64,000 nt of DNA. Origin: Anadara kagoshimensis (taxonomy: Eukaryota > Mollusca > Bivalvia > Arcoida > Arcidae). Below the pieces are notes generated by a model, which saw only the letters and a program-made list of their open reading frames with translations, was not told the DNA's origin and searched no databases. Position numbers and translations under genes: made by a program. The stretch is taken from contig CM037865.1 in NCBI GenBank assembly GCA_021292105.1, positions 25,647,928 through 25,711,927 of the forward strand, read 5' to 3'. Below, in pieces: positions 1 to 64,000 of this stretch (positions are counted from its first letter, which is position 1; each line of letters opens with the position of its first letter).

Positions 1-69
1 TGGCGAATCATGACTATTATTTACAGTTGTTTTTCGTCGTTTTGCCGAAGGTTCAGACGCTGTAGACAT
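1..69 (-). CDS. Possible N-terminal exon, cut by the window edge
   Basis: On the minus strand an ATG at 69-67 opens a frame that runs without a stop to base 1 and out of the window. It encodes 23 residues beginning MSTASEPSAKRRKTTV, with a basic KRRK stretch that could be a nuclear localisation signal. The start context is good (AAC before the ATG) and an in-frame TGA lies 33 bases upstream, so this is the first possible methionine. No family is recognisable from so short a piece. It could equally be a chance open frame. Confidence 0.4.
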   Translation of the reverse strand, partial: MSTASEPSAKRRKTTVNNSHDSP

Positions 70-980
70 GTTGATAAGATGAGGTCGTACCCTTCCAAGT
101 CATACCCTATCAAACCGTACACGTTTTGAGACAACAAAATATAGCAAAACAGAAACCCGTGATTTAACCTCTAACAAAAGATGTAAAAATCGAATTTTTA
201 GCATTGGTTGGTAAAGTTATTTTAATTATTAAACAGTCATTAGAGTTTCTGGTTTTTTTTTTTAATTTTTTACTCTCTGCAGAGCATTGCTATTCACCTT
301 ACTGTATCATTTTCCATGTGGTATAATAATAATAATCAAAATGAATGTTATATCACTACTATCACTACTAATGTTCTACCTGTTACCTGTATCCCGTGGT
401 CTTCTAGCTGTATTCAGCTATAGGCTGTATGCCTCTCTGACCAATCTTGATAAATTTCTGTCCCACATCAAACCGGGCTTTTCAGTGATTCCAGACTTCC
501 GTTTCTGGGTTTAGAAAACAATCTGGCTCGGACTGAAGATTCAATCCACTCATGGTTTAATTTGCTTTTAAAGTTCTACACACGGTATATAAACTACTTT
601 TATTGTCTACCATTTAAGTATCGTCAGCTTATGCATCTGTGACCTTGACCTTTAAACGCATTCATGACCTTTAACAATATATCAAGATGGTCGTTGTATC
701 ATCATCTACAATTTACTAATATACATGCCTATACAAAAGTTTAAAGTTTTTCAGATAATTAACCATTTCATTATTCTTTTGCACATTGACCTTTGAACCC
801 ATTAGACCTTCAGCAATATATCAGCTTGATTGTTATATCAATACCTACACTATGATTGAATTTGGCCCAGTGATCATACCTATATACTAACCGAAATGAT
901 ACGCTTTCTGGAAGAATTGGGCAAACAAGAAAAACATATTTGAGTAACAGATTCTATAACTGACCGTTTCATCTCTTAAA
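70..980. other. Non-coding stretch without recognised elements
   Basis: AT-rich DNA with only short open frames and no convincing splice or domain signal. If the minus-strand exon at 1-69 is real, the promoter and leader of that gene would lie in the first few hundred bases here. No TATA box or initiator could be singled out. Confidence 0.4.
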
Positions 981-982
981 GA

Positions 983-1150
983 CTACTGTAGCTCAGTTAG
1001 TAGGGTGCTTGCTTCGCACGAGAAAATTCGTAAGTTCGAACCCGGCCCAAGACTTGAAATATGTAGTGACCCGTGGTTCATTCGCTAAGCACTCTGCATT
1101 TAGAAATGAAAGTCACAGGCTACATCGAGTAAGACCTTGAAAACCGTTAA
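983..1150 (+). repeat. tRNA-derived SINE, family 1, 3' truncated
   Basis: The head reads as a degenerate tRNA with an A box (TAGCTCAGTTAG) and B box (GTTCGAACC). It is followed by the body shared with many copies here (AAGCACTCTGCATTTAGAAATG). The 3' part is lost. Confidence 0.75.
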
Positions 1151-1391
1151 GCATGACGTATAATTACGTTTACATGTATTCGAGAGTCAAATCTACTCTG
1201 TTTTTGACAAGAACTATCCACGCCAGATAAATGCGTGCATACAATTATGAAAAAGTATGTCATCTGTAATGTTATCTATTATATGCTTTGATGTATGTAA
1301 TGCTGCCCGTATTTCATGTAATCTAATCAGAGTTTTTCTATTTCACTCCATGTTGTATATCGGACTCACTCCTGTGTATGAATGTTAAAAT

Positions 1392-2133
1392 CATAGGCGT
1401 AGGAGCAGGGGGGGCAGCGGGGACCGCCCCCCCCCCCAAATGTCAGAGAAGGGGGGCCAGGCCCCCGCAATATATTGTGTGAAATTTTGTATCATAGTTT
1501 ATGTTTATAGTGTAAGTGCTAAAAAAACAAAAAAAGAAAACAAAAAAAAACCCAAGAGCTTTAACAGGAAATGTCCATCTGGTAACCAATCAATTATCAA
1601 TTTCATCATTATACTTGTAAAAGGGCGTCAAAATTTTCCGTGGTACCCCCATATCCAGTGGCGGATTCAGCCCCCCCCCCTTTTATGTCGCTAATAATAC
1701 ATATTGTTCAGCTCAGATTGCACCAGAATGCAGGATTTTTGCGCCACATTTTCAAAATTTTCCGGGGGAGCATGCCCCCGAACCCCCTAGAGGGTTGGAG
1801 CCTTCGGCTCTCACATTATACGCCCCCTTTCTAAAATTCTGGATCAGCCTCTGATATCCATCTCCAATGAGAGGGGTGATTATGGAACTTGTGTCATACA
1901 GTTATTTCTTCCCCCTTGATATCACAGTATTTTAACCTATCAAAAACGATGCACAATACATTGAAAGAGTTAGTTTTGAAAATTTTCCGGGGGAGGCCCC
2001 CGGAACCCCACCTATGCGAGGGTTTAACACCCCTCTCATACTCTCCCCGCCTCGTGCCATGTACCTGCAGCACGACATAGACATAGCTTCGGTTTGCCCC
2101 CCCCCCCATATTAAAAACCCTCCTACGCCTATG
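1392..2133. mobile_element. GC-rich hAT-like non-autonomous element
   Basis: The ends are inverted repeats: CATAGGCGTAGGAG at 1392 and its complement ending at 2133. The interior has alternating runs of C and G and a motif, AAAATTTTCCGGGGG, that recurs near 1750, 1978 and 47940. A smaller element (1656-1853) is nested inside. No transposase coding is visible. A target duplication could not be settled, because the flanks show only an imperfect TGTT-rich match. Confidence 0.55.
1656..1853. mobile_element. hAT-type MITE nested in the GC-rich element
   Basis: The terminus CAGTGGCGGATTCAG at 1656 pairs with an inverted, diverged terminus ending CCTCTG at 1853. The 5-bp direct repeat ATATC flanks it on both sides (1651-1655 and 1854-1858). 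The interior is GC-rich and non-coding. Confidence 0.55.
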
Positions 2134-2549
2134 TGTTTAGAAGTTCACACGCAGTAATACACCTTTTTTTAGTTTTTACTTATGTACATACGGCAACAAA
2201 GTATTGGTTTTAATATTAAATACCAAATTATTTATTGCTTTAAATTATGTCAGTTTTGTATTGTAATTTATATAAAAGTGATGCAAGTTGAACTATTTTC
2301 AAGAACAATTAGGCCATGTGTGTATCAACCCAGTCATTGGTCACATCACGTGGCAGATACTGGTTACACAATTTATTTTTCAGTATCGACATTAATGCAT
2401 TCAAACTCTTATCAAATGTAATGTAGTCTTTCAAAAATATTTTGTAATTTCATATTAATCTCGTCTAATATCTAATATCAATGTCTAAATTGGCAACTAT
2501 TCTTTTTGTATATCTTAGCTTTTACCACCGTAAAGTAATTAATTACTTT

Positions 2550-3540
2550 TAGTTCTTTTACAAAAACGGTAGACCAAGACACAAATATCTAGTGCTAAAC
2601 AGGGATTCTTGTTATTTTGTCAAGCGTCATACGGATTCCAAACAAAAATATACTGAAGATACCATCAACAAAATGTTGGAGTTTCTGATAGATAATATAT
2701 CTGTTGTATTTAATAATACAACTCTCCAGCAAACAATCGACACACCAATGGGCACAAAGTGTGAATCATTGCTTTACGATTCGCTTCTTTATTCTTAGGA
2801 AGCAGAAATTATTCAGAGCCTTGTTAGATCTGGAGAAAAGCCTATTGCTAAATCACTCAACTGTACATACAAATATATAGATGACGTTGTCTCTTAACAA
2901 TCCTAAATGTGGATACTATGTAAATACATGTACCATCTATCCCAGTAAGCTTGAAGTAAAAGATACCACAGATTCCTCAAGTTCTGCTTCATATTTAGAC
3001 TTATACATCAATTATGACACCCACGAAAGGCTACATTTGAAACTTTATGACAAACAGGATGACTTAAATTTTTCTATTGTCAACTTTCCTTTTCTATGCA
3101 GCAATATACCTGCTTCTCCTGCTTATGGTGTATTTGTTTCCCAATTAATACGCTATGGTTCAGTTTGTTCCCACTACGGGGACTTTGTTCAACGAAGCAG
3201 ACTGCTTGCATAACATGTTGACCCAGGGATATTGCAAGGCTAGGCTTATCAAGGCCATCAAAAAGTTTTATGACCGTCATCACAGTATTGTTGATAAGTT
3301 TGATGTATCTGTGTCTAAGATTGCCTCAATATATTTGACGTCCCTATATGTTCCTTTTACAACTTTGATTACACACGTAGCGGCTGTAGCTAGCTAAAAA
3401 GGAGGTACTTACCCATCCGGAACATTCGGCCTCACTTCCCTGGTGGAAGTTCATGTATGTAACTTAACTTACAGTTACAAAGTTTTTACTTTGTTTCTGG
3501 ATTGTGATTCGGACATGGGTTAGTATGTTTGTTTTTTATC
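2550..3540 (+). pseudogene. Penelope-type reverse transcriptase remnant, copy 1
   Basis: Pieces of a reverse transcriptase are readable in order on the plus strand: a lead-in (YFVKRHTDSKQKYTED), a PMGTKC motif near 2745-2760, the catalytic YIDD at about 2875-2887, and a C-terminal part with SASYLDLYI, LKLYDKQDD and SNIPASPAYGVF (2970-3130). A one-base deletion just after YIDDVVS shifts the frame, and further shifts and stops follow, so it is dead. After the coding part comes a 3' tail (about 3390-3536) shared by three other copies. The motif order fits Penelope-like elements. The exact clade is uncertain, and no GIY-YIG endonuclease was seen. Confidence 0.75.
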
Positions 3541-5790
3541 AATATCACGATACAATGTATACAGAAGACAACGTATTATCTATTAATAGTCCTCAATTTG
3601 GAGAATATGTTAGTTAGCTAGCTTAAGCCCCATTTATACGGCGAGAATTGCATACCTAAGTATTTTTACTCATATGTAAATTTACTCACGTAAGCAAAAG
3701 TATATTTTGCTTTGCGTTCATACATAATTTATGTACCATAAGTAAATTTGAAGTTTTCAACCAATTTTGGATAATTTTCATTCTGAACATTGAACAGTTT
3801 AGACTTTATTATCAGATAAGAACGTTTCCTTACTATTTAAGCACTGATTTGATACTGGGCTATTATAATGACAAATGAGTAGTTCTTCTTGGTGATCCAG
3901 CATATCTGTCATATACCATTTTTGAATTAATCATAAAATACATTAAAAAAAGTTATATGAGACTTGGTTTTTCAAGCTTTATACAAACAAACAAAATTTT
4001 AGACCAGCGCAGAGCACATTTATACAGTCTAGTTAGGGTAGAACGACACTTGATCTTCGCTATCTTTGAGTTGCTTGAAATGCCCATTGTGATGTTTGCA
4101 AAAAAGGATTGACGTCCATGTCATATTTGCTTGTTCTGTAAAAGGAGCTTGTGTTGTTCCTCATGACATATATAAGATATTTAGATTAGCCCACGTCTCC
4201 TAAAACCCAGTCTGGCCCCCAAAATGTTTACACATTTTAGCTATTTATTACATTAAAACTTTTTTTCAGCTGAGCTGAACCCCTAACTCAAAATATTAAG
4301 CATCATCTCTGTATATGAAGCTGCAAATTGATTCTTTAGTAATCGGTGGAATGTTTTTATTGAACTAGATGGTGAAAATCATTTCAGTGATGTTGAAGAT
4401 GAAGTTGATGATGTTTGTAATATTTGTTCTTCCAAAACACTTCATGACGACATGGCATCTCCTTTCATGGACAATTCGTTGTCAAATTTGTAAAAGTAAA
4501 TTTCCTTTACATTCTGTGCTTGGCTTTTGTTGCTCAAGCACTTTCTCTTTGAAAACTAGTAAAACGTCAATTTTTGGTGACAGTTTGTCACTAGTTTCTG
4601 TGTTTTTGTCAAATAAATCTATTTCAATTACAACGTTTGATCTATTCTTTACTGGATAGTTATTACAAATCAATGAGAGCCACAGTTGTTTATAGTGGTT
4701 GGCTTCTTTAACCGCTATGAGTTCGATCCCCGATTGTAACACCATATGTGGTGAGTGGGTTTCCCTTACAATTGGCACATGTTGGTTAGCTCGATGTCAA
4801 TACACTGGGATGTGTGCAATGTTAATCTGCGACATTGTATATCATTGGATAACACTATTAAACAATTTTTTCTGGTACAAGGCAGATTACAAACCTGCAC
4901 CACATGGACCTGAATGAATATTAACCCATAGAGATAAATAACCTGGCATTAATAAGTCCACGTGTTCAAAATTATGTGAGTAAATATTACTGTGCGTTCA
5001 TACGACACTGTAGCAAAATTTGCATACCTAAGTATAAAATACTCACATACTATAGCAAATTTGCACTTGGTCCCTACTAGGTGCAAATTTACTTACATGA
5101 GTAAAATTTGCGTATATGCAAAGTTGTTCATACGACACAATTTGCATATGTGAGTAAATTTGCATATGAGTAAAAAATACTTAGGTATGCAATTCTCGCC
5201 GTATAAATGGGGCTTTAGAATAAACGATGCGATCATTTGTTTAAGTTTCCTTCATATTAAGACTTGATAATGACCCCTACGAAAGGCTTCATTTGAAATT
5301 GTATGGCAACCGTGACGACTTAATTTTTTTATTGCCCCCCTTTTTTCTATGCAGCAATATACCTGCTTCTCCTGCTTATGGTGTATTTGTTTCACAATCA
5401 ATACGACATGGTAGACATTGTTCTCACTACGAGACCTTTATACAATGAAGCAAGCTTTTGCTTGACCCAGGGATATTTTAAGCCTAGGATTATCAGGGTC
5501 CTCAAAAAGTTTTTGGCAGTCATCACAGCATTGTTGTTGCGTTTGATATCCCTGTATCCAGGAATGCCCAGAATATATATTTCCATAGTTCCATGTTCCT
5601 TTCACGCAGTTTTGATTACACTCGTGACAGGTGTAGCTAGCTAAACAGGAAGTGCTTACACCTCTGGAGCACCCGGCCTCAATTCCCTGGTGGAAGTTCA
5701 CGTGTCTAACCTAACTTGTTAGTTCCAAAGTTTTTACTTTGCTTCTGGATTGTGATTCGGACATGGATTAGTATGTTTAGCAAGTTGCAA
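3541..5790 (+). pseudogene. Penelope-type reverse transcriptase remnant, copy 2, split
   Basis: A second copy of the same family is interrupted by the Harbinger-like element at 3626-5214. The left piece (about 3541-3625) carries a damaged active-site region readable as RY-I-ED-N-VLS followed by NSPQFGEYV. The right piece (from about 5218) resumes with a diverged SYLRLDNDPYERLHLKLYG segment, then the SNIPASPAYGVF region and the shared 3' tail to about 5790. Frameshifts and stops are frequent. That the two halves belong together is inferred from the order of homologous segments in copy 1. Confidence 0.65.
3626..5214. mobile_element. Harbinger-like DNA element with long terminal inverted repeats
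   Basis: The ends match in inverted orientation over more than 60 bases with few differences. The left end begins AGCCCCATTTATACGGCGAG at 3626, and the right end is its complement, ending at 5214. The element is flanked by TTA on both sides (3623-3625 and 5215-5217), a 3-bp duplication of the TWA type used by PIF/Harbinger elements. Sub-terminal motifs recur (GCGTTCATAC, GCAAATTTACT). No transposase was recognised. A short acidic open stretch at about 4363-4493 could be a decayed exon. At 1589 bp this is probably a non-autonomous copy. Confidence 0.75.
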
Positions 5791-5940
5791 ACCCACAGAC
5801 GAATGCAAGGACGAACAGCACAAATTCCGAAGTGTATCCTTTTCCAAATAAAGCTTATGAAAGTTGTTTTTTTAAATATTATAATAATTTTACTCAGATC
5901 TTTAATAATTTGTTATTGATTTTCGGAAACGGAATTTACT

Positions 5941-6060
5941 TTCACAAATAACTAATATCTATTGTCTTTGCTTATCCAACAACTAGCACCAATTCTCACT
6001 TAACCAACATTTAAAACCTTACCTATAGGCATATTGGTTAAGTGTGAACGAACTTTATAT
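5941..6060. repeat. Short inverted repeat downstream of the IAP gene
   Basis: CACTTAACCAA at about 5997-6007 is complementary to TTGGTTAAGTG at about 6034-6044, giving a possible 11-bp stem with a roughly 26-base loop. It lies in the 3' flank or 3' UTR of the minus-strand IAP gene. It could be a transcript hairpin or a tiny MITE. Confidence 0.4.
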
Positions 6061-6093
6061 TATTATATAGTCTATATTAGTCTTTATATTAGT

Positions 6094-9000
6094 CTAAGAC
6101 AGATATGCCTTTACGGTTCCTTTGATCATAGTTCTACAAATTGGACATAGTTTTAGAGCCGGTGCACACTCTACGCAGGCGCATAAATGTCCACATGGTA
6201 AAAACACAATAGATACTTCCTGTTCTATACATATTTTACAACATGTCTGATCCTTCAGTTGCTTATTTTCTTCTAGCAAGGCGTGTGACTCCGACAGAAT
6301 TTTTGTGTCTGAAAATAAAATTCGATAAAATTGATTGATTGCTTGATTGAATGAATTGGGCTTTGAGTCTAAGTCAAGATTATTTAACATCGATACATCA
6401 CCAGCTATAGGTGAATTGACAGAATAGTTTGCCTTTTGTAGAGTGTTTATGACAATGTGCAGAAGATAAAGTTCTTTGTTGTGTCAAGAGACATCGGTTT
6501 TTATGGTCTCTTTGGATAGGTCGTGTGAATTTCATGTTTAAATGCAAATACTTGACAAAATAACAGTAGCTACCTATTTTCATGTTTCATATTTTTAGTT
6601 GCAAATCTCTTGTTATCATATACTAACCTTTTGGGTCAGATTTGTTCGTCTGTGTTTTGTTGCTATTGGTAACGGCAGTGTTATTTGATGCTGACGTTCG
6701 GTCCTCATTTTCAATGTTATCATCAGCATTTGCGTCTTCAAGTTCAAAAATAATGGATACGATATCAGTAGCTCTGAAAGTTGTTTCACCTGTAATTCAA
6801 ATCCCAATATAACATATCGATTTCATGGTTGAAATTCCTTGCAAAATATTCCATTGAAATCAAACACAAACAGCCTATGTCCAAATCATCATCAACAAGC
6901 ATAGTATACACTTTAAAAACTTGAAATTATAGTTAAACACGCAAACTTTAACCAGGGAAGCGAGGCCGTGTGCTCAGGAAGGCAAGCACCTCCCGAAAAT
7001 GAGACAACGGATTTGTTAACCGAACAAGTGCACTGCTGATTATGCCAAATATAAATTCTATCTGGTAACTTTTTTAAAACCAAAAAAATGTAATTTATGC
7101 AGAGTTCATCCAAAAAAGGTTCATACTAGGGTTGTCTTATTGGTAACCATTAGAAATGTGATATGCATTAAAGATGACTAGATGAATAGAATTGGGGATA
7201 GTCAGCATTTTGATTTGCATATCTTGTTACATCGTTTTTGTAAAACGAACATTTTTAAGAACATTAATATTTACGATTTCAAAGTTTACACAAAGCAAAA
7301 TATTCTCACCATTTCTTTGAAGATACACCTTGATGGCTCTTCTAATTGCCTCCCTCTCATATCCACATCTTATAAGGCTCTCTGCAGCTATTGTGTCCAT
7401 CAATAACTTTGTTGGCGTTAAATTACTAGTGCTTGAGTTTCCTTGATAAATAAATAAATATATAAATTAAAGTTATTAAGATTCAACAAAATTAACACCA
7501 AAGATGATGAAGCAGATTTTCAAAAAGTGTTTTAAATTATATAAAATAGTATTACTAGTGTGAAGATAACTGCAAGCAGATAGGCCAAACATATTTGGAC
7601 ACGAGATGGCACTAGGAGTCAAAATTATGACACGCGTAGATCGGATCTCACCGGCTACCTACAAGTGATTAATGAAATTTTACACCCCACCCAAGATTCT
7701 TCTACTTATATCGTGGTTGTCGTTTCAAGAATGGCGGCGAAAACCAGAGTGCTCGAGAAAACCAAATAAGTTCGGCAAACGAACTTTCTCACACTAGGAT
7801 CTGTCCAAAATGGGATTCGAGCCTAGGGGCGAGATACGCTATGATCCGTACATTGTAAGCGATAAGTAATTAATTTATAATGTTTTATTTATCTTAAAAT
7901 GAATAATCTTACTAAACATGTTACCAGTATAACAGGTGTATATGTTGAAAATCTAAAGAATATCAACAAAAAAAGTTTTTGTGAACAAAAATTTAAATAT
8001 TGTGAGTTTATCAACTTTGGCGTTTACGTATGCTAAAACAAGTTATAATTTGAGTAAACTCGCATGTACTTATAAAAGCCCAAATCTCTCGAAGGTAGCC
8101 TTGTACACTGTGGTCGTATTTAAGTTGGTGGCGGATTATACTTATCACCGCAAAAAATCGCTAAAATTGGTACAGCTAAAACGAATACATTTAATTACAT
8201 CTTACCATTGTGTTGTACTGTGGCTGCACCAGAAGTTATATCATATGTGTTCTCTGTGGAGCTCTGAAATAGACGTCGATAAAAACTATCTAAAACGGTG
8301 AAGCTACATGCAGACTAGAGAAAAAACTTGCTGCTTAAATATTTAAAGTGTTTTCTTCTAAGAAAATGAAAAGTCTTTTTTTTTTACTAAAAAAAGATAA
8401 AGTTACGGCCTTTATTGACAACCACCGACGTTCGCTTGCCAATGGTCGGTGGTTTTCTCCGACACTAGGGTTTTTTTTCACCATCTCAGAACTGATCGAT
8501 ATAAGTGAAAGAATCTTGACTGTGTTGTCATATACGACTTTTTTATTTAATCATAAAATAATTCAAAAGGTGGTATATGACAGTGTAAAACTACATTGTT
8601 CCACCCCTTCTCTCTTTAGATACAAAAAAACAATGAGCCAACAACTCTCTCTCTCTCTCACTCTCTCTCTCTCTCTCTCTCATTTTAAAAATCTAAAAAA
8701 AAAGAGCTGCCTCTTGAGAGAACCCTCATGGTACACGATATTAGCGCCATCTTACAAACTTCAATAAAGCTCTAGTAATAATTATTTATAGTGTTAGTTA
8801 CCTGATTCGATTTGGAACACTGAACTAGATTAATAAAGTCTTGTCCTTTTACATTTCTGAGATACACACATTTAGGTGACCAGGACGCATGTTCCACCCA
8901 CGGGTCATCACAAGGTTCCCAAGACCTCAACCCTTGACCACAGAAAAAACAGTATACGACGTCATCTTTTCCTGACAAAAAATAAAATTAAATTAAATTA

Positions 9001-10269
9001 AATTTAAAAAAATAAAATAAAATAATTAATATATCTACACATATACACATTTCAAAGGAAGATATTAAGTAATGATAGACCCTGTAGACAGATCTATTTT
9101 GGCTTTTTGGAAATATTCATTTTGTCAGTTGGAACCTGCCACAGAAACTCATTATTAAACAAGAGGGCCATGAGGCCCTGGGCGCTCACCAGAGAATAAA
9201 TTGAATTCTACACATTTTTCCAATAATGACATGAATAGAGGGTTAACAGAGTTCATTATTAATTAATATGAACTTGACCTTGCTTTGGTCATGAACATCG
9301 ATCTGGACAAATTATATGAAGATTGGGCAAAAAATATGGACTCTAGAGTGTTAACAAGGTTTTTCTATGATTTGACCTAGTGACCTACTTATTGACCCAA
9401 CATAACCCATATACGAACTTGACTTAGCTTTTGTCCTGAAAATCGTTCTGGACAAGTTTGATGAAGATATAACTAAAACTGTGGCCTCTAGAGTGTCAAC
9501 AATGAAAAGTTGACGCACGACACACGACGCACGACATACGACGGACAAAGACTGATCACAATAGCTCACTTGAGCACTTTGTGCTCAGGTGAGCTAAAAA
9601 TAAACACTGGGAAATGTTTAAACACTAAAGGAAAAGCTAGTGTTTGAGAGCCAAAGAGCATCCGCTTATTTTTTTCAAATAAAGAGCACCTGTGATAACG
9701 CCACGAACATAAAAATCTAGACGTCATATTGTAATCATTGTTGATGATGATGATGATGATGATGATGATCTCGAAATAAAAGTAGCATGATGATAATAAC
9801 GATGACGCTTTTAAGTTGAAAAGATGATGATGATGATGATGCCGTTGAATCGCGAAAGGGTTTATTTTTTAAATACATACAAAACAACTTCATTCCAACA
9901 TGGTATCAATCAAAAATATATTTTATACAAAATTCAGAATTTACGGATATAAACAAACGAGCGCTATATTATAATTCAGTGCTTACCCGAATAGAAAAAT
10001 CCAGCCTCGGCCAAACTTTCTCTGCTCTGATGAACATAAGATGGAAAATTTCTGAATGACGATATTCTGACAGATTTTATTGCAAACTGGTGGTATTTTG
10101 GCGTTTCCTGGCATATGCCTTGATTCCGGGTACTAGTATTTAATAACCTGTCATTATCCCAACCATTTTCTGGCATACAATTTCCCGCCTCGGTATTCTC
10201 TAATCCAAAAAATATGTTTCTCGGACCATTTTCTTCAACATAGTGACCGACATTCCCGTTTCTGTTCAT
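6094..10269 (-). CDS. Inhibitor of apoptosis protein: one BIR, UBA-like, RING (six exons)
   Basis: Exons on the minus strand: 10269-9987, 8971-8802, 8263-8206, 7441-7310, 6789-6628, 6308-6094. All junctions are GT-AG and phases agree throughout, giving 1020 coding bases, 339 residues plus stop. The BIR domain (about 68-140) has the zinc pattern C102-x2-C105-x16-H122-x6-C129 and the DDPW..HA.W motif of peptide-binding BIRs. A UBA-like segment (about 185-213, [15 protein letters not shown]) follows. The C-terminal RING (292-326) has the full C3HC4 set. By family knowledge such proteins are E3 ubiquitin ligases that restrain caspases and act in innate signalling, in the cytoplasm. The start is the first ATG after an in-frame stop (AAA before ATG). 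Only one BIR is present, unlike the two or three of BIRC2/3/4. Introns hold SINEs, a bivalve-type repeat and microsatellites. Upstream non-coding exons cannot be excluded. Confidence 0.9.
6330..6592 (-). repeat. SINE family 1 in the last IAP intron
   Basis: The 3' tail (TTGATTGATTG) and the ATACATCACCAGCTATAGGTGAA core are readable. The tRNA-related head, toward 6592, is mostly lost. It lies in the same orientation as the gene and fills most of the 319-base intron, starting about 20 bases upstream of the final acceptor. Confidence 0.65.
7685..7865 (-). repeat. SINE family 2 fragment in an IAP intron
   Basis: Shares the body of family 2 (complement of CGAACTTTCTCACACTAGGATCTGTCC and the GGGATTCGAGCC B box) with copies near 42.1, 45.9 and 49.4 kb. 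It lies in the third intron of the IAP gene. Confidence 0.55.
8420..8525 (+). repeat. SINE family 2 fragment
   Basis: TTCGCTTGCCAATGGTCGG and GGTGGTTTTCTCCGA, followed by the typical ATATAAGTGAAAGAATCTTGA tail motif (two overlapping pieces). The tRNA head is missing. Confidence 0.5.
8649..8680. repeat. CT microsatellite
   Basis: About 32 bases of CT dinucleotide with one interruption, within the second IAP intron. Confidence 0.9.
9165..9598. mobile_element. Bivalve-type interspersed repeat (GAGGCCCT...GTGAGCTAAAAA)
   Basis: It begins with AAGAGGGCCATGAGGCCC and ends GCTCACTTGAGC...CAGGTGAGCTAAAAA. The middle holds repeated TGACCT-rich blocks and the CTCTAGAGTGT motif twice. I recognise this layout from repeats that are common in bivalve genomes. 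It has no coding capacity and sits in the first IAP intron. Confidence 0.6.
9741..9843. repeat. GAT/ATG trinucleotide microsatellites
   Basis: Two runs of GATGAT (about 9744-9770 and 9823-9842) separated by a related degenerate stretch, in the first IAP intron. Confidence 0.85.
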
Positions 10270-10620
10270 TTTACCTCCGTCTTGTTAAGTCCTCTGTCTT
10301 TAATTTTATGATTTAAACTTTTAAAGAAAAAAATTGTTATTAAAATAGCATTTAAATTAGCTCGTCACTAATTAAAAACAAGAGGATATATCCGAAAAAT
10401 CTCGTCATAAAGTACTATCTATACCAGGGTAATAATATCCATATTTTCCCAAGGAAAATAATTAAATGCGATGGTAATGAAGTGGGTTGTGTGTAATATA
10501 AGTTTAGAAAGATTTCATTTTAATGATGTGCTGTATGTTTGATAGTTTAAAATACCAGTTTTATTTATAAACATTTAAGATAAAATGCTGACAGAAATGT
10601 GGTATTTAAAACATTTCATG
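10270..10620. promoter_or_regulatory. Upstream region of the IAP gene
   Basis: About 350 bases between the IAP start codon and the 4-kb inverted-repeat element. It is AT-rich and non-coding. If transcription starts here, the promoter must be short or must lie inside the neighbouring repeat. No clear TATA box or initiator could be assigned. Confidence 0.3.
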
Positions 10621-10649
10621 TATTAGACTAGGAACAAATTCAGAAAATG

Positions 10650-11590
10650 TGACTTGAAGCGGCATTTTTTAGTAAAAGTTGGTAACATACTTTTCTAACA
10701 TAATTTGAGGGTGCTGAATTCAAAAATGGCGGATACCAAGCTGAATTTTGAGTTTTTGAACCCATAATTCCAAAAACAAAATGGCGACTTAAATTTATGG
10801 TGTATCCTGCAAAAATGTTACTTGGGTGACAAATTTGTAAAAGTTGGTAACATGATTTATTTAACATAATTGGAGGGTGCTGATTCAAAAATGGCGGATA
10901 CCAAGCTGAATTTTGAGTTTTTGAACCCATAATTCCAAAAACAAAATGGCGGCTAAATTATGGTGTACCTGCAAAAATGTTACTTGGGTGACAAATTTTA
11001 GTAAAAGTTGGTAACATGATTTATTTAGCATAATTCGAGGATGCGAATTCAAAAATGGGATACCAAGCTAATTTTGAGTTTTTGAACCCATAATTCCAAA
11101 AAAAAATGGCGGCTAAAATTAATGGTTACAATGCAAAAAATGTTACTTGGGTTGAGAAATTTTGTAAAAGTTGTAACATGATTTATTTAACACAATTCGA
11201 GACTGATTCAAAAATGGCGATACCAAGCTCAGTTTTGAGTTTTTTAACCATAATTCCAAAAAAAATGGCGGCTAAAATTAATTGTACAATGCAAAAATGT
11301 TACTTGGGTTTCAAATTTTGTAAAAGTTGTAACATGATTTATTTAACACAATTGAAGGATCCGAATTCACAAATGGCAGATACCAAGCTCAATATTGAGT
11401 TTTTAACCATAATTCAAAAAAATGGCGACTATAGTGTACCATGCAAAAATGTTACTTGGGGTTTCAAACTTTAGTAAAAGTTGGTAACATGATTTATGTA
11501 CACTTGAGTCTCGAATTCAAAATGGGATACCAAGTAAATTTTGAGCTTTTGAACCATAATTCCAAAAACAAAATGGCGACTGTTTAAATT
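10650..11590. repeat. Tandem repeat of about 155-165 bp, about six copies
   Basis: Each unit contains TAAAAGTTGGTAACATGATTT, then AAAATGGCGGATACCAAGCT, TTTTGAGTTTTTGAACC and AATGTTACTTGGG. The GTAACAT landmark occurs at about 10682, 10847, 11011, 11172, 11329 and 11484. Units shorten and decay from left to right. The unit corresponds to the element's terminal and sub-terminal region. Confidence 0.85.
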
Positions 11591-13930
11591 TATTGGCATA
11601 TAATTCCTCAGTTATTTAAGTTGCATGTTTTAGCAAAAGATGGTACTTTGTAACATTTCAGCATAATTTGCAGACTTGGGGTTGTAACATTAAAATGAAA
11701 AAGGCTAAACTGAAGTATAAATGTTTAAACCAAATTTAAAACAATTTCTAAAAATAAAAAGGTGGCTATAGTTAAGTGTTTGTTCATTATGTGTGCCTTT
11801 TGCATAGTGCACTGATAAATCTACATGACTAATAAATTGAGTTCATAACCAAAATCATACTGAAATACTGCTCATGGTGTGGAATTAACAGTCAAAATCG
11901 AAACTTGTGTTTGAAATGCAAAAAAGCATATTCAAGAACACTCTTTTATACAGAGTTTGCCACATGTTCTAGCAAAATAGTATGTAGAACCCGTGGTTGT
12001 CAATGTCAAAATACCAAATTATCGTGCGTGTCATCATGCGTCAAACTTTTAAGAATGATATTGCTTTAATAGGTAGAATCACAACCATTACTTAAAAACA
12101 TATATCGATTGATAAGTTGTGAACCTCATATGTAGTGGTTTGAATTTCGACGGTAATATTGCATTATTTTACAACATAGTATTGTCTCTATACAGTTTTG
12201 CTAGCGATGTTTAAGGAGCTCAATGCAACTTTTAAATAATTCATATTCTTGAAAATTCAGAAAGTCCTCCAATGAATATATAACATCATCGTCTAAATAT
12301 AAAACTGGGTATTGTAAATAGCAAGACTGATGTGCAAGCTTAAGCAAAAAGTTGGCCACTCAATTTAAAATTTAAAGCCACAATCGTTAATTGCAGTCAA
12401 GGCAATAATAGAATTGTGTCAGTGGACCAAGACACCTTTACTGAGTTTTCCACAATACTTGAGTTGAATATTTTTCCGAAACAGCCTCAAAAGTAATACA
12501 AATTATGTGCCATTTATTTTTTGTCCCTTTTGGAAATAATCTACATGTACCAGTATCTAAGTTAACTGTGGTGATGGAACAGTCTTTCTCTGCCTTTTTT
12601 GGCGGAGATGAGCCAGGTGATTCCATTGTTTACACTGTTATTTGGGCTCAGGGATGAAATAATGTCCCACTTTGCCTCCATAGAAACAAAGCTCTTATGG
12701 GAGCTAGCAGAATCTACCACCAAAATGTTTAGATTAAAACGCGACAAAGTGCATCTTGTGTGTGCTTCTGATTAATTGCCAGAAGCCCAACAGACCCAAA
12801 AGCTTTCTTATTGCAGGATGTCAGAATAGAATGTACTCTTCTCTGTGAAATGCCAACTCACTGCCCTTATATTTTCTGTAACTCACCCGTCAGTCATAAC
12901 AATACAATGGTTTTTATCTACGTTTCCACAATTTTAAAATGATTTGTTAAATGACTTTCAAAATTTGTGAAAATGTTTAGAGTATTTTGTTTTTACAGAT
13001 TTGCAAAAACATTTTTTTCTTTTTGAAAGAAAAGGATTTCTCAAAAATGAGCAACCAATGGTGATTTCGACTACCATGAATGAATAAAACAAAGCTCTAT
13101 TGACCATTTCTGGGGTTGCAACAGTGGCATACCTTCTATGACTGGGGTCATCATTAATGTTCTGCTTGTCCTGTTCCTGTTCATAATCCGCCACCACCTT
13201 TTTACTCTTGCTTATGAAGGGACATATTTCCCTAGTGTTGCTATCGTATCAGTATGGATAGCCTTAGGTGCCTACCGTTTTTGTGCAAATATTGGATCCT
13301 GCTCTTTCACCATTTTTTACATTTGCCAAGTCACTAAGAGTAATACCTTGTTGATATTAACTTACAAAATTACACTGGTCTTCAGATACACGGATTTAAA
13401 TAGTTAGGGGATAGAAGGGTTGAAATGGGACATCGCGCTAATCTCCTTAAACAGAAGGCTTACGGTATATCTTTCAGCCCTCTTACTTCTTACCAGTTTT
13501 AATAAAACAAAATGTAGTATTACTTTTGCTATAGTTGAATATCAAACTTCACATCAACATTTTGTAGTGCAAGTTCACCTTTTTAGCAAATAGTCAGCTT
13601 AGAGTTGCTCGGTGATGACTTAGCACCCCTAAATAGATTAGGAAGGCTAGTGTAGTTACATTTACTTTGCTCTTCGACTGCAAAAAAAAAATTCTAAAGC
13701 ATTTGGTGCAAACACAGCTTCAATTTTTAAGCTATTTCATTCACACCCTAGACTACATATATCAGTGTTTCAGCATGTTATGTGCCATACTTGATTCATT
13801 GAATTAAACGGAAACATACAGTCCTATGTTCAAATTACAATAAAAAATAAAAGCGAAAACCTTTAAAACTGGCTTAAATTAAACATGTGAACTTCTTTCA
13901 TGAGTCAAATATATACATTTTTTCATAATG
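11591..13930. other. Interior of the 4-kb element, no recognised gene
   Basis: AT-rich sequence. The most protein-like piece is on the minus strand at about 13250-12958 and contains VVADYEQEQDKQNINDDPSH, but it is bounded by stops and has no family match I can name. It may be decayed coding from an autonomous relative. Confidence 0.35.
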
Positions 13931-14405
13931 ACCTTTGTCGCCAGGCCACCTGAGACGCTGACCGGCATGCCAGATCTTTTGATTTCATAAATATCAAACC
14001 CCTTTTACAGAGTTATTGCCCCTGAAAAATACTTGATTTTTTCACAAATTGTGCTTGTTTTGAGGCTATTTACTAGAAAACTATTGGTGTTATATAAAGT
14101 AGACATTAAAAAATAATGAACATGACAAGCTAAGTAGCAATGTTTGTAAGAATACGATGATCTATAGAGGAGTTGTTACCCCTGGAGTATAATTTTTTGC
14201 GAGTTTGTGTTTTTGACCATATTTTTTCAAAGAGTATTATAAATAGATAACAACACCAAGTTGCAAAAATAATCAACATGCCAAGATCTAACTTCGTAGC
14301 AAATTTTGTGTATGATAATAAACGAAGGTGTTGTTGCCCCTAAGATTTCAGTATCTTTAAATGTTTTCAGGTGAGCAATAAGGCCCATAGGTATTTTGTT
14401 TAAAT
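13930..14405. mobile_element. Bivalve-type interspersed repeat (GTTATTGCCCCTG blocks)
   Basis: Three GTTATTGCCCC or GTTGTTACCCC-type blocks spaced through the region end with CAGGTGAGCAATAAGGCCCATAGG, a terminus characteristic of common bivalve repeats. Non-coding. Confidence 0.5.
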
Positions 14406-14702
14406 TTTCTGTTCATTAACACCCAAGTAAGCCTTGAAATATCACAATCTTTGATTAATAGCTGTTTGTTGCTACCAAAACAACTTGTATATCAACTTTC
14501 ATGCAAACAATGCATTTTGATATTGGCGGCCATTTTGTATTTAAATTTTGACCTACTTAGAGCAATTTTTCAGCTTGGTATCCGCCATTTTCGGACTCAG
14601 CACACCCAAATTAGGTAAGAATCATATAGGGTTTGCTTTTACTAAAAAATGCCTCTTCCTCTTTAAAACGACGTCTTTTCCGAAAATGTGCCTAGTCTAT
14701 AT

Positions 14703-14957
14703 ACCACATGGTTGATTGATTGAATGGGATTCTACTAATATCGACACGTCACCAGCTACAGGTGAAGTGGCAAATATATTTCCTTTGTAGTGCTCTCAGG
14801 GCAACGTGCAAAAGACCCCGTGGCTCTTTTTTTCTAAATGCCTAGTGCTTGGCAAAGGAATAGTAGCTACCTATTTTCAAGTTTGTCATACTCGGCCGGG
14901 ATCCGAACCCACGACCTGCCTAATAAGAAGAGAGCACTCTACCTACTACCGTAGTGG
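14703..14957 (-). repeat. SINE family 1, nearly full length
   Basis: Tail TTGATTGATTGAATGGG at the left, the CACGTCACCAGCTACAGGTGAA core, and at the right the complement of the tRNA head (GGGATCCGAACCCACGACC as B box, CTACCGTAG at the end). Confidence 0.75.
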
Positions 14958-15049
14958 TACATGTATATATCATGACTTCGTGCATGTAATATCTAATACT
15001 TGAACGAGATGAGAAACTATTCTTTTTTTTAAATATTGCACTACATATA

Positions 15050-15258
15050 CCCGTCGAAAGTTTAACACTGGACTAACGAAAAAGGAACCATAGCTTTGTT
15101 GTCGAGTGGTCGAGATACAGAGAGGTAATGTCAGAGTAACTGCCAAAAGATAGATATCATCTGTCGATATGTTGCTAAATAGAACAAGTTGCCGAGATGA
15201 GCTGATGATTCGGTAGTTAGTTAGTATAGTGTTAAACTTCCGACAGGGACTGTACTGT
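15050..15258. mobile_element. MITE related to the 126-bp satellite
   Basis: The left end CGTCGAAAGTTTAACACTGG with CTAACGAAAAAGGA is mirrored at the right by AGTGTTAAACTTCCGACAGG followed by GACTGTACTGTA. The same terminus opens every unit of the satellite at 18.9-20.1 kb. Confidence 0.6.
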
Positions 15259-15397
15259 ATATATGCAATTACAGTAAGACTTTCATGGTAAAATGATGTG
15301 AATTAGGGGCGGGAATCGAACCCCGATCCGGTTCTCCCTACTTACACACGAAGAAGCGGGCATCCTGGCATGGACGGTGGAGGAAAACGGAGTGTCG

Positions 15398-15398
15398 T

Positions 15399-15436
<38 letters not shown>

Positions 15437-15525
15437 AAGAGAGAGATACTATACCTGAATTTAAATTCATTACCGGTCTGTAGTCTTTAGAGAGAACGAG
15501 AGAGAGAGAGAGAGAGAGAGAGAGT
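15398..15525. repeat. GT and GA microsatellites
   Basis: A GT run (about 15398-15422) is joined to a GA run (to about 15446), and a second GA run lies at 15498-15524. Confidence 0.9.
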
Positions 15526-16194
15526 CAATTACCTCAAAATGAATTTACATCGACAGCGTTGTATGTTATGTCGTAGTTTCAGATTTGTATTTTATAAACG
15601 GCGGTTTAAAGAAGGAAATGATTTTCATTGGCTAGAGGAACAACAACAACCACATACATAATAGACCGTAACGTGCTTTGGGATTTCCAATCTCGCATCG
15701 GTTTCACTTTAAATATTTAAATAAAAGAATTGAAATTGATTCGGTAAAAATAAATCAGATATATATGTAATACGGCAATATAACAAAATTCACTGAAATC
15801 ATTGCAACTGTCATTAATGACGCAAGGATAAAGCCTGGTACAAAAAAATAACCATAAATTCAAATTATGAATCGAAAGTAAAGGATATTAATATCTTTAT
15901 ATACCTTTATATAAAGGACATCTGGCCACAAAGGTCAAATTCAATTAAACATAGGTTAGCGAGTAAAATAACAAATGTCAAATTGTTAGTAACACGGAGA
16001 CATATTCACACGTTTACAAGAGATGTACTTGTCTATTAATATGACTAAATAAAATACTAGTATTGTTTAAACTAAGGTTGGTTAATTAAATGTTGCTTAA
16101 CGTCGCATCAGCAATTTTTCAGCTATACGCGACGAGAACTATTTAATTAATCTCTATGGATTAATCTATGAACAATTTTTGTGTATGCATGTGA

Positions 16195-16453
16195 AGTGCG
16201 AGTGTGTTGTATGGTCTTCCTTGTACTAGCGCGCTCTCAGGGCGACTTTACCGTGCTAGCTCACAGAGTCAGTACGCCGCAGACAAGCGTGCCACTCCCC
16301 CAGTCCATTATACTGATACCAGGTGAATCAGTAAAGGCCAACGGTAAGGAAAATTCACTTTCCCCACATGTGGTTCGAGCGGGACTCGAACTCACAGCGG
16401 TGAGAGACCCTGGATTTGAAGACTGACGTCTTATCCATTAGGCCACCGCGCCC
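16195..16453 (-). repeat. tRNA-derived SINE, family 3
   Basis: Read on the minus strand, the head is GGCGCGGTGGCCTAATGG (A box) with GAGTTCGAGTCCCGC (B box), followed by a body distinct from families 1 and 2. No aminoacyl-acceptor fold was found, so it is not a functional tRNA gene. Confidence 0.65.
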
Positions 16454-16806
16454 TCGTTTAAACTAAGGGGCAAAATACTTGGTTTCATATGGTGTCACAT
16501 AAGGATTTTACTGCAATTACTATATGTGAAATAAATCATAGAACAAAATTACAGTATGGACACTTTATTAATACAGATCCAAAGTATTATTCTTCCCGCC
16601 AAACTATTTTTTAATATTTAAAACAAATCCATTCCGATAAGGGACAAGTATACTGTGTCCGGCTTTAGAGGATATAGAATTTTTCCCAGGATAATTTCAT
16701 AAAGTCTAGAAAAACGGGGAAAATTTTGGTCCACTTTTACAATCATTCGGAACCCAAGAGTTTTCTTAAAATGAGATTTTATGGATAATTTTATAGGTTT
16801 TCTAGG

Positions 16807-16987
16807 TACAGTTGAACATGCTTTAAAAAACCTGTATATAAGGACGGCCTGCTGTTAAAGGCCAGTAAAAATTTATCCAAATTGTTCGATATTCATGTTA
16901 TTTGAACCTGTATATAAGGGCCATCTGCCCATAAAGGTCACTTTTGCTTGTTCCTTTGGGTGACGTTTATAGACAGTTTGACTGTAT
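16807..16987. mobile_element. MITE with TACAGT...ACTGTA ends
   Basis: The left end TACAGTTGAACATG and right end AGTTTGACTGTA are inverted repeats. The interior carries TATAAGGACGGCCTGC and TATAAGGGCCATCTGCCC blocks. The same family occurs at 20727-20913 and 34305-34488. Confidence 0.65.
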
Positions 16988-17374
16988 AAGAGATACTATT
17001 ATTGAGTAATAAGGTGTGTTTTTAAAGATAAGTTTGGTTTGTTGAAAACAAGTATTTGTATTTAATTGTCAAAATTTGTTAAAATTAAGTTTAAAATAGA
17101 ACTTATTTAAAGAATTTATCATGAAACCTGGGGTCAGTTTCACTGATTCCATAATCAGTATGTACCCAATTGGAACTGCGTCATTACAAGTTCAACTTAT
17201 AAAGACCAAACAATAAAGTCTACAAATTAATGGACAAAAGGTCATTTAAGTACATACGGGATTTTGAACGTATATGATGTTTTATGGAAATATGACAATT
17301 GCATTTGGTCGCTAAGAGTTTTATAGAACAAAAATAACTTAAAAAAAAGATACGTAATTACTTATTATACCAGT

Positions 17375-17432
17375 GTCATGTGCTACTTTTGATTTTTTTT
17401 ATGAAATAATACATTCAAAAGTAGCACATGAC
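17375..17432. repeat. 57-bp palindromic repeat, copy 1
   Basis: GTCATGTGCTACTTTTGA is followed, after a T-rich and ATGAAATAATACAT loop, by TCAAAAGTAGCACATGAC. The arms are perfectly complementary over 18 bases. Confidence 0.85.
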
Positions 17433-17621
17433 AATTGTCATTTTACAGCACGCAGTACAATTGTTCATCAGTAGTTTTTGGGCAAAAATTGTGAAAATGT
17501 GGTTGAAAAAATATTCAAAAGACCAAAAAATATTTCACCAAACTTTGCATGAGGGAGTATACCTTAGTTTTTGAGGATGGTTTTTGAAAAAAAAACCCAG
17601 ATGATATAACATCTGTAATAC

Positions 17622-17819
17622 TTACTTATTCCTCTTGATTCCTCTCCATCTGACACGGTTTTGGGCTATCTTCTTCAGTTCGGCCCAGGTCTTTCCAGCT
17701 GTTTGCGCTTCTGTGTCGATACTCCTACGCCAGGTCTGTTTAGGCCGGCCTCTCTTCCTCTTCCCTTGAGGGTTCCAGTCAAGAGCCTGCCTGGTGACAT
17801 TTGTCTGCCATGTGCTCAT
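17622..17819 (-). pseudogene. Non-LTR retrotransposon reverse transcriptase, C-terminal tail
   Basis: A 65-residue minus-strand frame contains RQALDWNPQGKRKRGRPKQT, then TWAELKKIAQNRVRWRG. This arrangement (basic GRP linker, then W..A...NR..WR) is the typical C-terminal end of reverse transcriptases from non-LTR elements in invertebrates. The catalytic domain is absent, so this is a 5'-truncated fragment, apparently with its 3' end near 17600. Palindromic repeats flank it on both sides. Confidence 0.7.
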
Positions 17820-17895
17820 TTTAAGTGATTTATTTCATCAAAATTAAAAAGTATCGCATAATATTTTAAACAATACTCTTGTTTCTATTTAAAAC

Positions 17896-17965
17896 TGTCA
17901 TGTGCTACTTTTGAATTTTTATGAAATAATACATTCAAAAGTAGCACATGACATAGCACATGACA
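17896..17965. repeat. 57-bp palindromic repeat, copy 2, with extra half
   Basis: Same arms as the copy at 17375, followed directly by a further partial arm (ATAGCACATGAC). Confidence 0.85.
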
Positions 17966-18645
17966 AAACTGTCAGATATAAATAAACTGCACTTAATATG
18001 GACTTAACAATGAGTCCAAGAAGTCACATGAAGGAAGCATTTCAAATTCCCATCATTACTAATTTAATGATACTGTGCAATAGACTTATGTATGAATCGA
18101 AAGTTTATATTTTAATGCACGTGAGTAATGCGTATTCAAATGTGATATTTTTAAAATATTTGAATTGTCAGTTGACATCCTGAATGAAGTGTCCTATCTT
18201 CATCCGGAAAATAATACTTCGTTTTAAAATAAATCAGTGATGTGATGCAAGTGATGAACACATATATACACTTAATAAACATTAACTATTATATTACTAA
18301 ATCAGTTTTAATTTTGCAACACTAGACGGTTGTTTTGATATACAATTCCTCATCAGTAATCCACCAAAATTGTGGAAATCCGAAGCTTTAAGATATTGGA
18401 ATGATACAAATAGAAGGACCAAATCCACTAAAGGCAGTATTTTGAACGATAGAGCATATCTTATTTTTTCATAATTTTAAAATTTAAGAAACATTGTTTT
18501 TTTAACAATAACCTTGCTAAGCGGAGCAAGATACGCTCAGTTACACGTTTACCATTAAACTGTAATAAACATTGCATAAAATGATATAAATTTCAAAGGG
18601 GTACAACTCTTAGAAATCTCCTCTTCTTGCGCAAACAACGTCATA

Positions 18646-18733
18646 TTAAAACGTCTTGCGCTTTTTCAGCGATGTCTGCCACTTTTGAAATCCGACTCAG
18701 TGCAGCTTCAAGTTCGATACTGCTTATCTGTGA
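18646..18733 (-). CDS. Possible terminal coding exon of an unknown gene
   Basis: On the minus strand an acceptor-like TTTTCTAAATCTCACAG is followed by an 88-base open stretch ending in TGA. It encodes ISSIELEAALSRISKVADI and a few more residues. The peptide is helical and heptad-like, with clean codons. No matching upstream exon was found between here and 22 kb. It may belong to a gene whose other exons I missed, or may be chance. Confidence 0.3.
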
Positions 18734-18887
18734 GATTTAGAAAACTTGTGTCTTGAAAGTGTAGAGGTCCGAAAATCAGTATAGAGATGAGTGAACTTGC
18801 CCTCATTACGAATAGCTGAAAATATTGCTGATGTGACGTTAAACAACAATACAACAAACCTGAAGTGTACACACTGTACTTATACAT

Positions 18888-20055
18888 ACAGTACAGGCCT
18901 GTCGCAAGTTTGACACTGAGCTAACGAAAAGGAGTCGAACATCGACTGATGAGCGGTCGAGATATGGATACTGGGTAGCAAGTGACCGAAAAACTACCGA
19001 GCGTTGACGAGGTATAGCTAACAAAGGGGGGGGGGGGGGGCGAGCGAGATGAGCTGCCGATTCCGTATTTATTTCAAGTAATTCGTTTACAGTACAGGCC
19101 TGTCGCAAGTTTGACACTGAGCTAACGAAAAGGAGTCGAATCTCGACTGATGAGCGGTCGAGATATGGATACTGGGTAGCAAGTGACCGAACAACTACCG
19201 AGCATTGACGAGGTACAGTACAGGCCTGTCGCAAGTTTGACACTGAGCTAACGAAAAGGAGTCAAACCTCGACTGATGAGCGATCGAGATATGGATACTG
19301 GGTAGCAAGTGACCGAACAACTACCGAGCATTGACGAGGTACAGTACAGGCCTGTCGCAAGTTTGACACTGAGCTAACGAAAAGGAGTCAAACCTCGACT
19401 GATGAGCGATCGAGATATGGATACTGGGTAGCAAGTGACCGAACAACTACCGAGCATTGACGAGGTACAGTACAGGCCTGTCGCAAGTTTGACACTGAGC
19501 TAACGAAAAGGAGTCAAACCTCGACTGATGAGCGATCGAGATATGGATACTGGGTAGCAAGTGACCGAACAACTACCGAGCATTGACGAGGTACAGTACA
19601 GGCCTGTCGAAAGTTTAACACTGAGCTAACGAAAAGGAGTCAAACCTCGACTGATGAGCGATCGAGATATGGATACTGGGTAGCAAGTGACCGAACAACT
19701 ACCGAGCATTGACGAGGTACAGTACAGGCCTGTCGAAAGTTTAACACTGAGCTAACGAAAAGGAGTCGAACCTCGACTGATGAGCGGTCGAGATATGGAT
19801 ACTGGGTGGCAAGAGACCGAAAAACTACCGAGCGTTGACGAGGTATAGCTAACAAAGGGGGGGGGGGGGCGAGCGAGATGAGCTGCCGATTCCGTATTTA
19901 TTTCAAGTAATTCGTTTACAGTACAGGCCTGTCGCAAGTTTGACACTGAGCTAACGAAAAGAAGTCGAACCTCGACTGATGAGCGGTCGAGATATGGATC
20001 GATATAACTATCGAGCATTGACGAGGTACAGTACAGGCCTGTCGAAAGTTTAACA
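18888..20055. repeat. 126-bp satellite array with two longer units
   Basis: Units start at about 18888, 19088, 19213, 19339, 19465, 19591, 19717, 19918 and 20026 with the sequence ACAGTACAGGCCTGTCG. Most spacings are exactly 126 bases. Two units are about 200 bases long because they carry an insert with a G run of 13-15 and GAGCGAGATGAGCTGCCG. Internal units are nearly identical and edge units diverge more, as expected for homogenisation. Confidence 0.9.
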
Positions 20056-20189
20056 CTATGCCAACGAATTAGTGCAACTTATCCCTGCCCCTCGTTATCT
20101 ATATCTAGGCAGTTATGGACAGTGTAATCTATCTCTTCGCAGCTTTTAAGGCCAGTAGCTATACATATCTGGGCATTCGGCAGCCGTAT

Positions 20190-20245
20190 TTCGACACATT
20201 TTCGTAAGCTGTTAAACCTTCCACAGGTCTGTACTGTATAGGGAG
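20190..20245 (-). mobile_element. Right end of the MITE that seeded the satellite
   Basis: CTGTTAAACCTTCCACAGG followed by TCTGTACTGTA is the inverted form of the satellite unit start. It is followed by GAGATGAGCTGATTCGG, also found near the right end of the 15.05-kb MITE. Confidence 0.55.
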
Positions 20246-20569
20246 ATGAGCTGATTCGGTACTAATTCTGAATAATTCGGTAGGCCGGTATTGTAAATCA
20301 GTGTCTGTGCATGGAAAAATATCAAACAATTATCAATAATCCAAAAAGGAAATACTTTAATACTTCATCTAAAACTTAAATAAAACAAAAATTAAACAGT
20401 AAAATGTAAATACATGTAATATATTACAATGGACATATTACAAGACATGTAAAAGACGTGCAAAATATGGCAAGAATTTGTTTATATGATAGAAACATAA
20501 GAAAAAGATAAATAATAGGAAAAAATAAAGGTTTTAGTATTAAAAAGTAACGAAAAATTATTAGATGTA

Positions 20570-20707
20570 GGGCTTCCGTCTGTACCAATCACCCATTTGA
20601 TTTTAGGTAAATCTGTGTGGAAAAAAATCATCAAAGAAATGAATATCATTTTTTTTCATTTTTAGGCTTTAAATTACAATTTTAGTTGAGGGTACAGAAG
20701 GAAGCCC
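20570..20707. mobile_element. Small MITE
   Basis: GGGCTTCCGTCTGTACC at 20570 and GGTACAGAAGGAAGCCC ending at 20707 are inverted repeats with one mismatch, 138 bases end to end. Non-coding. Confidence 0.6.
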
Positions 20708-20726
20708 ATCCAGAATTAAATTTAAA

Positions 20727-20913
20727 TACAGTCCAACCTGTCTTAAAGGCCACCTCTATATAAGGATCACCTGCCTATAAAGGCAAGTAGAATTATATTC
20801 CAATTGTTCTTTATTCATATTATTTAAACCTGTATATCAAGGACATGCACCTGTCCATAAAAGCCAATTTTACTGGTTCCTTTGGTTGACCTTTATCGAC
20901 AGATTTGACTGTA
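20727..20913. mobile_element. MITE with TACAGT...ACTGTA ends
   Basis: Left end TACAGTCCAACCTGTC and right end CAGATTTGACTGTA; the interior blocks match the copies at 16807 and 34305. Confidence 0.7.
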
Positions 20914-20914
20914 A

Positions 20915-21505
20915 ATGTATCCTAATTTCAAATTAATTTTTGAAAAAAAGATCAAATTAAAAACATGAAATTAATATGTATTCTTGGAGCTCGGTAATCG
21001 GTTTAAGGCGCAAGATGATTTCAGCGATTAGAACATTTTTATTTCACAAATCTTGGACACTTCAATCGAGTGCAACAAGAGCTATATTACCTTAATGACA
21101 ATGTCGGTTTATATTCGGATTAGTCGTACTAGCTAAGTGCAAGACAATGTTGCAAATAAGATTTTAACACCAAATGCCTATTGGAGTTGAAATACCAAAC
21201 CAAACTGTAATGTTCTATGTAAACAATTCAAAAACAATGAAACTTGTAGTGTTTCTTTTAAATACAAAAAACGACAAGCTATTTTGTCAGTTCTGAGTTA
21301 ATTAATTTTATGTTTAAACACCATTTAAATTTTCTTATTGGTTCGCATTAGGACAATAATTATCATATCTTGAGCACCATACTACTTTCCTAGAGAAATG
21401 AGATACTAGTATTAAACAAACAACAGCAGAGCGGTCACGGTGTTTCCTGGATAGGAAGGATACACCAGCGCAAAATTCCACGAGAGGAACACAAACTATT
21501 GTACA
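20915..21505. other. Non-coding stretch, nothing recognised
   Basis: AT-rich sequence without domain, repeat or splice signals that I can support. Confidence 0.4.
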
Positions 21506-21507
21506 TG

Positions 21508-21900
21508 AAGTTATTAGTTAGGTAACATTTGTCACTTCAACCATTCCTGATCAACTTGAGGCTTCAGTTATTCAACCATTCTTGATCATTAAGAGGCTTT
21601 GTTTAATCATTCTAGATCATCTAGAGGCTTTGTTCAATCAATTTAGGTCACCTAGAGGCTTTGTTCCACCATTCTAGATCATCTGGAGGCTTTGTTAATT
21701 CAACCTTTCAACATTTTTAGATTATCTAAAGGCTTTGTTCAATCTTTCTAGATTACTAGTATCTAGAGGCTTTGTTCGGCCATTTTAGAACATCTAAAGG
21801 CTTCGTTCAACCATTGCAGATCATCTTGAAGCTTCAGTTGTTCAACAATTCTAGATCATTTAAGATCTTTATTCAACCATTCTAGAGCATCAAAAGGACT
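21508..21900. repeat. Degenerate minisatellite, unit about 30 bp
   Basis: About eleven variants of AGGCTTTGTTCAACCATTC followed by TAGATCATCT are repeated head to tail with many substitutions and a few short insertions. Confidence 0.8.
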
Positions 21901-22161
21901 TGATCAGTGAGACAGAAACAGACTCTAAGCAAAACACTCTTCCTTCACGAAATAAAAATGTATTTATGTCCAACATGCTCGGAACAAGTGCAATCTTGTA
22001 ACGTCTTGACCTTGACATTTGCAAGTTTCTTGTTTGACGTGAGTTTCGTTGTAAGTAAAGACCATCTTTTGCCCTTCAAATTGAGCATTTATATTCAAGT
22101 TAAAGTTTGTTTGCTTGGCTTTACATTAATTTTTTCAATTTTCTAAATGAAACATCAAAAA

Positions 22162-22167
22162 TTTATT
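22162..22167 (-). terminator. Polyadenylation signal of the phytochelatin synthase gene
   Basis: AATAAA on the minus strand, 88 bases beyond the stop codon at 22255-22257. Confidence 0.5.
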
Positions 22168-22254
22168 GTATGACAATTTCGAATACTAGTATTTCATTCG
22201 AAAAGTTAAAATATATTATATCACATTTTGCCAAACATAAATTCAACTCTTGCT

Positions 22255-25173
22255 TTAGTTGGTTCTGTCTGCCTTTTTGCATTTGCATTTCGTCTGCTTG
22301 ACTTTGGAATAATACAGGCTCATCAACAGATCAAGCTGTTTTCTTAAAAGCATAAGTTCACTCACTAAAAATTTAGCTGTCATTGATGCGTTTAAATCAG
22401 CAAATAAAGTGTTCAAAATACTTCGGTTTGTCCCTTCTTTGAACCCGTTAAAAGCACTATATGGCCAACACAACAGAAACACCACTACGAAGTGAGCTGG
22501 GGTTATTTTGTTAAAGAGATCACATTTAACTTTAGCCGGACGTTCGCAGTCTGCCGATGCATTAGCGATTTCTCCCATTTTGTTCACATATGTTAAAGAC
22601 TTTTCATCAAGAATTTTGGAAAGCAAATCAAATAACTGTAATTCCTCAATGCCTATGAGGACTTTATGGATCGAACACTTGTGTTGTTGAGTTAAGTAAT
22701 CTGCTGGACAACATAGGTCCAGTTGTGTGGTTAAAATGGTCTGGTCAGGTTTTAGGTATTGTAGTCCTGTCTCCAATGCCTGGACTGCACCACGTACAAA
22801 CTCCTCTAGCTCTGGTGTGTTGGCTAGGTTCTTCGAAGTGTTCTCTTGTGAGAGCCAATCATCCCAGTGTTGAACAAACATGACCATATCACTGGCGCAT
22901 CCACATGGAAATGAAACACTGAACAAAGTAGATATTCTGAACAATATCAGTGAAGGGTTCTGGTCTAGTCTAGACATTGTCACATATCCTCTAGGATCAC
23001 CTGAAGTTGAAAATATTATTATTATTACACTCACTTTTTTACATGTTTGTATATTGTATTGTATTGTATTGTGTTGTATTGTGTTGCATTGTCTTGCATA
23101 GCATTGTATTGCATTTTACTGTGTTGGGTTGTATTGTACTGTGTTATGTTACTTAGTATTTGAATCGCATTGTATTGCATTGCATTGTGCTACAAAGTTT
23201 TGTATTGCATTGCATTGTATTGTATTGTATTGTATTGTTTTGTATTGTAGTGCATTGCATTGTATTGTTTTGCATTGTATTGTATTGTATTGTATTGTAT
23301 TGTATTGTATTGTATTGTATTGTATTGTATTGTATTGTATTGTATTGTAGTGCATTGTATTGTATTGTTTTGCATTGTATTGTATTGTATTGTATTGTAT
23401 TGTATTGTATTGTATTGAATTGTATTGTATTGTATTGTATTGTATTGTATTGTAGTGCATTGTATTGTTTTGTATTGTATTGTAGTGCATTGCATTGTGT
23501 TGTTTTGCATTGTATTGTAGTGCATTGCATTGTATTGTTTTGCATTGTATTGTATTGTATTGTATTGTATTATATTGTATTGTATTGTATTGTATTGTAT
23601 TGTTTTGTAGTGCATTGCATTGTTTTATATTGTGTTGCATTATACTCTGTTGCATTGCATTGTATTGTGTTGCATTGTATTGCATTATACTGTGTTGCAT
23701 TGCATTGTATTGTGTTGTATTGCATTGTATTGCATTATACTGTGTTGTATTGTATTGCACTGTGTTGTATCGTATTATATTGTTTTGTGTTGCATTGTAT
23801 TGGATTGTGTTGTATTGTATTCTGATGTATTGTTTTGTACTGTGTTACATTGTTTTGTATTGTTTCGAGTTGTGTTGTATTGGATTGTGTTGCATTGCAT
23901 TGTATTGTTTTGTGTTTCAAGAGTTGCATTGTGTTGCATGGCATTGTATTGTTTTGTGTTGCAATGTATTGGATTGTGTTGTATTGTATTCTGATGTATT
24001 GTTTTGTACTGTGTTACATTGTTTTGTATTGTTTTGTGTTGCGTTGTATTGGATTGTGTTGCATTGCATTGTATTGTTTTTGTGTTGCAAGAATTGCATT
24101 GTGTTGCAAGAATTGCATTGTGTTGCATGGTATTGTATTGTTTTGTGTTGCATTGTATTCTGATGTATTGTTTTGTACTGTGTTACATTGTTTTGTATTG
24201 TTTTGTGTTGTATTAGATTGTGTTGCATTGCATTATTTTGTTTTGTGTTGCAAGAATTGCATTGTGTTGCATGGTTATGTATTGTTTTGTGCTGCATTGT
24301 AATGTATTGTATCTTGTTGTATTGTGTTATGTTGCATTGTATTGTATTGTGTTATGTTGCATTGTATTGTATTGCATTGTATTACATTCTATTGTATTGT
24401 ATTATGTTGTGTTGCATTGCATTGTACTATGTTGCATTGTCTTGTATTGTATTGCATTGTATTACATTCTATTGTATTGTATTATGTTATGTTGCATTGC
24501 ATTGTATTGTATTATGTTGTGTTGCATTGCATTGTATTGTATTGCGTTGCATTGTACTGTGTTGCATTGTATTGTATTGCGTTGCATTGTATTGTATTGT
24601 ATTGTATATTTTATTGTGTTGCATTGTACTGTGTTGTATTGTATTGTATTGTATTGCATTGTGTTGTATTGTACTGCATTGTATTGTATTCAGGTTGTAT
24701 TACATTGCATTTTATAATATTTAATTGTATTGTATTGCGCAGTATTGTATTGTTAAGGCAAACAGCAGTGATCTATCCACTTGACCTTTTATTTAAATAT
24801 TTATCATGAACCAATGCATTTATGTATAGGAAAAACAAGTAAGTGATTATCTCGTCACACTGATTTAATACCAAGCGAAAATTATATTATGGATATTGTG
24901 TTATTTTGCATATTTTTTTAAAAAAAGCGCGATGTGTCTTAATTCCTATACCGCGAAAATAAATACAAGCCAAATTAAATACTTTTACAGTATGCATTAA
25001 TAATGAATCCTTTTACTAACCATGTATCGGGTGGATCATCCTATATGAATATTCCTAATGGAAGGTCAAACGTACATATCAGATCCATATCTATATTGTC
25101 GTGAATTGTATTGTTATGTTTAGTATTGTAAATGACTTGCAAGACATGGCAATAAATGAATGTGGTCCAACCC

Positions 25174-25209
<36 letters not shown>

Positions 25210-25845
25210 ACCTGTTGACTTGTCCAGAGCTTTCATGGCTTCAAACAAAAGCGGAAGCGGTATCCAATGTGGTGGGTACTTAAACCTAGCGGTGTCTAGC
25301 ATTAGAACCATGTCCTCCTCTGGGTGATATCCACCAACTGGAGAAAAATGTCCGTCCCCAGTCTGTTTTAAAACTTTTCTGGAATATGTTAGAATCAAGA
25401 AGCTATCGTCTCGTTTCGTGTATTCTCGAACCTTTTCTCTGAATTCTTCCTCAGAGCTCCTTTCATCAGCCCTGACAGCCACTGTACCAACGCCGTTGCA
25501 TTTTGCGAGGCACAAAAACTGATCAAACGTGATGCCGTCTTTCTCAATCAGTTGTAATGGAACGCAACAGTCTAGCATGTTCTCGTGGTACCAACGCCAT
25601 GGACCTTTCCAAACTTTTCCAGGGTCTATTTCGAGAGCATTTAGAATCATCACAAGAGTTGTAAGGCCACAAAAGGCTGGTTCTTCCTGGGTCCGAAATT
25701 GGGCGGCAAGTTTGAAGTAGCATTCCATGTGACCAGACGACATAGATTCAATAAATAATTTTTTTCCTTTTGGACTGGCAAAACTAATGCAAGAATCTGG
25801 CAATTGTCGTCTGTAAAATTGTCTTTTTGGAGAAAGTACATCCAT
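22255..25845 (-). CDS. Phytochelatin synthase (two exons)
   Basis: Exon 1 is 25845-25212 and exon 2 is 23000-22255; the junction joins in phase 1 (ACA-G / GT-GAT) and gives 459 residues. The enzyme transfers gamma-Glu-Cys between glutathione molecules to make metal-binding phytochelatins, in the cytosol. The papain-like catalytic domain (about 7-230) has the family's Cys-His-Asp triad: C59 in PAFCGLTTLVMILNAL, H166 in DGHFSPVGGYH, D184 in LMLDTARFKYPPHW. FYRRQLPDS near the N-terminus and the join STGDPRGYVTMSR are also family hallmarks. The C-terminal part (about 230-459) is divergent, as usual, with CC and CKCKK clusters that may sense metal. The start is the first ATG after an in-frame TAG. 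A possible acceptor (TTTTCCAG) 39 bases upstream leaves room for another 5' exon. The intron is filled mainly by a pentanucleotide repeat. Confidence 0.92.
23049..24760. repeat. Very long ATTGT/ATTGC pentanucleotide repeat
   Basis: About 1.7 kb made almost wholly of pentamers ATTGT, ATTGC and single-base variants, in the intron of the phytochelatin synthase gene. The central part (about 23210-23610) is the purest. Toward the right, longer mixed blocks (for example around CTGATGTATTG) recur as higher-order repeats. Long open frames through it in several phases, with YNTIQ- or VLYCI-type periodic peptides, are artefacts of a repeat lacking stop codons. Confidence 0.95.
24868..24996. mobile_element. 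Fragment of a MITE ending GTTTACAGTA-like
   Basis: Shares the GCGAAAATTATATTATG block, the CCGCGAAAATAAATACA block and the end AATACTTTTACAGTA with the fuller copy at 46042-46256. Confidence 0.5.
25172..25207. repeat. AG microsatellite next to a splice donor
   Basis: About 36 bases of AG dinucleotide, beginning within a few bases of the donor of phytochelatin synthase exon 1 (exon end 25212). On the transcript it is a CU-rich tract immediately after the 5' splice site. Confidence 0.9.
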
Positions 25846-25869
25846 CTTGGATGCGGCTATCAATGAGGC

Positions 25870-26500
25870 GTATCTCTGGAAAACTCGCTACAAAATTAGA
25901 ATGAAAATGCCATTTTATTCATTTTCTTAAATCTTCCATATTCTATTTTTACAAGTATCAAACAATAATTTTAAAACCAAGAGAAAAGGTATATGACACA
26001 ATCAAAAAATAAAACAATGCATCTAGTAACATGTTTTCAATCGTTGCTTGAAAGAGCATGGCGTGTTATCAGAATAATAAGCAAATCAACAGAGAGAGAG
26101 AGTCACAAATCACAATTACATGTACAAACGTGATAACTGCTTTGACTTCTGTCTGATTTACGCGTTTTTTCTGTAAAACAGTTTAAATTCTTACTTTAAT
26201 ACTTACCGCACTTGCCAAATAAGTATTTTTTTAAAGTTTTTTTTTCAAAATGTATATTCTTAAGTTCTTACCAATATGTTTATTCATCAATACGTGTATA
26301 TGATCATTTTAGACCAAATAATTCCGGAATGAGTCGGTAAAATTAAGACACCACTTTATATGTTTATTTTACCAACCAGATATTGTATCATAAAATGTAA
26401 ATCTTGACATTTATTGTCGGTTAAACATAAAGAATCCGATACAAGTGATCATAAATTATTATAGACACTAAAAGGTAAGTTTATGTACTTCTTATTAGTT
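25870..26500. other. Upstream flank of phytochelatin synthase
   Basis: Non-coding AT-rich DNA containing a short GA run near 26090. The promoter probably lies here. No metal-response element (TGCRCNC) in a convincing cluster and no clear TATA box were found by eye. Confidence 0.35.
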
Positions 26501-26504
26501 TAAG

Positions 26505-26820
26505 CTACTACGTAGCTCAGTTGGTAAAGTGTTCGCTTCGTATGTGAAAGGTCGTGGTTTCGAACCCTAGTCGGGTTCTGATCAAGACAGGGTAGTGACT
26601 GTTCTTTCACTAAACACTCGGTATTTAGAAATTAAAGTCAAAGGGCGTTAGGAATACGTCCCGTGACACGGTAGGTGTGACATGTTAAAGACCCCGCCCC
26701 TGCACATTGCCATAAACGCATTGCAAAGGTCAAAATTTCTTCCTATAAGTGGTGACTTCTCGATATAATTAGTAAGTAAAATATGTTTGACTGGGACGTG
26801 AAACCCCATTCAATCAATCT
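26505..26820 (+). repeat. SINE family 1, full length
   Basis: tRNA head (TAGCTCAGTTGG A box, GGTTTCGAACCC B box), middle AACACTCGGTATTTAGAAAT, and tail GGGACGTGAAACCCC with CAATCAATC. Confidence 0.85.
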
Positions 26821-26862
26821 TATCATAAGGATATCCTACTTAAAGAATATTTCCTTTCAGTC

Positions 26863-26920
26863 CTGTCGCGTGCTACTTTTGAATGTATTATTTCATAAAA
26901 ATTCAAAAGTAGCACATGAC
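26863..26920. repeat. 57-bp palindromic repeat, copy 3
   Basis: GTGCTACTTTTGAATG...CATAAAAATTCAAAAGTAGCACATGAC; the same palindrome as at 17375 and 17896 with a central loop in the opposite orientation. Confidence 0.8.
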
Positions 26921-26929
26921 CGTCCTAAT

Positions 26930-27097
26930 TTTGATTTGACACGTGGTGTGTGTAACTAGCTAAACAGGTGATTGCTTACCCTTCCGGAGCACTTGGCCTT
27001 ACTTCCCTTGTGGAAGTTCAAGTGTTTCATCTCATTTGTCAGCTTCAGAGTTATTACTTTGCTTTTGAACTGTAGTTTGGACACAGATTGGTATGTT
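26930..27097 (+). mobile_element. Penelope-type element, 3' tail, copy 3
   Basis: Only the post-coding tail remains: TAACTAGCTAAACAGG, CCTTCCGGAGCAC, TGTGGAAGTTCAAGTG and GACACAGATTGGTATGTTT, matching copies 1, 2 and 4. Confidence 0.65.
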
Positions 27098-27314
27098 TAT
27101 TTTTAACTACAACATTCGGAAGTGCATAATAAATCATAATAATGTAGATCTATTTCTTGGAACTGCCGGGTGTACGCTTTATTGTAACAGCTAATGGATT
27201 CTTGCAATGCCTCTAGGGAAATCTTTCTTTCCTTGAAATGAATACACTCAGTAATTTTCATGATCCAACGGAATAAACACGCCAGGGTAGATATCCCATT
27301 AATAATACACCTGG

Positions 27315-27319
<5 letters not shown>

Positions 27320-27363
<44 letters not shown>
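27320..27363. repeat. TA microsatellite
   Basis: About 44 bases of uninterrupted TA. Confidence 0.9.
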
Positions 27364-27364
<1 letters not shown>

Positions 27365-27365
<1 letters not shown>

Positions 27366-28890
27366 TTCAAGAAGTAAAAAAAAAAACTATGTATACAGAT
27401 CGATAAGATATAACCGATATATTTAACTGGTTATAACATTACAGATATTATACCTTAACCTTACTGTTCATAAATTACTAAAACTGCATTTTTTTCAAGA
27501 TAACATTTTTTAGTTATTGTCATATTTTTATTACGAGGTGAAGCAATGTACAATGTCACTATCCTCAAAAGACTCGGTGCACATGTCGTAAACTTTTTAC
27601 TTCAAAATGAAAACTCTAGATAACAACTGTGCCTTTTTATCCTAATAATGCTCGACCTTTTAATCATTTATCATGAGCTCAGTTAAATTTGAAAATTGTT
27701 ATTGCAGTCTGATAGGGGTACTCTAAGATATTATAAAATCAACATGTTAAGTTTTTTATAATTCTAAGCCAAATTTATTTATAAATTATATATTATATTT
27801 TCAAATACTTATGGGTATCTTTAGATTATTATATAAATGAAACTGACCCTGTGTCATTTAATACTAGGCAAACTAGCGCGGTTTGTTTTCACCTTATCTA
27901 AGGAATTTTCTGGATGCCCAAAATCGGTGAGAATATTCAGTGATTGTCACCCTTGACCTCAAATAGACGTATATTAAGTTTAGGAAGTTATCCGATAACG
28001 GTCGATTTTCAGGTTAGCCGGAAGTCATTATGTACACTGTAACATAAAGGGCTGATAGAAAGTCTGACTATATCGTAGATGTTTCTCTTATGAGATTAAA
28101 GCTCCCAACATTGCCACAGCTTGTGACCTAGATTAGTACAGGCTACTACTCAACGTGAATGTAAGTAGCCCTCCACACTGTCCGGGATGACCAGTCCTGG
28201 TCACTTTTAGTGTCCGTGTGGCGTATTAAGTGATTATACATACCTGATGAAGAAATGTCCTCATTAACACTAAAACTTTGTCAGTCATATACCTCTGTTT
28301 CAGAATTTGTGAAACAAACACTGGTTAATAGTACTGTATTAACAAGACTTTGTCCAATTTCCGTGTCAATGCAGTGCTTACCAGTTCCCTCCCTTTGATT
28401 GTGCTGGATGATTCTGTGTAGTGTGTGTATTTTGTACGGAAGCGTATTAGGGCTACTTTTTTAAATCATGTTTTAATTTTCAGAGTAAAGTGTGAAATTT
28501 AGTTTTAAAGCGCAAATTTTACAAAATAAACAGTGAAAATTTAGATATTAGAGTAAAAATTTATATACATATATGTATTTAAAATATTACTTTTTAAAAA
28601 AAGAGAAAATTACAAAATGGTCCTAATATGCGCCCGTAGTTTTTGTGAAGTCGAGCGGAGCGTAAAAAAATACAGGGTCAGTAGAGGGGAGTGGGGGAGG
28701 GGGGCATGCTCCTACAGAAAAATTGAGTTTTAATAATACTTCGATGTCTAAGTGCATTTTATACAAGTATTTTTTTTTGTATGTTAATTGAATGGTTAAT
28801 TACATTTCACCTTATCATACCAGAATGTATAATATTTTGAGCAAACAGAAGCATCGGGAAAGACACAAACCTTCAGAATGTCAATCTGAA
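27365..28890. other. Non-coding stretch, nothing recognised
   Basis: AT-rich DNA with no supported gene. Short open frames lack domain signal and splice context. Confidence 0.4.
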
Positions 28891-28892
28891 TA

Positions 28893-29190
28893 TTCTTCGG
28901 CAAACTACGGTCGTGGATTCAAACCCCGGCTTTGGGTCTGGCCAAGAATTGAACATAGTAAGTTACAGTTCTTTCGCAAAACACTCGGTATTTAGAAATA
29001 AAATCACGAATTCTTTAGAAAGAAACTTAAAAAACGATGTCCCGTATCACGGTAGGCGTACCACGTTAAAAGAACCTTCCCTGCACGTTGCCCTGAGCGC
29101 ACTGTCACTTCACCTATAGCAAGTGACATCTCGATGTTAGTTAAATGTTCTTGACTTTTGACGTGGAACCCCATTTAATCAATCAATCTT
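28893..29190 (+). repeat. SINE family 1, head degraded
   Basis: B box GATTCAAACCCCGG, body ACACTCGGTATTTAGAAAT and tail GACGTGGAACCCCATTTAATC are present; the A box is not recognisable. Confidence 0.75.
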
Positions 29191-29291
29191 CGGCAAACTC
29201 GTCAATGCACATTAGCTTTGATCTCTCTCTATATACATGTGTATAAACTCAGACGTTGCAGCTGCAAGATCAACAAAATGTCCCATATTGA

Positions 29292-30115
29292 AGAACGGCG
29301 TCACTTAGTGTAGACAGCTTATCAAAACGCGTTAATAATAATTAGACAGCCCATAAGAAAGGTGTCATTGTAAGAACGGCGTCATTTAGTGTAGACGTTC
29401 ATCAGAACGGCGTCATTTAGTGTAGACAGTATCATAACGCGTCAATAATTAGTCTAGACGTAGGCAATTTATCAGAACGGCGTCACTTATAATGAAGACG
29501 GTTCATTAGAACGGAGTCACTTATAGTGTAGGCGGTTCATAAGAACGGCGTCATTTAGTGTAAACGGTTCATCAGATGGGCGTAACATAGTTTAGACGGT
29601 TGATTAGAACAGCGTCACTTAATGTAGACCAGAACGACGTCATTTAGTGTAGACGGTTCATCAGAACGGCGTCACATAGTTTAGACGGTTGGTTAGAACA
29701 GCGTCACTTAGTGTAGACCAGAACGACGTCATTTTGTGTAGACGGTTCATCAGAACGGCGTCACATAGTTTAGACGGTTGATTAGAACAGCGTCACTTAG
29801 TGTAGACCAGAACGACGTCATTTTGTGTAGACGGTTCATCAGAACGGCGTCACATAGTTTAGACGGTTGATTAGAACAGCGTCACTTAATGTAGACCAGA
29901 ACGACGTCATTTAGTGTAGACGGTTCATCAGAACGGCGTCACATAGTTTAGACGGTTGGTTAGAACAGCGTCACTTAATGTAGACCAGAACGATGTCATT
30001 TAGTATAGACGGTTCATCAGAACGGCGTCACATAGTTTAGACGGTTGGTTAGAACAGCGTCACTTAGTGTAAACCAGAACGACGTCATTAGTGCTGTTGG
30101 TTAATAGGAACGGCG
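29292..30115. repeat. GAACGGCGTCA minisatellite with 89-bp higher-order unit
   Basis: Basic units of 25-32 bp share GAACRNCGTCAYWTWGTNTAGAC. From about 29566 to 30080 they form a trimer of exactly 89 bases (landmark GGTTCATC at 29655, 29744, 29833, 29922, 30011). To the left the units are less regular. Confidence 0.9.
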
Positions 30116-30149
30116 TCAGGTTGCTTTAGCTGTTATAAAATGAAGAACA

Positions 30150-30245
30150 GCCGCTGTCCAATGAGTTTTCCGGAGAATACCACCGACCTTCGGCAAGCGA
30201 ACTGACAAACTTTCTCGCACTAGTACTGAAAATCCTTTACAACAC
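30150..30245 (-). repeat. SINE family 2 fragment
   Basis: Complement of the family body: TTTTCCGGAGAATACCACC, TTCGGCAAGCGAACTGAC and TTTCTCGCACTAG. It directly follows the minisatellite. Confidence 0.6.
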
Positions 30246-30663
30246 CCCTTACCTCGGATATACTTGTCGGCAGATGCATGAACTTTTGTTAACGGTCATG
30301 CTTACAGGTGAAGCGTACCTTGTAATATTTTTTTATAAGCAAGCAATATTGACCTGTCCGTTTGACCTTACATTAGGGAATTTGATGTGTGATTATCCAT
30401 CTAGTACATAGGTAGTAATAATATTGACAGTTAATATAATTTTTTATACTAGTACATAAACAATGCAAGTGCCATATAGACGAAATAAACACATAGGTGC
30501 ACTATACACAAATGTGTTCATAGGAAAATTTTCAAATCAAAGTTCAAGCGGACAGGTCAATATTGTTTGCAAATACATGGTTCATTTAGCGCTTTCACAT
30601 AGATTATTTATGATCGTCAATCATCGTATTCAGCTGAGTTGAAAAATACAATCAAATACTTGG

Positions 30664-30735
30664 AGTCAGTTATATTCCTATTCATATTCTTTATTTAGCC
30701 ATAAGTAAAGAATATGAATATAACTTTGTAGTCAG
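30664..30735. repeat. Short inverted repeat
   Basis: TCAGTTATATTCCTATTCATATTCTTTAT is mirrored after a short loop by ATAAGTAAAGAATATGAATATAACT, giving a stem of about 24 bases with small interruptions. Confidence 0.7.
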
Positions 30736-31059
30736 TTCAAAAGATCAATTGATAAAAAACGTTTAAATATCAAATAATTTATATTTTTCAGATGGTCTAA
30801 ACGTAGGACAGTCTTTAAAAATTCGAAAAATATTGTGCCGAATGACGCGTAGGAAAACGTTTTTTTTTCTAATTATGATAATTCAATTAAATTATATTCT
30901 TTATTACGAAGGTACTGCCACAATTGAGTCGTTGTTTCGATTACAGTTACGTCATCAGCAGTCTTGCAACAATAAGATATCGGGATCAGGTATTTTGACC
31001 ACATGTCCTTTTTTTATCCATCAACATGCATGAGCAAGCAGCCACTGCATTCGACATTA

Positions 31060-31500
31060 GGACGTTATGGCTTTAAATTAAACTCCCGCAACAGATTACT
31101 AACATTTCTTAGACACATTGACCGAAAATGATTGCCGACAAGCTGGCGTGCTGTCTCCGTCTGAAATTGGTCACGGTAGTGCGAGAGATGTATGCATCTA
31201 TCGTGACGACGCGTCCTAAAACACGGGCAAACTCTCTCGGACCCTGTGACTCTGAGAGACCCAATTAAACGAGATATTGTTGACTCCTGCATACGTCAAT
31301 CGGCGGCCACGCCCACAATGTTCCTACAACGGCCGCCATCGCGATACCAAAGCAGCGTCACGGCAACTAATGACGTACTAGTGTCAGTGACTTCATTAAA
31401 CGGCACAATTCAGACTGAGTTTTTATTCTTTTTGCGTGTAATTCAAGCATGCCAGGCCTTTGTCGGAACATTGTGGGCGTGGTCAGCGATACGGTTACAT
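31060..31500 (-). pseudogene. Tc1/mariner transposase fragment, second copy
   Basis: The minus strand reads STISRLIGSLRVTGS, then a degenerate linker, RCIHLSHYRDQFQTETARQL and NVSNLLREFNLKP. These correspond to the second helix-turn-helix and linker of Tc1-like transposases and align with the better copy to its right. Stops and frameshifts are present and no DDE catalytic domain remains. Confidence 0.65.
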
Positions 31501-32215
31501 GACGTTGTGAAGGTTTGCATGGTCCTCCCCTATCAACGTAACCTAACGTTGTAGCAGATGGATAAGAGGAAGGCTGTGTGGTCCCAGGACCAAATATTGC
31601 CTTGGATAACCACGAGAGGTGTTTTCAAGCCGTGAAATATCCCCGCCCATACTATAATAAACCCTCCCCACCCACGAATCTGTCGCTTTCTGTTACGCAA
31701 ACGTCAGAATATCACTCACCACGGCGTCTATAGCTATAGGTTGTCGTCCATTTGACTGACAAAGCGTGAGACAAGAGCCGTCAGTGAACATCAGATGTCT
31801 TCAATGGGCAAAGCGAAACTGATTAAGCACGTGCGCAAATAGCCACTGCATTCAAAATTGACGTTGCCTCTGCGTAAGGAAGGGACCACCATATGGACGT
31901 TGTGGCCTTAAATGAAACTCCCAAAACCGATTCCTAACCGTCCTTGGACACACTGTCCGAAAATGAGTGCCAACATGGTGAAGTGTCTTCTCCGTCTCGT
32001 CTCTGAAATCGGTTACGGTGCGAGAAACGTTCATATGTGCCTATGCTTTATTTTGACGTCCCAGCATAACGCTCGGGTCCTCCTTCTGGGACGGTCATCC
32101 AATCCCCCTGTGTCTCCAAGACACCCAACGAGATATTGTTCTCATGAACACAAAATTACTATGCCACACGACGTTGCGAATGTCCCTGCATTATCAGAGC
32201 AAAGGCCCTACCCCT
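31500..32215 (-). pseudogene. Tc1/mariner transposase relic
   Basis: Reading right to left on the minus strand: a QGDWMTVPEGGP-like segment, then HRNRFQ, TVRNRFWEFHLRPQRPYGGP and LTQRQRQ (paired helix-turn-helix region), and after a shift SYRRRGERYSDVC, DRFVGGEG and YGRGYF, matching the part of the Tc1 catalytic domain near the second Asp. A DNAG-type remnant of the DNARPH motif lies near 32190, out of order. Several stops interrupt the frame. This is a dead copy or a mosaic of two. Confidence 0.7.
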
Positions 32216-32512
32216 ACTGGTTTCCCCCAATTGTGGCATTTGGGTCTACAATCGCTTCGAAAAATGTTGTGTAACTGATGTGTACAGTTTCGGTGTTTGA
32301 TTTGTAATGTTTTACAAGCACATATAGTGCTGGAGTACCCCAGATGAATGTTTTCTTGAAAAAAATCTGCTGAAACCGTGTAACTATACAGCTTTCTGAA
32401 GTGTGGTCATCCTCTGCTGAATTTTAACTGAAGATCATTTTCGCAGCGCATAAGGGTAGATCTGTGTAAAAAAAATCATCAGGTAACCAGGGTCGTTTAA
32501 ATGTCCACGACT

Positions 32513-32820
32513 ATTGATTGAATGGGGTTTAACGTCCCAGTCAAGAATATTTCACTTATATCGAAACGTCACAAGGTATAGGTGAAGTCGCAGAACTTTT
32601 CAGCTTTGCAGTGCGCTTAGGGCAATGTACAAGGAGTTCTTTAACGTCCCACGCCTGTCGTGACACGGGGCATCGGTTTTAAAGATCTCTACCGTAGGAT
32701 CTCATGGCATTCGTTTCCAAATACCGAGTGCTTGTCGAAAGAACAGTCACTGTCTATTTTCAAGTCCTGGTCAGACTCTGACCGGGGTTCAAATCCACGA
32801 CCTCCCACATACTGAACTTC
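32513..32820 (-). repeat. SINE family 1, full length
   Basis: Tail TTGATTGAATGGGGTTTAACG at left; complement of the B box (GGGGTTCAAATCCACGACC) at right. Confidence 0.85.
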
Positions 32821-33124
32821 CACGAGAGGCGTTAGTCATTATAGTGGACGAGCGAGAAGAAAGTAGAACCCGTCTTGAATTTCACCAATGTTTTACTTGG
32901 AAGACAACCCCGAATTCTTGTGTAACATTATGAGACTCTTAATTCTTTTTTTATGGTAATACAATATAGCTAAAGAGAGATAACTCTGTTTCAACAATGA
33001 AACACGGCTTTCAACAAGTATCAAATAACGCAATAATTGACCAAATAATCTAATTACTTTCTGAAATCCATGGGCGAAGCAGAAAAATACTATCTCCGCA
33101 AATTAACAAATAAATTTTGTAACA

Positions 33125-33452
33125 GACCTCATTACAATGCGTATGTGGGAGGTCTTGGGTTCGAACCCCAGTGGGGTCTGACTTGAAAATAGGTGGTTGT
33201 GTGGTGACTGTTCTTTCACCAAGCACTCGGCATTTAGAAACGAAAATCACGGGGTCCTTCGAATGAGACCTTAAAAATGTTATGCCTCCGAGTCTAGATG
33301 TCTGAGTCATGACCCCCCCCCCCCTCCCCTGCACATTATCCTGAGCGTGCTGCAAGGTAAGAATTTCTTCCACTTTGCCTATAGCTGGTGACGTCTCGTT
33401 ATAATTAAAATATTCTTGAGTAGGACTTAAAACCCTGTTCAGTCAATCATTC
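33125..33452 (+). repeat. SINE family 1
   Basis: B box GGTTCGAACCCCAGTGGG, body CAAGCACTCGGCATTTAGAAA and tail CAGTCAATC are clear. The A-box side is degraded, and a poly-C run interrupts the body near 33308. Confidence 0.8.
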
Positions 33453-33654
33453 AAATGTCTTATATTCGTTATTGGCAAGATAACCCTACAAGTCTAAGTT
33501 TAACAATCATTATTTCTTAACCAAGATTTTCCTTATGGGGAATGTCAAATTTGAAATTAATGTAATTTTCTTAGTTTTGATGAAATTTTTGAATTTATGA
33601 CGTCATATTGAAAAAAAAAACTAAAAAATTAGTACATCTATATTCTAATTTTGT

Positions 33655-33842
33655 TGGGTCCTTCAGAAGAGACCTAAACCAGTATTACGGCAGGTGTTGC
33701 ACGTTTAAGAACCCTACCTTCTCATTGCCCCAAGTCATTGCAAAGGTAAAAATTCAGCTACTCCACCTATAGCTGGTGAAGTCTCAATAAAAGTTAATAT
33801 TCTTGACTGTAACGTAAAATCTTCATTCATTCAATTAATCCA
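33655..33842 (+). repeat. SINE family 1, 3' half
   Basis: CCTTCAGAAGAGACC, ACGGCAGGTGTTGCACG and CTATAGCTGGTGAAGTCTC are typical of the 3' half. Confidence 0.65.
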
Positions 33843-34049
33843 TTTTTTGTTGAAACGTTTTATTTTAGTACCAAAAAATAATGTCAAAAGTTGCCAGATT
33901 AAACAAATTAAAAAAAACATTAAAAGGGACACCGAACTCCCTTAAAGAAAACATTGCCATTGTCCTTTTGAATTATTGTATTATTTTTACTAAATAATCA
34001 ATTTGTTTATTGGGAATACATACAAACCAAAGCAATGGTGATGCACCTG

Positions 34050-34296
34050 GTGTGTTTAGTCCTAGTGTCACGGCAGGCATGACATGTTAAAGAGCCCTCC
34101 CTGCATATTGTCCTTAGCTGGAGTCAAATTTTTACAACTTCATATATTGCTGGTGACGTCTCAATGTAAAAACACTCTCTTCATATTGCCCTGAGATTTG
34201 GTCAAAATTTCTGCCACTTCACCTATATTCGGTGACGTTTCGATATAAGTGAAATATCCATGCCTGGAACGTAAACCCCATTCAGTAATTCAGAAT
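34050..34296 (+). repeat. SINE family 1, 3' halves, partly duplicated
   Basis: Two successive 3' segments, each with a CCCTGCATATTG/CATATTGCCC block and a GGTGACGT block, followed by GGAACGTAAACCCCATTCAG. Confidence 0.6.
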
Positions 34297-34304
34297 GAAT
34301 GGTG

Positions 34305-34488
34305 TACAGTCCAACCTGCCTTTAATGCCACCTCTAAATAAGAGTCACCTGCTTATAAAAGCGAGTAGAATTGTATCCCAGTTATTTTTTAGTCATATTA
34401 TTTGAACTTGTATAATAAAGGTCACCTGCCCATAAAGGCCACTTTTACTGGTTCTCTTGGGTGGCCTTTATAGGCAGGTTTGACTGTA
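34305..34488. mobile_element. MITE with TACAGT...ACTGTA ends, best copy
   Basis: Left end TACAGTCCAACCTGCC and right end GGCAGGTTTGACTGTA are complementary over about 16 bases with one mismatch. The element is 184 bp long. Confidence 0.75.
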
Positions 34489-34975
34489 TTGTATTTAGAC
34501 TGGAATTCAAATTGCCGCCGAATAAGATGGGGGTTTTTTTTGGTAGTTAACTAAAGTTACTACGAGTAAAGAATACAGCAACAAAAATTAACGAACGAAA
34601 GTTGCGAATATAATGGTGGGAATGTAATATAGAACGTAGCTGGGGTTCGAGTACTCTTGTAGTGCACCATCAACAACAACCACCACGCCACGTTATGTCA
34701 ACCTTTGTTTACTTTAACAGAAGGAGGAAAGGCCTGGAATTAATTTGAATGTTTTGAAAATTTCAAAATATTGTTGACGTAATTGGTCATTCCTTGTTAC
34801 TAAATTTAGAAATAATGACATCACGACATTACGGACAAATTCTGTCTCTTTTTTTAAATTAAAACAAAAAATATTCAAGATGACATTCTAAAATGTTCAT
34901 CCAGTGCGTTTTCTTATCAAGGACATTTTTTTCTTAATTCCATGTGCATCAGGTAAAATGCAGATAGCCTTTTGA

Positions 34976-34983
34976 TATAAATA
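34976..34983 (+). promoter_or_regulatory. TATA-like box upstream of the first prokineticin-like gene
   Basis: TATAAATA lies 125 bases before the ATG at 35108. If used, transcription would begin near 35010 and give a leader of about 100 bases. No initiator was identified. Confidence 0.35.
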
Positions 34984-35107
34984 TACCTGTTACCTATTCA
35001 TGATGTATGCGGTTTTAGAGGTGTGTGATTGAACAGGTGCTTGTTCTGATAAATACCTTGTAAGGTACTATCATGATCAGTGCTAATTTGGAAACTCAAC
35101 CTTTAAA

Positions 35108-37040
35108 ATGTTTAAGTTTGTAAGAAATATTCTAATCTTTGGAATCACAATTTGTTTAGCTTCACTAACGCATCAATCGGTAAGCAATGCATCAAATTTT
35201 GTATAAAGAAATCAAAATTATTTTGATATTTTTATAAATTTGGTAATGGTTTTGTATTTAATTGTTTCAATACGTGTTTTCTTATTTCAATGTATTTTTG
35301 TTGCTTTGACTATTCCAGGGTATAGTCGTTTGTCTGTTTGCATGTCTGTACATTCTGTTACTATATCCCACGCAACGAAATTGCGAATGATATAATATTT
35401 TTACCCGTCCGTCTCTCTCTCCAAAAACGTGTTCCGCACTTTTGCCTGGTTTGTAAAACGCCATTCCACCACAACACCAAATCAATGATTTCATTCAAAT
35501 ATTTTAAACCGTTTGTCATGTATTTGTCCTCTAGTTAAAGATGTCAGTCAACGTTTTGGATAACTTTGTTTTAAGAAGAATGTCCGAAACCTATATATTA
35601 TGAATTGTCTTGTCTTGATGTTTTGGATAACTTCGTTTTAAGAAGAATGTCCGAAACCTATAAATTATGAATTGTCTTGTCTCGATGTTTTGGATAACTT
35701 CGTTTTAAGAAGAATGGCCGAAACCTATATATTATGAATTGTCTTGTCTCGATGTTTTGGATAACTTCGTTTTAAGAAGAATGTCCGAAACCTATATATT
35801 ATGAATTGTCTTGTCTCGATGATTTGGATAACTTCGTTTTAAGAAGAATGTCCGAAACCTATATATTATGAATTGTCTTGTCTCGATGTTTTGGATAACT
35901 TCGTTTTAAGAAGAATGTCCGAAACCTATATATTATGAATTGTCTTGTCTCGATGTTTTGGATAACTTCGTTTTAAGAAGAATGTCCGAAACCTATATAT
36001 TATGAATTGTCTTGTCTAAAACATTTCGCTATTTCTTATATTCACATACAGTAAAATACATTTTTGCCGGATTTTCCTGCTCAAATACAACCTTGTGTAC
36101 TTGATCCAAATATTATATGAACACAATGTATTTGATATCACCGATTCCAGTCCAACGTCCAGCTGTTTAATCTTCTCTTTTGTTATGCTTTCTGACGTCA
36201 TAAAGGACAGTGGTGGCTAAGTGGTTAAGGTGTTAGCCTTCAAACACAAGGCGTCTCACTGTTGTAGTTTCATCTCTTGTCGATTGCAAGATGAGCAATG
36301 TTTTTTCTCTCCTGGTTGATGTGGTACCAGCACTATGGAGAGAGTGGTGTTCTATGTTTATCTTTAACATTGTGGGTCAATGTACTAGTAAGATCGTCAT
36401 AAATGTACTCTAACAAAGCAGATCAGAAAAAACATTACAAAACCCAAACATCACACCATCTCGTGTTAAGATTAATCCTTGGGATTAACGAAAAGCGAAT
36501 TGCTGAAAAATGTGCTCATGATATGGCTTAAAACAACATTCAACTAACCAGTCTTCTATCTTAGTTGTTCTTTATTTGGGGTTGTATAATCAGCGGTGCT
36601 TTTGTCTTGTTCATTTTGTTGTTGTGTTCTTGGTGGTTTTGGTTATTGTCAAACTACAATAATCATTTATTTTTATATTACAGAATGATGAGGCAGGCTG
36701 TGATATAACCAAACAACAGGAATCATGCCAACCCGGGTATTGCTGTGCACGTGACGAATTCCTACCGGAACTGGTTTATTGTAAACGTATAGGTAAAGCT
36801 GGCCAGCCGTGCACTACGAAAGCATCAGAATCCGATTGCCCATGCGGTCCAGGTCTGTACTGCAGACCTAATGTGCAGTCCACATTTGCGTCCTTTTACG
36901 GACGATGTGCAGTTGTCCCACCAACCGATATGACGACCAAGAATGAGACAACGGATGCACAAAATTCAACGATGAGTCAAAATGTTACCATGGATATGAC
37001 CAGTGAGGGCCCGAGTGTTATGCCAGCGTTAGCCGGATAA
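35108..37040 (+). CDS. Secreted ten-cysteine peptide, prokineticin/astakine-like (gene 1)
   Basis: Exon 1 is 35108-35179 and encodes MFKFVRNILIFGITICLASL plus four residues, a signal peptide, ending in phase 0 before GTAAGC. Exon 2 is 36684-37040, after TTTTATATTACAG. The total is 142 residues. The mature part has ten cysteines in the prokineticin order: C-x8-C-x4-CC, then YCKRIGKAGQPC, DCPCGPGLYC and GRC. In that family five disulfides form a compact colipase-like fold, and members act as extracellular signals (in arthropods astakines promote blood-cell formation). After the last cysteine comes a Thr/Asn/Met-rich tail with several N-x-T/S sites, which is unusual. The N-terminal AVIT of vertebrate members is absent. 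Exon 2 has no initiator of its own, so it would be missed by start-based searches. The assignment rests on cysteine spacing and CPC-G-L-C, not on a database search. Confidence 0.8.
35550..36017. repeat. 67-bp tandem repeat in the intron of gene 1
   Basis: About seven copies of a 67-bp unit containing TTTTGGATAACTTCGTTTTA and GTCCGAAACCTATATATTATG. Units differ by single bases only, suggesting recent expansion. Confidence 0.93.
36207..36500 (+). repeat. tRNA-derived SINE, family 3-like
   Basis: The head GTGGCTAAGTGGTTAAGG (A box) with GCCTTCAAACACAAGGC resembles a tRNA-Ser-like start. The B box is weak. The body has GTGGTACCAGCACTATGG and lies in the intron of gene 1, just before its second exon. 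Confidence 0.55.
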
Positions 37041-37149
37041 AAAAAATTAACATTATTACCCGTGTGATTTTAGTGTTTAGAAATAACAGAAAACATTTAT
37101 TCTATAATTTTGTTTAGGGTACTTAAAGTAATTGCGTAACTTCTTATTT

Positions 37150-37420
37150 CATATATATTTACAACTTAGAGTCTTTTGGCGTATAAATGGCATCACGAAA
37201 TTTTCGCGTTAGTTCATTTTTGCAAGAATTATGATTTTAAGATATTCGCGAAATTTTCGCTAAAGTTATTTCAATATATTCGCGTCGTCAGATAATTGTC
37301 GGTGCAAAAAGCATAAAAACATTTAAAAAAAAACCATCCGGCGCGAAAATTTTATTTTCGCATCGTGTTACTCTCGCGAATTTTTGCGAAAATAAAACGA
37401 ACGTGCCATTATTACGTCAG
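37150..37420. repeat. TTCGCG-rich interspersed repeat
   Basis: Repeated TTCGCGAAATTTTCGC-type blocks on both strands within an otherwise AT-rich flank. It is probably a decayed element with CGCGAAAAT ends. Non-coding. Confidence 0.4.
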
Positions 37421-37826
37421 AAGACACCTTTTCTAAGATTTGTTATTATGTTTTCTCACTATTTAAATTGATCTTATTAATTGATGAGTGGTATCTAGTC
37501 ATTAAAATGTCCCCTATTGATTCAATAATTTAAAATACGCAATTTTTATTCGACAGACATTGTTTGGAATGACGAGACTCCTTTAGTAACGTTAAGGGTA
37601 TTTTTTTGTTAGAAAAGCATGTGGCATTATTTTTTATAACTACTAAAGATGTATTTGCATTAAATTTGCATAATTTTCTCATTAATTATAAATAAAAAGG
37701 TGGAATCAAACTGATTCTCATGTTTGTTGTTAAATATAGTTATTGAACAAAACGTGTATATTTGTAAATAAATCAAACTCTTCAAATGTTCTTAGTTAAT
37801 TGTATTACTTATGTGTGCTAATAGAC

Positions 37827-37893
37827 TACAGTCAAACCTGACTATAAAGGCCACCTAAGGGGACCAGGAAAAGTGACGTTTATGGATAGCCCT
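37827..37893 (-). mobile_element. Fragment of the TACAGT MITE family
   Basis: TACAGTCAAACCTGACTATA with AGGCCACCTAAGGGGACC corresponds to one end of the 184-bp MITE, inverted. Confidence 0.6.
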
Positions 37894-37916
37894 ATAATAT
37901 ACAATGTATCACCTTT

Positions 37917-38160
37917 TCAGCGGCGGATCCAGGATTTTTGAAAGGGGTGAGAATTATAGCGATGCTAGGTACGAGCGCCGAAGGCGCGAGCTTCCAGAGA
38001 CGGTGGGTCTAGGTTAGAGCCCCGATGGGGCTTATGGGTTGTTATATTAACATACCGGTATGAGGGTCACATCAGTCAAGAACTCTCTCTCTCTCTCTTT
38101 TAAATTTTTCAAATAGGGGTTGCAACCCTCGCAACCCCCCCCCCTTAAATCCGCCACTGC
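37917..38160. mobile_element. hAT-type MITE
   Basis: Left end CAGCGGCGGATCCAGG and right end CTTAAATCCGCCACTG are inverted repeats. The ends are flanked by CCTTTT and CTTTTT, an imperfect duplication. The interior has G and C runs and a CT microsatellite. Confidence 0.65.
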
Positions 38161-38375
38161 TTTTTATAAAACCGGTTCAGATAACATGAATAAAGTAGAA
38201 TTTGGATTTTGGTATTGTGATTTGAACATGATCCTGTATGTTTGTGTTTGGCGATTACATTATATTGTTCTGGTCAACACAGACACTTTTTGTTTCAATT
38301 CCTTCCTATGTAAAGATCACATGTTCATGAAAATCAGTAATTGAAGGCACGTTTACTGCATTGTTTCAACTGGTA

Positions 38376-38567
38376 ATGGTGTTCAACGCCTAATGAAGTC
38401 TAGAAAATTTCGACGCCTAATGAAGTCCAAAGATTGGGGCTTCAGACAAGAAGTCAAATTCAGTCTTTTAATTTTGAAAATGATTTTATTTTGCCTAAAC
38501 AATTTCTTGTCTGGAGCTCAATCTTTTAGATTTCATTAGGGGTTGGACTTCATTAAAAGTTCCTACA
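38376..38567. mobile_element. Small inverted-repeat relative of the palindromic element
   Basis: Its two halves are complementary: AACGCCTAATGAAG, GATTGGGGCTTCAGACAAGAA on the left, and TTCTTGTCTGGAGCTCAATC, CATTAGGGGTTGGACTTCATT on the right. It shares the CGCCTAATGAAGTCC motif and the GATTGGGGCT block with the large palindrome that follows directly. Confidence 0.6.
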
Positions 38568-38687
38568 CCGCCTTGTAACAACTCCTAATGAAGTCCGACG
38601 CCTAATGAAGTCCGGACTTCATTAGGCGTCGAAATTGCAACGCCTAATGAAGTCCGGACTTCATTAGGCGTTGACAATTTCGACGCC

Positions 38688-38940
38688 TAATGAAGTCCAC
38701 AGATTGGGGCTCAAGACGAGGAGACTTTTTGATATTACCAAAAAAAAGTCTCAAAATTTTACGACTTCAATTTAGACCAACTAGCAATAGCAACGTACAT
38801 TCAGGCACATACATCGTGTGCTTTGTGCAACCGTACCATACTCCCGCAAAATGTTTAGGGGGTATTTATACGAATCATCCTGTCCGTCCGTCGGTCCTTC
38901 CGTCCGTCCGTCCGCCCGTTCGTCAAAATATCGTGTAAGC
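38688..38940. repeat. GTCC-rich block within the left palindrome arm
   Basis: GGGGGTATTTATACGAATCA followed by GTCCGTCCGT repeats, resembling a repeat common in bivalves. The mirrored block is at about 41540-41830. Confidence 0.6.
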
Positions 38941-39114
38941 TTAAATATGTAGCTTCCATGTCTATGAATGTATTTTGATCAAACTTGAAACCAAAGTTAT
39001 TGTCCGTCTGTCCGTTCGTTCGTCCGTCTGGACGTTGGGAAAGGGATATATTTGTCTTTCCAAAGACCGTTATAGTTTTAGCTCTTTTTAGGGAGGCATA
39101 AAAGGTACCAATCG

Positions 39115-39120
39115 AGAATT

Positions 39121-39153
<33 letters not shown>

Positions 39154-39420
39154 CTGACTGACTGAAAGACTGACTGATTGATTGATTGGTTTGTTGAATG
39201 GTTTTTTTTTTTAGATCTAGTCAAGAATATTTACTTATATCGAGATGTCACCAGCTATAGATGGAATATTTGAAGTTTTTACCTTTGAGGTGCGTACAGT
39301 GTACAGGGAGGGTCTCCAACGAGCCATACTTTCTGTGATACATTGTTATCATGTAATGCATTGGTTTATCAAGTCTTTTCCGAAGGACCCCGTGACTTTC
39401 ATTGCTACATGTAAATGACA
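39115..39420 (-). repeat. SINE family 1 in the left palindrome arm
   Basis: The GATTGATT tail, the GATGTCACCAGCTATAG core and the CCCGTGACTTTCATTGCTAC segment (complement) are present. The tRNA head is lost. Its mirror copy is at 41095-41400. Confidence 0.75.
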
Positions 39421-39884
39421 TAAGCAACACCCTGCTATTGTTTTGCATTTTACAATATTTTAATCTTGCGTGCATTACCATGCATGTAATAAGGTGCCCA
39501 AAATATAATAATATTTATTTATTTATTTATTCTTATTTTTATCTATCTTCTCCGCTAAATTTCTCAACAAGGTTTCTTAGAATCCATCATACGTACATGT
39601 ATATGAAATCAAATGTGATTTTTCCCCCAAACTCCCGTGCTTACTTTATCATGTGATGGGTTTCATTAAGCTTCGAGGCAACAACATGGCTAACGATGTC
39701 CCATAGTATTTCATCCGTTTTAATCATAGTTTATGTGCAACAGATATATTTATTTTTACCATGAAAAAATAAAGTTTTGCAGTGGACTTTATATCAAGTG
39801 TTTTAATGAGTTAAACCGCAGAGGATCGTTGATATAAACAATATCTTGTTAGCAGTATTAGATAAAGTAGTAGTATACCTTTCT

Positions 39885-40620
39885 AAAGCTGAACTTCATT
39901 AGGCGTCGAGGTAACATAACGCCTAATGAATTCCCTTATTATATCTCGTTACATGTACATAGTGGACTTCATTAGGCGTCGGGGTAACATAACGCCTAAT
40001 GAAGTCCCTTACTTTATCTTACTACATAATGGATTTCATTAGGCGTCGAAGTAACTTAACGCCTAATGAAGTCCATTACTATATCTTTGTACATAGTGGA
40101 TTTCATTAGGCGTCGAAGTAACTTAACGCCTAATGCAGTCCATTACTATATCTTTGTACATAGTGGACTTCATTAGGCGTTACATTACCTCGACGCCTAA
40201 TGAAATCCACTTTGTACAAAGATATAGTAAGGGACTTCATTAGGCGTTAAGTTACCTCGACGCCTAATGAAGTCCACTATGTACAAAGATATAGTAATGG
40301 ACTTCATTAGGCGTTACATTACCTCGACGCCTAATGAAATCCACTATGTACAAAGATATAGTAAGGGACTTCATTAAGCGTTAAGTTACCTCGACGCCTA
40401 ATAACGTCCACTATGCACAAAGATATAGTAATGGACTTCATTAGGCGTTACATTACCTCGACGCCTAATGAAATCCACTATGTACAAAGATATAGTAAGG
40501 GACTTCATTAGGCGTTAAGGTACCTCCGCGCCTTATGAAATTTATTTTGTAATAAGATATAGTAAGGGACTTCATTAGGCGTTTTATGTTACCTCGACGC
40601 CTAATGAACTTCATCTTCAG
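39885..40620. repeat. Central array of hairpin units in the palindrome
   Basis: About eleven units of roughly 63-66 bp. Each unit contains GGACTTCATTAGGCGT and, after about 12 bases, ACGCCTAATGAAGTCC, so each is itself a hairpin with a 16-base stem. Units are separated by TATATCTTTGTACATAG or its complement. Orientation switches near 40170-40240, the centre of the whole element. Confidence 0.92.
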
Positions 40621-41094
40621 AAAGGTATACTACTACTTAATCTAATACTGCTAACAAGATATTGTCTATATCAACGATCCTCCCCGTTAAACTTATTAAA
40701 ACAGTTGATGTAAAGGCCACTGCAAAACTTTTTTATCATGATAAAAATAAACATATATCTGTTGCACAAAAACTATGATTAAAACGGAGACTTTTAATAA
40801 GATGAAATAGTATGGGACATCGTTAGCCGTGTTGTTGCCTCGAAGCTTAATGAAATCCATCAGATGATAAAGTAAGCACGGAAGTTTGGGGGAAAAATCA
40901 TATTTGATTTCATATACATGTACGTATGATGGATTCTAAGAAACCTTGTTGAGAAATTTAGCGGAAAAGATAGATAAAAATAAGAATAAATAAATAAATA
41001 AATATTTTTTATTTTTGGGCACCTTATTACATGCATGGTAATGCACGCAAGATTAAAATATTGTAAAATGCAAAACAATAGCAGAGTGTTGCTA

Positions 41095-41372
41095 ATGTCA
41101 TTTACATGTAGCAATGAAAGTCACGGGGTCCTTCGGAAAAGACCTGATGAACCAATGCATCACATGATAACAATGTATCACAGAAAGTATGGCTCGTTGG
41201 AGACCCTCCCTGTACACTGTACGCACCTCAAAAAAACTTCAAATATTTCATCTATAGGTGGTGACGTCTCGATATAGGTAAATATTCTTGACTAGATCTA
41301 AAAAAAAACCATTTAACAAACCAATCGATCGATTAATCAATCAGTCAGTCAGTCAGTCAGTCAGTCAGTCAG

Positions 41373-41400
<28 letters not shown>
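41095..41400 (+). repeat. SINE family 1 in the right palindrome arm
   Basis: AATGAAAGTCACGGGGTCC, the GGTGGTGACGTCTCGATATA core and the CAATCAATC tail. It is the mirror of the copy at 39115-39420. Confidence 0.75.
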
Positions 41401-41403
<3 letters not shown>

Positions 41404-42019
41404 ATAATTCTCGATTGGTACCTTTTATGCCTCCCAAAAAAGAGGTAAAACTATAACGGTTTTGGAGAGACAAATACCTCCCTTTCCCAACATCCAGACA
41501 GACGAACGGACGGACAGACGGACAATAACTTTTGTTACATGTTTGATTAAAATCCATTCATAGACATGGAAGCTACACATGTAAAGCTGACACGATATTT
41601 TGAAGGACCGACGGACAGACGGACGGACGGACGGACAGGGTGATTCGTATAAATACCCCCTAAACAATTTTTCGGGGTATGGTACGGTTGGACAAAGCAC
41701 ACGATGTATGTGCCTGAATGTACGCTGCTATTGCTAGTTGGTCTAAATCGAAGTCGTAAAATTTTGAGACTTTTTTTTGGTAATATCAAAAAGTCTCCTC
41801 GTCTTGAGCCCCAATCTGTGGACTTCATTAGGCGTCGAAATTGTCAACGCCTAATGAAGTCCGGACTTCATTAGGCGTCGGACTTCATTAGGAGTTGTTA
41901 CACCGCCTGTCTATACAGACCGGTTTTATAGATCACGTATCTGGTCTTTACATAGTGACTGTATACATATGCAATGTTAGATTCAGAATCGCTTTGACAG
42001 TATTACATATGTTCAGTTA

Positions 42020-42185
42020 AGGTATGATGGAGGAAACTGGAGTGACCGGACAAAACAATCTACCTTTGGCAAACGAACTGACAAATATTCTCACACTAGG
42101 ATCTGTCCCAAGTGGGATTCGAAATAAGGCGATAAGGGGTTTGTGGTCCGTAAGCGCGAGCTTTAGACTGGTCACCGAGATCCAA
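42020..42185 (-). repeat. SINE family 2 fragment
   Basis: Complement of the family body (GGAGGAAACTGGAG, TTTGGCAAACGAACTGAC, CACACTAGGATCTGTCCC) and of a B box (GGGATTCGAA). Confidence 0.65.
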
Positions 42186-42639
42186 ATTATAACATGGTAA
42201 CATAATAAAAGTTTTGGCCCGATTAATAGGATGAATAGCGAAAATACAGTTACGTTTAGTGTACCTTGTATATATCTTGTAAGTGTCTGACACATTAAAC
42301 ATGTGTGATGGTTCTCATGACATTGTACAAGATTATCGCATTTTATTTAAGAAATTTTAAATTTAATGACTTTAAGACCAAGTTCCTTTGGTGAATTGTG
42401 TAAAATTATCAAACACTAAATTATGGGCCAGGTAAAAATTTGAACTTAAAATGGTTAAAAATATGTGCCAATAATTTTTTTTTCAATAAAGTATCTAAAA
42501 ATTACATATGAGCCAATTTTACCGTTACAAGTCATTCTTGACCATAAAAAAATTCACATTGTATATCGCACTCGGTCTACTTTGTTGCACAGGCGCTGTT
42601 CTTTTTTATATAGAGAAAATCGCATATATATAAATAATA

Positions 42640-43560
42640 ATATACAGACCGATTTCTTAACATTGCATTCTTGCTCTCTTTGCAGGTTTCTTTAATATGA
42701 CATATCGACTATTTGGGCTCTGGCCTGTTTCTTTAATTGAACATTGCAAATAGAATTATTTATTAAACATCGCCTTCTGCCTTACTTGCTTATTCTAATG
42801 CATTTCTCGAATCGCATATCAAACAGTCGTATTTGGACGCTCTTGAACATCGCATATAGAATTGTTTCTTGAACGTTGCCATCTGGCTAACTTGTATGCC
42901 TTTCTCATATACTTTATATCTTTCTTGAAGATCGCATATTGACTTTTTAGCATCGCTTTAGCGTTTACTTTAAGGATTTATTTTTAATATTGCAAAAAAG
43001 CGTATTTAGAGGTCTTTCTCAAACATCTTTTTTTTTAGCTCATACCACTGCGGTAGCTTAGATGGTGGAGTGCTTGCTCCGTAAGTGGGGGTCGTGGGTT
43101 CGAACCCCGGTCGGGTCTGACACAAGTCTTAAAGGTGGGTAGTGACTGTTCTTTCGCCAAGCACTCGGCATTACGAAATGAAAGTCACGGTTCTTTCGGG
43201 TTGGAACTTAAAATAAACGAGGCCCCGTGTCTTGGTAGGCTTGGCACGATGAAGAACCCTGCTGTATAATGCCATCAGCACAACGCACAGGCAAAATTTC
43301 TGCACCTTCGCCTATTATAACTGGCGACGTCTCGATATAAGTGAAATATTTTTGACTGTGACGTTAAACGCCATCACTTAACTCATACTTCACGGTTTTC
43401 TTGTCGCGTATAGACTTACTTCTTAAATATTGTGCTTGGCTTGGGATTACTTTGATGGATTTCTTATTAGATATTGCATAGAAGCATACTTGGAGGTTTT
43501 CCTTTAACATTAGTTACGCTTACTTGAACATTTAACCACTACGGGAACTATAGACAATAG
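42640..43560. repeat. Degenerate long-period repeat around TTTCTT-GAACATTGCATAT
   Basis: Variants of TTTCTTNAACATYGCATAT followed by a TTGG/TTACTTG-rich segment recur about every 60-90 bases from 42640 to 43020 and again at 43420-43530, interrupted by a SINE. No coding signal. Confidence 0.55.
43046..43385 (+). repeat. SINE family 1, young copy
   Basis: CCACTGCGGTAGCTTAGATGG (A box) and GGTTCGAACCCCGG (B box); the body is nearly identical to the copies at 45475 and 49821. Confidence 0.9.
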
Positions 43561-43571
43561 GATTGGTTAAG

Positions 43572-43885
43572 GGAAAATCCAAACTTATGCTTATCAAGGC
43601 CTTCAAAATGTGGATTATAACCGCCATCACAATATCCTTGATAAGTATGATATTATTATAAAATACATAAAAATGGTATATAGCACTATATCCAAAATTA
43701 TTTCGGATATATAAAAAGTTTCATAGTTCCATGTTCCCTTCATTCTCAATTTTGATTTCCACATACTGTGCGTAGCTAGCTTGACAGGTAGTGCTTACCC
43801 TTCCGGAGCACCAGGCTTCACTTCTCTGGTGGAAGTTCGCGTGTCTTTGGGATTGTGATTTGGACATGAACCGGTATGCTCTTGT
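43572..43885 (+). mobile_element. Penelope-type element, 3' end, copy 4
   Basis: Begins in the C-terminal coding part (CTTATGCTTATCAAGGCC) and continues into the shared tail: GTAGCTAGCTTGACAGG, CCTTCCGGAGCACC, GGTGGAAGTTCGCGTG and GGACATGAACCGGTATG. Confidence 0.65.
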
Positions 43886-44541
43886 TTGATTATATGTATA
43901 ATGGCTCCAGCCTTCAAAAAAGGATTTGATTGATATTTATATGTTGCGATTGATACACATATGTGATTTCTATTGAAATTATAAATATTATGCAATAAAA
44001 ATATCTGACATAAAACAAATTGCTGTATTTTCTCTACTTGGGTTAAACCCCGTTTCGAGATGTAATTTCACTCCGAGTATTCATGAGGATTTATCTATAG
44101 GGATCATTTTCTTCCCCCATCTATTATTAAAGATTTTTTTATTACAATAACATTCATCAAGCCAGTATGACATCGCGGTCATTGTACGGAAAAAACGAAA
44201 TAATAAAAATTCGTCCGGAGGTTTCTTATCGCTCAGCAGCTGATTGTCAATGATTGATAGGTACTGGTCTTGAAATTGATTTAACGGAAATTATGCGAAT
44301 AATGAAAATACGACCATGCTCGATATTTCTTTTTATCGCATGTAATTCCATTGCCAATATTCATTGAAAAAAAGAAAATGAAAAATTCTTCGTCTTTTTT
44401 CTCTTTCTTTGTATTGATTTGGTGATTATCAACAGGGCCAAAAATTCTGAATGTTGGTAATTCTCGCTATCTGTATTCATAATCATCCTAGTTTGATGAG
44501 GAGATGATGATTCTTGGTTATGAAGGCCATTATATTACAGC

Positions 44542-46486
44542 ATGTCACAGATCGTAGTTAATTTCATACCAATGTTAGTTGTGTTTTCTTTTATTTTTTC
44601 TTCATTTTCGGTAAGTACATTTTAATATTTATTTAATATAATCTTGTTTACGAAGGAAATTACGTTACAGCATGTCACTGATAGCAGCTAATTGCTGTGC
44701 TTTCTTTTATTTTTTCGTCATTCTTTGTAAGTACATTTGTACTATTTATTCAATTTACGTTTAATTAATGCTTCGGAATTACAATATTAACGAGAAATCC
44801 TGTTTAACTATTATAGTAACTTATATAAAAGGGCAACTGTAATCATTTTGAACATTTGAAACCATGAGTAGAAACTACCGTTACGAGAGCTCAGCTGGTA
44901 GAGTACAGCTGCTTGTTCTTTATTTTGGAGGTTGGAATTCTAATCCTGGCTGGGTATGACCAAGAATTGAAAAAAGGTATTGGCTGTTCCAAGCACTCGG
45001 CATTTAGAAGTGTCCTTCGTAAGAGACTTAAAAAACCAATGACCCATTTCACGGTAAGCTTGACACGCTAAAATCCTCTCTGCACATTGGCCTGAGCGCA
45101 CTGCAAAGGCACTTCATATATAGCTGGTGACGTTTCGATATATATACAAGTGGAATGTTCTTTTCCGGTCTGTAAACCCCCATTCAATCAATCAATCTCG
45201 TCAGTTGCATAATTATTGAACATGAAATTGGTTATTGATAACACTTTATTTTAATTTATATACAGATAGTACCAACTGGCAGTTCTTCCAAATCCAATCC
45301 AGTTATTGACTGTAACAGAACTGACCAAACTGGCTGTTTATCCGGACAGTGCTGTGTAAACCAGGTATGTCTTTGGTTTCACATTATTAATTTTACTGAA
45401 CTCTAGACTCGCCGGACTTAAGTAGCTGACTGGACAAAGTGGTTTGTTTATTGTATGATTTTAATTTTAAGAAACCACTGCGGTAGCTCAGTTGGTAGAG
45501 TGCTCACTCCGTAAGTGGCAGGTTGTGGGTCGATCTCTGCCCGGGTCTGACACAAGACTTGAAAGTGGGTAGTGACTGTTATTTCGCCAAGCACTCGGCA
45601 TTACGAAATGAAAGTCACGGTTCTTTCGGGTGGGAACTTAAAATAAACGAGGCTCTGTGTCTTGGTAGGCTTGGCACGATAAAGAACCCTGCTATATATT
45701 GCCACATGCGCAAAGCACGGACAAAATTTCTGTTCCTTCGCCTAAAGCTGGCGACGTCTCGATATAAGTGAAATATTCTTGACTGGGACGTTGAACTCAA
45801 CTTTAATTTTCAGAACACCCAAAAATACAATATTACAATTAATCGTGTAGTTTTGTAAGTTGTTGTACGCCTCAGTCAAGATTCTTCCTATTAGTATCAA
45901 GTCCTGGAATGGTGCACCGGAGTATCCCGAGAAAACCACCAATCTTCGGCAAGCGAACTGACAAACTTCTCATATTGGAATCTGAGTGGGATTCTAACTA
46001 ACCTACTGTCAAAGTCACTGGTTCTGACAGCTGAAATCTCATACTGTAAACATATTTATTTTCGCGGTGTACTGATTTTCGCTTTTTCGCGGTCGTTTGT
46101 TTTGCGCGAACATCAATACCAAGTGAAAATTATATAATGATGTTATTTGTGTTAAAATGCATGTTTCAAAAACGCGAAAATTTAACTACGCGGATATGTC
46201 TAAATTTTCTATACCACCAAAAATAAATACACACGAAATTAAATACGTTTACAGTATTATAAAATTGTCTGTTTATAAATTCATGGATCGTCGTTATATA
46301 TTTCAGGTATTGATACACAAATATGTTAAGACTGAGAAAAGAATTAATAAAAGGACAATTTGTAAAGCTTTGAGACAGACTGGGGAGTTTTGTATTCCTG
46401 GTGATGAGCTATTTTCTTGTCCTTGTAAAAATGGACTGTCGTGTTTGAGAGATGGTGATCAACAAAAATTCGGACACTGCGGTTGA
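44542..46486 (+). CDS. Secreted ten-cysteine peptide, prokineticin/astakine-like (gene 2)
   Basis: Three exons: 44542-44610 (signal peptide, MSQIVVNFIPMLVVFSFIFS plus three residues), 45266-45364 and 46307-46486. All junctions are GT-AG in phase 0, giving 115 residues. The mature part has ten cysteines in the same order as gene 1: VIDCNRTDQTGCLSGQCC, then ICKALRQTGEFC, SCPCKNGLSC and GHCG at the end. The segment between CC and the fifth cysteine (HKYVKTEKRINKRTIC) is longer and basic, and there is no C-terminal tail. The intron between signal and mature parts is in the same place and phase as in gene 1, suggesting common descent. An extra intron after QCCVNQ is specific to this gene. A TTATATTACAG just before the ATG could be an acceptor, so a 5' non-coding exon is possible. 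AATAAA lies 84 bases after the stop. Confidence 0.78.
44672..44726 (+). pseudogene. Degenerate duplicate of the signal-peptide exon of gene 2
   Basis: About 130 bases after exon 1, the block TTACAGCATGTCACTGAT...TTTCTTTTATTTTTTC...TTTGTAAGTACATTTG repeats the exon and its flanks. A deletion makes it end out of phase, so it cannot replace exon 1. Confidence 0.65.
44877..45205 (+). repeat. SINE family 1 in the first intron of gene 2
   Basis: Head GAGAGCTCAGCTGGTAGAG, B box GGAATTCTAATCCTGG (mutated), body AAGCACTCGGCATTTAGAA and tail CCCCCATTCAATCAATC. Confidence 0.85.
45475..45812 (+). repeat. SINE family 1, young copy with target duplication
   Basis: CCACTGCGGTAGCTCAGTTGG head and a body nearly identical to the 49821 copy. 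TTTAATTTTAAGAA before it and TTTAATTTTCAGAA after it form a 14-base target duplication with one mismatch. Confidence 0.88.
45870..46010 (-). repeat. SINE family 2 fragment
   Basis: Complement of the family body: CCCGAGAAAACCACC, CTTCGGCAAGCGAACTGAC and GTGGGATTC. Confidence 0.55.
46042..46256. mobile_element. MITE with TACTGTAAAC...GTTTACAGTA ends
   Basis: Inverted ends of 10 bases extend, with gaps, into ATATTTATTTTCGCG / AAATAAATAC blocks. The element is 215 bp long. Its right end lies 50 bases before the last exon of gene 2. Confidence 0.7.
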
Positions 46487-46569
46487 TACATTCTAGCTGT
46501 GAATCTTTTCAAACGAGAGAATGTTTCGTTGATAGTGCTTATTCCTATGTGCGTAAACAATCATACGAA

Positions 46570-46575
46570 AATAAA
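46570..46575 (+). terminator. Polyadenylation signal of gene 2
   Basis: AATAAA, 84 bases after the stop codon. Confidence 0.5.
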
Positions 46576-46873
46576 ACTCGATGTTAGACGAAAATTTATG
46601 TAATATTACTTTCGTTGATTTTAAACAATCATTTCACATCGGAGATGTCAACAATCATATGAAAATAAACTAATTGTTTAGAAAAAAAAATATACAATTA
46701 GGTTTTCGTTGTTTTCAAAACCATTTCACATCAAAGGACGTTTCATAAATTGTGCTTTCTTGTATGAAAATGTAATCATTCCAGGAGAAAAGTACATGCA
46801 TTAGCTGAGATGTAGTCCGAAAAGTCTGACCAAGTCTAAAGTTTTGGTCAGAACTCGGTCCATGTACAACCAT

Positions 46874-48038
46874 CATGGCCGTAACTACCATTGAGGCAAG
46901 TGAGGCAGTTGCCTCATCTAGAATTCTGCCGATTTTTTTTTTAAACCGATTTAAGATTTTATGGGAAACAGACAATAACAACAAGAAAAACTTCAGATGT
47001 TTTTCACATTATGAATAGCCAATTTAAGGCGTTTTATTATCGCCACAAAATGGTTTTCACGTAATTAGTTTATGTCATGCTACGCAGTTCCGAATATTCA
47101 CATTATAGTCAAACTTTTACTCACTATCCCTGCAGGTTCATGCTCATGCGAGAGATCATTCTCTGCCATGAGACGACTGAAAGTGTGGAATAGATCAACA
47201 ATGACTGGAACTCGGTTCTGTAGCCTGTCACTGTTCATCGTGATGATGTTATTGGAAACGTTTGTCCTGAAAAAGTCCTTAAGAAGTGGGACAGTACTGG
47301 AATTAGAAAAATCCCACTTGCTTTGGACATTGATGAATAGATTAGTCGACTCGATCAGTATGTCCGATTTAGTGTCATGTAGTTATTAGATGGAAATCTT
47401 CAGTCGTCGACATTTCATTTATTGTAGTAATAATATTAGTATGCATATTTATATCTGTCACCAACAAGTAACTCAGCTTGGTCTTTTTTATCTACATATT
47501 ATAAAACTTTGAAAAAACCCATTTTTTCTTTATGTATGTAAAAAAAGTCATAAGGGAAGATTTAAATGCAACACATGATGTTTAACTACACCATTCACAG
47601 AATTTATTTCTATAGAGGACGTTAAGTCACTTTTGGTAGGCGGCACTTTGGTGCCTCATTGCCTAATTTCACCACAACTGACTAGATGAACATATCCAAT
47701 ACATCCGGAGATGCTAGCTCAAACTTTGGCATTACACTTGAAGCTTTATCAACTTGATCTATTTTTTTTCAGATCATTCCCTTCTTTCTTTTTTATACCG
47801 GGCTTCTATGACTTTGGGACTATCAAATATTTTATTTTCAGTTACAACCCCATTTTGATATCAAAATACATGAATTGAGTAAACATCTTTTAGCCTTTGA
47901 AATGCCAGAAAAATGCAGGAATTTGGCTTAAAGTTTTAAAAAAATTTCCGGGGGGGGGGCATGCCCCCGGCCACCCCCCCCCTAGAAAACGCATCAAATT
48001 TCTGCCTCACATACAACCAAGCCCTAGTTACGGCCATG
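46874..48038. mobile_element. hAT element with transposase remnant
   Basis: The ends CATGGCCGTAACTACC and (complement) CATGGCCGTAACTAGG are terminal inverted repeats. ACCAT flanks both sides (46869-46873, 48039-48043), a 5-bp duplication. The interior carries the C-terminal dimerisation region of a hAT transposase at 47072-47389 and, near its right end, the GC-rich AAATTTCCGGGGG motif seen at 1.4-2.1 kb. Most of the transposase is deleted. Confidence 0.75.
47072..47389 (+). pseudogene. hAT transposase C-terminal dimerisation domain
   Basis: A frame of about 105 residues contains YAVPNIHIIVKLLLTIPAGS followed by CSCERSFSAMRRLKVWNRST and MTGTRFCSLSLF. The pattern P-x10-LLT-P-x5-CERSFS...LK...RS-M...R is diagnostic of the hAT dimerisation domain, close to ZMYM1-like (TTF-type) transposases. 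The N-terminal zinc fingers and RNase H-like catalytic parts are missing. Confidence 0.85.
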
Positions 48039-48109
48039 ACCATTGGTACAAAATTGCCGTGCAGTTTGCACGGCACTTCAAACTTTTAGTCTTTGTCAGA
48101 ACTTTCGGA

Positions 48110-48270
48110 CTAATTGAAATGTTGCTTACAGATCACAGCGCCTCTCAACGCCTAGGTTTAAATCCCACTCAAATATATGTTTGTCAGTTTGCTTGTCGAA
48201 AGTAGATGGTTTTCTCTTGGTACTCCGATTTCCTCTACCATCCCAGAGTCGCATCTTGACTCGGGTAAAC
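48110..48270 (+). repeat. SINE family 2 fragment
   Basis: GGTTTAAATCCCACTC as degraded B box, then GTTTGTCAGTTTGCTTG, GATGGTTTTCTCTTGG and TACTCCGATTTCC. Confidence 0.65.
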
Positions 48271-48473
48271 ACCATTACTCTGTTCTACTCTATACCAATC
48301 TGCTTAATGGTATTTCTACATATTTGACATATGCTATTTTTTTAATAATCTATTTTATAAAAAAAATCACAAATTAGCACATGAACTGGGTGATTTTTAT
48401 TATAATGGAGATAGTCTACCAATTTTTTATTTCAATTTCTATACATCCTATCTCTTTAATTTTATGGGTTCTT

Positions 48474-48760
48474 GGTGGTCAAGTGATCTAAGGACCTCTC
48501 GTCGCTTAGGTTTGAATTTTGCCGAATCATAGGCTTGTCTCAAAACAGATTCCTGTCAGTACGCTTCTGCGCTTGAAACCTTCAAAATGTCCAACTTCAA
48601 CTTCGTAACTTGGTAACATCCACAAGTAGACATCACCTCAAGGAAAAAAACTATGTACATGTGTGCAGTGTGAAGTCTCTGTCACTGAGGTGCGCTTGTC
48701 GATTGTTTCCTCCGGGCACTCCAGTTTTCCGACTCCATCATCCATGAACTGACCTCTTCC
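48474..48760 (+). repeat. SINE family 2 copy
   Basis: Head CTTGGTGGTCAAGTGATC (A-box side), GGTTTGAATTTTGCC, and, after an unrelated middle, TTTCCTCCGGGCACTCCAG and CATCCATGAACTGACC. Confidence 0.55.
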
Positions 48761-49351
48761 ATATAAGTTACCTGCAAAGTATATGATTTTAGACTGAAGA
48801 AGACCACAAGAGTTATCTCTCTTCTCTCGTTAATGTGTATAGGTTGGCATTTTCCACTACCAGGGCGAATGCATGAATCAATTGTATAAAAACTATTACC
48901 AAAGGTTTTTCTAAACTATTTATTTATTTATTTATTTGTCAGGTAAAATCTTTTTAATATCCTGAAATCAATATTTTCTAAATTACGAAATGACATATTT
49001 ATTTTTCGCTCTGATGTTTAACCGAAAGAATACGAGGTTAACGCTCTCCAGGGCCAAATTTGCAAAAGTGACATTGAACTTTTGACTTTATATGTTCCAA
49101 GAACCAAGAATTTTTACTTAGCTTGAAGACATGTTCAAGTCCGGAAGACCAATACTGATAAGGATTTGAATGGGATGCGATCATATAGTCCTGTCGTATT
49201 TCAAGTTAAAATTAAACTCGGAAAGATTCAATAAAATAAAAATAAAATTGATTTTTTATGTTATTATTGAGTAAACTGACTATACTTTTTGGCAACGATA
49301 CATATTAATCACAGAGCTCTGTTCAGAGATTCCATTCGAAAATTACGGAGA

Positions 49352-49562
49352 GGCTCGGTGACCGAGTAGCGCAGCGCCTCTCATCCGCGCCCCACGTGAC
49401 AAGTTAGAGCCCTACTCGGGATAGATCCTAGCGTTTGTCAGTTCGCTTGCCGAAGGCCGGTGGTTTTCTTAATGCACTCCGATTTCCTTCACTATTCCTG
49501 AATTCCGTCTAGATATAAGGAAAAGAATCTTGAACGAGACGTGAAACCCAAACTCAACTCAT
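49352..49562 (+). repeat. SINE family 2, best copy
   Basis: tRNA-like head GGTGACCGAGTAGCGCAGCG with AGTTAGAGCCCTACTCGGG, body TTCGCTTGCCGAAGGCCGG and TGGTTTTCTTAATGCACTCC, and tail TTGAACGAGACGTGAAACCC. Confidence 0.75.
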
Positions 49563-49820
49563 TCGAAAACTAATAGGGCCATGTTAAATTTTTGTCATTA
49601 AATAAAATGAATTTAACATTAGTTATCCGATCAAATTTCTTTCGCCGGGTACTTCAAGATTTTGAACATAAAAAAAACCCGATATTGTCAGTCCTCGTCC
49701 AGAATCATCACGCGCTTTATTATCAGTTTCCAAATAAGTGTTGTCTTTTCTTAATCGTTTTCCTTTGTCTTGTTTGGTTGCTTTGTTATTGACTTGTTTC
49801 AGTGTGTTTTTGGCTGTGCA

Positions 49821-50160
49821 CCACTGCGGTAGCTCAGCTGGTAGAGTGTTCGCTCCGTAAGTGGGAGGTCGTGGGTTCGATCCCCTGCCGGGTCTGACCC
49901 AAGACTTGAAAGTGGGTAGTGACTGTCCTTTCGCCAAGCATTCGGCATTACGAAATGAAAGTCACGGTTCTTTCGGATGGGAACTTAAAATAAACGAGGT
50001 CCCTTGTCACGGTGGGCTTGGCACGCTAAAGAACCCTGCTGTATAATGCCATCAGCGCAACGCACAGGCAAAATTTCTGCACCTTCGCCTATAGCTGGCG
50101 ACGTCTCGATATAAGTGAAATATTTTTGACTGGGACGTTAAACACCATCACTCACTCACT
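49821..50160 (+). repeat. SINE family 1, intact young copy with target duplication
   Basis: Full A box (TAGCTCAGCTGG) and B box (GGTTCGATCCC), body and CACTCACTCACT tail. TTTTTGGCTGTGCA occurs directly before and after it (49807-49820, 50160-50173), a perfect 14-base target duplication. Confidence 0.95.
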
Positions 50161-50465
50161 TTTTGGCTGTGCATATTATTCAGCTACTTTTGTTACTGAA
50201 TCAGATCAAATTTTACTCAGTCATCCGAGATGTGTAGTGCCAGGAATTCCCGCCAAATTAGAGAAGTCAAATTCAGGAAATAGTTTCTCAAGTTGTGTGT
50301 TCCATGTTAAACTGATTTTTTGGATTCATCATTTTGAAAGATTAATTTATATCATGGTCAAAAATTAAGAATTTTCTGAATTAATAGTGAAAATGAAGAC
50401 CAATGACGCACTTTGATGTAGTTTTCATGAAAAAAAACGAAGCTTCAATTTTTTATTATACGTTC

Positions 50466-50466
<1 letters not shown>

Positions 50467-50544
<78 letters not shown>

Positions 50545-50571
50545 GATAGATAGATAGATAGATAGATAGAT
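50467..50571. repeat. GATA tetranucleotide microsatellite
   Basis: About 105 bases of GATA with two small slips. Confidence 0.95.
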
Positions 50572-51021
50572 TGTGTTTGAAATCATTTTACTGTTTTTGA
50601 AATACGCAAGCTTTGTACATAACTGCCCACGGTTCAAGCTATATTTTACTCAAGTTAGGCCAAAAAAAAATAATAAATAAAATTCATATTAAATTGAATT
50701 TTAAGAATATCCTGGGATACCACTCCATTTTTGTTAATTAATTCCCCGTGGTTTTGTTTGGTACAATTTTCTAAAATTTTATTATTGCCCTATAATTATT
50801 GTAATCATTTTCATGAAATTTCTTTTTCCCGCGAAGTTTAATGAGTTAATGATCAAAATTAATAATGAAATTATGGAGACCTTTATTTTTAGGCCTAACG
50901 AAAATTTCACTGACAATAAATAAATAAAAAAATGAATAAATAAAAATCGGAATTATTTTCTCGTTATTATTTATTCGTGAAATTGTTGAAGAAAAAAATC
51001 ATTTTCCCGAACTTTGTCAGT

Positions 51022-51057
51022 ATGGCGATTCAGAAGTTATGTGCGCAGGCCTGGTGA
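51022..51057 (+). promoter_or_regulatory. Upstream ORF in the leader of the 51-kb gene
   Basis: ATG GCG ATT CAG ... TGG TGA, eleven codons plus stop, ends 14 bases before the main ATG. Its TGA stop is the first three bases of the CRE. If the transcript starts upstream it could limit translation of the main frame. Confidence 0.35.
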
Positions 51058-51062
51058 CGTCA
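51055..51062. promoter_or_regulatory. CRE palindrome TGACGTCA
   Basis: A perfect full-site cAMP-response element within a short GC-rich stretch just before the start codon. CREB/ATF proteins bind this sequence. Full sites near starts of transcription are frequent in CpG promoters. Confidence 0.55.
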
Positions 51063-51071
51063 TCCAAAGAA

Positions 51072-51111
51072 ATGGCGGAGCTCACTGGCTCGGAGAACGA
51101 CCACCAGCCAG
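51072..51111 (+). CDS. First coding exon of a gene extending to the right
   Basis: ATG GCG GAG CTC ... encodes MAELTGSENDHQP and ends in phase 1 at CCAG followed by the donor GTAATG. The start has AAA before and G after it, a good context. The surrounding 100 bases are richer in G, C and CpG than anything nearby, and contain a CRE, so a transcription start is likely at about 50.9-51.05 kb. No second exon that clearly continues it was found before the window ends, so the first intron would exceed 12 kb. The gene cannot be named from thirteen residues. Confidence 0.55.
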
Positions 51112-54100
51112 GTAATGGCAATTTCGTGACATTTAGTCACCTATATCTACCTCGATGTTGGTAACAACAGTGTTTAACAACTAGTGTGAAATCTAGATGA
51201 GATAAATTAGCTTGATATTTTAGTCATGCCATGTTTTCAGCCATAATTTATTCCAAACATTTACGTCGTCTGTCATTTGTTGAATGAATCCTGAATTTTT
51301 ATTTTTATAATTTCAACCGGTGTTATTTACTCAGCCGGCACACGTAGTAATATGATAACATAATATTAGCATGACACACTTCTCGACACAATTCTCCGTT
51401 TTCGGTTGTATATTTTTAATTTTTGGTAAGAAGGGACCGGCCTACATAAATGGTAAATGGTGATTCATTCTCTTCCAAGACTCGTGATCAGATGATCTTG
51501 AAGCAACACATGCTAAAACGACCTATAATTTGACATAAGTTTATTTTCATAACAAAAGGCCTCTCTAATATATTAATTTAACCATCACCATGATATTTTC
51601 AAGTCTCAATAAAATGCACTGACTTGACGACTTGTTTTGGAAATAAGAATCGCCATGATGTCATGTTTTCCAGCATCAGCTACTTATTTTGAGGGCCCAA
51701 TGGGGGTCACCAGTGCATCATTTGATACCCAATATAAATGTGAAGTGTGTCATGGTATGCAGAGTACACATGTTACACAAAGCATCTCACTACTGCATGT
51801 TTGACTGTGGGAAAAAGGGGTTTCCCTTGTCAACCCCATGTGGATTTTTACTAACTGAACAATAAGTTCTGCCCTGTTTATCGGTGAAGATTGTGGCAAC
51901 ATTGTTTCTGTGGTGGACCAGGCTTGATAGGTGGCCATGTAGCTCAGTTGGTAGATAGTGTCACTAGTATTGGGAAGGTCACAGGTTTAAATTTAGGTTG
52001 CTGCACTATAACAAGGTTAGGGAAGGGGGTTCAAAATACTGTATCAGATATAATTGTTTGTCACAAAATTTGTCAACAGGTTATACACTCTCATTAGGAA
52101 ACTTTACTGCAAGGTAACACTATCGCACTCCACCAAGACCACACATTCTGAACTTTGGGATTTGTAGATCTAACTATTTTTTCCACCAAATAGGAATAAA
52201 ATGGCAAATGGAAGTGTTGCATAAGTGTTCTAAGCGAGGTAATTTTTATATGCATATCATTTTCGGCGATCATCTGCACAAATACTGCCATGTCTCTCAA
52301 AAGACTATGCAGCATTTTTTACCAAAAATCACACAAACATAAGGCTAGGGACAATTCTTACGGTGGACTGTGAAAAATCAGATTCTGAAACTGCTGCCAT
52401 TCCATCTGACCCAAAAGAAAATCAATATTTCAGAAGTTCTTGGATTCAGAGTTACACATGGTTAAAATTCAATGAGGATGAGGACAGTTCCACTTCATTT
52501 TGCTTTTATTAGTTTTAACAACTGCTGTCAAAATTACACATTGATGAACTTTTGTACAAATGTAGTTATTCGCCATACATTTTATTTGTCCCTCAAAATT
52601 TCATGGTAAGGAGATAGTTTAAAAAACTGAGGGAAAATCCTGGTTAAGACAATGGACTTATGGGGCAACAACTGCTGCATATATGCTTGTCTTGCTGATT
52701 TATTTGACTTAGTTCCATCTCCTGGTGGAGAATTGGGCCAATTAGCTTTCCTCTCCACTAATCCCTATTACTTGCTAGTGTGGCTGCCTCTTCATTCCTA
52801 GCTCTTTCTTTTCCTTTTCTATTGTCCTACTCCACCCAGCACATGGTACTGCAATGCAGACACCTGCATAATTCACCACCAGTATTGGGCACATCAGGGT
52901 AGACCAGTTTGACAGCATGATTATGCTAAAAAATGAATCATGTGCTGTATAGATAGATGGGCAGATTGATAGAATATGTATCGGTTGTGTTAATGTTTTC
53001 CATAAAGAAAAGACAGTTCTTTGAAAATGTAAGCTGGTATCACATGGTAAATGCACATTTCTAAATGCATTAGGGATGTGTTAAAGCAGTGATGGCAATT
53101 GTACCATTAACACTAAGACTAAACTTGAAAATTAATGAACATTGAATAGGGTTACCATGTGAGGGCTGCTATGTTAACCATGATCTAATATGACCTGCTT
53201 TTTCCTTCATATCCTATTTTTATGACAGAAGAGGAAATATTCTATATTGGGGAAATTGTTGATTTTTTATAGAACTATAATTTTGATGGTTGAGATACTT
53301 TTAGTCTGTTATACTGGGGGTATGTAGAAATCATCATGTCCATCTGTCTGGTCGTACATCCCAATAGATTGTGTCAGCTTCATATCTTTCATGTCATTGG
53401 ATAGATTTCAATCAAACTTTACCCATAGGTAAACCAATCTTAGAGGTTTGTCACATACCAAATTTAGTGTCCATCCATCTGTCCATCTGTCTTTCTGGTC
53501 ATCTGTCCCTATTTGACTTTGTTTGGGAATTAAGATGAGTTATTAATCATTAGCTTGCCTGCTCCACATGTTGTTACTTCTGTTGATGTACCTATATATA
53601 AATGTTCTATGTCCTTTGTAAGTAGGTCACTGCTGCCTCAAAGCTTCAGGATGTTACTTGACCACTTGTCATCCTAATTTAATGTTATCGACAGATAAGT
53701 CATATAGGAAATAAGTGTCACATTGTTAAGATTTGTCAAGGTTGAGTGCTTGTAGGGGTAGATAAATTTCATATTACAATACTCTGGTGGTAATGGTGAA
53801 ATTGATAGTCATACCAATGTCCAAGTGTGTATGTCTGTGTTCAGTTTGGTTGAAATTGATTGCGAGATTGAGCTCAAACTAACATTACTGAGACAGATGT
53901 TTACAATATTTTGCTTGGGAATCCTCTGGCCCTGTGGCATATAATGTATGATACGGCCATTGTTACTAGAAATAGAACAGGTAACTTGATTTCTATGCAT
54001 TTAAAAACCAATCATTCAATTCAGAATCAGATCAAACTTTGTCATATTGGATGGTTATTGTTCACAATACTGAGTCGGGAGGTGGGGTTTGGGTGTTCTC

Positions 54101-54130
54101 TGAATGTCTTTTTCTGAAATTCAAGAAAAT
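51112..54130. other. Presumed first intron, left part
   Basis: AT-rich, with few mobile elements compared with the rest of the window. The only repeat noticed is a degraded tRNA-like SINE head at about 51930-51995 (ATGTAGCTCAGTTGGTAG). No exon with both splice sites could be supported. Confidence 0.45.
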
Positions 54131-54137
54131 GTTGTTT

Positions 54138-54985
54138 TTATACGCCCGTCATATGACAGGACGTATTATGTTACGGTGCTGTCCGTCCGGGCGGGCGGGC
54201 GTCTGTTAACAATTTGTATTCCGTTCAATAGAGACCACAAACATTTATGGATTCAAATGAAATTTGGTATACAGCTTTACCATGGTAATACCTGGTGCAA
54301 GTTCGAATTACAACTTTTTCGGATAATTTTTGGAGGAGTTATGCCCCTTTTTTAACTTAGAAATTTTTGTATGTATGACCATGTGGTTTCCGATCATTAG
54401 AGCCTACAACTATTTATGGATTCAAATGAAATTTGGTATACACATTTAGGATGTTAATATCTGGTGCAAGTTCGAATTACAACTTGTTCGGATTATTTTT
54501 GGAGGAGTTATGCCCCTTTTTTAACTTAGAAATTTTTGTATGTATGACCATGTGGTTTCCGATCATTAGAGCCTACCACTATTTATGGATTCAAATGAAA
54601 TTTGGTATACAGCTTTACCATGGTAATACCTGGTGCAAGTTCGAATTACAACTTTTTAGGATTATTTTTGGAGGAGTTATGCCCCTTTTTTAACTTTAAA
54701 TTTTTGTAGGTATGACCATGTGGTTTGTATTCCATTCAGTAGACAATACAAACATGGATTTAAATGAAATTTGTTATACAGTTACACCTTAATCATGGTA
54801 ATATCTCGTGCAAATTTGAATTACAACTTTTTTGGGTTACGAGTTATGGCCCGAACACAGAGTTGGTAATATATTTTTACATACATATATCCTAGTTGTA
54901 CTTATACTTCTCAGTAAATAGTACTACTCGATCAATATAACACGGGCGTATAATGCTCCGCTCGGCGGTGCTCTTGTTTTATATT
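54138..54985. mobile_element. Bivalve-type MITE with internal 169-bp repeats
   Basis: The left end TATACGCCCGTCATATGAC and right end ACGGGCGTATAATGC share an 11-base inverted repeat. The right side continues with CTCCGCTCGGCGGTGCTCTTG. This layout is familiar from common bivalve repeats. The interior holds three near-identical 169-bp units and a fourth diverged one. Confidence 0.7.
54243..54760. repeat. 169-bp tandem units inside the MITE
   Basis: The landmark ATTTATGGATTCAAATGAAA is at 54243, 54412 and 54581. Units also share GGTGCAAGTTCGAATTACAA and GGAGGAGTTATGCCCC. Confidence 0.9.
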
Positions 54986-54989
54986 GTTA

Positions 54990-57900
54990 CATCAAAAAGA
55001 AAAATTTCTTGTTAAACTTAGAAAAGAATTGTAAAATTTTGGATCTCATTTTGCAAGTGAGCAACAAGGCCTATTTTACACACATTTATTTACATAAACT
55101 GAATGCCTAATTCAGTTCAGAACACTTGGGAAATTATGGAGATGACTTTAATTGGTCATACTTGTCTGTCTGTTTAAAATATTTGATGCTGGTTACACAT
55201 GCTGCTGGACTCAATTTTCATTATACATTATTATTGATTGTGCCAAGAATATGCCTGATTCTGTTGTTTATCCTGCGGATTATACAATAGTACATCAATG
55301 TTTACCTTTTGGTGATCCATTACATCATGTGTGTGGAAATTAAATTACTGGTAAAGCATGTCACCCTATTACATCATAATAATTTACAGTATGCACCATA
55401 GAAAACAGGAAGTTCTGTATTTGCTTTTTAAAGGCATTTCTATCCAGCGTATTGATCTAAGAGTCAAGAATTGACTGCAGGGGTAGACTGAATCACCGAT
55501 TCCTGATCAGTTATTATTTTAGTGCACTTGTTGAATTAATTGCTTTTCCATTACATTGGATAGCAGAGAATGTCAAAATTTGTCAAACAACTTATTAGAA
55601 TTACTGGACCAGTTTAGAGGAAAAAAGTTATATTATTTGCAATGAAAAGACTAGCAGGTATGAATTGAGCTGTTGCTTTAAATATAAAATACCGCATGCT
55701 TGATATGAAAAAACAATTTTTTTTATTCTGAATTTTGAGCAATTAAATGAAATCAAATCGACCATTCTTTCATCACGATTGACAGTGAATAATATTTCAT
55801 GTACCGGTATATTGAAATTTTTTTAAAAGGCAATGTTCGATTGAATTTTTAGGCTAATGCTTGGTGCCATTGTCAAATACATTTTGAAAAAAATGGAGTA
55901 TTATTGATTTGAGTGAAATTCTAACCTGTCAGAATCTCAAGTTTTCAGTGGTCCCTATAAACATGTAGCCTGAGGATTTACAAATTGTTGCACAACAACT
56001 AACATGTCTTGGGTTTATACATTTTAGACTGACTTTACTGGTACATGTACATTAAATGATTTTGAACTCTGATTAAGGATACTTTTTCTTGTTTATGTCC
56101 CCTATCATGCACAATGACATTGTAGCTTGTATCTGAGACTTTAACAGAATGGTAGTGTTGATTTCACTACAAAATATTTCGCATCTTGTTTGAAAAATAT
56201 ACATTTGCAATGGAACTTATTGTCTTGAAAGATAAGAAGTTAAATTAAGCAATCCAATTCCCAGAACTGAGTTTGTTGACCTGACTTATAGCTGACCTTG
56301 ATGACTGAATCCTCATATTATGATATTTATTTGTTTATTGAATATTTTGCCATCAAGGGATTGATTTGATTGGCATGTTTTACATCCCAGTTGGGATTAT
56401 TATAGCCCAAGTAATAAAGTTTCCGAGAATATAATGTTTTTGTTTCATCAGTCTGTCTTTTACACCTTTATATCTGCTCCCAGTCCTCTAGATGGGATTT
56501 AACAAAATTAATGGTATGAAATGTGGTACAAATGTAGGTTGATGTCAAGCTATCACAGTTAAATCTAATTAAAATTTTAGAAATTTTGTATATACATGTA
56601 ACACTCATTTCTAACTTTGTGTCTGGATTTGTGCACAGCAGGGATATATGAGCTCAATCACTTTTCTTCTTGGTCCACTAATTATCAAGGGGTACTTGGA
56701 TCATGGTTCCAAGAATCTGCTCCCCAGAAAAAAACCATCGACTTTCATCAATTGAACTGTCAAAAACCTGCTTGAGGTGGATTCAAACCTAGATAGTTAG
56801 AGGCATTGTGATCTCCAAGCCGGCACTTGTATCACTTGGTCACAAAAGTCCCCTTATAAGATGGAGTTATGTACCAATAGGTTGTACAAAAAAATTGTGT
56901 GTAGGAAAACGGGTACACCACATACATCACTCGTGCCTCATTAGAATAACATTGTTATAACTGTTTAACAAAAGTACATTCTTGGAAATTAGTTGTCGGT
57001 AGAGATTTTTTCTTTACCAGGAATTATAGAACCTGGCCTGAGCTTCTTCATGTTTTCGCATGTACCGGTAGTTAAAATGTGAAATCATGTTACATTAAAC
57101 ATGATTTACTCCTGTCCATGGGTAATAAAGTACTAGTACTGGACTAGGGTAGTAGGCTTGAGGTAATAAAGTAATAGACAGGGCAGTAGGCTTGACCTCA
57201 TGGTGGTGTGAAATTTGTAACCTTGGTGTAAGGTGAACTGGTGCATATTATAGTCAATATTGACAGTATTTATTGATTTCTGTGTATCTGGTGTATAACC
57301 TGGTCATCTGATGATGTTATACAGCTATAAATTATCCCCTTTATGTCCAGTTATCTATAAATATTATATACACATGTATATATAGATGTTTCAGTAATAA
57401 GCCTAAAGGCTTAATTTGTCAGTAGGATGATAAAACCCAGTAACACTCTGTCAGCTGTCATTACCTGTAATCATACAGCGGCTATTTATTGTGGTTTTAA
57501 TTTTATTTAATGGACTTAATATTTACTTTAAATTTAAACATGGTATTAATTAGCCATTTTATTAAATTTTTTGGTGTTTAAATTCAAAATCTACTCCATT
57601 TTAATGTCAGAAATTTCTCAAGTGTACTCTATAATCTATATAATATTCCAGTATACTCTGTGTAATGTACCAGTTGTTAACAATAAAATTCCTGTCTGTC
57701 CTTGGGGACATGGCTGCTATAGCCTGCAGCATCCACATACAGATCATAAGTCCACACCATATCCACCACATTGCTCAATATCTTAATTGTGTAGTGACTG
57801 TAACCTTTCTCTGGACACTAAAGGTTTCTATAATGGAAAAGTTGAGACATATATCTTGCATATTTAGGATGAAATGAAAAAAAAAACCAGAGAAAGTCAT

Positions 57901-58780
57901 ACTCAGAAATTTTTGCTTACCTCCCTTCCCTGACAAATTTAGCAAATTTGTTGATCAAGGCTACACCAAGTTAGTTATTGAGTAACAGGGACTTGAAAAA
58001 TTGCATACTTACTTAGTACCTACTATAGTAGGAGAAATTTCGATATAGTGTTTTAATGAAGTTTTCTGGAATTTTAATATCAGTATATCTGGGTAGTTAC
58101 TTCATACATGTACCAGTATGTACATGTATAAATGCATGTACCAGTAATGTCTAGCATTTATCTATAAATTATATATACCAATTGCTGGAGCAAAACAAAA
58201 TTGAAAATATCCCAATATTCATTCACAAGTGAGTGTATCATTTGGGCCTTTTCTGATATAAAAAGATTATCAATAATCCAATGTTATAATGAAAAGATCA
58301 ACAACAAATCCAATATTATATCACAGCTGTCAACACACGGGTGGGTACAATATAAAGTAAGCTTTTGAAATGATTTTAGAATCTGAAGACACCCTACTGT
58401 TCTTTATATTGTGTTAAAGATATAGCTAACTCATAGAGAAAATCAGTGATTGGGTTTTATTGATTGATTTGCATGTTGTTGGTTACTTGGTATTACGTCT
58501 CTCTATCACTGTACTGTACTGCGGTCTGACATCCAGTTGTAGGTAGCTTCATCATCACATCAGAGTCTGGTCATATTAATTAGTTACAGAATCAGTGATG
58601 GATAGATTACAGGTGATAATACAGTGTTAACATGGACCGGGTTTAGTTACAATCTTTGCATCACTGATAATTTCGGAGAGAGAAAAAAGTTTTAAGAAAT
58701 GTTAACAGAAATGAAAGGAAGCAGTTTTAATATTTATTTGGTGTTCATTTCCTGGCTGACTATAGATAATATATTAACTG
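54990..58780. other. Presumed first intron, middle part
   Basis: AT-rich, with no supported exon. A degraded family 2 SINE (complement) lies at about 56690-56850, with AAAACCATCGACTTTC and GGATTCAAACCTAG. Confidence 0.4.
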
Positions 58781-58802
58781 ATTAGTGATTTATAAAAAGA
58801 GA

Positions 58803-58998
58803 ATGGATCTTGTCAATGGAGGGGGATATCGATGTGGTCTGTTTACAACATATTTCTCTGATCAGCTGGCTAGAAATTCTGGGATAACGTGTATACCTGA
58901 AGAAAACACAACTAGTGATTTAGACATGCTAGCCGAGGAGTTAACTCGTCTACAATGTGAACCTGAAATGGAGGAGGATAACTGCCAGAAAATGAAAT
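58803..58998 (+). CDS. Candidate alternative first exon
   Basis: An ATG in good context (GAG before, G after) opens 65 codons with balanced amino-acid use: MDLVNGGGYRCGLFTTYF near the start and EELTRLQCEPEMEEDNCQ near the end. It ends in phase 1 at a donor GTATGT. Beyond the donor the frame turns hydrophobic and biased, as intron would. No acceptor is seen upstream, so it reads as a first exon. I do not recognise the peptide. Confidence 0.45.
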
Positions 58999-58999
58999 G

Positions 59000-59900
59000 T
59001 ATGTCAAATATGTATAAAATATTTATAATTTCTGTAACTTTAATGATTTTGGGACGTATTACTTTATTATAATATTCATTATAATATGGTAGTAAGGTAG
59101 AAGGGGGCTTTTGTTATAGGAGGGGGAAAGATAAATTCTCCAATCTTCTTCAGTCTCCTGGTGTCCTGTACTCTGGAGATGGGGAATCTCGCACCCAAAT
59201 TCTGTCAGATGGAATTTAATATGGCTGTCATTGCCTCAACAAGTTTGAGGAAGGGGGAGGGGGGGTGAAAATTGTTGCATCTATTGCCAGTGTGTTAACA
59301 AACTTATTTCTTTATATGTATTATAAAAAATATACTGGTACTTTGTATACTTTATAAATGTATTTTCAAATTCTTCATTCAACATTTTTTCTTTTATTTC
59401 CTTTGGAATATTAGAGGGGGTACTAAAGAAAAATACTCTAAAATACTTAAAAAAAAAATTGAGAGCAAAAATTATTGGTGGTTTTAACACTATTAGTGAT
59501 GATGAAGGTATATCATGGATAATAATGTATTTACCTATGTATATACATACATTTTAGGCATGCTTATCTTATTCTTTAAAGTCACAAACTGTGAAGAAGA
59601 GATAAAAAATTTAGATTAAGGTGAGAGATGTTAGGAGTGGGGTTTTAATTTTCTTTAAATTAATACTGTTTTTATGTAGGTATCTGTGTCACTTGGAGAT
59701 AAATTTGTTGCTATAAAAAGAGTACACCATATAATAAAGTGATGTTGGAATGTAGACAATTTCATTCATGATGTTTAATAAAACAGTATTGTTCAGGTGT
59801 CATCACTGATGAGAGTTAGCAGTTTTAACAGCATTTATATATATGCATTTTATATTATTATTAATCAAATATTTCATTTTGAGATGGACAGAAATGTCAG
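59000..59900. other. Presumed intron, nothing recognised
   Basis: AT-rich, with a few G-rich patches near 59100 and 59250. No domain or repeat was assigned. Confidence 0.4.
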
Positions 59901-59904
59901 ATAC

Positions 59905-60140
59905 ATGTAATGGCTGAGAGGTCTAAAGCACATACTTATGGATCACAATATCTCGCTATCTGATTCAAAACCCACTCAGGACAGATCCTAGTTTGACTCT
60001 TTGAGTTGAGTTTGCCAGTTCCCTTGCCAAAGGTGGTTTTCTCCGGGTACTCCTGTTTCTTCCACCATCCATGAACTGACTGCCTTGATGTATATAAAAG
60101 AATTTTGATGGGGCATAAAACTTTATTACTTTATTCCACT
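59905..60140 (+). repeat. SINE family 2 copy
   Basis: Head AATGGCTGAGAGGTCTAAAG, B-box remnant GATTCAAAACCCAC, then GTTTGCCAGTTCCCTTGCC, TGGTTTTCTCCGGGTACTCC and CATCCATGAACTGAC. Confidence 0.7.
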
Positions 60141-60614
60141 CCACTATTCCATTAGGCTTAGCTTTACTATTCCACTTAGCACTGTATGCTATTTTCTGGA
60201 ACCAGGTGTTTCCATTTGTGCTGTTTTCCACATTTTAAGCTGCCAGATGCATCATTTAATTCTTTTTAATTTAAATTAAACATAAATATTAGTGATAATG
60301 CAAGTTTTAACGGTTAATAGTTATTTGTTAATTGGTTTTCATCAGATTATATTTATTATATTACATAGTGCAATGCTCGCTACTTTTATCGTGAACAATT
60401 TAGAATAATGAAATAAACAGTATACCATATTATTCTATCCAAATGTAAAATTGATCAAGTCAGTTGAAGTCAATATGATGCCTTCTTGCCTGTCTGCCAA
60501 CGTGAATGAAAAGGTTGTGTCTTAAATATCTAACATAACATAAATAACAGCATGATGCATTCCTTAGTAATATCATCAGTGTTTAGAAGTATGTGCAGCT
60601 TATAAATATATCTA

Positions 60615-61260
60615 TATCTCTAATAGATTCTACTACTGCGTAGTACTGTACAGAAATAATATTGCCAGTTCACACTTGCTTGTAGTATGGTATGATCTTA
60701 TTGTTTATATTTTGGAATTTATTATTATCTTAGTATTATTTTGGAATTTCTTAGTTTGAAAATGGTCATGGTTTCAGTTGATCAGTGATTATCATATTCA
60801 CAAATTATATCTATTTTCAATAGATTCTACTATTTGTACATAAATATTATTGCCAGTTCACACTTGTTTGTAGTATGGTATGATCTTATAGGTAATATTT
60901 TGGAATTTCTAAGTTTGAAAATGGTAATGGTTTCAGTTGATCAGTGATTATCATATTATCACATTTTATATCTATTTTCAATAGATTCTACTGCAGTATT
61001 TGAATAATATTGCCAGTTCACACTTGTTTGTGGTATGGTATTTAGCCTTACCAGTGGTATTGTTTTAGAATTTCTTGGTTTAAAATGGCTATGGTGTCAT
61101 TTGAGAATTGATTGTCCTATCTTTAGTAAATTCTGATAAATTATTGCCAGTTTACACCTGTTTATAGCACAGTATTTGGTCTTATTGTTTAAGTTTTGGA
61201 ATTTCTTGGTTTGAAAAATAATTTCAGTTTCAGTTGATCATTGATCGTCATTTCATTTGA
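60615..61260. repeat. Degenerate tandem repeat, about four units of 130-190 bp
   Basis: The landmark ATTGCCAGTTCACACTTG occurs at 60661, 60849, 61009 and, diverged, 61143. Other shared blocks are TTTCAATAGATTCTACT, TTTTGGAATTTCTTAG and GTTTCAGTTGATCA. Confidence 0.8.
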
Positions 61261-62039
61261 CAAAGTTACCCATACTTGTGGCAAACATATATACTGACTT
61301 TGTGAGATGTAGCTGTAATGACTGTTTATGTGTCTTTAGAGAACAGAAATGTTTCTTTGATTAACTTCATTAAGCTCAGGTCTAGACTTAATTAAGTGAT
61401 GTCATTGCTCATTGGTTATGTAAAATTGTATACCGTAGGGCACGGATATCATGTGCTTTACTATGTAACATACACTTCTAACAGCCCTGAAAAATGGCTC
61501 AGAATACAGGTGATTAACAAGGAATTTGATATATTGTCATTTCCAATTAGAAACTGAACCTTTTTGACATATACAGGTTACCAAGATATGCACAAAAAAT
61601 GTACCAGTACAGTGTACAAGACCTTGTTATACCGGTAATCCCCAGTGGTAATATTGCCATTACGCTTATCACTAAAAAGGTTTACGAAGTCTCAAAATCT
61701 ATTTCTGTGATATTGTTCCATCAATTTATTGACAGATCCCTATATTATGTCATATCTGACCAAACAAATGGTGGCAAAGAATCAAGGGTTGACTGTAGTT
61801 TAAATGTTTGCCTTTATATATTGTTTAGCTGGTGAAGAAATGTTAGATGTCTTGTGTGATAATTGATATATATCTGTGTCTGAAAAATACTGACATTATA
61901 CTAGCTTACTAATTAAATGCTTAATTAATTTTCTACACAGACCATCTGTAAATAATAATAATATCCTCATATATACTGTGTCTTGAATGGACTTTATATA
62001 ATTATTTACACATGGTGTTTCTTAAGACTTTAAAACATT

Positions 62040-62640
62040 TGTCAAATGGACACATTCTGATAATTTGTCCTTTGGGCACATTTGGATGATTTGTGGATTG
62101 GTAAATAGACAGTTATCTGGTCATTTTTGATATTTTCACAAGTAAAAAGGTTTATTCCTTTGGGCACATTTGGAGAATTTGTGGATAGGTTTTGATAGTT
62201 ATGCAGTCATTTTCAATATTTTCACATGAAATCACATTTGTCATTCCTTCATCTAATGTAAAAGACAATCTGAACCAAAAAATCCTGTAAGTTTTATGGT
62301 TATTCAATTAATTTTTGATAACTTCACAAATATTAAAGTTTGAATTTTGATAGCTACACATGAAGTCACATAATTATGTCATTCCTTCATTTATGTAAGG
62401 ACAATCTGAACTAAGCAATCTCGTACTTGTCAATAGTTTTGATAGTTATTTAATTATTTTCGATATTTTCACAAATGTAAAAGTTTGAATTTTGATAGCT
62501 ATACATTATGTCATTTAGAACAGTCTGAACTGAGCAATCTCTTACTTGTCAATAGTTTGGATAATTATTCAACAATTTGATATATCAGTGTAAATGTTTT
62601 GATTTTGATTTTTGTAGGAGTTAAGAGTCTATTAGTATAA
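62040..62640. repeat. Degenerate tandem repeats of about 100-125 bp
   Basis: First a unit with TTTGGGCACATTTGGA (twice, about 112 bases apart), then three units with GACAATCTGAAC, GTTTTGATAGTTATT and TTTTGATAGCTA. Confidence 0.7.
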
Positions 62641-63142
62641 AGGTTAAAATTTTGATAATACAAGTCCTGTATATCTATCAGTATGTGGGGGGAAGAAATT
62701 CAACTGGTAATAAATTTGTCAGTCATTGAACCATGTTTGTAGGTAAATAAATGCATTTAAAGGTATGTCAAGTTTTAGATGAAGAATGTGCCCTCTAGGG
62801 GTCAGGATGATTTTAAATGATTGAACTTCCCACCCCTTGATATTCAGAATCTTACACGGTATTGTATAATGATGATTAACCAATCCTTGTAATGTTGATG
62901 TTTACCTATCATTATGAGGATACACCTGTAATCAACCCACTAGATAGAGTTTTTATCCAACTGTCAGTCAGAGTTATATTCTAATAAAACTCTGCCATTT
63001 TACTTATATCTGTGATGGAAATAAGACCAGGTCACTGGTAATAAGAGTAAAGTGATTTTAAACCAGACCAGGTGGATACTGAAAAAAAGAAGGGAATTAT
63101 ACATTTATACCTGTTGTGGTTTATATACCTATATATATACAA

Positions 63143-63155
63143 ATGGTTCTGAAAG
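63143..63155 (+). CDS. Candidate very short alternative first exon
   Basis: ATG GTT CTG AAA G followed by a consensus donor GTAAGT. It ends in phase 1, as do the two other candidate first exons of this region. Four codons are too few for confidence. It is listed only because start, donor and phase agree. Confidence 0.2.
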
Positions 63156-63344
63156 GTAAGTTAACCTTAGTGTTGATTTAGGTTATGTACTTAGTATTTT
63201 TGTTTTGAAAAAAAGTTTGGGGTGTAAGTGATATCCATACATTAGTATTAGGTCATCGTCATATCAGGAGATTAAGGCTCAGGGAAAACATGAATTAATG
63301 GATTATTGATAGATAGCCTTGTAGATTTAAGTTATGTTGTATCT

Positions 63345-63640
63345 AGAAAAGGTCAGAAAAGTGTTGGTAATTTTTTATAGATTTTTCTCTTCAGTTTGGA
63401 ATATTGCCTATTATGTAAGGTGTCTTTTTAATCAGGTGGTTTTTTTTAAATGTATATGTTTTGTGTGTAACTCTTGATAAAGACTTGAAATTATGTAGAA
63501 AAGGTCAGACATGTGCTGGTGAACTTTTACAGATTTTTGTTTCATTTTGGAATATTGCCTTCTTTTGAAGTCTTTTTTTCAATATCATAAATATGTTTTG
63601 TGTGTAACTCAGAGTGGAGACTTTTAAATCAGGTTGGTGT
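63345..63640. repeat. Two-unit direct repeat of about 150 bp
   Basis: AGAAAAGGTCAGA, TACAGATTTTT-type blocks, TTTGGAATATTGCCT and TTTTGTGTGTAACTC occur twice, about 150 bases apart. Confidence 0.75.
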
Positions 63641-63814
63641 TGAATTTTGTGAAATTTTGAAGATGAAAAAGGAATAAATCCTTTGATGATATTGATACTG
63701 TGATCAACAATATGTATGCATGTGGCAGACTGAGTTGATTTGTGGGAATAGAATTAGAAGAGTAAGGGGAGGGATGAAATATTATGATCCATCATATAAT
63801 CTGTTACCTGTTCC

Positions 63815-64000
63815 TTGGCCTCAGTTGCTGAGTGGTCTAAAAAAAAGTGTGCTTACGGATTACAGTTCTTCTCACCACCTAAGTCAAATCCCACTTCGGC
63901 AGATTCAAGTGTGAGAAATTTGTCAGTTTGCTTACTACAGTTGTCCAGGCACTCTGGTTTCCTCCACCATCCCAGAACTGACAGTGTCATTATAGGTGAA
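63815..64000 (+). repeat. SINE family 2 copy reaching the window edge
   Basis: Head CTCAGTTGCTGAGTGGTC, degraded B box GTCAAATCCCACTTC, then TTTGTCAGTTTGCTTAC, GGTTTCCTCCACCATCCC and AGAACTGACAGTG. Confidence 0.75.

Follow-up and report, generated by a model that had tools for sequence, protein, structure and literature searches.

A 3.3-kb palindrome in Anadara kagoshimensis is probably one copy of a non-autonomous foldback transposon family

The palindrome and its parts

The stretch analysed here (the window) comprises 64,000 nucleotides of contig CM037865.1 of Anadara kagoshimensis. It contains a palindrome of 3,329 bp at positions 38574–41902 with the ends TGTAACAACTCC...GGAGTTGTTACA and with CCGCCT outside on each side. 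TGTAACAACTCC starts at 38574, its exact complement closes the element at 41902, and CCGCCT is located at 38568–38573 and 41903–41908, so that the mirrored ends and the flanks described in an earlier note on this DNA were both found where that note had placed them. No open reading frame of more than 93 amino acids overlaps the element. The following features were assigned:

38380–38567, no strand: small relative, older and diverged, approximately palindromic over about 188 bp, with TGT...ACA termini (left limit and palindromic form judged by eye)
38568–38573, no strand: left 6-bp target site duplication CCGCCT, present as a single copy at the empty site L071
38574–38585, + strand: left terminal inverted repeat TGTAACAACTCC
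38582–38698, no strand: left subterminal cluster of the 15-bp motif, six sites (at most one mismatch, both orientations)
38614–38698: nearly perfect hairpin inside the left subterminal cluster (DNA fold)
38699–39892, + strand: left arm, lineage B, without the 14-bp diagnostic insert
39121–39410, − strand: SINE-derived stretch in the left arm, with an (ATTG)n run at 39121–39188 and a conserved core at about 39219–39287 (outer limits approximate)
39893–40608, no strand: central array of 67-bp units with 44-bp hairpins
40609–41819, − strand: right arm, lineage A, with the 14-bp diagnostic insert near 40788–40801
41092–41402, + strand: SINE-derived stretch of the right arm, comprising the core and, at 41322–41402, a (CAAT)n run (outer limits approximate)
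41820–41894, no strand: right subterminal cluster of the 15-bp motif, four sites (at most one mismatch)
41891–41902, − strand: right terminal inverted repeat GGAGTTGTTACA
41903–41908, no strand: right 6-bp target site duplication CCGCCT

Aligned with its own reverse complement, the element showed 89.3% identity including gaps over 3,311 alignment columns. The best gapless arm pairs reached 96% across 432 nt and 94% across 281 nt, and two further pairs were lower, with 87% across 149 nt and 90% across 124 nt. The two halves had been called near-exact inverses throughout. The element is indeed a palindrome from end to end, but at 89% with gaps, and 94–96% in the longest gapless blocks, its arms are not near-exact copies of one another.

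The centre has no unique middle and consists of a mirrored array of 67-bp units (39893–40608) with its mirror point at about 40165–40208. Each unit is composed of a 44-bp hairpin, formed by two inverted 15-bp motifs, and a spacer. Unit orientations were counted with a loose pattern, and isolated units pointing the wrong way were therefore treated as noise. Counting both GGACTTCATTAGGCG and its complement, the window has 38 sites of the 15-bp motif (at most three mismatches), compared with a mean of 0.9 sites in 20 random sequences of matched dinucleotide make-up, and 37 of the 38 lie within 38387–40858 or 41820–41894, i.e. in the element or directly adjoining it. The motif is also grouped immediately inside both ends. 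Folding as single-stranded DNA gave −14.4 kcal/mol for one 67-bp unit (z −6.8) and −48.3 kcal/mol for the left end (z −14.3).

Both arms hold the core and the (CAAT)n run of an abundant repeat whose tail is SINE-like. The 30-bp repeat core was found at 8,970 and 9,042 places on the two strands (18,012 in all, at most one mismatch; control 0), and the arm piece at about 39219–39287 matches seven other places in the window. Neither Rfam at gathering scores nor ARAGORN gave a hit in the window, so that no tRNA head could be assigned to the SINE piece. Among the 11 two-armed elements described below, 21 of the 22 arms contain the core, the exception being the A arm of L016; the piece was therefore captured before the arm was doubled. 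This agrees with the earlier proposal that a SINE lies in each arm and is older than the arms.

The small relative at 38380–38567 adjoins the palindrome on its left, and no matching duplication was seen for it. The identity between the flanks of the palindrome really extends over 10 bp, TACACCGCCT, because the small relative itself ends in ...CTACA and shares TACA. That the target duplication measures 6 bp was settled by other members of the family and by the empty site with one CCGCCT. The small relative is also present at the empty site; it is therefore older than the palindrome, which entered the adjoining CCGCCT.

Copies, target sites and empty sites

A search of the window's own assembly (1.115 Gb, 36 contigs) with the exact 22-bp end gave 342 forward and 337 reverse matches, compared with none for the reversed pattern. 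Among the first 100 ends listed, 18 formed close pairs with spans of 80–4,641 bp, and 64 were without an exact partner nearby, some of which were inspected. All 18 pairs, six copies found at lone ends and the window copy were combined into a set of 25 two-ended copies. In 20 of the 25 the 6-bp duplication was exact, in three it had one mismatch and in two there was none; for L031, the exact duplication sits in a CAG microsatellite and is uninformative. The targets follow a preference of approximately NNGCNN: 17 of 23 have G as their third base, and 18 of 23 have C as their fourth. CCGCCT immediately 5′ of the family end was found at four places genome-wide. With any base except T after it, TGTAACAACTCC occurs at 146 places (60 in the control), and the excess may consist of mutated copies. 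The 22-bp end had no match in viral contigs, and a 16-bp motif had 16 single matches in prokaryote contigs, which were taken as chance.

All 21 other elements that were compared were covered to 98–100% by the window copy. The long elements (2.3–4.6 kb) have two arms of about 1.3 kb flanking a mirrored array of 67-bp hairpin units, and 11 of 12, the window copy included, are at least 92% self-inverted (L018, 67%). The ten short elements (67–1,196 bp) have mainly retained the ends. Six of them are wholly self-inverted, while the remaining four are so to 48–77%, including L024 and L025 with just 58% and 48%. With its sizes from 67 bp to 4.6 kb, the family lends itself to the question of how little sequence suffices for a foldback element to move. 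Less regular copies were seen as well: L033 is a long palindrome without the right terminal bases; L006/L028, L027/L029 and L031 are short palindromes with inexact right ends; L030 is a diverged, older copy whose array contains another, nested repeat; and for L007/L064 and L032/L065 no right end (at most one mismatch) was found within about 7.9 and 10 kb, respectively. A 22-bp piece of the 67-bp unit matched exactly at 248 and 234 places on the two strands. The first 100 matches listed for this unit were grouped in element-sized clusters, so that the listed matches give no sign of a unit turned satellite.

Copies L009 and L011 have different duplications and different flanks, yet a 432-bp block of their arms is 99.8% identical and long stretches are 98.6% and 96.3% identical. 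Such near-identity at separate sites indicates that movement was fairly recent.

For the detection of empty sites, flanks were joined with one duplication and searched against the genome. Junctions were prepared for 23 copies with a matching duplication, which L021 and L025 do not have, and 19 of them were counted (all except L013, L014, L019 and L031). Empty counterparts spanning the junction were found for at least 6 of the 19 sites. In the first batch, four of nine sites were empty elsewhere: those of the window copy (90%), L009 (100%), L017 (100%) and L018 (at 21 places, 83–94%). In the second batch there were two of ten, those of L026a (97%) and L022 (at 41 places, 85–94%). The total is a lower bound because few candidates were scored, 40 of 746 and then 40 of 2,805, and because L022 made up 41 of the 43 result rows of the second batch. 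The empty counterpart of the window site, L071, is located on the window's contig at a distance of about 764 kb and aligns across the junction with one CCGCCT and with both flanks about 89% identical. L072, the empty L009 site, is 98.9% identical to the joined flanks over 967 bp and contains no match to the element. In the earlier note the palindrome had been taken for a mobile unit that moved as a whole, with the duplication outside, and a lack of other copies or empty sites had been named as one of two findings that would speak against it. Further units with 6-bp duplications, for which that note proposed to search, do exist, and with 342 and 337 ends and the empty counterparts of at least 6 of 19 sites the view of a mobile unit is upheld.

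These data also bear on the question whether the palindrome is false, an assembly artefact that goes back to a read with a hairpin or to repeats that were collapsed. Long reads are known to yield perfect inverted copies in error. Here, however, divergence between the arms amounts to about 5%, and to at most 10% in blocks, and follows a pattern common to independent loci, the 11 of 12 long copies with at least 92% self-inversion lie at separate places with duplications of their own, and empty sites exist. We therefore give an artefact almost no credence.

Two arm lineages and the origin of the palindrome

Long palindromes are expected to be unstable, or to have arms that are kept alike through gene conversion. 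We aligned 25 arms for an arm tree, in which L003, L010 and L018 were represented by one arm each; arms with incomplete coverage (L010 left, L004, L022) were left out. The array-proximal block of the arm occurs in two forms, A with a 14-bp insert and B without it, which are also distinguished by several linked substitutions. Lineage A formed one side of a branch with a support of 100/97. Each of the 11 elements in which both arms could be typed carries one A arm and one B arm. From left to right, the window copy and four others have the order B–A and six have A–B, as expected from insertion in either direction.

The two lineages differ in two blocks (A–B identity 0.92, compared with 0.96 within a lineage) and little elsewhere. 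When the microsatellite columns 560–880 were excluded, the overall identity between the A and B arms of the same copy was 0.9474 versus 0.9461 expected under random pairing. This small excess of 0.13% (p about 0.005) could be due to shared ancestry of copies or to rare conversion. In the proximal block, A–B identity was 0.919 within copies and 0.918 between copies. Since all 11 elements combine A with B, and since arms of one copy are about as similar as arms of different copies, the palindrome predates the amplification and its arms travelled together. Judging from the arm sequences, the palindrome originated a single time, in an ancestral element before amplification, and the arms are hardly homogenised within copies. 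The earlier note had attributed the palindrome to inverted duplication or to gene conversion between the arms. Conversion as the process that made or maintained it is not supported by the regular A–B pairing and the nearly equal identities, and a single ancestral origin takes its place.

The alternative is that each copy acquired its palindromic form separately, through snap-back synthesis or through conversion between its own arms. Two observations fit such a process: identity in the middle of the arm is slightly higher within copies (0.958 versus 0.956, p about 0.018), and a distal 14-bp stretch that is usual for B is missing from both arms of the window copy. The same stretch is present in both arms of L015, L017 and L026b, and this irregular distribution indicates either some exchange between arms or separate loss. 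For the arm as a whole, a separate origin in each copy is contradicted by the A–B pairing in 11 of 11 typed elements and by the proximal identities, and we consider it very improbable; local conversion tracts are possible. Palindromes of 2.3–4.6 kb thus kept two arm lineages apart through amplification, and this behaviour can be tested in many copies together.

Mobilisation and relation to known elements

Our preferred reading, to which we assign a probability of about 0.87, is that the palindrome is one copy of a family of non-autonomous foldback DNA transposons whose transposase is made elsewhere. According to this reading, an arm of about 1.3 kb that already held the SINE fragment would have been duplicated in inverted orientation, giving an ancestral end-to-end palindrome, and the arm lineages show that this whole palindrome, rather than a lone arm, then multiplied. 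Each copy would be mobilised as DNA, by cutting or copying, through a transposase from elsewhere, putatively a DDE enzyme acting in trans and cutting at TGT/ACA. The binding sites of the putative enzyme would be TGTAACAACTCC and, probably, the 15-bp motif in its clusters. This predicted role of the motif is based on analogy with Galileo, for which repeated THAP sites are described (PMC3688188). The element would be joined into a 6-bp staggered cut at NNGCNN-like sites, as the duplications and the target preference suggest. From the structures of the copies, the central array would grow and shrink copy by copy, and interior deletions would give rise to short palindromes that are still mobile. 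Conversion between the arms of a copy would play a minor part at most.

In a limited search, neither the copies themselves nor the DNA beside a matching end yielded a transposase gene. The reading frames in L007, L027, L028, L030, L032, L064 and L065 were read by eye and none was transposase-like; for L003 and L004 the view extended to 1.5 kb past the end. Integrases were searched with the NF033577 model (68 of 1,717 candidates scored) and with the integrase domain of L034 (150 of 1,358 scored). The matches resembled integrases of retroelements, of Ginger-like elements (L034/L068; L058–L062, 42% identical to L034/L068; L089) and of Polinton-like elements (L069, L070). Pfam was run on L034 and L089. 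The latter has 173-bp inverted ends and matches to rve and H2C2, the rve match being below the Pfam cut-off. L068, read by eye, has the ends TGTGGGACCCC (TGT...ACA) with GGGGA outside both. None of the 36 integrase-related loci, most of them viewed with 1.5 kb on each side, contained the family end (at most one mismatch) or the 15-bp motif (at most two); matches to the 12-bp end with two mismatches were present in 19 of the 36 and were taken as chance.

The ends and the length of the duplication point weakly to an integrase-type source. As a refinement of the preferred reading, the transposase might be of this type (Ginger, or like GingerRoot/IS3EU) and the family a palindromic non-autonomous member; we hold this tentatively, at slightly less than even odds. 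The integrase class is our first guess because the genome contains repeat-packed integrase elements and because the duplications and ends recall GingerRoot. L068 and L089 are integrase transposons with open frames, and their ends are likewise packed with short repeats. The 6-bp duplication of GingerRoot/IS3EU is seen here in 20 exact and three near cases of 25. The TGT...ACA ends exclude IS3EU as it is described, with TA..TA ends throughout, and are allowed for GingerRoot, for which the same description gives mostly TA..TA and, in some families, TG..CA ends (PMC10045372). On the other side, no transposase or matching end among the 36 loci could be linked to the family at the mismatch limits used, L068 shows 5 bp rather than 6, and a 6-bp duplication is common to Polintons as well. 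A more far-reaching proposal is that the family forms a palindromic branch of this group, a palindrome with two lasting arm lineages, a mirrored hairpin array and little or no arm conversion that is mobilised by a GingerRoot-like integrase-type enzyme, the element being little else than a framework of binding sites that also lends itself to the production of long double-stranded RNA. Taken as a whole, we consider this unlikely. The family copies are candidate loci for hairpin-derived small RNAs.

Polinton/Maverick elements carry a gene set of polymerase, integrase and capsid. A full Polinton is excluded by the lack of any open reading frame above 93 amino acids in the window element, which leaves a derivative reduced to the terminal repeats unaffected. 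Polinton ends start with AG and not with TG, which counts against such a derivation. Long inverted ends together with 6-bp duplications are found here as in Polintons, for which duplications of this length are listed (PMC10045372). Polinton-like genes are present in the genome (L069, L070; frames judged by eye), and the family end at C2:6744130 has two integrase matches at distances of about 11 and 20 kb, although a rough calculation by hand puts neighbours of this kind at chance level. In the two Polinton-like stretches, 4.7 kb each and ending short of the termini, neither the motif nor the family end was present. Altogether, descent from a Polinton appears improbable.

Foldback elements as such are already well known, and the family shows the features of this class (FB-like), with very long, internally repetitive inverted ends, a duplication of fixed length and dispersed copies. 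Three stretches of element sequence had no match in published text, and a literature search for wholly palindromic transposons returned unrelated work only. By this comparison with published text, rather than with Repbase or Dfam, we class it as a new family within a kind of element already known, a classification drawn from sequence that leaves the superfamily aside. The duplication of 6 bp does not fit the Galileo/P superfamily (7 bp in Galileo; the P element itself has 8 bp) or the Mutator-type foldback elements, to which FARE and Tm1 belong (8–10 bp in Tm1), and terminal repeats that are inverted and not direct do not fit an LTR retrotransposon. The Caenorhabditis elegans elements Tc4 and Tc6 are almost wholly palindromic and 1–2 kb long; they have other ends and another target, and are not known to have a central array of hairpin units.

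The 2-TIR form of Galileo from Drosophila resembles the family in that copies consist nearly entirely of long inverted ends with variable internal tandem repeats, in the clustered short transposase-binding motifs proposed to confer specificity and in the occurrence of chimeric copies, whereas its description gives 7-bp duplications, direct repeats of about 210 bp within the ends and a transposase of known sequence (PMC3573991, PMC3688188). The present family has 6 bp, a mirrored central hairpin array and different ends, and no coding copy was found in the search described above. Tetris/DAIBAM of Drosophila virilis is likewise an apparently non-autonomous foldback element with tandem repeats and a short relative with common ends; its repeats are reported to have expanded to satellite arrays (PMC4079207), whereas the listed matches of the 67-bp unit remain in element-sized clusters. 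Tm1 of root-knot nematodes, a Mutator type, shares composite inverted ends, internal short repeats, MITE-like forms, duplications in most copies and arms that average about 93% identity within an element, but in its description the duplications are mostly 9 bp (8–10), no target preference was seen and a transposase-coding form is known (PMC3169594). As far as these descriptions go, it is the mirrored central hairpin array that separates the family from Galileo, Tetris and Tm1.

Integrase transposons elsewhere in the genome

Two integrase transposons were looked at as possible sources of a transposase for the palindromic family.

L068 445–8227: Ginger-like transposon with an integrase and OTU protease frame and inverted ends
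L089 376–3398: integrase transposon with an H2C2 match and an rve match below the cut-off

The integrase and OTU protease of L068 were assigned by applying Pfam to L034, which is the same place. The inverted ends of this element are densely filled with a CACAAATGTAGTAA-type repeat and, by eye, GGGGA flanks both of them, outside the element. Those of L089 are 173 bp in length and composed of GTACAGGTTATAACCTGTAC-type palindromes; a target duplication was not clearly seen at its ends.

Surroundings of individual family copies

Judged by eye, tRNA-like stretches (GAGCAC|TCTACCAACTGAGCTA) host or adjoin two short family copies, L006 and L026a. The hairpin array of an older, diverged copy contains a different repeat.

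L030 1395–2762: repeat with AGTCTCACTTAGCATACAT inverted ends

Between 6.01 and 6.88 Mb of G000 C3, the order of family ends is roughly mirrored, and the empty counterpart of the site occupied by copy L017 lies in the mirror half. Such an arrangement may reflect either an inverted duplication of large size or an assembly artefact involving haplotypes.

Other features of the window

A 1.7-kb pentamer array adjoins a phytochelatin synthase gene, and five further tandem arrays have units that are 85–98% alike.

25123–25887, minus strand: exon-like frame, phytochelatin synthase (PF05023, E 1e-87)
23052–24753: TATTG array, approximately 340 units
10668–11581: 165-bp units
19088–19845: 126-bp units
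29542–30118: 89-bp units
35553–36017: 67-bp units
54219–54726: 169-bp units
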